Assembly: GCA_021464245.1 (NCBI GenBank)
Contig: JADCRB010000157.1
Location: forward strand, 785,963 to 849,962
DNA: 64,000 nucleotides
Reading direction: 5' to 3'
Source: Carallia brachiata
Lineage: Eukaryota; Streptophyta; Magnoliopsida; Malpighiales; Rhizophoraceae
Position numbers and translations under genes: made by a program
Shown: in pieces, positions 1 through 64,000 of the stretch
Numbering within the stretch: the stretch's first letter is position 1
Layout of the letters: the number at the start of each line of letters is the position of its first letter
Notes under the pieces: model-generated
What the model was told of the DNA's origin: nothing
Database searches by the model: none
The model's input: only the letters and a program-made list of their open reading frames with translations

Positions 1-2445
1 TGGATTCTTAAAGGAAGACCCTCCGGTTGAGAGATAGGAGGAAAATACGCCTGCACAGTGGCTCAATTTCAATCACTATAGAGCAAAGCAAATCAACAAG
101 AACGCTTTTGATGACTATTAAATAGCAGCTTCGAATAGAATACAGCAAATATAAACTTACTTCAGCACATGCTTTAGGGAGAACCAAACGACCAATGCGA
201 CCAGCATCACTTGCACTAAGAACCTTTTCAAATAGTGGTACAATTGTCGAATTTGAACTAAAAGATTACAGGTTAAGGATAAAGTGGTTTAGGTTAGCAT
301 ACTAGCTCGATAGTTATAGAAGTAAATGAATAATGCATAGTAATGTATTATATTCAGACGACACATTGATGGATACTCTCCAGATATTTGCTGCAATTCT
401 TGGTCGGTAATCCTGGGCCAATATCGTGGAAGCAACTGATTCCGTCCCCGCCCTTCAACAGGAGGCCTAGCAACACGTATCTGTGAGACCATACCTGCAT
501 TTACCTCCAACCCTGTAGCGATAGCTGACTTTGGCGGCTTAGGCAATAGATGGCGAGCCCTTGGCCCCTGATGGAGTAAGGAGGATACCTTATTTTGTGC
601 TCTTTCATCAATGACAGCTCCACGAAATGCATTTGGGTTACCTAAAGGACCCAGAGCAATGCTCAAGTTTGTCTCTACCAGAGGATCATAAAGGTCTGTC
701 CCTGTGGTAATTGATTTAATAATCTCTGGTTTGGCAGCTTGAGGAATTCCACTGGATTCTTGGTTAAATTTTGAGAAACCTGCGTTTTCATTTTCTCCCA
801 CTGGAGGTAAATTATCCTCCTGTTTCATTTGCCTAACACAGCCATTTGTCAAAGCATTTTGCAACTGAAGTATGTATCTCATGCCAGTGGGATCAGCATC
901 GTTGCCTAACTGCACAAACTTCCTTTCACCATCCATCAGGTTGTCATCAGGAGCAGTTTGCAGTTCACTGGTATCACTGACTTTTAATGGCCTAACTCCA
1001 TCAGGGCTTCATCTCCCATTTCCTATGCAGATATGATTTAGGAAAGCGAAAAAACCAAAAGAAAAAGAAAAAGAGACAGTAAAGAGTGAAAATATCACAC
1101 CCAAACTTTGTCCAGCAATGAATTAATGCATAAAGAATAACCATTTTTCTGCCATGTCTTACGTGTTGGTGCTCATAAGAAGGAAGTTTGAGCAGAATCA
1201 CTAACATCTTGACACGATACAATTACTGCATCTTTTAAGCGCTTCAAATTTGGTTGCCGATCTCATTATTGCTTTTGTAGTCAAGAGATGCAAACAAAGG
1301 CAGGTGTCAGCAGAAGTGATCCAGGGTCATGTTGGACCACCATATACACAATGCAATGGGTAAATTTTGCAAGACTTCCACATATTGAGACCAGTTTCTA
1401 ATCACAAGTTCATGGTAATACATTGGTGGCCCTAAAGTGTCATGTAAGTATTTGATTACCCTTGGATAGGGTATATCAATGTTTTCGTTGAGATAAGTGA
1501 GGAAAAGCAAATCCTCAAGAAATCTCTAAAAAACTGGCAAAGAGGAATATGTATGAAAAAAAAAAAAGGAAAAAATTTGATCTTACAGAGTTGTCTTGTG
1601 GACTTTTAGAACAGCCAATACACTTTACACCACCTCCGTCAAGTATGTCAACAAGCAACATAGAAGCAATGCATCCACAATGGAGACGCTGTCAATTAAC
1701 AATTCAATTAGATCATGACACAACTGGGGGCTACACATGAGAAGATTAACAAAACAAATACACAACTTTGAACACACAAATTCACCTTGTCACAAGAAGC
1801 GCAATTCCTCCAACCAGATTCCTCCAAGTGGAACACATCACAGAAATTCGATTGCGCGTATGCAGAACTGATATCAGCATAAATCAACACCCCCAAAACC
1901 CCAATCCCCCATTAAAGCCCGGATTAGATTCAACTCATGCGGCGAAGTTATACATTCAAATATAACGTTCAACAAACTTTGTGCCTGAATGGAAAATTCT
2001 AGCTATTACTATATTCTAAAATCGATAATTTTCAAACCTCTTAGATAGGAAAATTAATTAAGAAAGCTCGATTCTGCAGTCCAGTTCCCCACTATTAAAT
2101 TGACAATATCTTTTTCACGCACGTAATTTCATTGTATTTAACGGATTGAAATATAAAAAAAATTTAATAACGTGAAAACGTTAATGCCAAGATAAAAACA
2201 TGTCACACAAGGTGTTCAAACGAAAGGTCAAAGGCAGCAGATAATTAAAAGAATACATGAAAATAAACAAAAGAAAAAAATAATTAAGAAGAACAAGAAG
2301 CAGCGAAGTAAAATTGGAAAAGTAAAGTTTACCCGCACTTATCGCAGAGAGTGGCAAATTGGCCGGATCGCAGAGCCCACCCTTTCGTCCACCGGCTCGA
2401 CGTCGTGGCTCCGCAAAGCGTGTTCATGCAAGTGTTCGACCCCAT
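1..2445 (-). CDS. VAL2: VAL-type B3 domain transcriptional repressor (VAL2/HSL1-like), 5' part of gene
   Basis: Plant VAL proteins bind RY (Sph) elements through a B3 domain and recruit Polycomb and HDAC activity to silence seed-maturation genes and FLC in the nucleus. Readable exons on the minus strand are 2445-2333, 1867-1786, 1688-1587, about 1006-365, 257-161 and 50-1. The start at 2445 gives MGSNTCMN followed by the family's PHD-like zinc domain ([24 protein letters not shown]). The large exon has the VAL signature before B3 ([20 protein letters not shown]) and ends in SGEYPS, which matches VAL2 better than VAL1. The 257-161 exon encodes the B3 start ([20 protein letters not shown]). The gene leaves the window inside B3, so the rest of B3, the CW zinc finger and the EAR motif are not visible. 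The 1688-1587 exon ends in phase 0, but no matching acceptor opens the large exon, so a small exon in 1006-1587 is probably missing from this model. Confidence 0.9.
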
Positions 2446-5400
2446 CCTTAAAATCTCAATTCTATCAACGCCACGACAAGCCAATCGAATTTTCAAAGTC
2501 AAACACAAATCCCTAACAGTCCATTTCCAGGAATCCAAATCCGTAAAAGCCCAAAAAATTGGCCAAACAAAGACCAAAGACCGAAGTCAACAATACGTCC
2601 TCCGAGAGAATAACGAGAAAAAGAAAGCAGAGCTGACCAACCTCTTGTTCGAAGCCGAGGCGACTCTTTAATTCAGTTGATTTTACACTACAACGACGGT
2701 TGCAAAAAGGCGCGCGCGAGTTGTTCGATTTCTGGTTTGTTTACTGTTGGACGTTTGATGAACTGAGATTTGATCCGAGAGTTGACGGAACTCGTGCTCT
2801 CCGGTGGAGAAAGTCAACAGGCGGTTCCCGCGAGGGGAGACGGAAGTCGGCCAATCAAAGTTTCAATAATACAGAAATGCTTCTGCATGCACAAAGAGAG
2901 AGAGAAAGAGAGAAAGAGGGGGTTTGGTGCTCGACCACAAAAAAAAAACATTGCATGCACGATGATGCTTCAAGACTGGGCGACCTCGCCTACATTTCCT
3001 TTTCCCCACTTACCCTCTTGAGTTGAAACTGTCATATTTTTTTTTGGTACATCGTTGAGACTTCGCACTTCTCTTTCCAATTCTTTATTGCGTTTTTTAT
3101 TTTTCACCAACATTCTCTATCTTCTACTCATTTAATTGATGGAGACATAAACTAGTAAACAAATGAGGTAACGTAAACTGAAGGCAATCTCATTCGTGTA
3201 ACTTTTTTTTTTTCATCCGAATCATTCATTCATGTAACAGAAAATTTAAATTCCAAGCTTTTAAGGCGTCGTTTTTAAATTCGGATTAAAGTCAGATCTG
3301 ATTTCGAGTTCGGTTTAGCAGTTAAAAGTCAGACCACTAAGCTAATTCTTGTTTTAAAGGGTAATTAATAGCTTTATATTATGCTTTGTTTCTTAATAGG
3401 TCATTTTAAACTCGAATAGGAATAATTAGAGTTTAAAGTGGTTTTTAGATATCGAGATTTAGTAATAAAAAATCTTTATATTATATAAAAATAAATAAGA
3501 TGTTATTAACATAATATTTAAGTATATATTTATAAATATTTTTAATAAAATAATATAATTATATTCAACTATTTAAAAAAAATAAGAAATGAAATTTTTA
3601 TCATTGATCAAGCTCATTCTCTAGTTTGATCAGATTGGTCCGATTATTCAAGTCAATCAGGTCAAACGATTTTTTTTTAATCACTTTCTTGTCTAATTAG
3701 ATAAAAAAAAAAAAAGAGACCAATTTAAATTTTAAGTCACCAAATATTATCAAGTCAATTTGATTTTTAAACTATGTTTCATGACATAGTTTTGTAATAA
3801 TTGGTTTGGAGACGATATAGAAAAGGTTTGGTGAAACGTGCAGTTTAGTGATAAAATTATTAGACTTTTAATTTAATAATTAGAATTTAAACGAAACCAA
3901 AATGTTGCGAGCAATTTCGGTGTACAGTGATAAAAAGATGATTTTTTTGGAAGGAGTAATGTTAAATATTTTAAAAATCGTATTATAAAATATTTTAAAA
4001 TATATAATTATGAAAAAAATTGTTAATTTTTTTAATATTATTAAATTAAAAAAAATTAACTAATTTTTTATAATTATATTTTAACATATCTTATAATACG
4101 ATTTTTAAATATTGAGTATTACTTTTTTTTCAAAGGAAAAAGAAAAAGAAGAAAACGAAAACGGCTTGAAAAAATACGGCAGCAGGACAGCACAGGAGCG
4201 TAAAGTGCGCCACTAGGGTGGCGTTTTTCTAGATCTTTATCCTAAATCGCATTCCATGGCATATTTCGTGCGAGAGCAACAGATGAAATTACCAAAAAAC
4301 TTCAGGTCAAGTAAAAGCAGGGCACTATTTTGCCACCTGTTAACGGGATATAATTCGGCTATTTCAATTTTTTTTTTTTTACAAAGTTGTTATCATGACG
4401 TCATATTACGAGATGATTATGTCATAACGTGAAGTGCGTGAGACACATTACCTACCGCTGAAACTGAAACAGGAAAGGGGGACGCTAAAACTCACGCGCC
4501 CTGAAGACTTACAGGTCAAGTCTGGCGACCGAGCATGCGCGCGTGCGGAAGGCCCCTGGAATCATTACTGCTGTACTGTCTCTAGTGCTCATACGAGGAG
4601 AATTGTTTGATTGGCTCTAACAAGTAACCGATAATAAGCACGCCGTCACTACGTGACCATTGGACAAGTAAAGTGCACGCAAATACCATGTGCTGTATAT
4701 TAGCAAATTTTTTTGGATTCTTTTTCTTTTGGGTAAATTTCTGTTTATTTTGTTGGTTCAGTTTTAGTAATCATGTAGTAAATTTGTGGATAGTAGTCCT
4801 CCCCGTTCAAAATGGGGGAGGCAATTTTAGGCCCAAATTAAAATTGGTTCGCCGATTGCCTTCTATTTGATTTAAGGTTTCCGAGAAAAGAATCTTGCTT
4901 GGTAGAGCTTGTAGGGTGCAAGTAAGCTAATCTGGCAGGTTGGATTTGATTTGAGTAGAAGACATTTTGGTTTGGCCCAAGACCATTCATGGCCAAGTAA
5001 AGCTATAGATGTATGGGACCCACAAGATAATAGACATAAATATGTATATGTGTAAATATCGATTAAACTGTTAAGAGTTCGACTTTTGATGTACTCTATT
5101 TTGAATTTAATTTGTATTAAATGTTGTTAGAATCTTTTATTAATAAATGATACATGAATCTTACAATAAACTCTTGATAATCTATAGACACTCTTTAACT
5201 CTAAATTAGAGACATTCCTTGTATTTATAGTTCTAAATTTTTTAAAAATAAAAATAAATATGTATGATGACATGAAATTAAGATTATATAGTTATAAACA
5301 TTAATTGTAATTTTTACGTTTATTTGTATGTAAAGTTAACGATTATAGTTAAATAAAGTGTATTTGTGTTAAAATTGTATTTATTTTTGATGTCTCAACT

Positions 5401-6207
5401 TCAAGAAAATAGCCAACATTATCCCCATCTCTTCAGCCACTGTAGATCGTGCCGTCTTTTCACGCACAGCCTAGTCCACAAAGAATGTTGATGGTTGCAT
5501 TAGTCTAGTTGATAACGCTCCCAGTCATGATTAGATTCAACGATCCCGCTAGAAGCAGTTTCAATCCATCGACGAATTCCGGATCCGAACTGGCACACCC
5601 AGATGCAGTGCAAGTTGAGTCACGTTAGCGTAGATTGGTTTTTCTTTTTTTTTTTTTTTTTAAAATAAAAAAGTAGAAATGATACGGTTCAATTTTACAA
5701 CAAGGGAAGATTATATCAAATAAAGGAGAAATATATGAGAACGTTCGCTTAATCTTATTAATCATAATAAAAATTTAAACTCATGACTTTAAACATGAAA
5801 ATGAACTAACTCTTTCAATCTTTGGTCGTTGTAAAGTGGACTTCAAGTCTAGGAAAGATCTTGACTGAATTTGGGCCAATGTTGGATTGGGCTGAAAAGT
5901 CTGGAGGAATCGGCCCAGACCAAAGTGTAGGCCTGGTGACAGGGGAATTGTTTGACCGGAGGAGCTCCCAGCACAGCTCCACCGTGTCAGTCGGAGGAGG
6001 CAGAGCTCAGGACGCCCAATCAAAGAAAAATAATAAATAAATAGCCTCCCTTATCTGACTGAGACAGAGAGACTCGCTCGCCGGCTCTTTCTTTTAGTCT
6101 TACCATTGAAGAACTGCAATCAAAACAATTTTCTTTTTTTTTTTTTTAATAATTTTCTTTCCCTTTTTACTATTTGTTGGCGTTGGCTTTCCCAACGAGT
6201 AATATTC
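2446..6207. other. Intergenic region between the divergent VAL2-like and EF-P genes
   Basis: About 2446-2750 should hold the VAL2-like 5' leader and core promoter. It is GC-richer than the rest and is followed by a GA-rich run near 2897-2922. From 3030 to 5400 the sequence is AT-rich and contains a fold-back MITE (3955-4122). A short GC-richer island (about 4380-4680) has a perfect TGACGTCA palindrome near 4395. No protein-coding exon with homology or consistent splice sites was recognised. The segment about 6040-6207 is the likely EF-P 5' leader. Confidence 0.6.
3955..4122. mobile_element. Fold-back MITE, ~168 bp, AT-rich
   Basis: Two roughly 75-80 bp arms form a long imperfect inverted repeat. 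The left arm begins agtaatgttaaatatttt. The reverse complement of the right arm begins agtaatactcaatatttaa. Both then contain aaaaatcgtattataa. There is no coding capacity. The arm sequence recurs, inverted and solo, near 45590-45685, which supports a repeat family. The superfamily cannot be assigned and no clear target duplication was seen. Confidence 0.65.
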
Positions 6208-8724
6208 ATGGCGGGAACCTCAATCTTTGTTCCCTGTTCGGCTTATTTCATCTTCCGACGTTCACCGTCGAAGCCGTTCATTCTTCGAATGCCGAGTTTC
6301 CCCAAACCAATTTCGCGTCCCATTTTTCCCAGTAACGCTTTAGCTCGTTTCTATGCACTTTCAAATAGCATTTTCCTATCTTCAGGTGTAAGCTTGTTAT
6401 TATTATTATTATTATTTTTTTGTTCTTTTTGCTCTTGCAGAAATTTTCGCATTGTCCAGCAACGACATAAAAGTGGGTACCAACATTGAAGTTGATGGAA
6501 CTCCTTGGCGAGTCCTAGGTTCCTTTTCTTTAACATTTGCCTACAGTGTTTTTTTTTTTTTGGTTGGTATTTGTGTCCTTGGTAATTGTGTGTGTTTGTG
6601 TGTTTTGTAGAGTTTCTTCATGTGAAGCCTGGAAAAGGGGCAGCATTTGTCAGGACTAAGTTGCGCAATTACATAACTGGAAACACTGTCGATAAAACTT
6701 TCAGAGCAGGATCCACGGTCAGTTAGAATTTCTTTTCCTAGCCGAAATAGAATCCTGATGATATGTTCTGTTCTAGACTGTGCCACCCTTTTGCTCACTT
6801 GAAACCGAACTGCCCTGATTATATGCTGTTTATCCTGTCCAAAGTCCAAACTTGGCATGATACGAAAGTGTTGATGTAACCTCCATGTTGCTCAATGGGT
6901 ACTTAATTTGGTGGCATTGTAGCTGAATGCTTATATATGTATGTTTTTAACGCTGGCTTAAACTATGTCTTGTGTTTGATGAATTGACTCTGAGGAAATA
7001 TCGTGAATATAGTTATTTTGTTGGAATATTCCTTGAAGTCTCATTTTGATAGCAATAATTCAAAATATGTGTATGATCAGTGTGATATTAGTAACTCTGA
7101 ATCATTCTTAATAGTACTACAAATGCTTTGTGGAAGTTGCATTTTGGTTTATGGAAATTGAGGCTCCGCTCCTGGATAAACTTTTGGAAATTTCATTTTC
7201 ATTTTGCTTGAAGCCTGCTACAATGTTTGCTTCATCCTGTGCTGATTAGCTTGTTCATTTCTAATCTCTACGATTCCCGGAAAATTAAATTCCTTCTTAT
7301 TAGTGTACCGTGCTACTTTTGATGGCACAATTATGCAGTCTCAGCCATTAATGGGTTTCCTTTCGTTATTTGATGTCTCACCATATCATAGAGTATTGAT
7401 CATTTTAGAGAGGATGTTTGTTCTTTTTTTCCTTTTTTTTTTCCCCCTTCTTTTCCTACTTCTCTACTATTATCTTTTTAGATTGATGAGGCAGATGTAT
7501 TCAAAGAAACAAAGCAGTTCACATATAAAGATGGTTCTCAGTATGTCTTCATGGACCTGGTAATGCTTATTATACATTTTATATGATTTCTAAGCAACTA
7601 TGTTCGATGCTCTTTTTCTTTGCTTTTCTTTTTTCTTGTTCAAAACGACCAGGTATACATTGTCAAAGCTCCTTATTGGTGCATGAATATTCCCTGCTGC
7701 ATATTTTGACTATAATTGTTGAGTTGCACGAGGGGGAATGATAGGTTGATTTAATAGACGTGACATCAAATTTTTTCTATCGAAGTCTGTAGACATGTCA
7801 TTGATTATCAATAATATAGCACGCATATAATTGGATTATACTCTATAAACATTATACCTATCTAAAATGTGTAGTTCGCTTTGATGTCAGAATACATTTG
7901 AAGAAATCCGTCTTAATGCATCAGACGTTGGAGAAAAGACGAAATGGCTGAAGGAGGGAATGGACTGCAATTTGCTATTTTGGAATGGAAAAGTATTCTA
8001 ACATTTCCTTCACTTTATCATATCATTGGTTGCCACATAGTTATCAGAAAAGAAGCATCTTGAGATAAAGGAGAGAGTTCCCAGTTGTTTCAACATCGCT
8101 TGACATTGGAATTGACACAATAAATAGATCATTGTCATGATTTTTGTGGTGTTGTTGCTTAGCAGTCTGTTATTTGTCCTTTCGCAGGTTATTGATTTTG
8201 AACTTCCAATCACAGTGCAGCTGAAGGTTGTTGAAGTAGATCCCGGTCTGAAGGGAGACACTGCCCAAGGTGATAGTTGCAGCTTTCTGCTGTACAATAT
8301 TTGTGGGTCTAAACTGTCCTACTTGTATTTAATATGCAGAGTATCTGTTACATGTCGCATTTCACTGAATCATTTACACCAGATGGAGTTAAAAAGGAAG
8401 TGAGAAAAAGCTCGAAATTGTCATCATCTAACCCATCATGTGCTTGGTTATCACATAGCATCGCTGGATACCAATGGTCCAACGGGATAGGGCTCATTTG
8501 CACTCGATTTTTTCCTTGCAGTTTTTGTGTGTTTATTTCTTAATTACAGCATGCCTTCAGTCTTCTTTGTGGACTTACTATTGGAAATCATGTTATATGT
8601 CACAGGTGGATCAAAACCAGCAACACTGGATACAGGTGCTGTTGTTAATGTTCCTCTCTTCGTTAACGTAGGGGATGAGATATTGGTAGACACGAGAACT
8701 AGGCAGTACATGAGCCGGGCTTAA
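6208..8724 (+). CDS. Elongation factor P (EF-P), predicted plastid-targeted
   Basis: EF-P binds stalled ribosomes between the P and E sites and helps peptide-bond formation at proline stretches. Plants keep a bacterial-type copy for organelles. Seven exons join with consistent phases: 6208-6385, 6441-6518, 6611-6717, 7482-7559, 7891-7992, 8188-8269 and 8606-8724, giving 247 aa. Residues 1 to about 60 are rich in Ser, Arg, Phe and Pro with few acids, like a plastid transit peptide. The KOW-like domain I follows ([18 protein letters not shown], then [10 protein letters not shown] with the tip Lys region), then the OB-fold domains II and III ending in [17 protein letters not shown]. Use of the donor at 6386 is decided by phase, because the alternative at 6388 breaks the frame. 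The ATG at 6208 is preferred over an upstream in-frame ATG at 6106 that would add a poly-Phe stretch. No frame damage was seen. Confidence 0.95.
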
Positions 8725-9829
8725 CCTATACTCCTGATATTACATTTTAATCGGCCCCTATAACAGAAGAGTCGTACATTACGGTTTCATGCTTTTGTAG
8801 TTTATTTTTATGCATACATGATTTGGAATTTGTAATACTACAAAGTTCTTTTTGGGTTAATTGGCTACGGGACTAAAGATCTACAGGAATAAAAGTTTCG
8901 AATTTGAGTTTCTCTTTTTTTCTTTTTAAATTGGTTTTGATTCGGACTCAAACCCAAGAAATTTATTCCTCGATTGTATATTTTGTCTCAGGCAGGGCAA
9001 GACGGTTTTCCAACTATTTAGACCTGCAGACTGTCTTTCTTTTTTTCTTTTTTTTTTTTTTAAATTTCTTTATGAGTTGGAGTTCAGTTGGTAGAAAAAA
9101 GAGAATGAGGGTTAAGAGGTAGGAGATTGAACCTTAGACCTGGCGGTTGGAAACCTGTAGACTAGTGAACTGGCGAAGCCTACATCAAATGGGCTTTAAG
9201 AAAGCGCCTTACCGCCTTACGCGCACTAATAGGCTGTCATGTTCAAAATATTTGGTTGGTCCAGCAAATGGATACCAAGTAACTTACGAGATTGGGGTCT
9301 GGATTTTCGCCCGATGGTCACCCCATAACCAACATCGAGCCGTTTTGCCCGTCCACCTCTCCGTTGCAGGCTTGCAGGCTTCCAGCAGCGAGATGACAAT
9401 GCCAATCGTCAAGCAGTTTCCTAGATCAACACCTGTGACCTGCATCTCTTCTTCTTGTCTGTCTTTTACGTCTGTTCTAGTCCGACAAGCTGTGTAAAGA
9501 TTATTATTATTATTATTAGTGGAGTCGAAGTGTTCTGTAATCAGTAATGGGTAGAAATGAATCAGCGGGTGGAAAACTTGACAACACCGGAATCGTCTTT
9601 TCCCTACAGAAAATCGGCTGAAATTTGCCATCATGTACATCGTTGTTCTTGCAAGTGGTAAAGAAACGATTGATAACCGGGCAAAGCAAAGTTTATATGA
9701 GAGAAATATCTTACAGGCATCCCATCCCACTTCCCCTGTTCACCCAATCCCTTTCACAACCACACTTCCAGACTGCATTTTAATCTTGGGCTGGATTTTT
9801 TTTTGGGGGGGGGGGGACATGCTGCATGT
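8725..9829. other. EF-P 3' flank and repeat-like intergenic DNA
   Basis: The EF-P 3' UTR probably lies in the first 100-200 bases. Around 9070-9150 a box-A-like GTTGGTAG followed by a GAGATTGAACC box-B-like motif suggests a weak tRNA-derived SINE fragment. A (TTA)n tract (about 9500-9520) and a G11-12 homopolymer (about 9805) are present. No convincing exon was found. Confidence 0.4.
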
Positions 9830-10153
9830 TTAGAAAGCACGGACAGGCAGGATGGAATACCTTATCAGGAGCTTGAAGTGGGTTTTGTGCTAGAGTCTGC
9901 TTTGGCAAGTGAACTTGAATCAGCTGCAGGTTGGGATCAAGGGTGGGACGATGACTTGGAAGAGAGAATGCAGTTAAGTCAGCAGGCCACAAGACGTAGG
10001 AAACGTATCAGCGAATGGCCTTACGACTAGGTCTCCAAACCCAGATGGATGGGAAAACGATTGGGATAGATTAGAATTTTGCAAGGACAATGGAATGGCG
10101 TCCTCTACCAGCTGATCCTGAAGGTGGACAATGACCATGAAAAAAAAAAAAAA
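9830..10153 (+). pseudogene. Probable retrocopied 3' fragment of an unidentified gene, ending in an A-tract
   Basis: From about 9832 a protein-like stretch reads ESTDRQDGIPYQELE and then a Trp/Asp-rich segment (GWDQGWDDDLEE). After about 9966 the sensible reading moves to other frames: an in-frame TAG appears and an NPDGWENDWD-like end is recovered by shifting frame. The fragment stops in a 13-base A run at 10140-10152, as expected for reverse-transcribed mRNA. I do not recognise the parent gene with certainty. It could also be a decayed terminal exon rather than a retrocopy. Confidence 0.4.
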
Positions 10154-12412
10154 GAAAAGGGTAAACGAACTAGGAATAGATACAGGAAATGTAAAAGATG
10201 TGAAATGTAGGAGTATAAATCAATCTACCGTTTGTCAATTTTGACATTTGTAGGAGGCCATACAAAAATAACAGTTCAGTGGGTATTTTTATGTCTGAAA
10301 GAACAGATATTTTATGCCTTCCTGCTTTTACCAAAATGTAAAATTTTGCTTGGCCTCGTTTGTTTTTTAGATCTTCAGACTAAATTGTGATATAAATGCA
10401 GTTGTCCTGACTTTGCCCCAGTTTTCAGTAGCAGAAAACCCGTCTTTATTATATAATCCACGTTTAGGTTTAATGTCAGTGCTCATAGACTGCAGCAGAG
10501 TAAGCACTAAAATGGATGCGACTGTAAAGCCGAAACAAGCGTATTGGTGCTCGTCGTGAAAAGTTAGTTGGCATTTCTTTCATCTTTTTCCTTCAGCAGG
10601 TCCCATGAATTGGAGTCACATCATAAGAGATAGAATCACAATTCCTGCTTTCCACTGTAATCTCGGATTTGGTCTCTAGATAGAAAAACGTTTATGACTT
10701 GAGTAAGACCACGTAGATATATACAGGAAACAAACATTTAATCCAACAATAATCAAGAGCTGTTTTTTTCTTTTTCAAATTTAATTTATTTTTATGATTG
10801 AATTGTCAAGATTATTACTTATTCACTGTGTGTTCACGTACTCAAAAAGTATTTCCATTATGGCTTTATGCCATTGGATTTCCACCTCCTTTTACCATAC
10901 CATACTTTCCGCCTTCTCAAATTTTCACCTTCAACAGTCTGAGGCCCAGTGTTTTATTCTTGCTCGTGTCATCAACCCAAAGACTAACTCTCTTTTCCCC
11001 CGTCACTTGAATGAAAAAATGTCCAATTGTCCACACAGAAGACGACCATTGCGTCACTTTTTTGTCAAGCAGGTGCCAATTGAAAATGGTGGTGGGAAGG
11101 GCTTGGAGACCCTATCAAGAGAGTGCTAGAAAGAAAGCATTACTTTGCAAAGAACATGCTCACCTTTTTTTTTTTTTTTCACTTCACACCGCATAAGCAT
11201 TGAAAATCATGTAAAGTTTCCACTTCAAAGCACAACATCATTGCCGTGCACTAATTTTGCCACGCTAAAAGCGCATATAAGGTTTGCTTTTTCAGGACCT
11301 CCATGTGAATTACTTTGATGATGTCCATGTCAGGCGCATTTATTTGGTTCCTCTTTGAGGGTCCAGCACCATTTGATTGAGTTAAAACACTTAAACTTGA
11401 CATCTAAGTTTTAATCATTAACGCTACATGCTGAGACTGATGGCTTGTTAAAGTTTAAAAATGCACTGCCTTGTCTGAACCAACTTTGAAGGAGCACTTT
11501 GCCAGTATATCTATCTTATCCTATGCTCCATAAGATAATAGTGAACTCACTATACATGTAAGCAATTTCTCGTCGTCTCTTCTATAGAAAAAAAAAAAAA
11601 AATAGCTTACTTGAGTGTAGCTTTGGATTATCAAAATACATGTTTCACCCAAGGGTGCCTGGCAATTTCAGTCTTAGCAATTATAAGTAAATGCAAGAAA
11701 CTGCTTTTCTCCAACTGTCACAACATCCAATTCCTTTTGTCCATTCCCTTGTATTTGGTATTGTTGACTTAAAATGTTGTTAGGGGACTTGTATTTTTCA
11801 GTTCTCTGATTCTTCATATTCCTTTTGCTTTTCATTCTACTCCTATCACATCCAAATAATTTCTTTTTATTTATTATTTAACAAATTGTCCATCCAATAC
11901 TTTATTCGATTCTTTGGACCCATTAGTGGGCTCGCGGCTCGTAAAGTAATGATCCTTCTTTATTTGAACAGGACGATAAAGATGCAAAACGCCACCTACA
12001 TGGAATGAATACAAACCATAATAAAACAAAAGTCAGATTTAGTTAAAATATATCCGATCATCAGGAGAATAAAAATATATCATTTATCATGCGATATCCT
12101 GACTGCCTTACCTTGGAATGTACCTAAATAAACACCTGCTCTTATATTGAACCGGTGAAAAGGAATCCGGTATCAGAGATAGTAATGAAATTACAATAAC
12201 GAAAAAAAAGCCAGCATTACACAACTAAAATTTTACTTGAAAGGGGAAAAAAAGAAAAGGAAAAACTACTTTTTTGAGCATTGACCAAAGGAGCCTAAAA
12301 TTACAACAAAATCCATTATATTCTTTTTGTTCTTGTGAGAAAGCAAACCGGATTCTTCTTCGCCGGAGAAAGCAAATTCTGTTGTTTCTTTCTTGAACTA
12401 CACAAGTTCAGT
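10154..12412. other. Intergenic / PXC2 3' flank
   Basis: This contains the 3' UTR side of the minus-strand PXC2-like gene (about 12200-12412) and moderately AT-rich DNA. Short open frames near 10794-11196 have no domain signature and overlap each other. No repeat or RNA gene was recognised. Confidence 0.4.
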
Positions 12413-15400
12413 TTATTCCAAGTCTTCTTGGCCCTCTGCAGGGCATTCAATCAGCTCTAATATATTGACCACTTCTTCCATGTCAGGCCGATTCGATGGC
12501 ACTTGAGATGCACATATTAAACCAAGTTTTATTACTGGAATAGCCTCATCAGCCGGAAAATTACCACGAAGCCTTCCATCCACGCATTCCTCTACCCTGC
12601 CGTCTTCCAATGCTCCCCTCACCATGTCACAGAGTACAATCACATCATCCTCCATGTATTCAACCGGCCTTCTCCCCGTCACCACCTCCAAAACTAGGAT
12701 CCCAAAACCATAGACGTCACATTTCTCTGTTATCTTCACCGTTTTACAAGCAAACTCAGGTGCCATGTAGCCCAATGCACTCTGGATTTTACTGCTTAAA
12801 ATGCAGCGGTCTAACATCGGCAACAGCCTCGCCAGGCCAAAGTCTCCTACCTTTGGCTCACCATGATCATCCACCAGAATATTGGTTGATTTTAGATTGT
12901 AGTGTATAATCTTCATATGATGCAAATGGGCCAAACCTCTTGCCATCCCAACAATTATGTTGAATCTCTGTCGCCAAGAGAAACTATTTGTGCTGGGTCC
13001 ATCATGGAGATGTTTATACAAACTCCCACCAGAAATGTATTCATAAATAAGCAGTTGCAGGGATGGAGTCCAGTAATAACCTTCCAATGCCACGAGATTA
13101 TGGTGCCTGATCTTTCCAAGTTTCTTCACTTCCCTCTCAAACTCATCTTGTGATTTAATCAAACCCGAAACCATTAGCTTCTTTATGGCAACTGAACGGC
13201 CATCCCGAAGCACTGTTCGGTAAACAACTCCAAATCCACCGCGACCAAGTTCACAGTCCTTGTTGAGCAATGCATGAGCCCCCACAACAAAATCGGCATC
13301 GCCAGAAAACATGACAAGCTTGCCATAGTTTGGATCATCAGTGGGGGAACAACTGAATTCTTCCCCACCTGAAAATGTCTGTGCGGCAGGGGAATGTGAC
13401 ATGGAAGATCGCACACGGATATTGAGGACAGTGATAGCTATCACACCAAGGGCAATGAATGCAGCAGCACCGATAGCTACAAGAGCAGAAATGCTGAGAA
13501 CAATTTTGCGGTGATGGAGATTGGAAGAGCCGTGGGAGGAGTCAGATGAGTTTGGGTTGAGGACAATAGGCTTTGGATGAACAGATGGGCAGGAACGATT
13601 GAAAACAGAGCCACACAGGGATGGATTGTCTGAGACAGATGAGGGGGAAATGGTGTTGAAGAAACCCCCAAGAGGTAGTTCGCCTTGAAGGTTGTTGTGG
13701 GAGATGTTAAAGGATAGCAGGTGGGAAAGATTTGCCAACTCCTTGGGTAAGCTTCCAGAAGGTTGTTGAAAGACAAATCTACAAATTGGAGGTTGGTTAA
13801 GTTTGCAATGGCTTCAGGAACTGGGCCAATGAGATTGTTCCGATACAAGATCCTGGAAAAGAAAAGAGCAGAAAATAATAAAACAAAATGTTAGAATTAT
13901 GAATCTCACCCACATAACACAAAAAAGAATCACAGATTCATGACAAAATATCATGTCTAACAGAGGAGAAGAAAAATGATTAACAAGGACAAAGATACTA
14001 ACTCATTTATTTTTCTGATTAAAAATGGATTAAAATAGAGGGGAAAATATTGCTGATTATACGGTAGAACAAACACCTATAACCACACAAAACAGACCCT
14101 TCTAATCTACTCCTATTGGGTAGATTTCGGAAATATAATTATAGTCATTTGGAGAGCATCAACAATGAGAATTGGGGACAGCTTTCCACATGATACATAA
14201 GTTATGGTAACCTTGGCAACCAATGTGCAGGTTAAACACTAATGAATCAGCAAGTACGGCTAACACCTAATGCCAACATATCAACTCATGACAACCTTTA
14301 CCCATTAACAAGCACAAATCAGAAATAGATTATTTATAACATTATCTTCAGATATATATTCCACCCAACCATCACCGAAGCATATGCCTTTAGAGTGACA
14401 GTTAGCTGGATCATAAGAGATAAATCCAAAATACTCAGATAGAGCAAAAGGCACCAAACAATTGGAAATAACAGAATTTACAAATGAAGGATTCAACTGA
14501 TGAAGAAGAGAACTTACAAAGATGTTAGAGACGAGCAGCACTTGATTTGAACTGGAATATTCCCAGTTAACAAGTTCTTTTCCAACCTCAGTTCCGTGAG
14601 TGAAACTGCTTCTCCAATTCCAGAAGGAATGCTTCCATTTAGCCTGTTATTGCTCAAATCAAGAACTTGCATCGTTTTCAATTTTCCAATGCTCGATGGA
14701 ATAGAACCCAAGAGTTGGTTCCTACTTATATTCAAGACCAGCAAGCTGCTAAGAACACCAATGTTAGATGGAATTTCACCAGTTAAGACATTTGAAGATA
14801 AATCCAAAACCTGAAGAGCTTGAAGAGAGTCTGCCGCCGATGTAACTGAGGGATGCTGTATGCTTCCAGTTAGCCTGTTCCCAGAAATTGAGATACTTTT
14901 CAAGCCCATTTTGAAAATCCAAGAGGGAAGATTACCAGTCAATTGATTATGGCTAACATCTATGTACACGAGGTTGACACAATTTGCCAACGAATCGATC
15001 AAGCCCCCTGTAATCTGGTTCATGGACAGATTCAATTCCCTCAGTAACCTAAGATTTCCAATTGCATTTGGAATTCTACCAGAGAATTTATTGGCAGAGA
15101 GATCCAAACTCTCAAGATTTCCCAGTTCTCCAATCCAACCAGGAACTTCTCCTGTGAACGAATTTCCTCCCAAACTAAGATAACTGCAGGAATTAAGCCT
15201 TTGTAATGACTCTGGAAGGCTTCCAGAAAAATAATTCTCACTAAAGTCAATCGCTTTCAGAGCCAGACAATCTCCAATATCCGCCGGAAGCAGACCAGAG
15301 AACCTGTTATTTCCCAAACTAATAGCCCTCAAATCATACAAGTTAGAAATCCCTTTTGGGATCTCTCCCTCTAACAGATTGTTGGATAAATCAAGATATT

Positions 15401-15971
15401 GAAGCCCTTTCAAGTACCATAACCCCAGTGGTAACTCCCCAGTAAGCTGATTAGATGAGAAATTAACAGCTGCCAGTGTCATGCACGAGCCCAGGGAGTC
15501 AGGAATACGACCTGTGAGGCTATTCTTAGCAAATGAAACAGATCTCAATGACCCACATTGTTGAAAAAATCCATCAGGGATCGGCCCCGAAAGATTATTG
15601 TCGCTCAAGTCAACAACTTGTAAACCCCCAAGCCCAGTAAGGTCAGGGTTTATGGTCCCAGTGAAGTTGTTGTTCGACAGGGACAGATTCTGAAGAGACT
15701 GCAGCCGCAAAAGGCCACGGCCGATGTGCCCAGAAAGAGAGAAGCCGTCAAGAACCAGCTCAGTGACCCGGCGGGTTCTCGGGTCACATTTGACGCCGAC
15801 CCAGCTGCAGGGATCGTAATCATCTTCATTCCACGTTGCCAGTCTAGACTCCGGGTCCTGGAGACCGGCCTTGAAAACTATTAACCCAAGAACATCATCG
15901 TTGAATGTTGGGTCCACCGACTGTCCGAAAGCTGAGGCGAGAAGAACGAAAAGGCAGAGATTGAACAGCAT
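12413..15971 (-). CDS. PXC2: PXC2-like LRR receptor-like kinase with one apparent frame break
   Basis: A plasma-membrane LRR-RLK of the PXC2/IRK group, in which the Arabidopsis members are linked to vascular development and root cell division. Exon 1 is 15971-14518 and exon 2 is 13852-12413, both with canonical splice sites. The product of about 964 aa (Arabidopsis PXC2 is of similar length) has a signal peptide (1 to about 17), an LRRNT cap ending DYDPCSWVGVKCD, about 20 LRRs, the SLCGSVFNRSC paired-Cys cap, one TM helix (about 602-628) and a kinase domain (about 680-960). The glycine loop (LGRGGFGVVY), VAIKK lysine and DFGLA are intact. The catalytic HRD is HYN, as in the family. A single base appears missing at 13757-13762: the reading shifts from FVDLSFNNL in one frame to the LPKELANLSH-type repeat in the next. 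Exon lengths sum to a whole codon number only if one base is added. The ATG at 15971 is chosen because the upstream one precedes the signal peptide. Confidence 0.93.
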
Positions 15972-16433
15972 TTTCAGGTTCACTATCAAAATATTCAAAT
16001 ACAAGAAGAAACTGCCTGATTCAAGAATGTAATTGTAAGGCGTCCATGTAAGAATTTGAACGAGCGATTGCAGCAGAAGGTGGAAGACAAAAGGACATCG
16101 ACATATTTAAAAAGCCAAGTTATTTGGACAATAAATGACGGCACCAAACGCCTGTTTTGTCAGAGGAACAGAGAAATGGAACCTAAAGGCGAAAAAAACG
16201 AGGATTCACTCGCAAAATATGAATGAAGGTTAGAGAGAGAGCTTCAAGAAGAGATTTTTTTTTTTAAGGAATAAATTGGATAGCGAAAGCGTGGTGGGAG
16301 GAAGAATATGAAGGAATAGCAAAGGATAGTGAAGCTATAGAGGCAGTGAGAGAGAGAGAAAGAGCAAAAGTTTTACAAAATGATTGAAGAACAAAGCTGT
16401 AACCGGCAGGTCCGGCACAATGAGAACGCACAA

Positions 16434-16488
<55 letters not shown>

Positions 16489-16489
16489 G
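16434..16489. repeat. Compound (TG)n(AG)n microsatellite
   Basis: An uninterrupted TG run of about 24 bp is followed by an AG run of about 31 bp with one interruption. It lies about 460 bp upstream of the PXC2 ATG, in its promoter or 5' leader region. Confidence 0.95.
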
Positions 16490-18476
16490 ACTGTGGGGAG
16501 GGATATTCGAAAAGTTGAAAACTTGGCTATATTTGGAGCAAAGGAAGAAGGCAATCAAGCAAAATTAACATTAAAAAGAAGAAAGCTTTCCTCTTTCACA
16601 TTTCAAAAGAAAGAAAAGAAAATGGGTGAAGTAGAAACAGTAGATTCAGAGATATAACAACAACAAAAGTAAAGGGCAGGCTTTCTGTTCAACTGGGGGG
16701 AACCCTTTAAAACAGACCAATCAATGAGAAAATTACAAAACCAAAACGAACAAGAACCAGATGTTTAGGAAACAGAAACAGCTGACCCTGACCCCAGAAA
16801 AAGAAAGAAGAAAGAAGAAGAAGAAAGGCAGTAATGAATTGAATTGAATGATGATGGAGACTGGGGGGGCAGGCAGAGGACTCGAGTTGAGAAAAGAGCC
16901 TTTTTCTTTAATTAGTTGGGGTTTGTTTGGGGATGTGGGTAGGTGCGGTTGTGGGTATGGAAAATTTGACAATTGCAGTATGTGATTGTGAGCAAATAGT
17001 AATTGCAATATGGGAGAAGTGCAGTAAAAGAGTAAAGTATAGTGGCAGAGGAGAGACGACTTTTGTTGAAGAAGAAATACTTCTTCTTAACGGCCAATGC
17101 AGAATATTTTCAGACACAAAGAAATTCCCACGGAGAAAGAGAGAGATTGAAACACTCCTTTTTTTTTTCAAAAAAAAAGAAAAAAAAAGAAAAAATAATT
17201 TTAATTATTTTCTTTCCTGTTCAATACTTTCTTTGGTCAAAAGGGTATCCGATGTGTGATACAGGTGGCGTTGCTCAGTCCCTTTTAATGTTCCACTTCA
17301 CTACGTCTGTGGACACCCAAGTCAGATAACCTACGTATTGTTTTCTTTCTAGTAATTAACGTTGTTTGTTAATAAAGTCTGACTTTTTTTTATTTAACTA
17401 TTTTGTGACTTTCAAATGGATTTGATACCTATTATTATAAAATATACTTGTTGAAATTTTTTTGTAAGTAACATAGAATTTTAGACGGTCTAATTTGAAA
17501 AAATAAAAAATAATTAAATTATTAGATATTATTAAATAAATTATATAATCATTTTAATATTATTTAAAATATAATTATGTATTGGAGCTCTATTATTATA
17601 TGATCACCATTAAATAGTAATTTTTAGGGAGCAAAATAATAACAATATAAGGGCAGTGGAATAATTTTTTTTTTGTTTTTAACTTTATTTATTTGTAGAA
17701 TCAAGTTTACGTTGTAATTTTTTTCTTATTGTATTTGAATATAAAAGAAGGTCACTCCTCTTGAAAAAGAAAATACTCGGTGATAGATTAAATGAGATGA
17801 AAATGATATATATAATTATATGGTCGAATTCTTTTTAAAAAAATTCAATTATAATTTGTTTCTGATCAACATTGTGATTTTTTGAAAACCATGATTGATG
17901 TTGATGGAAGAGTATTTTATACTCAAAAAGCTAATTAACATTCTTTGATGCTTTACGATAGGGATATGGATGTACTCATTACTTTAATTCATAATTCAAT
18001 TCCATTGAATTTCGTATTTCCTTGGAAATAAAACTAGAAAAATAAACAATTTGCATACCTGTAATTTTAAATGTGTAGGCTCCTACGCTGACCCGTGCAA
18101 CCATGCGGAGTTTATGATGATTAAAATAATAATAATAACAATTAAGAATTAGTTTGCATGCAAACTTCGTTGATCCCTTCAATTATTTTTCATCTTGCAT
18201 GTGCATGTAGCTTTGTAGACTCGTAGTCGCGAGCCAAATGACCCATTAAAATTAAAAATAAAAAAAAAATTGCAAAGTGAAATTGTCGTTTCAAACCCAA
18301 CTGGGATTTGAACCTCAAAAATCGAGATTGAGATCCTGAGCTTAGGACAAACGGACGATTAAAAAAATATTAAACAAGACAGTAAAACGACAGAGCAACA
18401 GGCACTGCACGACGTCTGCGCCTCTCCTCTGGCCTTTGGCCTCTGGCATTGTGATGTCTTCGTTCTTCGAGACGCG

Positions 18477-18722
18477 TAAATATAAGAGTAATGTTACGTT
18501 TCTAGAAAAAAGTATCTGAATTATTATTTAAATGTAATTAGTCGGATTAAATATGTAATCGATTGAATTGTATGTGTAATTAAATATACGAAATAATTTT
18601 TTTTTTATAATTAATTGTACATACAATTTGATCTATTGTACATTTAATCCACCTAATTATATTTAAAAAATAATTCGGTACTTCTTCTTCTATAAATGTA
18701 GTTTTTCCCTAAATATAAAGAG
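18477..18722. mobile_element. Fold-back MITE, ~221 bp, with ~12-bp target duplication
   Basis: The two halves are inverted copies. The left half (gtaatgttacgtttctag, then a Glu/Tyr-free AT tract with aattagtcggattaaat) pairs with the reverse complement of the right half (aattaggtggattaaatg). Flanking copies of taaatataagag (18477-18488) and taaatataaagag (18710-18722) look like a target-site duplication with one base added. There is no coding capacity. A 9-12 bp duplication would fit a Mutator-like origin, but this is inference. Confidence 0.7.
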
Positions 18723-19149
18723 TCCGTAAAGTACAAGCCAAAGGCAAAATGGCTTTCAACTCGCCAGAATGTGGCCAAAAAATTCCTCTTGTTTCTTTCT
18801 TTTATTATTTTGTACTCTTGGCTTTTTGCCATTTTGATTTACGAGCTCCCTTATTGTTAGATTACATTTAATTGGGTCAAAACCTAATTCTTTTGGCATT
18901 CTTATGAACTTGAAAAACTCGAAGCCCCCAGCAAACTTCACCAACTTCCATTTTGTTTTCTATAAAAAAAAAAAAATTGATAACTTCATTTAAAATAATT
19001 ATAAAGTAATATAAATTATTAAATAATTAGATCTATAAAAACATAAAAATAAAAAATTATTATATATCGTTGAATGAAACTATATAACTGTTGTGTTCTT
19101 ACTTATATAAAATTTTCTAGTGTTATTATTTTTTAATAGAGTACTATTA

Positions 19150-19310
19150 TATGATTGGTAGAAATTTTTCAGAAAAATTTATATAATACAATTTATTAGA
19201 TTTATTGTGTAATTGTGTTCATTATAACTGTAATAAAATATTATTTTTTTTATTACATAATAAATCAATATAATTGTAAATGATTTCTGACTAATTACAT
19301 TTTAAAATTT
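19150..19310. mobile_element. Possible fold-back MITE
   Basis: The left part (tttattgtgtaat preceded by ataatacaattta) and the reverse complement of the right part (gatttattatgtaat, acaattatatt) form an imperfect inverted repeat of about 50 bp per arm. The ends are not sharp. Confidence 0.35.
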
Positions 19311-20002
19311 TTTTCAAATACTTTTTTTCTGGTGATACAATTTTTTCCTTTCTAATATTCCTCTCCCATTCTTCTAGACTTTCGGATCCTTGCAATTATT
19401 TATTTGATTTGCATGTGTAAAAAGAACGGGAGATACCTTCTGTCTGTCATTTTTATCATTTTCCACTTTCCACACCCCCACCTCTCTTGTTATAATCAAA
19501 GCGCCTTTTTTAAAAAATATTTTCATTAAATAAAGAAAGAGTTTGACTATAGAGATATGTAAGAAAAAATACATAAAAAATATATAATTTATCAAATAAA
19601 ATTTATTTGTTTTTTTTAATTTAATATATCTTTTATAAACTAACAATTCATATTATTGCTCATGTTGTGTGTACACTACTTGTTTCACTATTCCTTGCTA
19701 TAAATTTTTTTTCTAAAGAAGAAGGAAATGCTAAATCATAAACGTGTTTCTCCAGGTGGGTTGTCATATTTTTAGCTGCAAATGTAAGGCGTGAGTGGCG
19801 GGTCATCTACGTTTGGCAGATTCACATTATTATTTATTGTTATTATTATTACTTTTTTTTTAGGTTTGTAAAGTGTGATTTGATCGCTAGATGTAATAAT
19901 TCTATAACAAAGACCAATTAGCTTGCGGTATTTATACGATAATTTGCGAGCTGTGAATCTACCCTCCCAGTAGGAAGAAAAAAAAGAGGAAAGAACAAAT
20001 GA

Positions 20003-20282
20003 TAGCACAAGGCTCTTTAAGCAACATGCAATACATCATAAATAGCTCCATTGGTTTACCAGGGGCAAGAGAATATCCTTCAACTGCAGCCAAGGATGGT
20101 GGAAATTGGAAAATGTTTCCAGCACCCTTTATATATATATATATATATATATATAGCACAAGGCTCTTTAAGCAACATGCAATACATCATAGATAGCTCC
20201 ATTGGTTTACCAGGAGCAAGAGAATATCCTTCAACTGCAGCCAAGGATGGTGGAAATTGGAAAATGTTCCCAGCACCCTTTT
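20003..20282. repeat. Tandem duplication, two ~129-bp units 151 bp apart separated by (AT)n
   Basis: Units at 20003-20131 and 20154-20282 are nearly identical and are separated by an (AT)n tract. On the minus strand each unit reads without stops as GAGNIFQFPPSLAAVEGYSL and onward to LLKEPCAI, which looks protein-like, but I do not recognise the source. Few differences suggest a recent duplication, possibly promoted by the microsatellite. Confidence 0.8.
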
Positions 20283-20551
20283 TTTTTTTTTTTTTAATAT
20301 AAATATATATATAATTTTGGGCCATTCAGAATGGGCTATGGCAACAAAGTTGAAACTCTGTATAAGATAAAGTAAGATTTTTTTTTTTTTTTTGTTTTGA
20401 AGAAGTGTTCATAGTCACATAAAAAAAAGGTAGGTGAAGAGTGAACAAAAATTAAAATTTTCATTCATTACAATAACACACACATCTCGTTATTTTTTTT
20501 AATTTATTAGAACTAGTAACTCAACAGCAACTACTGTACTTCTGTTTGTTT

Positions 20552-20766
20552 GTTTTTTTTTTTTTTTTTTTAGTCTACAGGGAAGGTGGCTACCGCCTGT
20601 AACTAAGTGTCAACCCTTAGCTAGTTACCAGCCTAGTCACACGAGGCCAGGCAACCCCTCTGATATCAGTCTGGAGCAGAGACTGGACGCCCTCCGGTGG
20701 AGACGCAAACTCATGCAGACCAGGAGACAAATATCGTGCGTAGTTGGCCAACCAATCAGCCACTTC
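20552..20766 (-). mobile_element. 5'-truncated LINE: RNase H C-terminus plus poly(A)
   Basis: On the minus strand this encodes VADWLANYARYLSPGLHEFA, SPPEGVQSLL and GVAWPRV, the usual C-terminal end of the RNase H domain in plant L1-type LINEs, followed by a stop. A 19-base T run (20553-20571, a poly(A) on the minus strand) ends the element. It joins directly to an ALA1-type cDNA fragment at 20767. See the composite insertion finding. Confidence 0.7.
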
Positions 20767-21349
20767 AGGGCATGGAAACTCAAATCTACAATTGCTGTTG
20801 ATTCTGAACTTATGCAATTGTTGCACAAAGACTTAGCTGGAGAGCAGAGGATTGCTGTTCATGAGTTTTTCCTTGCACTGGCTGCATGTAATACTGTGAT
20901 TCCAATTCGTTCCCAAAATAAATCTAGTTCCACAGAGGGTAATTCTTATGAGAATGTAGAAACGATTGATTATCGGGGTGAATCTCCTGATGAGCAAGCA
21001 TTAGTTGCTGCAGCTTCTGCATATGGTTATACTCTCGTTGAACGTAAGTCCCGGGCACATAGTAATGGATGTTGATGGCAAGAAATTAAGGTTCGATGTA
21101 TTGGGCGTGCACGAATTTGATAGTGTGCGGAAAAGAATGCCAGTTGTGATCAGATTTCGTAATAATGCTGTAAGGGTGCTGGTGAGCGGTGACAGGTGCT
21201 GATACATCCGTGTTAAGCATTTTAGCTAAGGATGATAGCGGGGATCATGTGAGGCATGCAACTCAGGATCATTTGACTGAATATTCATTGCAAGGTTTAA
21301 GTAAACTCGTGATTGCTGCAAGAGATCTTACAGAGGAAGAACTTGAGCT
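20767..21349 (+). pseudogene. Intron-less retrofragment of an ALA1-type P4-ATPase mRNA
   Basis: The plus strand matches two consecutive exons of the ALA1-like gene at 56495-56159 and 56055-55302, at roughly 95% identity by eye. It starts at agggcatgg inside the first exon and runs through LAACNTVIPIRSQNKSS, ESPDEQALVAAASAYGY and on to EEELEL. The 103-base intron between those exons is missing, so the copy came from spliced RNA. It carries small indels that break the frame (about 21045 and 21185) and lacks both ends of the coding sequence, so it is non-functional. Confidence 0.85.
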
Positions 21350-21359
21350 CTGTTTGTTT

Positions 21360-22068
21360 ATTTTTACGAGTTCTATGTGGGATACTTGGGTTATAATTTA
21401 AGTGGGGTAAACCGGCCTGGCTTAAGCCTGCGGCCTGTTGGTCCACTGGACAATCCAATGGAGGCATGAAGCACAGTAGGGAAGGTACCAGTCCACTTCT
21501 TCCCCACCTTTTTTTATTGGCCCACGCCTTTCTTCCTTTTGGAACAGAAAACAAAAGAAACCCAATGAAATGTTCATGAAATACATATCAAATGTGAGGC
21601 AAAACTCTTGTATTGATTGAATTCTCTACGTTTTCTAGGAATTTTTCTCTCTTGGCGGCCTTGTCCCGTTCATTTTCGCAGGCAGCATATCCGCCATCAG
21701 GTCAGGACTCGCTCTTGGTGGGTTTCTTTTGGCATTCAGTGCGTGGAGTTTGAGACCACAAAGAAGGTGACAACCATGTGATCTAGCCTTAAAGGGGCAA
21801 AAGCGAATCATAAACAAATCACTAGGATATATCAAACCACAAAAGACCCATTAAACTATTAAAATCCATATAGTATTTCCGCTGCTCTTGGGAAGTAAGT
21901 AACACTTACAGAGTACACTTTTAAATACAAAGCGTGAGACTTCGCAATAAAGAGTTACCAGGGTGCCCAATTAATACATTGCCGCCCACCACCACCCCAA
22001 CACAAGTCAAGATAGAAGCACCTTAGAATTTGGAAATATGTTCCTGTACTCAACAAACTGCTATAATT
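21360..22068. other. VSR 3' flank
   Basis: This lies between the composite insertion and the VSR stop codon. The part nearest 22068 is the likely VSR 3' UTR. No other gene was recognised. Confidence 0.4.
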
Positions 22069-25000
22069 CTAGATATCTCCGCGGGGAGCACGATGAACAG
22101 GGATCTCTCCTTGACTATCCAATGGCATGTACTGTGCCATGATAGCTCGTATCTCTGAATCCATGTATTGCTGCACAGCAGTTCAAAAATAGTTGAAAAC
22201 TCAGTATATTGCTTCTTTTTTCGTTCACTCTCAGCTAATTGTTTATCAGCTACATAAAGTAGGCATTGAATGTGCGGAAGTCCTAGACAACATACCCGGA
22301 TTCTGTATTTGTAAACTGCATATCCAGCAACTCCAGCAGCAGCTAAGCCAAGTATTATAAACCAGACAAAGCTCCAACTAACTGTGGTGGATTCTTTACC
22401 TGAATCATGGCATATAAAGCTTCAGCAAGGTGCAAACAGACGAAAACCACAATACATAGAGAATATTGCCATGTAACATAGAGGGAAAATAAAAACTTCA
22501 AAACCCCAGCCAACAAGATCTTTTGAAAATTGAATTATCGATCAAGTTAACAGAACATATTCATTCAGCCTGTACATCATCCATGAGGCTGGCAGGACAA
22601 AGCAAAGGGAAGCCAAAGAAAAGTCTAAATAGTGAAACCAGAAGCCAAGTCTTGCAGGGATGATAATAATTATGAGACAAAAATAGAGCTAATTTGGTGT
22701 TGTAAGCTATGGAGGGCTAATTTGGCTAAAAGTCAGCACTGTTTTGTTGAAGAACAGAAACAATTGTGCTCTGCAAATACTCACTTATGCACGTGTCATG
22801 TTCACGCATGTATAATAAACCACTACCACAGCTGCACTCATAGCTACCCCAGTTGTTCTTGCATTTGCATTCTGGGCATTGGCATGCCAGCTTCTCTTTG
22901 CACTCATCCACATCTGGACAAAAGGAAAAAGAACATGAAGAGATAATTAGTCTGTCCCCAACGCAAACATTCTAAATCTAGGATATATTTGCCGGCAGGG
23001 TCAGCTACCACAAAAAATGTTCACTCGTAATTCCTTAGAATGGAGATCTTGTGTCAGAGATGATTAAAAAAAAAAAAGGCAAAATTTCTAACATTATAAT
23101 GAACTTCAAGGAAGCAACACAACTTTCCCCAAAACGCAACATATTTTCAACTCAAAACAACATATAAAAAAACCACAAATCTCATCAAGTGACTCACGGA
23201 CTCAATAGACCAACAGCACATTAGCTATGACATCAAAATGTAACAATCAAGGACAGGAAGAAGTACCCTCGCAGGACTTGACTCCATCACCCTTGAATCC
23301 AGAAGGACACTTGCAACCTTGTAAATTATCCTCCTGAAAATCCCAGTGGAATAAGAGTTACATAGAAATCATGAAATAAGCAGAAACAGATAGACGTGAA
23401 GAAGACAACTAAGGTTGGACTTAATACTTACGCTGCAAGCAGAGTAAGTCCTACCATCTTGGCTTTGCTTCCAACATCCTCCATTGTTAATCTCACATCG
23501 TAAAGAACCAGGAGCTGCTGACCAAACAAGTAGAAACATTAATGCCTATGGGAGAAGGAAAAAACAACTGCATAGAATCGTAAGAGTTTTGCATGGCAGT
23601 TTTGGAAAATAACTCTTGCAATATTAGTTAAAATTAGCCAAGTAGTTTGAAATTTGTCTATATGAAAAACTTTATAGGGTCCTATCCAAGGTCCAATGGG
23701 ACACCAACTAATCAAGAAGGGAAAAAAGATTGTCACACCAAAGTTATATATGTGCCAAGCAAAGGAATTAGTTGACAATGTTTCACCATCTCCTTCACAT
23801 GACATAAAGCATGACAAGTTTTGGGACAACATTAGAAAAAGAGAAATGGTGTGATTGTTGAGGCAACAATTTAGGCCCCCAGGGCAGCAATCGTTACTTT
23901 TTACGTAAAGATAATATGCAAATACGCACGTATCTTATAAGCATAACACGTCAACAAATGTATATTCACGATTACCTTTTATTTTTTTCGGTTTAGTTGG
24001 ATTGGGGGAGGGGGCTATTTTCTCTTAGCAAGGTCTGGAACCCCTGATCTCACCCCAAACTTTAAGTTTGGTAGCCACTAGACTATACCTATTGATTTCA
24101 TGATTACTTATATTATGGTAGCCCTGTATGCATTTGTGAAATTGAGGTGTGACAAATATATTGAAATGAAAAAGAATTACCTGCACAATGGGTATATCCG
24201 TCCCCAGTAAACTTCACACCTTGTACCACTGGACATTCACATACTCTACCGCGAAAAGTGTCCTATATGATACAGGTCCAGAGAGAGTAATGATCTTAGA
24301 ATTAATGAATTTCTCATGAATATTGCGACTGGAAATGGTTGAGACAATTACATATACCTTGCAAGCAGTAATGTTAGCAGCCTTATCCTGCCAGCATCCA
24401 CCATTGTTTTCCAAGCATTCATTAGTTTCTATATCTGCAGACCAAGAAGCAACAATGAATACCATAACCCTGAAGCACTACCCAGCAATCAGCTTTATAC
24501 TATGAGGTTACTATGTTAGTCATCTTTCAGAGGTTCCTAATTAATTAATGACAAAACATTACTAACAGCCAAAAGTCGTGGAAGAAAAGAACAAAGAGAC
24601 TGTAAACTCAATTAGAACAACAGAAATCTGCGCTCTGAAAGAAAATAACCTTCAGTCAGGCATATGGCTGGCTCGGTTGTCTCTTGGAAGCCAGAACAAA
24701 CAGCCTTAAGAACTGCTCCTTTCTCCAACTTACCTGTAAACAGCAGAAAATATATATCAGAAATTCCACGTCATGCACATTGGCAGCTAATCAGAGATGC
24801 AGAAATGTCCATTTCAAACCTCTATACTGTCTGTTGTTTACAACAAGAGTTGGCAGTATAGTCACATCGCCTCGAGAGCCTTTTCCAATCTGAAGTAGGA
24901 GTTGCAAATGTAATAATCAACACAGCATTGCAATATATATATATAATAAGAGGGAGAGATGAGGGAAACATTTGACTTTTGAAACAATTAATATTCTATA

Positions 25001-26897
25001 AATCCAACCTGTGCCTCCTGTTCAGCTTTGAGAACTGCATTATCTGCGTCTGCCTCAGGGTCTCCCATGCATTCATCCACTTTCTTGAGATCAACCCCTG
25101 ATATAGATGTACATATAGATTATCAGAGGCATGCTAATATTTACACCCAGCATAGACAAACTAATAACGACACAGCAGGAATTTAAAATATTTGTGCTCT
25201 TCTTCTTAATGGAAAATATGGTAGAGAGCATTTATCCAAGAATCACAGAATAAATCCAAGAAGGATCAGCATAGAAAATTTTCAGCAGATACGAAGGATG
25301 AGCATCAGTATCCACAACACAGAATTAAAAACAACATTGGTAAATTAGCATAGGTGAAATGGCATCCACAAAATTACAGAAAAAAAAAAACCTACCAAGA
25401 GATCGAATAACTTGATCTGCACATTCTTTTGTGTATTTCTTATCTTTCATTGGGCAACGAATTGCAAAGTCGGTGACATAGTCCCACCAAAGCCATGGCT
25501 TCCCACTTTCGTTGGCCACTTTGAAAAAGCAAATTTGGCGCAGATTTTGAACCACAACATCTTTTCCATCATAACCTTTGCTAAAGTCTTGCTCGGGATC
25601 TGGAGCACAGTACCTGCCATGGTTGATGCACTGAGACTTGCACTGCTTGCTCAGAATGAAAGCATCTGGGCAATACCATGTTATATAGTGTGGTGTGAAC
25701 TGGGTATAAGCCTTCCGCTCAAGTATCTGGGCTACACCCTTGAAGTTCTTCACAAAATCAATCTGGCTTTCACATTTTGTCCCACACTCATCGTTACTAT
25801 TTGTCCAGAGCTCATATTCAACCCGCTCATCAGGATGTGGAAGAGCTTCTGTCCAATCAAGACTCAATTTAATCATCTCCCCAGCAGAGAGAGCTTTCTT
25901 AATATCATCCCCCAAAGATTTGCTAATGAGGGCAGACGGGATGGTGATATTTTGGAAATAATCAGCATCTACGTTGCCTTCTTCTGGCGTGTCCATGGTA
26001 ATCAATGGTTCAGTCCTGTCATCTGCAACAAGAACAGCTGCAGCTCCAAGTTTCTCTGCGTTCCATGCCTTCAAAGTGAAGAAACAGTCTGCCATAACAG
26101 AAATCTCGTGAGGAAACAGTCCGTTGAAATCATGTGGCAGCAACAATAACTAAAAGGATGCCCTCGCACACTTGGGGTATCAGTATAAATGCAACATTTT
26201 ATGGTTCAATTCATAATAGGCATGTGGATTAACCCCAAAACCCAGCTTTTTGACAACTTATAAGTCAACCATAACTGCCGAATGCCAAAAGTTGAAAATC
26301 ACAAAACTTTCCAAAAAAAGGTTCTAAAATTATTCCCTGAGCAAGAAATTAAAAAAAAAAAAAAACAAAAAACAAAAAACAAAAAACTGTAACATCTCAT
26401 AAATAGAACAACGACCAATTACACAACTATCATTAATTTCAAATAAACACCCCCCCCAGTTTCTATAATTGATCAGAAATAAATAACCCACCAGCACAAA
26501 CAACAAAATAAGGAAAAGGCATGAAAACTGAAAAGAAAATAAGAAAAATTAAATCGAAGTAAAGAAAAAGTAAAGTAAGCTGAAATTAAGGAACCGAACC
26601 TCCTCGATCGACAAGAAAAAACGAGGGAAGACAGCCGGCATCGGATTTGAAGGAGATATCGGACTCCTCGAAGCTCTTGCATGCCTTGTGATTCGCTTTA
26701 GGATAAACAACGGTCCCGACCAAAGTCCCTCCGTACTGGGGAACCCCAAAATTGCCGATCGCACATTCGTAAACTCCTTTCAATGAATCGGGCGACGTGA
26801 CTTTCAAGCTGTTCTTCTCCACCACGAACCTACCCAAGCAAGACCCACATAGCAAAAAAAGCCATAAACCCACCAAAGTTGCGAACTTTTCCCTCAT
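22069..26897 (-). CDS. VSR1: Vacuolar sorting receptor (VSR1/BP-80 type)
   Basis: A type I receptor that carries NPIR-type cargo from the Golgi/TGN to the vacuole. Twelve exons join with consistent phases: 26897-26600, 26088-25396, 25097-25009, 24889-24820, 24733-24650, 24434-24358, 24262-24181, 23517-23432, 23333-23267, 22913-22785, 22399-22296 and 22170-22069, giving about 626 aa, normal for the family. It has a signal peptide (1-22), a PA domain ([18 protein letters not shown] onward), the VSR central domain ([14 protein letters not shown]), three EGF-like repeats rich in NNGGCW and CKCP motifs including the calcium-binding DVDECKEK, a TM helix (about 565-588) and a cytosolic tail with the AP-binding signal YMPL at about 607-610. 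The acceptor of exon 8 is a NAGNAG (23517 or 23514), which keeps frame either way and adds or removes one Ala. The gene appears intact. Confidence 0.96.
24000..24095 (-). mobile_element. tRNA-derived SINE-like fragment inside a VSR intron
   Basis: On the minus strand tagtctagtggctacc resembles a Pol III box A, and ggggttccagacc some 40 bases later resembles a box B. It lies in the intron between exons 7 and 8. Ends and target duplications were not resolved, and no acceptor-stem pairing supports a real tRNA. Confidence 0.4.
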
Positions 26898-29094
26898 CTT
26901 TCGCTCTGAAGCCTAAACCAATTCTCTGTGTTTCAATCAAAAATCAATCAAAGATCCAAGTCAGTTTCCTCGCTTCTTCTTCGCCTTAAATATTAATAGT
27001 CCCGTACACCACAGTACACTTATATAACTATATATATACATGCCAGAGACAACAGGAACACTTCTTAGATATTAATGAACAGATTAACAAAAAAAAACTA
27101 AAAATTGGATCAAATCAGGCTCAATCAGAGAATTTTGAAAACCCAGATCAGGAAGATGTAAAGAAGAGATCTACCAGGAGGAAAACTAGGTCCTTCGATC
27201 TCAGAGGGATTCTTGAAAAACAATAAATAAAAGTTGAGGCTTGTTGGTCAGTCTTCCTTCAAGCCAAGATTAGAATTTCCACGGCACGGTAGATAGATTT
27301 CAAAAGACGTGTTGTTCTAGAAACGTTAAAATTGATGAACAGATTGGGAAGACTTGGGGAGTTTGCTTGCTGTTAAAACTTTTTTCTTTTCCTGCGTAGA
27401 CCGTGAAAAATTATAAGAAAAAAAAAAAAAAAGGCGGTGGGCCATTTAATAAAAGAATTATTATTCTTTAAAAAAATATTATATAAATCGTCGGATGGAT
27501 TCTTGTGCACATCCCCACATTAGTTCAGCAATTTTTTTATTTGATTTAATTTTTTATTATAAATAATTTATTTATAATTTTACGTTATATAATAATAAAA
27601 TTAATTTAAAATAAAAAATAATATAAATTTATTTAATATAAAATTATATAATAAATTATATTAAAAGATAAATAAAAATAATGTTAGATTATTATATAAT
27701 AAAGCTCAAAATTATATGACATCGATCCGATCCAACCCCACGTGGAGTTGGTTTCTTTAAATTTTTTTTGTGCCACGAGAGTAACATATACATATAATTA
27801 AAAATTTTTTTGCTTTTATAAGATTAGTTCAAAGTAGCAAGCAACAAAATGCTATATGTCGTAATTGAAGTTATAAAAAATGATATAAATCTTGTTGAAA
27901 AAAATTGTGTAGTTATTTATTATTATTTAATTTTAATTATGTAGCCTTATTTTTATATTATATGACGTTCTTTTTCATTATGCAGTAAAAAAAATAAAAA
28001 AAAAATTAAAATTTCCACCAAATCTCATTTCTCCCTCCCTAAATACCTAATAAAATTTTTTATAGACTGAAAAAAAAAAAAAAAAAGTTTAGTGTAGACT
28101 CCATTCGCTCCAGTAAGTAGCGGAAAACATGTAAACAGCCATCAATTAAGGCTTAATTATCGATCTGAAAATGATACATTTTCTTTCCCTCCGAATCCGA
28201 TCGCTCCAAAATTACTGACGAAGCTTCACTCATTCGCAAGGATCCACGTGTTTACATCAACAAACATCATCGGATAATCCATTCCTGATCAATGCCTCTG
28301 ATTGCATTGCATGGCATTTAATAATGGTGGGCCCTTTCTGCCCCCCGCACGTGATCCACCTGTTCACCGCAACTATACGGACGGTTCCTTTCAATCGGGA
28401 TCATTTTAACGGGATTTTGTGAGTTATGCATGAACATGCACTTAATTACGAATTTAATAATTTATATGTCTCAGAATCGACATTCACTTAAGAGAACTGT
28501 TTGGTTTCAAAGGAGATCTCGGAGATTTGAATAAATTTAAAATGATATGATCTTTAAGTTGATCATTATTAGTATTAATTAAAGCTAAGATGATGTCAAA
28601 TTTATCTGGTATTTATTCATGTACGTTTCTACAATTTGGAACCATTTTGCCCGGCGAATGGGACCTTTTTTTTTTTCTCCTAGTCAAAATTATTATATTA
28701 ATATTTGGTGAAAATATACATAAAACTAATGTAAAGTAATCGAAAAAAATTTATTGAAGCACAAGAGAAAATTAACACAATTGACCTACATATCATATGG
28801 TCAGACTGATCATTTACAACTTTTGCAGAAAGCCTGAAATTAACAAAATTTCAATTAAACTTACTTAACATCTAAATGTTAATTAGATATAATATAGTCA
28901 GAAAAGTTATAAACAATAGCAGAAATTACACCTTAACAGACTTATATCAGAAATTGTTGGGGTACTTCCAACAACAATTTCTAAGACAGTAAAATAACGA
29001 ATACTTCCAACAACAATTTCTAAGACAATAAAATAACAGAAAAAAAATAAACATAAACAGTAATCACTCCACACAAAAGTAAATAGTAGCACTT

Positions 29095-29466
29095 TTAAAT
29101 AGGTCCGACGACAACTGGCGGCGATGGCGACAAGGGAATGATCGGAGGTGGTAGGATAGTGGCCGGCGACAGAGGAGTCTTTGATGGTGGTGGCAATAGT
29201 ATCGACAGCGACAGTAACACTGGTGGCGGCTCTGCTATTGTCAACTCAGGCTGCAGCTCCGACAGTCTCTCTGGCAATGAATGCTCAGTCAAAAATGCCC
29301 TCTTCGACAGCTGGTGTGGGGGCGCCAACGGCAGAAGCAGCGGCAGTGCCACCAAAGACGCCAAAAATGGCAGAAACACAATAAGAAATGCAGATCCAGA
29401 GCTTAAAAGGTCATAAGTGACATTATTGGAACCCAGTTTCACACAAATTAAGCCAAAAAGTCCCAT
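29095..29466 (-). CDS. Unrecognised short open frame, proline/leucine-rich (doubtful)
   Basis: A 123-aa open frame in an unusually GC-rich patch. It has a hydrophobic N-terminal half (FLIVFLPFLASLVALPLLL) and a Pro/Ser-rich tail (LPPPIIPLSPSPPVVVGPI). The opposite strand is also open and Gly/Ser-rich, so codon structure does not settle the strand. No domain is recognised. It may be a short lineage-specific gene, a repeat remnant or chance. Confidence 0.15.
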   Translation of the reverse strand: MGLFGLICVKLGSNNVTYDLLSSGSAFLIVFLPFLASLVALPLLLPLAPPHQLSKRAFLTEHSLPERLSELQPELTIAEPPPVLLSLSILLPPPSKTPLSPATILPPPIIPLSPSPPVVVGPI

Positions 29467-30597
29467 TCAGTGGTCTTAAGGGTCTGATGTGGACAAGCCA
29501 ATGGGAGAGAAGGAAATAGAGGCTAAGACCAGAAAAATGAAAAAAAAACATGGGGAACTTGGGTAAGCAACTAGTGACTGACCGACAGAAGTAATGGGTC
29601 ACTACAGTCGACCAACAAAATTAAGTTTTTGTTAAAGAGAGTGGAGATAATTTTGGTTATAGAAAGAGGAAGAGAGAGAAGCTATTGCAAATCGAGACAA
29701 TTTTTAAACATTCGATGGTCGGTAATTTGATTATTTATTGTGAAAGTAATCATATAAGGTGTATTAAAATTTAACACAAAAAAATGTAATATATATGCAA
29801 AATGAGTACTATTTAAAAAATAATTCATATATAAAATTATAATATGATTAGTGATAACCAGAGATGGGAAGGGATCAAAAACAGTAATTTATAAGCTAAA
29901 GTTCCCTACAAAAGGACCCAAACTTTATTAAAAAATAACATAGAATGGGGCACCTAAACTTGGTAGACTGCTACATCAATGGCGATGACTGACAAGAGGT
30001 CTTTTTTGGATGAGAGGTCCGAATTTTTTACGGCCCCTAAGTCCGTTGCTCTTAGCTCAGTTATTATCTGGGTACCTTTATAACGATTTCTAGATAGGCA
30101 AAAATGGCATTAACACCTGAATCTTATTATAAAATAATTTTAGATAGAAAAAATGTAGCATTTTTGGTATCAATAATTGAGCCTCTATAAAATAAAAATA
30201 ATATAATTGTCTTGTGAATAAGCAATCATTCTTGACAATATATATATATATATATATTTGATTGTGATTATACATGTCATAAAATCATTGTACATCTAGC
30301 AACAACAACCACTGCTGGTTTTTTCCTAAAAAAAAAAAAAAACTACTGCTGGTTTTATTTAACAGTTTTTTTTTTGGTCTTATATGTTTTTCTTATTTAC
30401 CAAAAGAAGGCCAAACAGTTAGAAAAGAGAAACAGAAGACCCACGCAATTAAAAATTTTCGTTGTCTCAATCAGTAACATCTGAAATACAGAAGTTCTTA
30501 TTTGCTTCTTAACCACAGGCCACTATTTTTTGAAGAAATATTAGTTAATAATAATAAAATAATATAAATTATTAGATGATATATATATATATATATA

Positions 30598-31222
30598 TCA
30601 AGGTTCTCAGAACCGAACCGGTCATTGAATCGAAAAATTGAGAGATTCAAGATTCAACCGGATCGACCGATAAAACCGCAGTTAAACCGGTATTTAATAT
30701 AAAATATATAAAAATTAAATTTTTATATAACTTATATAATTATATAAAATGTTATATTATATAAGAATGATAATAAATATTTAAAATAAAGTGTATTTTA
30801 ATAATTATATTAATATTTACATACATTAAGGATATTATAATTAGTATATTTAACAAAATATAATTTATAAAAATTAATTGAAAAAATAATATTTATAAAT
30901 AGTGATTAAATATTAATTTTTAAGTTTTAAAGATTAAATTAAAAATTTTAATCAATTAAGGACTAAATTAAAATTTTTAGTTAAAATTAAAGTCTTAATT
31001 ATAATTTAGATAAAGTTTTGAATTAAATTATAATTTAAAATTTGTTGGTTTAAATTGAACCGATTCAACCGGTTCGATTTTTTGCCGATTTTCCCGATTT
31101 TTGACCGATTTTTTCGGTTCGGTCTAAATTCTATTTTTAGGTTTGAACCATACCCAACCTAGGACCGGTTCCTGATTTTTTCGATTGAACCGATCGGTCC
31201 GGTCTGCTTCTTAATTCATTGA
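30598..31222. mobile_element. Non-autonomous AT-rich element with GGTTC/GAACC-rich inverted ends
   Basis: The left end has a run of gaaccgaaccggtc-type words. The right end, reverse-complemented, has accggaccgatcggttcaat and a similar aatcgaaaaa tract. The centre is AT-rich without coding capacity. Both sides abut (AT)n tracts, which hides any target duplication. A related-looking element lies at about 44776-45500. Confidence 0.45.
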
Positions 31223-33609
31223 TATATATATATATATGTTCTTTAATAATATATATATTATTAAATGTTCTTTAATAATCTTCATGCTTATTTTATTATT
31301 ATATAAAATTAAATTATATAATGTTTTTTTCCTTTTACTTTTTGGTCAAAGGTGCTACACAATACTATACTCATACGGAACGGTACCGTAAACACTAATT
31401 CGTCGAACGGTCAGCTTCTGGCTGCTGCTGATTATTGGCTTGCAGCTCCATTGCATTGAATTCCAAGCCATTCAAAGCCGGTAAAGCCAACCGCACCCAC
31501 GGACGCCCCCGCCAAAAAAAAAAAACAAGAAAAACGCAGTCATAGGAAAAAAAGAAGGTTTTTTAGGGTGGAAGATGAATTCAAGAATTAAATTGAATTT
31601 TAAAGATATTAGTAGTTGGAAAGTTAGGAAAGTTAGAAAATATTCAGATAAAAAGATTTTGTTAGAGTCAATCAAAAAGCTTAGATGTAAAAACTTATAG
31701 AATTGAGAGTTAAAAGAAAGTTCTAATATCACTGTTGAAATTAAAGTTTAATTAGTTATGAAAAGAAATTGTATGTTTAGATTATTAGAAAGTTATGAGG
31801 AAAAATTATTAGAAAATAAAATTATTTGGATATATAAGAAAGTTAGGAGAAAGAAAATAATAAAAATAATAATAATAATTTGTTAAAGAAAAAGTTGTGA
31901 GAAAAATATGTTATTTGAATAGATGAGAAAGAAAATAATGAAAAAAATAAATAATAATTTATGAGAAAAAAATTATTTACATAAATAAAAAAATTATTAA
32001 AAAATAATGAAAAAAATATAATTATGAGTAATAAAATTTTCAAATTGAATTCTTTTCCTACCATTTCCTAACAAATAAAAACCAACAAAAAATATTGGCA
32101 AACTGGCAAAGTCAAATGTTAAACCCAGATAATTTAAAACGGAAAAAAGGAGTCAGAAATACCGATGGCAATGATGGTTGTGTAATCTCTCTCTCTGTTT
32201 TTTTTTTTCTTTATCATCAAAATTAGTAGTCTAACAATAAAAGGAAGAGAAAAAAGTGAAGTTCAGATCTAAGGATTAAACCTAAGGTTTGAGAGTTGGA
32301 GGCATTTAATTACTCACCGCACGGCAAGGATGCATCGACATGTCAAATTTGGAATCATTTAAGTATGAGACATGCATTAGATATAACATAAACATATATT
32401 TGATACGTTAAAAAGTACCCGTCAAAAAAATTTTGAGAAAAAAAAACATGACTTTGACAAGCTAAAGATATGTATCAAACTCCAAATAACAAGCCATGAA
32501 AATATTTTTAAAATTACTAAAAAAATTGAAAGGGAAAAAGGATGGCCTACCAGCCTACCACCATTGTCGAAGCGACAAACCATCCACTTTTTTATTATTA
32601 TTTGTTCTTTTTTAAATTCAAATGAGGAGAGAGTGACGATTTGAATTTATATTTTTTCTAAGTATATTTTTTCTTGTGTTAGTGCTTACTATTTAGTATA
32701 TATTATGATATTTAGGTATGCTTAAAAAATCATATTTTATGAAATTTATTTTAACAACAAAAATTAAATTTAATCTAAAATATATGCTATAATTAATATT
32801 TTATTTAAAATAATAATATCTTCATATCATTTCTGCGTCCTAATTATTTTTTAAAATTAATATGTTACATATCCGTTTCACCGTATTTATATCTTGTGCA
32901 ACCTAAGCTAACGGTTGTGTAATCCCTGATCCAATCCAAAGCATTGCAAGACAAAGATAAGAAGCCGCCCGCACACATCTCCGAACACATCGGAAAACCG
33001 CAAACATTAAAAAGCAAGTGCCGCAACAACAGGCAGCCTTGGATCACGGCGAGGGCTCTCTCCGACGATCCTGTCTGTGACCCCGATGACCATGACTCAT
33101 GATCCTCACAACCTTACCCCTGTTTTCTAAGAAGCTGTTAAATAAAAGAGAAAAAGATCAGACACCTATCAACACAAGCCTGCAATCATCCTTCCATGAC
33201 CTACAACCAAGTTCAATCGCTATCAAACGCAACAAATGAACTTTCCAATGTTTTTTAAATTCTACTCTTATCTTATATAATTGTATTCCAGATGATGGTC
33301 CAGCGTTTCAGAGTATATGATCACGGCTTCACACGCAGCCAAAAATTGCAGCTAACACAAAGCTCAGTCAGTAATTCAGTTTGCCGTCAGCAAAACAAAT
33401 GGAGTCCACATAATTGAAATAACAGTACCTAGAGGGGCTCACAACCTTATGCTTGTTTGATATAATTTCTTATGCCTTGTAACTTTCGTGTAAGATTTCG
33501 CCTTTACACATTCAACACAGACTGCAGGACAAAGATATACAAACAAATTCCTGGATGTGCAGCTGAGGCTCCAAACATGGAATTCGCCATTGTGGTAGGC
33601 AATGTTCCT

Positions 33610-36600
33610 CTATTCTATTTTATCCTCCTCGAGATCTTCTCCAAGTCCTTTTCTTTCCAGTTTACCCCCAGCATCGCCAGTTGCTTTTGCCACGCCACTT
33701 GTCAGCGAGATACCCTCCTCATCGATGTCCTCCCCATTCTCCTCTGAATATGCATATCTACAAGTGCACGCCAAATTAGCAGGCATTACAATGGCAATTA
33801 TTATGTAAGTAGAGGTTCACATCAGAAGCAGAGGCAGTGTTCACGACAATCATCATCACTCTCTATGTCAATTTTCAAGTCAAAAATAAAGGAGAGGACT
33901 TGAATACAAATTCTTCCACTAATTCAACAAATGTGTCATAGTAACCCCATAATCCTTCATATCCAAGTCATCATGATCTGCAGGATGAGAGTACACCATC
34001 TGCAGCAAGAATGTTCCCCAACTATTGAACCTTTATACTTACATAGATGATAGCACCATATCCGACACACTGCTTCCATTTTCTATCCAGATGAATTTAA
34101 GCGTAAAATGTAACAATTAACTCAACCCCTCTTTTTATTAAAGATTAATTCAGACAAATGAAAACAACAAAAGACAAGTCTGCAATAAGTAATTAAGTAT
34201 GCACATGGTTGTAACAGTAGCATAGAACAAAAAGCAAAAGGACATAATATGGTCAAATCCCCCCCCCCTCCAAAAAAAAAAAGAACTGTACATGATAGTT
34301 CCCTTCATTATTGAGAGCACCAGAGTTTTGGAACTCCACAGCATACAAGAGAAATCCTCCAAAATGTGGAAAACATCAATGATCAACAGAACAGATTGTG
34401 TGAACCAAAGTACCTGGTTGGGTTGCGTGATGGAGCCCAAAGGAAGCATATCACCACCAAGAGACTGTATGCAAGCATTGTCCAGAAAGCAGGAATAATC
34501 CAAGCGACTTGCCACAGCTCACTTAGGGGGTCAGTTGCATTAAAGTATAGCTAAGCAAACACAAGCCAGAGCAGTATCAGTATTCTACGAATAGAACATA
34601 GAAGCGAGTAACCCACCAAGTATTATTTGTCATTGACCATCAATGAATTTCCAACACACATAAAACTACTTGGGTGGGCAGAACATAATAACAAGAATAT
34701 TACCTCAAAGCCAATCCAGGCAATGGAGAGCAATACCGAAACTGCAAGGGCATTGGTAAACTTCCGGTACAGCTCTTTTGGCCACGTTTCTCCTCATCTG
34801 TAACCAAAAGGAACAAGGGGGGAAAAGAAGGAAAGCAAGTGCTGTTCAATAGCATAAGTTGACAGTGTTCATTACAAGCAATCCAACAAATTAGTGGATA
34901 TCCCACCTCACTCCCTTGAACCCTCATGAATCAATAACAAGCATTGTATCCACACACCCATGCACACAGATATTCAAAATTTATTTTCTTAATCATCAGC
35001 ACCTGAATACTATCTAAGCATTTTGGTAGGGGAGGCCAGAAAGATGATTACCTGAAGCTTCTCCAAAGTTTTCGATAGAGAAGAAAAAATCCAGAGAATA
35101 AAGCAAGAATCTAGGAATGCAACGGGAAGAACCAAGAATAGTTTTGTTTTCTTAGAGAAGTCATTGATGTTCCCCAAATGTTCAACCAGTTCAAGTGCCT
35201 CGGATGCAACAAAATACAACAAACCAAGAAGGAGAACTTTTGATGTTATGCCACCAAGGGTTGGTTTTACCACTCCATAGCCCATCGAGACTACCAAAAG
35301 GAGAAGACGAGATAGGGTCTTCTTGACTGTGCTAAAGGTTACAGCCCACAATGTAACACTCATTGGTCTCATTCCAGTGGAATTAAAATTAGAATATTCA
35401 AAATACCAGACAGCCATTTCACACATTCCAAGAGCAATGACTGCCGTAATGTAGTAATGCAACAGTATAACATCCTTCCAGTGTTGAACAAACTTTAAGA
35501 ACCAGATGAGTCCTAGTGCAAGGTAAGCCAAAGACATGACGCCGAAGAATGTCATCAGAGGAGTCATCTTTCCAGGTAAATAACCATTTGGGTTCTTCCA
35601 TACAGTTGTCCCCTTAATCAAAGTGCCCTGGAGTTGTGGATCACAAAACATGAAATAAAGATAGTACATTCCAGTACTATTAATCTCAACGACTTCAGGT
35701 TCCATTTTGACGTCTTCATATTGGCCTGCAAAGAAGGTTTTTATTCGTTTAGGCCAGTCTGGATTGCCTGGATTTTTCTGGATAATAACCTCCCCAAGTT
35801 TGCAGGACCCACTGTCAGCAAGACTAGGAGTGCAGCATATGACGTTGCTTTTCAGGAAAGCCCCTCCAATCCTTTCCCTGTCTTTCACCTCAAGGATGAT
35901 GGCTTCCACCAATCCAGAGCTCTGCTGCATTGCACTCTGCTTCCTAGCTGCCTCTTTTGTCCTCACAAAGACAACGTCTTCAAACCTAAAATTTCACTCA
36001 GTATATAAGATATTAGCATTCCTAACTCCTCTAAATTCAAAAACAGATAGAAATTCAAATCAACATTGCTCTGAACACACAACCAGTTATTTAAATGTAT
36101 GGACTTAAGTTGCAGTACATCATGGGTATGACTCATAAAGATCAGAAATAGGAAAATACAAATTTTCAATCAAAAAAAAAGCAGCTTTAGCTTTTATTCA
36201 TTGCTGGATCACAACATCAAATTCGAACAACAATAAGAGATTAGTTGCTATCAAATTAAATTAGGACTTCTAACAACTCATAAAGACAAAATCCTCCCCC
36301 CCCCCCCCCCAAAAAAAGAAAAAAAAAGGATCATAAAATAAACAAAGAAATTAAATATTGACTAATGAAGAGAAGGAGCAAAAGGGTGTGTGTACCTGAT
36401 GAAGGACTTTCCTTTGAGGGGTTTATCGGGAGAAGTGGAAGCGGCGGCGGAGGTTGCGGCGTCGTGAACTTTGGAAGCATAGAGGCCTTCACTGCCGCCG
36501 TGGAAGAAGAAGGCGTCTGACTGTGGAATAAACGCCTCGTTTGAGTACACATGAATCGAGGCACTTGCTTCTCTGATTGACGAGCTCATAATAATTGCTG

Positions 36601-36688
36601 CCATGGATAATAGAGTCACTAAGCATGTCGGAAACCCCAGCCGACGACGACGACGACGTTTCCCGGTGGGAATTGCTCCGTCTTCCAT
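33610..36688 (-). CDS. GOST/lung-7TM receptor family membrane protein with one apparent frame break
   Basis: Related to the plant lung seven-transmembrane receptor proteins (GPR107/108/TMEM87 superfamily), usually Golgi/TGN proteins of uncertain function. Exons are 36688-36396, 35985-35052, 34797-34704, 34550-34414 and 33757-33610, about 534 aa. A cytosolic Arg-rich start and signal/TM segment are followed by a luminal domain (EVVEINSTGMYYLYFMFCDP) and seven helices starting near KMTPLMTFFGVMSLAYLALG. The tail is acidic (EENGEDIDEEG). Exon 3 is 94 bases between two phase-0 boundaries. Read straight it ends in TGA at the exon edge, but skipping one base in the AAAA run (34776-34779) restores ELYRKFTNALAVSVLLSIAW, which is the family sequence. 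The other exons are clean. Confidence 0.9.
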
Positions 36689-37884
36689 CTCCGATGTGTT
36701 TGATTCGTTTCGGTTTCGCTGACCCTACAGCGGAGAAGCCACCCCCTACAATTTGGGCAGAGACAGGCCTTCTTCAGGCATAAAAAATAAAAATAAAAAT
36801 TGAAAAAATAATAAAGAAGAAGTGGAAAAATTAAGAAAAGAAAGATAGAAGGCCCGATCTTTAGGCCCAGTACTCTCAGACAATAACCACATCAGATTAT
36901 AGCTTGGGTTGGGTTAGTCCAACTATCCAAAAGTGGGTTGGGCTTTCTTTACCATTTTTAGTTGATCAAAAAAATTAAAAGTCTAATTTTTCCCAGATGT
37001 GAAACTCCTCTTTTACACTTTCTTTCTTTCTTCTTTTATATATCTAATCCATTAGCTTCTCGGGGACACCAATTTATTATATTCATATTTTAAAAGTCTT
37101 ACATAAAATGGTTGTAGGATTTGTATAAATGAAAGAATTGCTTCATTGTATAACTCATGATTTAAATAGATTTTCATATGATAAAAAAAAAAAAAGTATT
37201 AAGTGTGAACTAAAAAATAGAAATAATTCATGTATTTCTACAAGTTTCATACCTCATATCCTAAGAGAAAATATAGTAATTAATAATTTAAATCTCTGTC
37301 TTTGAAATTTTAAATTATAATTCTGAAAAAAATAAGATAAGATTTACGCAGAATAAAAAGAATTATTTTCATTTTGAAGTTCTTTTTATTAGAACCAATC
37401 AAGGTTTAAGTTCTTCATATAAACATTTCGAGATGACATTGTGGACTTTAAGTATACAAGCAATGTTAATTAAAAGCGGCCACTAAATCCCATAGCATTC
37501 AGAACGTTCATTCTCAAACGTCAACAACGACAAGTTAAATTTTAATAATGAGCTTAGCGCATCAGATAGGGCATTAAATGTTCTTTAATAGTCCGCCATT
37601 TGGTCTAGTGATACACCAAAACAAAAATTGTTTGGTCTTTCTCCACTACCTCAATCCAAGTTCTTAATTACCCAGAGAAAAAACAAAAAGGAATACTCAC
37701 AAAGCATTATTTTGGGCAACCAATGAAAGAACCAATACCTAATCTCCGCCAACGCATACATTACAATTCTAGTAACTTGATAAAAGTAAAATGGAATATT
37801 CTATAACCAGTAATACTGCAAAAATACATTAATAAGTTAAGTTTTTTTTTTCTTTTTATCTATTAAGAAGTCTATTGGCCTATA

Positions 37885-38010
37885 AATTACAAAATGAGAG
37901 TAATTTTCTCATTTCTCACATCTCTTTTTTTAAGATTTGAATTCAAAATATCTAAAATAAAAGTTTAAAATCTAACTATTGAAACGTTTACTAAGAAACT
38001 AATTTTCTTT
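37885..38010 (-). mobile_element. SINE-like repeat copy
   Basis: On the minus strand the stretch gttagattttaaactttta then ttttgaattcaaatc, followed by an A-rich agagatgtgagaaatg, parallels a similar stretch at 41150-41235 (minus), which has cagtctagtagttataat and gttttgagttcaaatt. Two related copies support a small repeat family with Pol III-like boxes. Ends were not defined. Confidence 0.35.
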
Positions 38011-38245
38011 ACTTTATGATAGTGGGTATATGCCACCGCCAATAGATAAATATTCTAGGCCAGTATACTTTATGCCAGCGGTTTGTTGCTCAAGTGCCAC
38101 ATGCCCTTTAATGTCCATTACGCATACTCCACAACAGAGGGCATAAGTTATATGTAATAGGGATAAATATATATAGCAAGCAAATCAAAAGCATGCCCAA
38201 CATCATGACCTAATCCCCATTATCATGTTTTCTATTGGATGAAAC

Positions 38246-38256
38246 CGATATATAGG
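38246..38256 (+). promoter_or_regulatory. TATA-box candidate for the DUF599 gene
   Basis: A gatatataggg motif lies about 50 bases upstream of the ATG at 38302, a plausible distance if the 5' leader is short. It is inferred from position and sequence only. Confidence 0.4.
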
Positions 38257-38301
38257 GGGAGTTTGGGCTCTCAAATTAATCAAGTATAGCTTCAAAGAAA
38301 T

Positions 38302-39284
38302 ATGGGTATAGTGCTGTATCTAGACACCATATTGATCCCTTTGAGTTCATTTCTCTTGTTTGGTTACCATGCCCATCTTTGGCATTGTTTGAAGAACAAA
38401 TCTTCCCAGACCACTATTGGAATCGAAGCATCGAGGAGGAAATTGTGGTTGGTCAACATGAAAAAGGTAACTCACGATATCAATGTATGACACCTGCATA
38501 TGGTTGATTAATATTTAGACTTTATATTTTTGTTAGATATAATTAAGAGGAAAAAAAGTAGGAATCCTGAACTTTTTACCCGAAAGTTTCTCAAATTGAA
38601 ACTTTTTACAATAAAAAAAAGAAATGTATTTTTTTTTTTTTGCAAATAGTATAATTGTAATTTTAAAAAATCAAATAATCATTTAAATTCAGTCAAAAAT
38701 TCAAGATCCATAACCATAGCCTAATTAAGATGGGTTTAAATTAATGTTGTCAAATGCAGGGTGGCGATAAGAAGGCTGTATTAGCCGTACAAAGCTTGAG
38801 AAACACCCAAATGGCAACTACATATGCTGCTTTAATGGCCATCCTATTGAACACAGCGTTGGCATCTTTGATAAATAACACTTACAACACAAGCCATCAC
38901 ATCCTGATCAATAATGAGATTTTCGGCTGGCAATCCGGTAAGATGTACGCTGTAAAGTTTGGCGCAGCGTCTTTATTTCTTCTGGTTAGCTTCTTGTGCC
39001 ACTCCGTGGCACTTGGCTACTTGGTTGATGCCACTTTTTTTATCAATATTTGTGATGAATTCTCTTCGTCGTCTACTTATACACAAGATATGTTCGAACG
39101 AGGGTTCCTTCTGGCTCTTATAGGTAATCGGTTTCTATGCATGGCCTTTCCTGTGCTGATGTGGATGTTTGGTCCGTTGCCAGTATTCCTGTCCTCTCTT
39201 GCACTGGTTTGGGTGTTGTACATGCGTGACTTTGCAAGGTCAAGTCAACAAGTAGCGACGTCAACATGCATACCCCCAACATAA
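38302..39284 (+). CDS. DUF599 family membrane protein
   Basis: Two exons, 38302-38466 and 38760-39284, join in phase 0 at gtaact...gcag and give 229 aa. The protein has a hydrophobic N-terminus (YLDTILIPLSSFLLFGYHAH), the family's conserved QSLRNTQMATTYAALMAILL stretch, and further helices (FGAASLFLLVSFLCHSVALG, FLCMAFPVLMWMFGPLPVFL). This is the usual DUF599 layout of about four TM segments. The function is unknown and membrane location is predicted. The frame is intact. Confidence 0.9.
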
Positions 39285-40549
39285 ATATGTATGACTATGC
39301 CACACCATTACAGGGAAAATGGGAAATTTATAACCGAAATGATAGACTGACGCGGAGGGGGCTAGTGCAGAGAGATGACAATCTCTTATCCGTATATTGT
39401 TAATAAGTCTGTATATAAATTTTAGTTGTATGATGCATCCTACGTTTTAAAAAAATATAAAATTGTGAAAATTTATGAAAACTTATGATATATGATACAA
39501 TTAAAATTTATGTGCAACAATGTTATTAAAAAGGTGTAAAAAAGATATCTTCCGCTCTGCATCAGCTTACTTCACGTTAGTGTATCAATACTCAGTTTGT
39601 GAACATTGGTCATCGAGGGAAAGCCTCATCTTCATCTCTTCATTAATTTATGTTGCCTAGTCACTGAGGCGGGGTCCTTTCTATTTCTACACAAATTGAA
39701 TTGTGTTGGATCTCAATCAAAATCCAATGGATCCGATAGCCTAGCATTTTAATTAATTAGTCGCCAAATCTTATTACTTAATTACAAGAAAAACATCACT
39801 GGGTTGCTGTTATTTTAGGTGACTGCTAAATATTTATTATTATATGATGTATTAGACGAAATATACGACGAATAATTTAAAAATACGACTCCTAACAATG
39901 ATATATGACATGTCAGACGAAATTATATGATGTAATATTAAAATTACAATAATAACAACAAAAAAGTAAAATCATTTATTAATTAAAATTCACGAAAATC
40001 ATAACTGATAATCAAAAAGTGTTTTCCTTTTAAGAAAAAGGGGCATAAATCATAATGGAATGTATTGCATATCGATATGTAAGAACAATGTATGATAAAC
40101 CGACTTCTTTTAACCCCATAGTATTATTCAGATTAACCGACTCATTATGCTATAACATGTTTCCAAGGAAATTGAAAAGAATATGTATAAACACAAAGGT
40201 GGTTGTTTAATGGTGATCTGGTATGTTTTTCTTTGTATTAATTTAAGTTTGGATTTTTTTATTATCTGCCCCCGAATAATAAGGGAATTTATTGAAACGA
40301 GATTTTGGATTCAAAACTCGTTAAACCGCATTCAAACTGTAACTCACTTGAATCTAATAATATTTCTGTGATGAGTGCTCTCTATTAAGAAGATTAAACG
40401 AGGATGTAAATAGGTAGTTCTTGGTGTTGACTCACAGACACAATATAACTGCAGTGCAATTTTTTTGATAAAAAAACAATACATATGGTACGGATGTTTT
40501 TTCGGTACGGATATTTCATGCATAGGATTTAGATTTTTTGTCCCTATGC

Positions 40550-40926
40550 AATATAGGCGGTGCCTTTGCCGTTGTTGCTAAACCCTGGGCTATCCTTCAT
40601 GAACTGTGTTGTGCTTGGACGTTGGGTCTTCGGAGAGTTTTATTGGAAGTGGATTCCCCATCGGTCCTGATTCTTCCAAAGGGAGTGAAACCTTCTCATT
40701 GCCAAGCGAATATTATTATGGAGTGTCAGGCTTTGATATGAAGGCCATGGGAAATCCACATTTCTCACATATACATGGCAGCTAACAAGCTGGCCGATTG
40801 GCTCTCTTCATATGTCGCTTCCTTTCCGCTTGGGTTTCGATTCTTGGACCAGCCTCCTATTGGGCTTAGGCAAATCCTGTTGGAAGACTTGGTGGGAGTT
40901 AGTGTCCCTCGTTTGGTAGTCACTTG
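40550..40926 (+). mobile_element. LINE remnant, C-terminal part of RNase H domain
   Basis: The plus strand reads LHELCCAWTLGLRRVLLEVD, then with one frame change RPWEIHISHIYMAANKLADW and PLGFRFLDQPPIGLRQILLE ending in VPRLVVT and a stop. This is the classic order of the plant LINE RNase H end (EVDS, then HIYREANKLADWL). Upstream domains are missing. A separate T-run follows some 140 bases later. Confidence 0.65.
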
Positions 40927-41149
40927 AATGAGCACCTCCCTCCCTCTTGACCAAAATAACCGTTTTTTGTCCCTGCGACAGGTGGGCTTGGGCTTTGCTT
41001 ACGTGTCTGTGAGGCCCCCGTGCAACTACGCTCTGTTTTTTGGAGCTCCGTCTCCACCTGCGAGACAATTCTTTTTTTTTTTTTTTTTTGTTCATTTAAA
41101 GACCCATTAAACCGTGAGCTTACACAATGAAGTAGTTATCTCTTCCCAT

Positions 41150-41240
41150 AAATCTCATTTTTCTCTTCTTAAATTTGAACTCAAAACTCTATAATAAAAA
41201 CTTTGAATTATAACTACTAGACTGCCCCTAAGGGACCCTG
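41150..41240 (-). mobile_element. SINE-like repeat copy
   Basis: On the minus strand it begins gggcagtctagtagttata (box A-like), followed by gttttgagttcaaattt (box B-like) and an A/G-rich end. Related to the stretch at 37885-38010. Confidence 0.4.
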
Positions 41241-42113
41241 CCAGACAATTCTAAACTGAATTTAGCAGGTTAGTGCCCCATGCAGGCTTCTGAAGCACAA
41301 ATTTGTCTTTGGTGTCCAGGGACGGCGATGGGTGATTGGCAAGAAACGCATCAAGATCCCCAATGGTAAGGACGAATCTAGCTAAGGATGAGGGGAAAAA
41401 ATACTTATTGAAAGAAACGGTGTTGTGGAAAATGGAACTAAGCCCAGTGGAATGCACATTGTGCCCCCCAGCTTCTTAATGCCCGCTTCGAGCTCCATGT
41501 GCGGCATCTAATGCCATTTTCTTTTCCCATTTAGTTCACTTTTGTCTTGTTTTGTTTTTGTTTAATTTACTACACTTTTGTTTTTTTTTTTTTTTTTTTT
41601 TGAAAGAAACGGGTTCTTTATTAGTTTCTTAGCAGCCTATTTGCAATATATTTATTGAAATTATTTTTATTTATTTAAAATAAAAATCTCTATATTCATA
41701 TAAGTACTCTTTGTAAAAAATGCTTTATCTTTTAATAAAGCAAATTATTAGGAATGATTTATTACAAAGAAAAAAATATTTAAAGACACATTATATATCT
41801 ATCATGTAATTAATTATAAAATAGACATTAATTTTACTAATTATCAAATTTTATAAAGAATCAATTAAATAAATATATAAAAAATAAATGATTACATAAT
41901 TAAATGATCGTCTGTATATAAAAATAACGTAGTATTAACAATAAAAAAAATTAAAACATTATAATTCACACAATATAATTAAATTTTAATTTTTAAATTA
42001 ATTAATATAATTTTTTATTTTTACCCATACATATTAATTTTTAATATTATATTCATCCATATAAAGATTATCCTCCTTAAAAATGTTTTCTGCATCCGTA
42101 CCCGCCCAACGGC

Positions 42114-42282
42114 AAATCTGACAGCTCAAGATTTGAGCCCAAACAGTGTGAACAAAGTAAATAGTTTAACAACCTTTCATCAAAATCTGACGGCTCAAGA
42201 TTTGAGCCCAAACAGTGTGAACAAAGTAGCTGTTGTTTGCTGCTGAGTGTGAACAAAGTAATATCTAACAACCTTTCATAAG
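42114..42282. repeat. Tandem repeat, 69-bp period, about 2.4 copies
   Basis: Copies start at 42114 and 42183, each with aaatctgac, ggctcaagatttgagccc-type palindrome and cagtgtgaacaaagta. A third partial copy of gtgtgaacaaagta and caacctttcat ends near 42280. The palindrome inside each unit could form a small hairpin. Confidence 0.8.
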
Positions 42283-42932
42283 TGCCTGACTAGCTGCGGC
42301 CCGATTAACTGGGCCCGGGGACTTCTAGAACAATGGTCGTTTCAGCCGAACTTGTGGGCAGTCCTTTTGAATGAGACGCATTCAGTTGTTTCTCTTCCGA
42401 ATAGCTTTATTCACTGTTGTTTCCTTTGCAATGAAACCCATCTAAATTTGACAATTGTTATTGAATATTAATGAACTGCTATAACATTTGCAGCAAAATT
42501 AAAGGAACGGGGGAACAAAGTGACACTGAAAGCCAAAAAAATAAACTTAAATCCACTGGATGGTGCCGCCAAATTAAAGTGTAGGTATTATAAAAATATA
42601 ACTGTTCAGTAATTTAGTAAATTATATTAAAAATATAAAATTATAAATTATAAATTTAAAATTAAATAAGTATTGTTTTATAATTTAAAGTATAGATTTT
42701 ATAAGATATATAGTAAAAATTTATTTTCATTTGAAAAAAAAAATTTCCTAAAAAATTAAAACAGTTACACTTAAATTTTAACCAGTTGGACTTTTTTTTA
42801 GGTTTTTTCGGATACTGCGTCCAGCGCACTACTACCTATTCCCCTAAAGGTGCGGGAGAAACTTCTCGCGATTAGAAAAGTGAAGCATGTCGGATATTGA
42901 TGCAATGTATACAGAAGGCAGTGCCTGTCGGA

Positions 42933-43977
42933 CAGATCTAGAAAAAAATCTAGAAAAAAATCTGAGAGGGGATAAATTTTATATTTATAAATTTAATGAC
43001 AAAAATTATAAAATTAATATATATAATAAAAATAAAAATTATATTAATTATTTAGAATAATAAATATTATAACAATATCTTATCTGTTCTAATGTTTTAA
43101 ATTTTTTAATAAAATCGAATGCATTTTTTATATAAGTAATAATTTAATTATTTAGTCATTTATTTATAATGAGATATAATAATTTTTTCATTATGTTCAT
43201 TGTAAAAACAACAAAAAAATTATTTATTATAACTGTTATATCTAATAAAATTGAAGTCAATTTTATTAACGAATATACTTTGGATATACAAAAGCATTCT
43301 CAAATATTTTTTTTCTCTTTTAATAATATCCATTGCAAATATTTCTTTTCATTAATAGCAAAATATTTAAAAAAATATTATTGGTATTTATATAAGAAAA
43401 ATTTATTAAAAATTTTCAAATAAATAAAAATAATTTTAATAAGTGCATAGCAAATGAGAATCCAAAGAAAAAAAAATAATTTGAGAGAAGCAAAACAGTC
43501 GCTATTCAAAAGAAAAAAAACTAAAAAGAAATAAAAAGGGGGATTTGGTTTTTTCATAATTTTAAAATAATTGAAAATAATTTTAATATATGCATAACAT
43601 ATGAGAATCCAAAGAAAAAAAAATGATTTTGAGGCAAGCAAAGGGGCTTGGTTTTTTCATAATTTTAAAATAATTTAATAAATGTATAACATATGAGAAT
43701 CGTAAGAAAAAAAAAACAAAAGAAGAAGAAGATAATGATGATTTTGAGATAAGTAAACCAGTTGATATTCAAAAAAACAAAAAATAAAAAACTAAAAAGA
43801 GAGAAAACAAAATGAAAAGTGGTTTCAAAGGCTCGAACTTGTAACTCTCGGGAGTGGGGGGGAAGTGAAGTTTGCCACTGGACTAAGTGACCATTGCCGA
43901 TTATCTCCACCTATAAGTGTATATAACTTAAAAGTTCAGGAGGGGTAATTGCCTCCCTTAGTCCTACGCTAGATCTG
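42933..43977. mobile_element. TIR-bounded AT-rich element, ~1.05 kb
   Basis: The left end gacagatctag and the right end ctagatctgtc are inverted copies. Inside are AT-rich DNA and three degenerate direct repeats of a gcataacatatgagaatcc-type unit (about 43444, 43591, 43683). A short AT-rich open frame (43169-43423) has no transposase signature, so the element is non-autonomous if real. Flanks share gtgcc near both ends, but no clean target duplication is seen. Confidence 0.45.
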
Positions 43978-44134
43978 TCCCTGGTGCCGGACATACATAA
44001 GTACGAAAATATGGTGCGCAATTGTGACACGTTACTCCTTTGGAATTCGTCTGTTTAAGTTACACACACTTTTCGGAAGGACAATCGGACGACAGATTGG
44101 CCAGCAAAGAATGTCTACTAACTGTCTCGTTGCT

Positions 44135-44262
44135 TACATATGCTATATGAACCACCACCTGGGGTGGACCGATTTCTTGTAGATGACATATTAGCCCGTG
44201 GAACAGTTTTGTAGTTAGTTTAATAAGGCATTGTGCCCCCCTTTTGATAAAAAAAAATTGTC
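44135..44262 (+). mobile_element. LINE 3' terminal fragment
   Basis: The plus strand reads PPPGVDRFLVDDILARGTVL and a stop, like the extreme RNase H C-terminus of plant LINEs. It is followed by gtttaataaggcattgtgcc and an A run, a typical LINE 3' tail. Confidence 0.5.
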
Positions 44263-44320
44263 ACTTTTTTTCTTCCTTTTTAGGTAAAAAGAAAAAAGAA
44301 AAAAAAAAGTGACAATTGCG
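44257..44320. repeat. Perfect-stem hairpin (aattgtcac...gtgacaatt) with poly-pyrimidine arms
   Basis: The arm aattgtcactttttt is mirrored by aaaaaagtgacaatt, with partly paired T/C-rich and A/G-rich inner parts and a short loop near ttaggt. It directly follows the LINE tail. Confidence 0.7.
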
Positions 44321-44775
44321 CTGCAAGCCACAAGGCAGCATTATCACATGAACTCTTAAAAAGAGTAATAGAGTGCGATTCTTAATTTTTACAAAGGAAA
44401 AAAATTGATTCTTAATGCTTACAATTTTTTTAAAATTTTTTTTGAAAGTGACGATTGCATTTGTATTTTGTTTTGATATGACCTTTTTAAGTCTTTGTCA
44501 AACGTTTTGTCTATGAAGTAGTGGCACTGAAACAAAGACGTAGAAAGATCAAAAGAAAGCATATTCATCGTCTAATTTAGCGGTGTCCTTCTACCAACAC
44601 TGTGCCATGAGACGCAAAGGCCTGCGTTTTCTGACGACGTAGATCAGTTGATGTTAAAGGCACGCAGAGGAGTGGCGCCTTATTTGGAGTGGCGTGGGCT
44701 GCTCTTTGAACTTTTTGTCTTCAGCTTGTTTTTTTTTTTTTTTGGCACATCGCCAAATTTTTTTTTTTTTATACA

Positions 44776-45500
44776 TCAATTTTTGCATAGTTTTAAAAAT
44801 CAAATTAATCCAGCCGATTAGACAAAAAAATTGGTAAACCAGAGACTGAACCAGTCTAATTTTATCATAAAATCGAGATAAGAAATGAACTGCTCGAAAA
44901 CTGTTTGAACTGACCTGAATCAGTTTTAATTAGTGACCTAAAAACTGGTGAACTGGACAGTTCAATATTAACTCGGTATAGTTTTAAAAAATCAGACCGA
45001 CCTGATTAATTGGATCGAAAAATCGATGAACTGACACTCGGGTCACCTGAATTGTTTATTTAAAACGATGCCGTTTTATTTTTTTTATTTTTTTGATTAA
45101 ACATGAGAGTAAATCATACTTATTTATATTAATGAGAAATGTAATATTTTTTTATTATAAAGATTGACTCTATGATATTTTATTTTTACATATAAATGCT
45201 TTATTAACAGTTTTATAATATTTTATTTTTGATATTTATACTTTATTGATTCATTTAATTAGAAAACTATTTTAAATATATTATACTTTGATTTTATTTT
45301 ATATGTAAGTAAACTTATATTTTATTTTTTATAATTATATTCATTGTATGTTATTAAAAATAATAAATTATAAGAATTTATTATTATTTTATTAAATAAA
45401 AATTGATTCGCCAATTTAACTGGCGGTTTTTCAATTAAACCGCTAAACTACTAACTCATTTTTTTCACTTATTCAACTGATCCAATTTTAAAAATTGTAA
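44776..45500. mobile_element. Possible AT-rich non-autonomous element
   Basis: The left end (agttttaaaaatc, then aatccagc) resembles the reverse complement of the right end (caatttttaaaattggatcagt). The body contains several aaccggt/aactgg-like words and AT-rich DNA, recalling the element at 30598-31222. Ends are not precise. Confidence 0.35.
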
Positions 45501-45589
45501 ACTTTTCTCTTCAGCCAGTTGCCCGCTACTTTTCCTCCCTGTACACGAGCGTGAACTTGTGCAGTGTTAAACAGTGTTAATTTTTCTAG

Positions 45590-45685
45590 TACTCTTAAAT
45601 TAAAAAAAAATTAATAATTTTTTTATATTTATATATTTTATAATATTTTATAACATAAAATTTTAAAATATTTAACATTACCAAT
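45590..45685. mobile_element. Solo arm of the 3955-4122 MITE family
   Basis: In reverse complement this reads aatgttaaatattttaaaa, then ttataaaatattataaaata and a poly-T-like end, matching the left arm at 3955-4035. Only one arm is present, so it is a deleted or half copy. Confidence 0.5.
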
Positions 45686-48600
45686 AGTTAGAGATGGGTG
45701 TGGCTTCCAAACTTTGTACTTTGAACTTGTCCTTTGTGGATTTTGTACTGCAGTTTGCCTATTAACGAAGCTTTCCCTTTGTTAAACAAATGTTATTGTT
45801 TTTTTAGCAAATATGCAGGACTCACACCAGTCACGTCACTTCATCTATCCCTCTTCCGTTTCCTTTATTTCGTCTTCCTAATTTTTCCGATTCCTAATCA
45901 CTTTGGATCAAAGTCGATAACAAGCATTACACAGCACCAGTCGTAAAAATGAAACAAATGACCCTCAATAATTTTGTTAATTGATTGTTATTTTTTCGGG
46001 GGGGGGGGTCCCACCGTGCTTTCTTTTTTTTTTTTTTTCCTTCTAATGCTGGTGAATGTTAAAGCGAACAAAAACACGCTTTTTCACCAACTTTGGCAAA
46101 TTGGAACATTTGTGGTAAAATTATATAAATAATCGTTTCCGCTCGTACAATTCACTGCAATCGATCATTTATTAATGATTTTTTCCATGAAATAACATGA
46201 TATGACCATTATCCATACTGACGAATATGCATGTAATTAGACATACCATTGTGAAAATTTGCTTTTTAACTTTTTATAATTTATTATTGTTGTAACAATA
46301 AAATTTTTTTATTTTAATTTTATTTTTTAAAATAAAATATATATAAACTTAATATTACTTTAAATTTTAATTTAGATAATTAATTGTTATTAGTAAAATT
46401 TCGTAAATAAACCTTTAATAAAGTTTGTCATTATTTGTTATCAATTACATATTAACGCCGTTTGTTAGCTTTCAGCATCAACAGATGTTTCATTGGGATG
46501 ACTAACACTTTGGACACATATGTTGACGCAACACAACAGTGTGAATGCCAAATATCAAGACGTTCACATCCACAAAAATTTTCCAGGCAGCCCTTTAAAC
46601 ATGATTGGTGACCCGGCGTTGTGAGGATTCCATTGTGCTGATCTGCATTTTCGTCTCTTTATCGCGGAGGCAGTATTTATGAAACTACTTTATTGCGTTC
46701 CATGTGATGTGGGTCAGCTATGATACATATCCATTATATATCTCCAATCAAGTTTCGTCCGTATGCGCAAATGCAACAGAATCCAATTAAGAAATCTGCA
46801 GTAAATGCTTTTGCAACTTCTTTTCAACCGACCAATCCAAGATACTAACGAAATAAATTTTACAAAAAAAGACTTCTCATTTTGTTAATTGGACTCAACT
46901 TAGAACTTAATGGCTTAAGATAAGGTTTGGTGAAGAATTATTCATTATCATATGTCTATACCTGTTTAACTTATAAAAATCCACGGGGGAGGGGGGGGGG
47001 AGATATAAGAGTTGTTTTTTCTTCTTCAGGTTTTGTGATCGATCCTTTTTATCCCTTTTTTTCTGGATACATCCAATAGGCTATTTGAAAAGTGTAAGAA
47101 ATTTTCTTACCAACAAAAATTTTATAAATCCATCTAAGTAATCGTAGTTAAGTAGATCATGATCAATTTACTTAACATGTCTTCTATATACAATCTTGAG
47201 GCTGACATGTTCTTAAATATAGATTATATAATAAAAGTTGATGTTACTAATATATTATTTTACTTTTTCATACTTTTCATCATATTCATTTCTAAATAAA
47301 ATATTTTTAACTTTTTTTTTTTACATTACACTATTCTAAACACAGTAATGATAAAAAATTATTCTTTCTTCTACCAGTCATTCTTCACACTTTCATTCCT
47401 TTCATTTTCCTCTCCTTTTTTTTTTCTCAAACAAAGTATAAATCTCTGGATCAGGCTCCTAAGCACAACAACCCAATCGAGGGTTCATATTGTTGGACGT
47501 CATGTTCTTCAGTCAATAGTTCACGAAAGGTTTTCTTCCTAGCTAAATGGTGGGTGATTGGCTTGGATTTGTTTTCTTTACCGAATCAATGTCACTGTCT
47601 ATATTTTCTTAATGATAACAACATGTATTTACTATTGTCTAAGTAGCTTAATATCTCCACTTATCATCTACAGATTAGACTTAGTTTGTTGGCATTGGCA
47701 AGATATGATCAATTGTATTAGGTGCATTTGGAATATAAATCTTAAAATTAGAACGCCCATGTCATATTTAACTTTAGAGAAGTTGAAAAAAAGGGAACAA
47801 ATCTTGAATTTTTTTCCGTTGTTTAAATCATTGAACTTTAATGTTTTTCGCAAAAAAAAAAGGAATTATTTAAATCCAAATGATCTAATAAGTTATGCCC
47901 ATGATATGAACGCAAACAGGACCCATTAGTCAGTTGCATTTTTTCTTCTAACGTGGTGCTGATTTTCCACGGACAGACATGGTCTATTGATGTATTGAAA
48001 AAGATTTGTTATTTTACTATGTTATTTAAGTCTATACCGTGTGAAAAGAGGGGGGGGGGGGGGGGAAGAGAGAGAGAGAGTGAAGATTGAGCACAACCAT
48101 CAAATGTGTACTCATTGCACACACAGGCTATTTGCATCCGGTGATTTTAAATCTTTCAATAAATCCATTTATTTTGCCTTAAAAAAAAGGCAAAAATAGA
48201 AACAGAATATGTATCTAACACTATATATAAAAGCCATTGAAAGAGATGTTGTTTTTACTCTGGAGAGAACCATTTTTGTAGAACAATAAAAATCAAAATG
48301 TTGAGTGTTTTGTAATTAAGCCACTTCATTTTTGCTAGAGTTGCAAAATAGTTTAAGCAAATGATGAATTAAATGGTGGCTGAGGCTGAGAGTGTGAATT
48401 TCCACAAAATTCAAATAGCTTGCTTAATGATCAACGATATAAGCATAGTTTTAAATATTTATCCAACATTGGAAAGCATTGACCATAGTTTGCCTTTAAA
48501 AATGATATTTATTTTTTTTATAAAAAAATATTTTTACTGAAATTGATAATTTAGGCATATAAGTTGATTTATGGTTTATTCACGATGAAAATTTCTAACC

Positions 48601-49488
48601 TATAAAAGATATACTTAAAGAACAAGTCAAAAAAAAGGAAACTAAATCATGCAATTAAATAATTATCGAAAGTCACTTTTTCTACAAATATCCTTTGAAA
48701 ATGCTTGAGGCCAAGCTTTCTAAAATGTCTCCTCAAAATGTTGACAATCCCTCTAGTCCTTGAACCCTTAGATTATTCATTCTACTTCTGGACTTCCCAC
48801 GCCCCAACCCTCATTGGATTTATAGTAACAGAAACAAACATTTTTTGTCGAGTGAGAATAAAATGTCAGTTAATGGAATCATTTCGAAATACTTTTTTCC
48901 AGGATGCCTCAATATTCTTGCACATATACGGCAAGAAGATATTGATTATTTTCTAAAGGGAGCAATTACTTGGACAGAGAGCAGTAGGAGATTGAATTAA
49001 ATGTTGTGCATATCATTTATAAATCTATCATACATTAAATTTAATAGCTTTGCACGACATAAGTCATGGAGAAAAAAAATAATGAAAAAACTTATAAAAC
49101 TTAGAACTGAGGTTGATGTGCAACAAACTTATGAACGATGTGTACAACATTTATCTCGATTTTTGACTCAGTTGACCTCACTCAGTCCAGCAACCTTTTC
49201 CATTTTTGAAAATGTAAGAGCAAATTAATTAATTATGTCATACAGATTAAGGTTTGTACTGATTCTACTATTCCAAAATGACTCAGAGAAATCAACTGTT
49301 ATTTATGTATTACAGGGCAAAAGAGGGCAGGAGGGAGAGCAACAAAGGCCATATGTTACAATGGGAGGTATGTTACAATGGGAGGTAGTTTTCATGTCAG
49401 CCCTCTTTCTATGAAACTTGAAGACTTTCTACAACATGGGCATTGCATAGAAGTGACCATGATGAGCACTACTTATCATCAGCAAAAT

Positions 49489-51560
49489 TCAAAAAATATA
49501 TTGCAAAACATCATCCTCGAAGTCAACAGTTCCAACCATGTCACCCATGTCCAAACTATGCGTACTAGCGGTGCACGAGGAGTTCACCCCAGAAATCACG
49601 TCCGCACGATCAAAAGCAGAAAAATGATCAGGCGACAGGAGATAATTAGACGATGATGATTGGTTGTTGTGGATCGTCAGATCATCAAGACTTGTTGGCA
49701 CTGGCTTGCCTTCCTGGTCGTGTTCCTGTTTGATTGATGGGAAAGGAGTGATCAGAAAGGGACCATTTTGTTTGTCCGCGAAATTGTTGTTCCTGAAGCT
49801 TAGAAAAATTGAGGAGTCGGAATCAGTTGAATCCGCGATAATTTGAGAACCCTTTAGCAAATTGCTGTCGCATGTATGACGACCATAGTAAATTGTTCGG
49901 TACATAGGTGCTTCATCTTCAATCATCTGGACTTGCTTTGTTGCTTGGCACCCCTGATCGTACTTGTGGGTGCACCTAAAGTAACTCCTGAATTGAATAA
50001 ACATAACACTTGTTGAGTCAATTAATTGTCATGACATCATTCAATGAATAAAGTTTTTTGACATGGTGAGAAGGGCAAAAGTTGGGGGGCAGCAATATAA
50101 AATGTTTCAAATTGTGAAATGTGTACCGAATTCAGAAAGAAAAGAAACAAATAGATAAACCGATAATACTATTTAGATGTATCACATGCCAAAGCCCGAA
50201 TATCTATCATATACATAGGGGAGGCAATTGATGTTAAAGATTAATTGAAAGTGGTAGTACCTTGGAAATTTGGCATTGAGGATAACCTTCTGTCCGTATT
50301 TTCTCCATGCATGGCCGTCTTCCACTGGCGTGGGGCTGTCCTTTGTCCACGATTCGGAAGTCTTCCTGCAAGCAGTAAAAGCCATAAATTACAGCTATTG
50401 TGAGAATCACAGAGAACTCCAACATATGAGAGTAAATACGAATTAGAGCCAGGGACCAAATTGTCCACTGAAATTTTGATATCTCCCTGCTTTTGTTTTC
50501 CCATCGGCTATTCGACGAATAAATGATAAAAGGCAAAAATCTCGAAATTACCAAACTGACCTTAACCTTAGATGTTAATTACCAAAAATAAAATGATGAT
50601 AGATAGGGATGACAACAGGGTGGAGTGAGACCGGAAGCAGGAACGACTATCTCGATCCCTGTCCTCAATTCTCACCCTCATCTTCGTTCCTATTGGAGAT
50701 TGGTTTTAAGATTGATCCCTGTTATCGAGGATCAGAGATCTCTATTCTATCGTATCCCTAATTTTTTATTAAAAAATAAATTAAATAAATAATACATAAT
50801 AAGAATGATTCTAATCATCCCTCCAAAAAATGTTATATAATTATTATATAAAAAAATAAAATAGTAAACTACCGCTTGGAGTAAAAAAAAAAAAAAAATA
50901 AATAAATAATAATCATTAGAAAAAGAATTGTCTAAATTATTCATCTAAAAATTTTATATAATTATTATATAAAAATAAAATAATAAATTTTCAATCCTAG
51001 TGGAGTTGGGGCAGATCAGGGCAGAGATGTTAAATACCATCATTATTTCCGTCCCCACATCAAAAATTTAGTAAACAGGATGGAGATCCCCAATTCCCAA
51101 TCAACATGTGTTGACCACAACTCCATCAGGACGGGATCCGGCGAGACCTGCGGGCAGGTCCCATTGCCATCTCTAAATTGACAGATGAATAAATAAATTA
51201 AATAAAAAAAAATTACCTTCGTTTGTAACATCCTCGGCGATGCTTGAGTAATGTCGAACACTTGCTACTCTCGCCGGAATCCTCAGACTTCCGGCTGTCA
51301 CAGTACGGGGAGGCCACGCGAGGGGTGGGTGCCGGAAACTGGGATACCTCATCGCACTCAACCTTGTTAAGTATAGAAAGAGTCTTTGACAACGAGTTCA
51401 AAATTTTGGCCACAAGATCCTTGGCCTCCTCCTCCTCCTCCTCCTCCCGGGATTTAAGGATAACACTTCTAAGTTGTGTCGCATGTTCACGGCCCCTGAG
51501 GAGCTCGTCGACCAACCTTTTCCGACCAGACGGGTTTCCCGGCCAATTAGAAGTCTCCAT
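49489..51560 (-). CDS. Group III WRKY transcription factor (WRKY54/70-like)
   Basis: Binds W-boxes (TTGAC). WRKY54/70 relatives act in the salicylate/jasmonate balance, senescence and immunity. Exons 51560-51217, 50365-50261 and 49987-49489 give 315 aa. The N-terminal half has a leucine-rich region ([34 protein letters not shown]), a Glu7 run encoded by a GAG repeat and a basic RRGCYKRR end. The WRKY domain follows with WRKYGQK at 135-141 and a C-X7-C-X23-H-X-C finger (C155, C163, H187, C189), which defines group III. The intron inside the domain falls at the conserved PR position. The C-terminus is acidic and Ser-rich, a likely activation region. The frame is intact. Four TGACG motifs lie 325-371 bases upstream of the ATG. 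Confidence 0.95.
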
Positions 51561-51884
51561 TTCTGATTAATGGCTGGGTGATTCAGTTTGGGACCAAAGC
51601 ATGTGATAAGAAATGGGTTTCCTTTTTAATTATGCAAGAAGATATAAAGAGACGGCATTTATGTATGTGTTATATTAAATTATTAACTATTAGAGATTAT
51701 TACAGCGCACATTCGGGGAAAGTCACATGTAACTTGCTAAGAAGGTTCGTAAACTGTGGGGTCACCATATCAATCCCACGCGCAATTAAGGACACGCGCC
51801 CCAACCTCGATGGACCATCGCGTGATGTACCCGGGCTGCTGGGGCGTGATGCAGTGGCGCGTTGTTGCTGATATTTTTGCTGGA

Positions 51885-51931
51885 TGACGGACATGGTTGA
51901 CGTTATAATTCTACGTCACGGGGTTTCGTCA
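51885..51931. promoter_or_regulatory. Cluster of four TGACG (as-1/W-box-like) motifs upstream of the WRKY gene
   Basis: TGACG occurs at 51885-51889 and 51898-51902 (plus), and as CGTCA at 51914-51918 and 51927-51931. The second is TTGACG, which also contains the W-box core. TGA factors bind TGACG and WRKYs bind TTGAC, so the cluster fits salicylate control and WRKY auto-regulation. Function is inferred. Confidence 0.5.
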
Positions 51932-53588
51932 TACCTTTGAGCCACGTGCATCGAGGATAAAATTTCTGCAAAGTGGGCTGCTTGTTTCAACAATTGCTCA
52001 AAATTTCAAACTGCCGAGTGCCGACGGACTAAAGTGTAGTGTAGGACAATATTGAATAGCTTAGTCATATTTTATAATTCAGATTATGAAACAAGATTAA
52101 TATATCTTACAATATGTTATACTATACTACATACTAAATATACTCATGCTCCAAGGGAGCAGAGTTATGGGTAGTTTCAGTAAGGAAGAAGACAACAAGT
52201 GGGACTATTAATTGTTGTAATCTAGTGGTTAAGAGGAGATTGTATGTTCTAAAACCAAAAGCTTCATGTTCGAGTTTCCATCAAAAATTATATGGTAGTG
52301 TTAAATTTATGTTCATATAATTTGTTCCTCTAATAAGTACAATACCCCCATGATGAGATTGTGAATAGTATTCTAATTTTCTTCTTTTTATTTACCAAAA
52401 AAAATTGAAGAAGACAACCAGTGGGCGGTTAATTAAGCTAAATTTCCAAGTCCTCTGGATTTTGATTTTTCAACACTTGTTTTGATATGCATTATAAATT
52501 CCCTAGTTGGATAAGCATATGTAGACTTTTTATGGATTAAATTTATTTAAGTTATATCATTGATACTGAAGTTCTTCAGAACAAAAAATTTAGAGTTGGA
52601 GTTTTAGTCCAAACTAATTAAAAAAAAAAAAAGAACAATATTTAGTCAAATTAAGAACCGTGTTTGCTACATTTTAAACGGCATCACCACTCAAAACGAT
52701 CTAGATAGCGGAAGAATTAGAGAATCTAAGGGGCAAATTGTCTTTTGAGGGGGCGGCGGGAGGGGGAAAGAGACAGTTGTGCCTCAGGGGCTTGAAAGAG
52801 GCCCAGCCTTGCCCGCTGTCGGTTAAGAAGACAATTCTTAATCAAAAGGAGAAAAAGGCTACAATGATATAGGACGAAGGGCCTTGGTAAAAATCCTGTT
52901 TTGATTCTTTCATTAGTTAAAAGTTAAAACTGTAACAAAATAAAAAATCAAACCTGATCTTTACACCAAACTGTTATATACCTAAATCCTCAATTTCTTT
53001 CTTTCTTTGTATTATCTCCAGGGCCATTTACTTATCTCCAAATTCCAACCAGCCCCTAATTTTTGCCTCCGCTGATGCTAACCCCAGCGTTTTAAGCCGA
53101 GAAGCCCAACTACAAACCCATCAGGCAGCATTCCCACCCCATTTTCAGCATTTGTTCTTCCACCCGATGGCACAAACTTAATTCCGCATGCACCTACCAA
53201 TCATTCTTTGCAAAACCCGTTTCCCTCTTCCCTGTTTTTAATCACTTTATGTGGTACATTGCTCTCGTGTCGTCACAAAATCAGCTTGTATGTATCATCT
53301 GAGAGGACATGAGGATGGAAGCCTGTTAAGAAGGTACCAAAAACAGTACTCTTTTGGTCCAAATAGGACATGGAGAAAAAACATTGATGCCTTTCTCCTT
53401 GTGGGTTGAACAGCTAATCTCGAAGTACAAAATCTGACGGGATGCAACATTGGTTAAGATCATATAAAAAGAAAGCAAAAATGAACTTACTTTTCAACTT
53501 AATGGCCGCATGCTGCAGGAGAGCCATTTGATGTATAATGAGGGAAGCCATGTCTTAAGTGTAATCATCTACAGGGGTAATGCACAAG
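51932..53588. other. Intergenic region with one SINE; ALA1 3' flank at its right end
   Basis: Distal WRKY promoter, then a SINE (52204-52406), then AT-rich DNA. About 53000-53588 should include the 3' UTR of the ALA1-like gene. No additional gene was recognised. Confidence 0.45.
52185..52425 (+). mobile_element. tRNA-derived SINE with 19-bp target-site duplication
   Basis: The body (52204-52406, about 203 bp) has a box A-like taatctagtggttaaga and a box B-like tgttcgagtttcc about 50 bases later, and ends in a T/A-rich tail with an A run. Copies of gaagaagacaacnagtggg (n = a, then c) flank it at 52185-52203 and 52407-52425. This is the best-bounded transposable element in the window. Confidence 0.8.
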
Positions 53589-56500
53589 TCAACTAGCACC
53601 TCCGTTGGGTGTTGACCCCAAATAATCAGGTCCTCTTTTCAGTATCTCGGCTTCTCTGGCTATCTGGATGTCTGAAGGCCGAAAAGTTTGATATACAATT
53701 TTAAAAAGAAAGCGAGGGAGCAATGCAACAACTATTATAAGTACAATGGTGAGCCAATAGGTAGGTGACTTTGCCTGATGGTAGATTGTCCTGCAGAAGG
53801 TACACAACATCTTAGCTTGATTATATAAGGCAACAAAAATCAAAACAGTCCCCCAGGAATTGATAATAACTAACCCGTAATTTGGGAAGACAGGTATAGA
53901 ATCCAACACCACCATACAAGCATAAGTAATGATGACTGATCCCCAAACAGCAACATGAGTGATGTATACCCAGCGCTGGATGTCCATTGCCAAGTGAACA
54001 TTAACGAGGATAACAACTGCAATCGTCCACAAGCTGCCCATGCTCCATATATCAATGGTGCTCTCCCGATAAACTAACACAGGTATCACAAAAAGACCAA
54101 TACTCTGCCATAATGTATCAGTCATTGTGATCCAGAAGAGCTGCATATTGTAAGCCTCCTGTCTATGCCCCGCACCATAAAGTTTGGGGTACTTTAGTAG
54201 TGTACGGTGGCTTAAATCCTTGTCCAGGATGCCAACAACTATGGTGGGAACAGAAGTATAAATGACAGAATAAAAAACACTACTCCAGTCCGTCAATGCA
54301 GAAGTTGTTGAAAAAGCAGTGCACATTATATACCTAAAGATACACAAGAAAAGCACAGGATTAAGCATGAACTTACAGCATTTTACTGCAAATAATTTGA
54401 ATATTACCACCATCTCTCTCTCTCTCTCTCTCTTATTTTTTTAATGAAGGATAGAGGTGTGAAACGAAACAAAAATATAAACAACACCAATCAATTCCAA
54501 TGAAAATCCATGCTTTATCCTACAGAACCCAAAATATTTGCAGGGGTAACAATGTGAAGATTATTTGATGCATCTCACACACTAGCCAAAAAAAAAACAC
54601 TATTGGATATCAAGAATATAAGGGCGAGGGACCTGGACGTACCAGAATAGCATCAATACAAAGACGGCATTCCGGTAGAAGTTGTACAGAACCAAATAGC
54701 CAACACGTTGGTAATTCCAGTGTCCATGGACCAACAACAGTCTTTTCAGAAACCGAAACTGACCCATAGCAAAATCTGATGCCATGACTGCTTGACGTCC
54801 TTCTTGACCACATATTCCAACACCAACATCCGCCATTTGAATCATGGAAACATCATTAGCACCTACACATATGTCAACAGTCGATAAAAAATACCAGCTA
54901 TTTTAGGGACCAAGACAGTACAATTTTAGCAGACCAAATGACAACCCCTTCCCCAACAGGAGGGAAGGGGGAGAGAGAGGATCAACTCACCATCACCTAT
55001 GGCTAGTGTCATATCATCAGTGTTGCTCTTAATTAGATCCACAATTCCTGCCTTCTGCAATGGTGCAACACGACAGCACAGCACAACCCTACATGAAGTT
55101 GCCAGATCAAAAAGCTGCAGAGAGATAAAAAAAAATTACTGAGCGTCCATTCAAGAATGACGAAACATTTTCACAGATTTATAGATAAAATTTTCAATCC
55201 AATAAGTTATGTGCACAGTTGATGATATTCTCAAGTCAATCTCATAAGTCTCCAGCCAAAATAAAATTGCAATACATATCTTGCAGAAAAAAGATTTGCA
55301 CCTGTGACTCCAGTTCTTTCTCCAAAATGTACACCAAACTGTTCCCATCAATTATAAGTGCAAGCGGCACTTTCATTATTGCATCTTTCTTCCCCTCAGA
55401 CATCTCAAAATGATCAATCTCAGTACTCTTACTGTGTTTAACATTGTTGCTTCTTTTGTTAAATGACTGTATACCATATCTAGCCTTAACATCAGCCAAG
55501 AGTTTTCGGCATTCATTCTCTGACGTGCCATTTATAATAATTTGCTCCATATCCGGTGTCAAGAGTTTGCAAGAGAGGCCAATTGAAATTGCTGTCTCTT
55601 GCTTATCTCCAGTCAGAACCCAGACCTTGATCCCTGCCTGCCGGAGGGACTCAATGGCTTCTGGAACACCATCTTGTAGCCTGTCTTCAATTCCAGTTGC
55701 TCCAAGTAAGTTCAAGTCACATTCAATAAGAGCTGCTGTTTGACGCAATTTTGCAGCCCTGTCGGACAAAGAAGTACTTGCATCATCAAACCTGCGTTGC
55801 CACAGCTCAAGTTCTTCCTCTGTAAGATCTCTTGCAGCAATCACGAGTGTACGTAAACCTTGCAATGAATATTCAGTCAAATGATCCTGCGTTGCATGCC
55901 TCACATGATCCCTGCTATCATCCTTCGCTAAAATGCTTAACATGGATGTATCAGCACCTTTCACCAGCACCTTTACAGCATTATTAGGAAATCTGATCAC
56001 AACAGACATTCTTTTCCGCACACTATCAAATTCGTGCATGCCCAATACATCGAACCTAAATTACACCCGGAAGATACTGTTACAATTTGCTTTGTTGCCA
56101 AAAAAAAAAAAATCAAAAGTGCAATCAGCAATTATTAAAGACTTGAGGAAATTTTTACCTTAATTTCTTGCCATCAACATCAATTACTATGTGCCCAGAT
56201 GTACGTTCAAAGAGAGTATAACCATATGCAGAAGCTGCAGCAACTAATGCTTGCTCATCAGGAGATTCACCCTGATAATCAATGGTTTCTACATTCTCAT
56301 AAGAATTACCCTCTGTGGAACTAGATTTATTTTGGGAACGAATTGGAATCACAGTATTACATGCAGCCAGTGCAAGGAAAAACTCATGAGCAGCAATCCG
56401 CTGTTCTCCAGCTAAGTCTTTGTGCAACAATTGCAAAAGTTCAGAATCAACAGCAATCGTAGATTTGAGTATCCATGCCCTACGTGCAGCTCCAGCTGTA

Positions 56501-59045
56501 CACAAACAAGTAAAATAAAAAAATAAACATGATGAAGGCATAAATGCCTTACAAAGCAGGAATCTACTAGGCTCACTCAGCAACCATATATAGCAGAATT
56601 TTTTTAAAAGAAATCCTCAATAAAAAAGATAAGTGCCAAATAGAAAACAGATAGATTTGGATGGAGTAACAGTCCAAATGGTAATCAAGATAACCAAAAC
56701 AAAAAAGAAAAAAGAAAAAGAATTCCAAAGAATTCACTTCAATATTAATTACAAAAATTACTGGCATAAACAATGATGGTAGCTTCTGTTATTGACAATA
56801 AACGTACAAATGCAAATATTGCTTAGTTTTATAGAAGAAATTCATGAAAAAGATCAAATGCACATGCAAGACATAAAAGAAATTCAACATCACATATGAC
56901 CACAGTAGCATTAGACCCATTTGATAAGGTAAAGCAGAAGCTCCATTGTTTGCTACAACATGGAATACCAGTTGAAAGCCCGGTGACAAACAAGGAGTGG
57001 CACAGCGCTTAACAACAACCTAATCCAGCGAATTCATTGCCCACTTGCCACAAGATCAAAATTTAGGTTGGTAAGAGTTTCAACTCAATGAACAATTGCA
57101 TTTGCTTAAATAGGCAAGAGCACAACAAAAGTATTCCATGGCTATATAGAATAGGAATAAGTCTCACCATGAAGTGAAGATGATAAAGAAAGGATCAAAA
57201 TCAACTATTTGTTTAGTACCTGAAACATTATCTTCCTGCAATTGATCAACTTTAAGCAAGGATCCTCCATAATTCTTCCCATAAACACTTGCTTTCCGGA
57301 ATTCCATTTTGTTCTCTGTCAGTGTCCCCGTTTTATCAGAGAAAACATAGCGTATCTGACCCAAGTCCTCATTTATATTCAGAGATCTGCACTGAAATCT
57401 GGAACCAGAGCTACTGTCAAACATATGCCTGTCTCCAATCATGAAGTAAGACTGTCCCAAACGTACGAGTTCCATCGAAATATAAAGCGATATGGGGATC
57501 ATTATCTGGAAGACTATAATAGAACTTAAAAAGGAGAAAAAGATCTCCATGGGGATCCCATAAAACTTGTATCTTTTCCCATTATCCTTTCCTTTATTGA
57601 AGTATCTCTTCCTATAATAAGGTAAGGTATCAAGCTGATTCTCATAATGTACTAGCCATAGGCCTGTCCCAAGCGCCACAACCAGACACAAGATGAAAAG
57701 AAAGATGGATAACCAGAGTGTCTCTCGGTTCATGTAATTTTCTAGTTTGCTTCTCTTGGAAGGTGATGCTGCACTATTCAGCATTGCCTTTGTTTCCTGT
57801 CCAGCATACACAACAACACCAATTATCCAATCTGTGTTCTTCAGCTGGCAACCACGCAAAACAATATTTGATTGGCTGAGGGAAAACCTATATCCATTGA
57901 ACTCCATATTGGCGTGAACTCATAGATATTTCTATTGGGTTGTTCACATCTGATAAGCCCTGATATTGCGCAACCTTCAGACACTGCTAAAGATGTTTCC
58001 TGTCTAGCATACCTTGTCTTCAAGTTAGACTCACCATCCAAATTCATTGTCTGAATGTAAGCCACCCCACTAGGATCACTGGTCCCTAATAAGACCATGT
58101 CACAAGGAATCGTTTCATCAGCATGAATCTTCACAACTTCACCAGCTTGTATCTTTTTGCATTTTTTGAAATGGAATTCACCTGATTGCAGAACTAGAGC
58201 CTCTCTGTTGTTCTCATTGCGGTCAGATCTGTGCCTTCGCCAATCCTCATAGCCATCTTTGATGGCTGTGACACAAAGCACAAACAGGAGAGGAAAAAGA
58301 GAAACAGTTCTACCAAACACTGCCAGAGGAGGAAGCTGATTGAGTGCAGCAATAGCCAAGAAATACAAGTAAGCAACCCGATGGAACTGAATAAAAAGAT
58401 TCTTAGGCAAGAAGGTAATCAAGGTATACTTGCTGGTTCGGATCTCATTCCCTGTGAACTCGTACTTCTCATTGGTTCTCCTCGGATCATTTATATAGAT
58501 GAACCTGGCATCCTCTTCACACAATGCATTATCATCAAACTGCAACTTTTGTGGCGGCTCCTCCTCTGAGACTTGCTCAACTTATCACGAACAGAAGCAG
58601 CCCTAGACCCCAACTTCGTCTGAAGCGAAGATGAGTCTCCAGAAATTTCAAAGGTAGAGGAAGTCATGTTATTATTGCTGCTATGCGGCAGTTCCATTGT
58701 ACCCCACGATACCAGGCGTGTGCTCTCCCGCGTGGGGCATTCCAATGAAACCTGCTTGAGGAAGCAAGAGTCAACAGAATGGAATTTCCTTGTTGTTGCA
58801 ACAGAACTAAAACTTTCTCCGAGCGGATTCTGACTACGAAAGCTGTTGCATCCGACAGATAGAGCTTCGTCCGACTTCTCCAACTAATCTACGCTGAATG
58901 TTTTACTTTGGATGTCGCTGAAAGTAGAAGAGTTGAATGAATCATTGAGGCACAGACAGCTCAAGGAGCCAAATCTGCGAGAGTGATGAGGGGGAGATGA
59001 CACAGAAGGATCTGACGAGGACAGCAACGGCTGCCCAGAAATCAT
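53589..59045 (-). pseudogene. ALA1: ALA1-like P4-ATPase (phospholipid flippase) gene with a stop codon and frame breaks
   Basis: P4-ATPases flip phospholipids to the cytosolic leaflet at the plasma membrane or endomembranes, usually with an ALIS partner. Exons are 59045-57220, 56495-56159, 56055-55302, 55114-54991, 54862 to about 54639, 54333-53875 and 53790-53589. The N-terminus starts MISGQPLLSSSDPS. Visible motifs are TMNLDGESNLKTRYARQET, DKTGTLTEN (57311-57341, phosphorylation site), VKGADTS, GDGANDVSM across exons 4/5, and ten-helix hydrophobic segments. Breaks are an in-frame TAG at 58884-58886, one base apparently missing at 58543-58547, one at 57911-57914, and a phase mismatch across the 54639/54333 intron. 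Exon 1 fits its next phase only after two bases are added. Everything between the breaks is highly conserved, so this is either a young pseudogene or a functional gene with sequence errors plus a stop allele. Confidence 0.85.
54411..54433. repeat. (CT)n microsatellite in an ALA1 intron
   Basis: About 23 bases of ctctct repeats lie in the intron before exon 54333-53875. Confidence 0.9.
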
Positions 59046-60176
59046 ACATAATGCTCCAAAAATCTGTTATTTCCAACCGCCATTTCACTAGACTTCTCGG
59101 CCTACAGAAAATATCCTCCACATCCCATCTGAGAGAAAAATAAAACAAATTTGAGCTTCACTTGTCAGCAATGGAAAAAACCATAAGGTTAAACATAAAC
59201 CAATAACCAATGCTCCTTTTCCAATCTTAACGAATCAACAATGTAGAAAGTTCACCTCTTTTTTTTTTCTTAAAAAAAAAGTGGGTCATTTTCTTTCTTC
59301 TTCTTTTTTTTTTTATTTTTTTTCTTTTGGGGTTCTTTGGGGGGCTCAGGATTTCTCACCTGGAAATTGCAATGCAGGCCTGAAACAGCCCAAACTTTCT
59401 GATCAGTGGATGCCGGAGGGCTTCAAGGCCAGACAAAGATGAAATCTCTGAAACTACGCTGCAGTTGCACGCAGATAAGGACGAAAAATAAGTCTTTTAA
59501 CTACAGAGACCCATATAAAACGAGAAATTCAGAAACATAAAAAATAATAATAATAAAAAAAGAGACTCTAAAACATCGATTCAATGCAATTCAATTAGAT
59601 CTTGACAAATCCCTAGTCCATCCAGACGATAACAAAATCTTCTTAGCGGATAAGACAAGACCCAAAAAAAAACAAAAAACCCACTACAGCAAAAATTCAA
59701 ACTTGTATAATCAGAAAAATTTAAATAACCCTAATAATCCTCCCTCCATTAAAATAAAATAAAAATAAAGAATTAAAGGAGCTCAGTTCGGTTGTTGAGC
59801 GCAGAAATAGAGAGCGAGATTTTTTGGGTTGTAATAAATGGAGGAAAAGAGAAACGTACCAGAGAGAAAGGCTGCAGCGGAAACAGAGAGAGGCTTTTAT
59901 CGTCTCGGGAAGAGGGAAACGTAAAGCTCTGAGAGACGTGAGATCATAACACTGAAAACGATATCATGGCGAAATGGCAGACTCAAACAGTGGCCTCTTC
60001 TGGGCCTCCCCTGGCAGATCGGATCGGATCCGGATCTCACCTCTCCCTTCTCTTTTACCAACCAAAACGCTAAAAATTAAAGTTAAAATTCAATGGCGTT
60101 TTTGGGCGGTTCTTGGCAATGTGCAGAAATCTTATAGGGCAAAATTAAATTATTTTAATTAATTAAAGAATATAAG

Positions 60177-60250
60177 AAGGAGGAGGAGGAGGAAAAAAAA
60201 AACAGAAGTGGGAGAGGAGGAGGAGGCGGAGGAGGAGGAGGGCGGAGGAG
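60177..60250. repeat. GGA/GAG-rich low-complexity tract
   Basis: Imperfect gga and gag triplets run for about 75 bases, interrupted by an A9 stretch. Lies beyond the likely ALA1 transcription start. Confidence 0.9.
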
Positions 60251-61168
60251 GGCGCGCAAGGGAGGCGAGAAAATCGCTGGCGAAGACACGGATAGACGAC
60301 CGGCTCACCACAATTCTTGGATTTGCCTTTTTCCAGCCTGATCATAAATTAAAATTTCTAACCCCTCTTACTGACAAAAAATCGTATCGTACTTGTACAC
60401 ATTTTTTTTTTTAATTTGGGCTATTGCAAAATGAAAAAGCCGAGCTTATTATGAAATGATATTTAACCGTTTTACTATATTCAGTCGGTTATAATTATTT
60501 TATGATTTAACGGTGACGTGTTGAATATATCAATTTATAAGTTTTGAGTTTAAGTGTGGTTAAAAAGTTTAATGAGATTAAACTTATATTTACTATCTTG
60601 ATATCAATTATCGTAACTAATAAAAGATTGAGCATATTAAAATGAGGTATAATATTCCCTACTAAAAATTTTAAGGCAACATTTCACTATCTCCTTTTAT
60701 CTAAATAAATAAATTATAGAGGTATCACTAAATTACTCCTATAATTATACCAAACGAAAACAAGTATACTTTTAATTCCGACGTTATTTAGTTAATAATA
60801 ATTAATAAGTGAACATTTTATTTATATTTTAAGTATTATTATTGTTGTTGTTGGGATTGTCACTCGGCCACCAAGTGCCGCTTGCTCACTCTCTTTCTCT
60901 CTGACTTTATTTATCCTTTGCATTGTCGTTGCCATTCCTTCGCTATAAAAGAAGCAATTTTTTTGTTTTTTGTTTTTTTTTTTGAGAAGAAGGACAAGAA
61001 TAGTTATTTTCTTTGTTTTGGTGGGGGTGGCACAAGGCAAGCGTGGCAGTGCTGACAAGGCCCAGCATTTTAACGTTCTGAAGAGAGCATTCTTGTGCAT
61101 CATAAACATCCTCGCCAATTGGATCGTCCTTTATGATAGTTTAATTAATTAATTACTTAATTAATTAA

Positions 61169-61456
61169 TTAAACGTAATGTCTCGCCGTATTATATGTAG
61201 TGATCGTCGGCAATGTGTCACCCATGATTCGCACCAATTCCCAGAGGGGAAAGATGGAAAATTGTACACTAAAGAATTTTGTATTTTTGACTACTCCGGG
61301 GGCGGCCCTGGTGCCGGCGACGTCTTGGGAGCCGTCGATTGAGTCTTGCAGATGGGAATGAGCGGTTGTGGCTGATTCCACCTTTTCTTCCTGACCTGGG
61401 TTCTTACTGAAAATAGATTCTTCGTCTTCTGAGTAACGACATTGATATAGGGACAT
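61169..61456 (-). CDS. Unrecognised 95-aa open frame (doubtful)
   Basis: An ATG-initiated frame starting MSLYQCRYSEDEESIFSKNP. It is acidic and Ser/Gln-rich in its first half, with no TM or known domain. It lies in a GC-richer patch (61200-61550) compared with its AT-rich surroundings. An overlapping frame (61291-61539) is equally open, so coding status is unclear. Confidence 0.2.
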   Translation of the reverse strand: MSLYQCRYSEDEESIFSKNPGQEEKVESATTAHSHLQDSIDGSQDVAGTRAAPGVVKNTKFFSVQFSIFPLWELVRIMGDTLPTITTYNTARHYV

Positions 61457-64000
61457 GTCAAGTACACGGAGGACGGAAACATATATGGAAACGGAAGGAG
61501 TTGTTGTTTCGCTCGTAGTACATCCTTCCTTCCTGCCAAAATTTTCTTTTGCCTTAAACCTGTTCTTTCTATTTGGTTTTTTTTGGGTAGATCGTGCGGT
61601 CTATATTTTTGGGTGTGAGAAGGTATAAAATCCCCCTGTAATTGCGGAAATTATTTCTCTTACTTGGGGAGGAGCGGAGACACGGAGTCATGCCTCGTTG
61701 ATGGAAAGCACTGTTATGTACGAGTTCAATATATTTGAGTTTTAAATTTTTTTAATATTTTATTTAAATTTTAAATTTTTTAATTTTTTATTAAATCAGT
61801 CCTTTTGTTTACAAAAAGTAATCAACTTATTAAAAAATAATTTTAACTTTACGAAAAATTATTTTAAAAAAATTAAATATATGAATTGAATGTCTTTTCT
61901 ATCAAAATTATGCACGTTAACTATTTAATTCGTATATTTGTTGATTAAAAAATATTTAATGTGCATAAAAATATTTTATTGATGAAAAAAATATTTAATT
62001 CATATATATTTAATCTTTTTTAAATAATTTTTATTAAGTTAAACTCATTTATTAATCGATTGACCACTTTTTATAATTTAAAAGACTGATGTAATATGAA
62101 ATCAAAAAGTTTAGGATTCAAATGAAAAGTTAAAAAGGTTTAAAACTTAAACGTAAAAAAATTTAAAAGTTTATGACTAAAAATATTGATTTTTTTTTTT
62201 TTTGTACGAAAGTTCGTTTAATTTAGCTGGAATTGGTGCAAGTTAGAAAGCTAGGCAATTAGTTTATATTTAAGTTTTTGTTAATTTTATTTTTATAATA
62301 AGTAAAATTCATTCATTATTTTATATTATATTAATTTATTTTTTATTTTTTATTTTAAGTAGATCTCACTTATTATGTGATATAAAATTACAAATAAATT
62401 ATATTTATAAAAAAATATGAGCTAAATTGAAAATCTTATATACTTTATAATTAGAACAGAAATTTCAGTTCCCATTTATTTTATCGACGTTGTTCAAAAA
62501 AAATTTCTTTTGTGGACATGGTTAGATGCACCCAATTGGATATCAAAGCAAATAATATTACCCTTTTTTTTAACAAATTTAAAACTTAAATATAAATAGT
62601 TATTATTTTAAAATATAAAATATATATATTATATAAAATTTATTATATTTTTTTCTTTCAAAATTATTTTAAAATTATAAAAAAATGTTATTATATTATA
62701 TGTATGTACAATTATATATATATTATATAATATATATATATAACCTTTCCACGTTTTGTCCCTGTTAACTCCGCCTTTCCACGTGGATATTCTTTTTTAA
62801 TCAATCCACGTCATCTGAGTTTCATCCTCAGTATGCAACTTCAGTGAAGCTAACATTTGCTTTCTTTTATTTAGCTACCAAACAGTAAAACTAGAATTCG
62901 AGCTTATAATTCTCTTCTTGTTCAACCAACAATGTTCATCATCAACGAATTGGCTAACCACCAGCATCCATCGATTCGTCTGTAACAGTTAGCTGGTTGG
63001 CCATTCCAACCACTGTCGATAAAATGATTGGCCTCGCCGCCAACAACCATTGCGAACAAGGTAACAACCACGGGGACGGGGACGAGGTGGTTGACTGCTC
63101 AATTACACTTGGAACTAAAATTAAACTTTGTTTTTGTACTACAGAAATAGAAACGTATGGGTGATTATGCTACAAGGTATTGCATCCGATTTTGAGAAGT
63201 CCGAATAATCTAGTGGTGCAAAGAAGTAGAGAGCAAAACAATTGAATAGTTAGACCGTACTTTTTTTACGATGAAATGGTTAAAAAAGACTAAAAAGAAA
63301 GTAATTAAAGTAGACTAATAAAGTATATGAGTAATTGAAAAAGATTACAAATAATTTTGAGTATCTTTACTTAACTCTTTTTATATTAATTCTTCAATTA
63401 CAATATTGAGAGAAGTTAATGGAAGGTCATGCTTAAATTTTTTAAAATTAAGTTTTATAATTTTTTTAAGAGTCTAACTTTAAAAAAACTAGATAAAAAA
63501 TTAATTTAGTTATAATGCTGTAAAAGATAAATAAGATTCATATTGGTTAATTATATTAAAAATAATCAACGTTTAAAAATCTGATTTGACTTGTTTTTAA
63601 GAGTTTGCCTCGAAGTATTATCTTTTCCACGTCCCTTTACTTCGTATTAAAGCAAAGCTAAATTTACTCCTAAGAAAAACTCTGCACGTTACCGACAGAA
63701 AGTAAAAAAAAAAATCATAGAAATTCTTTTTTTTTAATAAAATAGAAAGATAAAGGTGGTGTCTCGTAATTCTATCATAGAGTATTATTTTTATTGTTAG
63801 ATTAATTTTTAAATTGTGTGGATAGTTATAATATAATTCAGTATTATAAAAAAAATGAATATATTTAGTCTCACTAAATATCCTGACAACTTCTAAATTT
63901 AAAATTTTTAATTTAATAATATTTGACACTCACTACTATACTTCCTAAATCATAAAAATTCAAATGGGTGCAATCTTGACTTTTTGTGGCGTGGGTTCTA

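What the first reader, a model, noticed from the sequence alone, without database searches (positions are those of the whole stretch)
20541..21359. One-step chimeric retroinsertion: LINE 3' end fused head-to-head to a cellular P4-ATPase cDNA
Seen in sequence: an 11-bp direct repeat (tctgtttgttt) brackets poly(T), a minus-strand LINE RNase H end and a plus-strand, intron-less internal piece of ALA1-type mRNA. The right copy starts exactly where ATPase similarity stops, and the LINE/ATPase junction is at 20766/20767. Known: LINE reverse transcriptases can twin-prime and switch templates. Inference: the second-primed strand copied a cellular mRNA instead of LINE RNA, which explains why the ATPase piece is inverted, has no poly(A) and lacks both ends. 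Clean plant examples of inverted LINE-mRNA chimeras with a shared target duplication seem uncommon.
Basis: partly seen in the sequence, partly recalled or inferred. Interest (0 to 1): 0.75.

Follow-up and report, generated by a model that had tools for sequence, protein, structure and literature searches.

The report
Inverted LINE–mRNA chimera in a plant
A piece of a plant jumping gene and a reversed, intron-less copy of a neighbouring gene's messenger RNA sit together between one pair of short repeats, which suggests that both were written into the chromosome in a single event.

Summary
TCTGTTTGTTT occurs twice in the 64 kb, exactly at both ends of poly(T) + minus-strand LINE 3' end (195 bp) + plus-strand P4-ATPase cDNA (582 bp); none of 62,751 other right-boundary placements on the same strand gives an equal match. 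A 103-bp GT-AG intron of the source gene is precisely missing. The LINE family has RT and RNase H domains. None of the other 19 genome matches holds the fusion, and the collinear paralogous region lacks both halves. Opposite orientation plus intron loss argues strongly against a fused transcript or simple template switch; twin priming with the ATPase mRNA as second template fits best (0.72). Microhomology at the second priming site is weak (1 nt), so end-joining of a stray cDNA stays open, and no empty site could be shown. The architecture is published in mammals (snRNA/L1; 2 of 17 human mRNA-or-lncRNA/L1 chimeras by the paper's counts); the listings of nine library searches showed me no plant case. 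The nearness of the source gene (chance about 2 in 10,000, post hoc) is the most intriguing part.

The parts
20541..20551 (+). left copy of target-site duplication TCTGTTTGTTT
20552..20571 (-). poly(A) tail of the LINE, seen as G + 19 T on the + strand
   Evidence: sequence
20572..20766 (-). 3' end of an L1-type LINE (end of the RNase H reading frame plus 3' tail), 5'-truncated; 93% to the closest genomic copy
   Evidence: relatives carry RVT_1 (L024) and RVT_3 (L018)
20767..21348 (+). processed, internally truncated cDNA piece of the P4-ATPase gene of this window; a 1-bp and a 7-bp insertion break the frame, no function expected
21349..21359 (+). right copy of target-site duplication; base 21349 is shared with the ATPase source
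53592..58581 (-). source gene, P4-type phospholipid-translocating ATPase (approximate span between the reading-frame fragments that match PhoLip_ATPase_C and PhoLip_ATPase_N; true ends not determined)
   Evidence: (L027 fragments converted to window coordinates)
55801..56481 (-). source exon parts copied into the insertion, interrupted by the 103-bp intron 56056-56158 that the copy lacks

Best explanation
A single target-primed reverse transcription event. The LINE endonuclease nicked the + strand at TCTGTTTGTTT/ATTTTT; the T-rich end primed on the poly(A) tail of a LINE RNA and about 195 nt of the LINE 3' end were copied. After the second strand was cut 11 bp away, its 3' end primed inside a spliced P4-ATPase mRNA instead of inside the LINE RNA (twin priming on a second RNA; compare 'dual priming'), and 582 nt were copied towards the mRNA 5' end. 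The two cDNAs were joined head to head at 20766/20767 and the gaps filled, giving one 11-bp duplication around both. Shown: duplication, orientation, intron loss, poly(T), identity of both halves, no second copy of the fusion found. Inferred: the order of steps, the enzyme, and that the second template was primed at the break rather than captured as finished cDNA.
For: Unique 11-bp repeat exactly at both outer ends. Precise loss of a GT-AG intron, so the template was spliced sense mRNA. ATPase inverted relative to the LINE, without poly(A), truncated at both ends: opposite orientation and 3' truncation are what is reported for twin-primed snRNA/L1 chimeras, and twin priming is suggested for antisense mRNA/L1 chimeras. 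The nick TTTGTTT/A is T-rich/purine in LINE orientation, whereas the site read in ATPase orientation (ACAGA/AG) is not (sequence), the same test as used in PMC4476161. The 11-bp duplication falls in the 10-17 bp range quoted for 17 human 5'-inverted L1 insertions. Halves of compatible age. Relatives L010/L011 show an ordinary 15-16 bp duplication. The 2 kb on either side share no repeat of the LTR or terminal-inverted kind.
Against: Perfect microhomology at the putative second priming site is 1 nt (3 of 4 with one mismatch), less than the 2-5 bp of about 70% of human 5'-inverted L1. No empty site could be shown. Only one locus. The LINE half is too short for a tight age comparison, and it does not show the AT-to-GC excess of the ATPase half. 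The nick is not the exact TTTT/AA consensus, and a T-rich site fits many sequences in this AT-rich region.
Confidence: 0.72

Rival explanations
1. LINE insertion whose 5' end was closed by end joining that captured a ready-made ATPase cDNA fragment (filler DNA). Still one event with one duplication, but the second template was not primed at the break.
For: Weak microhomology at the outer ATPase junction and 0-1 nt at the inner one; both ends of the ATPase piece lie inside exons, at no evident landmark of the mRNA.
Against: Needs a free spliced cDNA made elsewhere, and predicts no preferred orientation; the orientation found is the one that twin priming demands (one case, so a one-in-two coincidence).
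Confidence: 0.16
2. Two separate events: a LINE end and an ATPase retrocopy arrived independently and happen to abut.
For: Other repeats lie close by; the empty site was not seen.
Against: The shared unique duplication lies at the outer ends only; the ATPase piece has no poly(A) or duplication of its own; the halves decayed by a compatible amount.
Confidence: 0.06
3. One chimeric RNA (trans-splicing, RNA ligation, read-through) or an RT template switch on the first strand was inserted.
For: 15 of 17 human mRNA-or-lncRNA/L1 chimeras are in sense orientation, which such routes explain.
Against: These routes give both parts in the same orientation; here they are opposite, and an antisense ATPase transcript would keep the sense-strand intron that is missing.
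Confidence: 0.03
4. LTR-retrotransposon or DNA-transposon capture of an ATPase fragment, or an assembly artefact.
For: LTR elements appear to be the major route of retroposition in plants (PMC4838847).
Against: No similarity between the 2 kb on either side; a LINE poly(T) end and duplication; gene and copy lie on one contig without a gap in the window. Reads were not available, so an artefact was not tested directly.
Confidence: 0.03

Closest known systems
Twin-primed snRNA/L1 chimeras in mammals (U5, U1, U2 and one U6; PMC4476161)
   Same: 3'-truncated foreign RNA piece in opposite orientation to a 5'-truncated LINE 3' end, one duplication around both; for the U5 cases the nick fits the L1 consensus only in LINE orientation.
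   Different: snRNA and mammalian L1 there; here an internal 582-nt piece of a spliced protein-coding mRNA and a plant L1-type LINE; microhomology here is 1 nt.
Antisense mRNA/LINE-1 chimeras in the human genome (PMC13174262; 2 of 17 by its counts)
   Same: mRNA without a first exon, antisense to the LINE, for which the authors suggest twin priming.
   Different: Human; here plant, with the source gene 34.5 kb from the insertion.
5'-inverted L1 (twin priming; Ostertag and Kazazian 2001, known to me through the papers read) and the dual-priming proposal (PMC2837659)
   Same: Two reverse transcriptions from the two sides of one break; dual priming names two different mRNAs.
   Different: The loci there are L1 sequence, and in dual priming the second mRNA anneals by its poly(A) tail; here the second RNA is a cellular mRNA primed internally.
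L1-like processed retrocopies in dicots (PMC4838847)
   Same: Intron-less mRNA copy with hallmarks of LINE machinery in a plant.
   Different: In the text read those copies are recognised by their own A tail and duplication, not by attached LINE sequence; here a LINE piece is physically attached.
Same-orientation chimeric retrogenes (Magnaporthe, PMC2104539)
   Same: LINE 3' part fused to another RNA between short direct repeats.
   Different: Same orientation, ascribed to template switching; here opposite orientation.

Membership tests
L1-type LINE insertion by target-primed reverse transcription | target-site duplication of roughly 10-20 bp around the whole insert | tested here: met
   11 bp, only these two copies in the window
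L1-type LINE insertion by target-primed reverse transcription | 3' poly(A) next to the duplication and T-rich nick site | tested here: met
   poly(T) 20553-20571; TTTGTTT/A; not the exact TTTT/AA consensus
L1-type LINE insertion by target-primed reverse transcription | LINE family encodes RT and RNase H | tested here: met
   RVT_1 E 4.7e-17 (L024) and RVT_3 E 1.9e-24 (L018) in relatives; a 48-residue frame of the window piece gave no Pfam match; endonuclease domain not tested
processed retrocopy | introns of the parent precisely absent | tested here: met
   one 103-bp intron removed; only one intron lies inside the copied stretch
processed retrocopy | own poly(A) at the mRNA 3' end | tested here: not met
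   ends inside an exon directly at the duplication
twin-primed RNA/LINE chimera | second RNA in opposite orientation to the LINE, 3'-truncated, inside the same duplication | tested here: met
twin-primed RNA/LINE chimera | microhomology between target end and second RNA | tested here: inconclusive
   1 nt perfect, 3 of 4 with a mismatch
twin-primed RNA/LINE chimera | empty orthologous site lacks both parts and has one copy of the duplication | tested here: inconclusive
   collinear paralogous block lacks both parts but is not alignable at the site; no plant relatives held

The most novel reading that the evidence does not exclude
The second template was a transcript present at the insertion site because its gene is next door: a LINE break captured the spliced RNA of a gene 34.5 kb away, so twin-primed chimeras record RNAs that were physically near the break. 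In a 337.5-Mb genome a random insertion lies within 35 kb of a given gene about 2 times in 10,000 (70 kb/337.5 Mb, post hoc, one case). If so, inverted LINE-mRNA chimeras would be a fossil record of local nuclear RNA at break sites, unlike ordinary retrocopies, for which a between-chromosome preference is reported (PMC4838847).
Probability: 0.3. Interest if true: 0.65.

Novelty: new member of a known kind. Interest (0 to 1): 0.42.

Why it matters
In the dicot survey that I read (PMC4838847) the case for LINE-made copies of cellular mRNAs rests on hallmarks, and its authors call for experimental work to test the link between LINEs and retroposition in plants. Here a LINE end and an intron-less mRNA copy share one duplication, which ties a plant LINE insertion to the reverse transcription of a cellular mRNA. 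The mechanism is known from mammals, so the step forward is the kingdom, and the chance to test whether such chimeras draw on nearby transcripts.

Tried and rejected
A same-strand template switch or fused RNA was rejected on orientation plus intron loss. LTR or DNA-transposon capture was set aside because the two flanks of 2 kb share no repeat. The paralogue on contig C98 as source was rejected: at 46 sites C98 differs from both others, against 4 sites where the copy agrees with C98 and not with the window gene. RNA editing or general RT error as the cause of the AT-to-GC bias in the copy was considered; the LINE half does not show the bias, n is small, and it is left unexplained. An empty site in the paralogous block was attempted: the right flank aligns only from about window 21574 outwards, and the left flank gives low-complexity matches only. 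A survey of four other 5'-truncated LINE copies for further chimeras could not be done.

Full report
What is there. The window lies on contig C66 (785963-849962) of a 337.5-Mb genome in 164 contigs; I take it for a plant from its genes (for example a vacuolar-sorting receptor next door). From left to right the locus reads: TCTGTTTGTTT (20541-20551), G and 19 T, a minus-strand LINE 3' end (20572-20766), a plus-strand ATPase cDNA (20767-21348), TCTGTTTGTTT (21349-21359).

Is it chance? The 11-mer is found exactly twice in 64 kb on both strands; shuffles give 0.11 on average, and 1 of 100 shuffles reached two. With the right-hand boundary slid over 62,751 positions on each strand, no position shares 11 or more bases with the left junction; the best is 9 on the same strand and 10 on the other. 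So a T-rich coincidence at exactly these two boundaries is unlikely.

The LINE half. The 195 bases match 14 places in the genome including themselves, at 74-93% for the other 13, several of them partial (the tool scores only its best candidates, so this is a lower bound). Relatives carry a reverse transcriptase domain (RVT_1, E 4.7e-17, in L024, upstream of the LINE 3' end on the same strand) and an RNase H-type domain just before the 3' end (RVT_3, E 1.9e-24, L018). Two relatives, L010 and L011, which share flanks (96% over 2.7 kb) and so probably descend from one insertion, show an ordinary 5'-truncated insertion with a 15-16 bp duplication. Of the 14 copies, 7 showed no exact non-homopolymer repeat of 11 or more in the searched span and 7 did (the window copy, L010, L011, L015, L017, L021, L022); in the last four the second copy was not shown to sit at the LINE's 5' end.

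The ATPase half. It matches two exon parts of a gene on the minus strand of the same window (56481-56157 at 96%, 56062-55801 at 92%). The intron between them, 103 bp with GT and AG ends at 56158-56056, is absent at base precision. The gene is a P4-type lipid flippase: PhoLip_ATPase_N (E 8.9e-25) and PhoLip_ATPase_C (E 1.8e-48) lie in fragments of the same strand on either side. The first copied exon part itself has no Pfam family at the cut-off but matches a solved phospholipid-transporting ATPase (E 0.00036), and the second matches Cation_ATPase. A paralogue on contig C98 served as outgroup. One search counted 19 changes private to the copy in 578 sites, but one of them (21350) lies in the right repeat; recounted to 21348, 18 of 574 sites are private to the copy (codon positions 5, 7 and 6), 4 to the source gene, 3 are ambiguous, and at 46 C98 differs from both. 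The copy therefore came from the window gene's lineage after the split from C98 and shows no sign of codon constraint; a 1-bp and a 7-bp insertion break the frame. Ks between the two genes over this stretch is 0.17-0.18, so at 0.031 private changes per site the insertion is roughly a third as old as the paralogue split (a rough figure that assumes equal neutral rates).

One event or two? The duplication embraces both halves, and neither half has one of its own. The LINE half has 16 sites that differ from the commonest base of 12 relatives, 3 of them private, and 5 of 195 sites that differ from all of its five nearest relatives. Neither 3 nor 5 of 195 differs from 18 of 574 (Fisher p 0.31 and 0.81), a weak test because the LINE half is short. 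None of the other 19 matches of the whole insertion in the genome holds the fusion. The block C98:1262-1304 kb is collinear with the window in reverse. Between the matches to window 9802-10441 and 21791-26900 it holds neither half; the right flank aligns down to about window 21574, but the site itself does not align. That supports insertion after the duplication without showing an empty site. For the left flank, the 39 other matches all fall on a dispersed repeat in its outer part (40 of 262 candidates were scored); for the right flank, the only other matches are this paralogue. So no empty allele was seen in the assembly, within those limits.

Mechanism. Fused RNAs and first-strand template switches give both parts in one orientation (PMC13174262, passages). 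Here they face opposite ways, and a transcript antisense to the ATPase would have kept the intron. Two reverse transcriptions from the two sides of one break explain it: the LINE tail primed at the T-rich nick, the ATPase mRNA at the other end. PMC4476161 (section on snRNA chimeras read in full; passages) describes this architecture for U5, U1, U2 and one U6 with mammalian retrotransposons, 7 of 30 associated copies, and for the U5 cases uses the test that the nick fits the L1 consensus only in LINE orientation. The like holds here: TTTGTTT/A in LINE orientation, ACAGA/AG in ATPase orientation. PMC2837659 (passages) proposes 'dual priming' by two mRNAs. PMC2912911 (passages) gives yardsticks for human 5'-inverted L1: duplications of 10-17 bp in 17 assay insertions, quoted there from Gilbert and colleagues (met), and 2-5 bp microhomology in about 70% (not met: 1 nt perfect here, 3 of 4 with a mismatch). 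The weak microhomology keeps end-joining of a ready cDNA alive as the main rival.

Novelty. In the human reference, 17 mRNA-or-lncRNA/LINE-1 chimeras are listed, 15 in sense orientation (PMC13174262, section read); for the antisense ones the authors suggest twin priming (section read). The architecture is therefore known. For plants, PMC4838847 (first two of three parts read) reports L1-like retrocopies but no LINE-attached piece in the text read; PMC2848041 (passages) mentions chimeric Sadhu retroposons and template switching, not this form in the passages shown. I saw no plant case in the listings (titles and beginnings of abstracts) of nine searches of the open-licence library (six of the nine, 12, 35, 36, 48, 63 and 73, carried a plant term); subscription papers are mostly not held.

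The source gene is 34.5 kb from the insertion and is transcribed towards it. A random insertion would fall within 35 kb of a given gene about 2 times in 10,000 in this genome (70 kb/337.5 Mb). The figure is post hoc and rests on one case, but PMC4838847 reports that its 4 polymorphic retrocopies lie on other chromosomes than their parents and cites a between-chromosome preference. A break that primes on whatever spliced RNA is near would explain it; this is the boldest reading and is testable by a survey that I could not run.

Noticed in passing
window 20767-21348: The 18 substitutions private to the ATPase copy run 11 AT-to-GC against 4 GC-to-AT (7 are A>G in mRNA sense), the reverse of the AT-ward decay that I would expect in a plant; binomial p 0.003 if 0.35 is expected (assumed), 0.06 at 0.5. 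A 7-bp insertion that looks like a tandem duplication with further changes lies near 21186-21200.
   Followed up: partly
window 20002-20145 and 20153-20296: 144-nt direct duplicate, 93% alike; its minus strand reads as a coding-like piece (GAGNIFQFPPSLAAVEGYSLAPGKPMELFMMYCMLLKEPCAI), and the copies are followed by AT or T runs; origin unknown.
   Followed up: no
window 19541-19666: Short AT-rich dispersed repeat; 39 other copies among the 40 scored of 262 candidates in the genome.
   Followed up: no
C98:1262379-1303993 (L034-L038) against window 6646-59994: Collinear, inverted paralogous block with the ATPase and vacuolar-sorting-receptor genes; ATPase-segment Ks 0.17-0.18, consistent with a whole-genome or large segmental duplication.
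   Followed up: partly
L009, L012, L013, L014: Four of the short LINE copies are truncated, by eye, within a few tens of bases of one another near the same LINE position, which may hint at a preferred stop for the reverse transcriptase.
   Followed up: no
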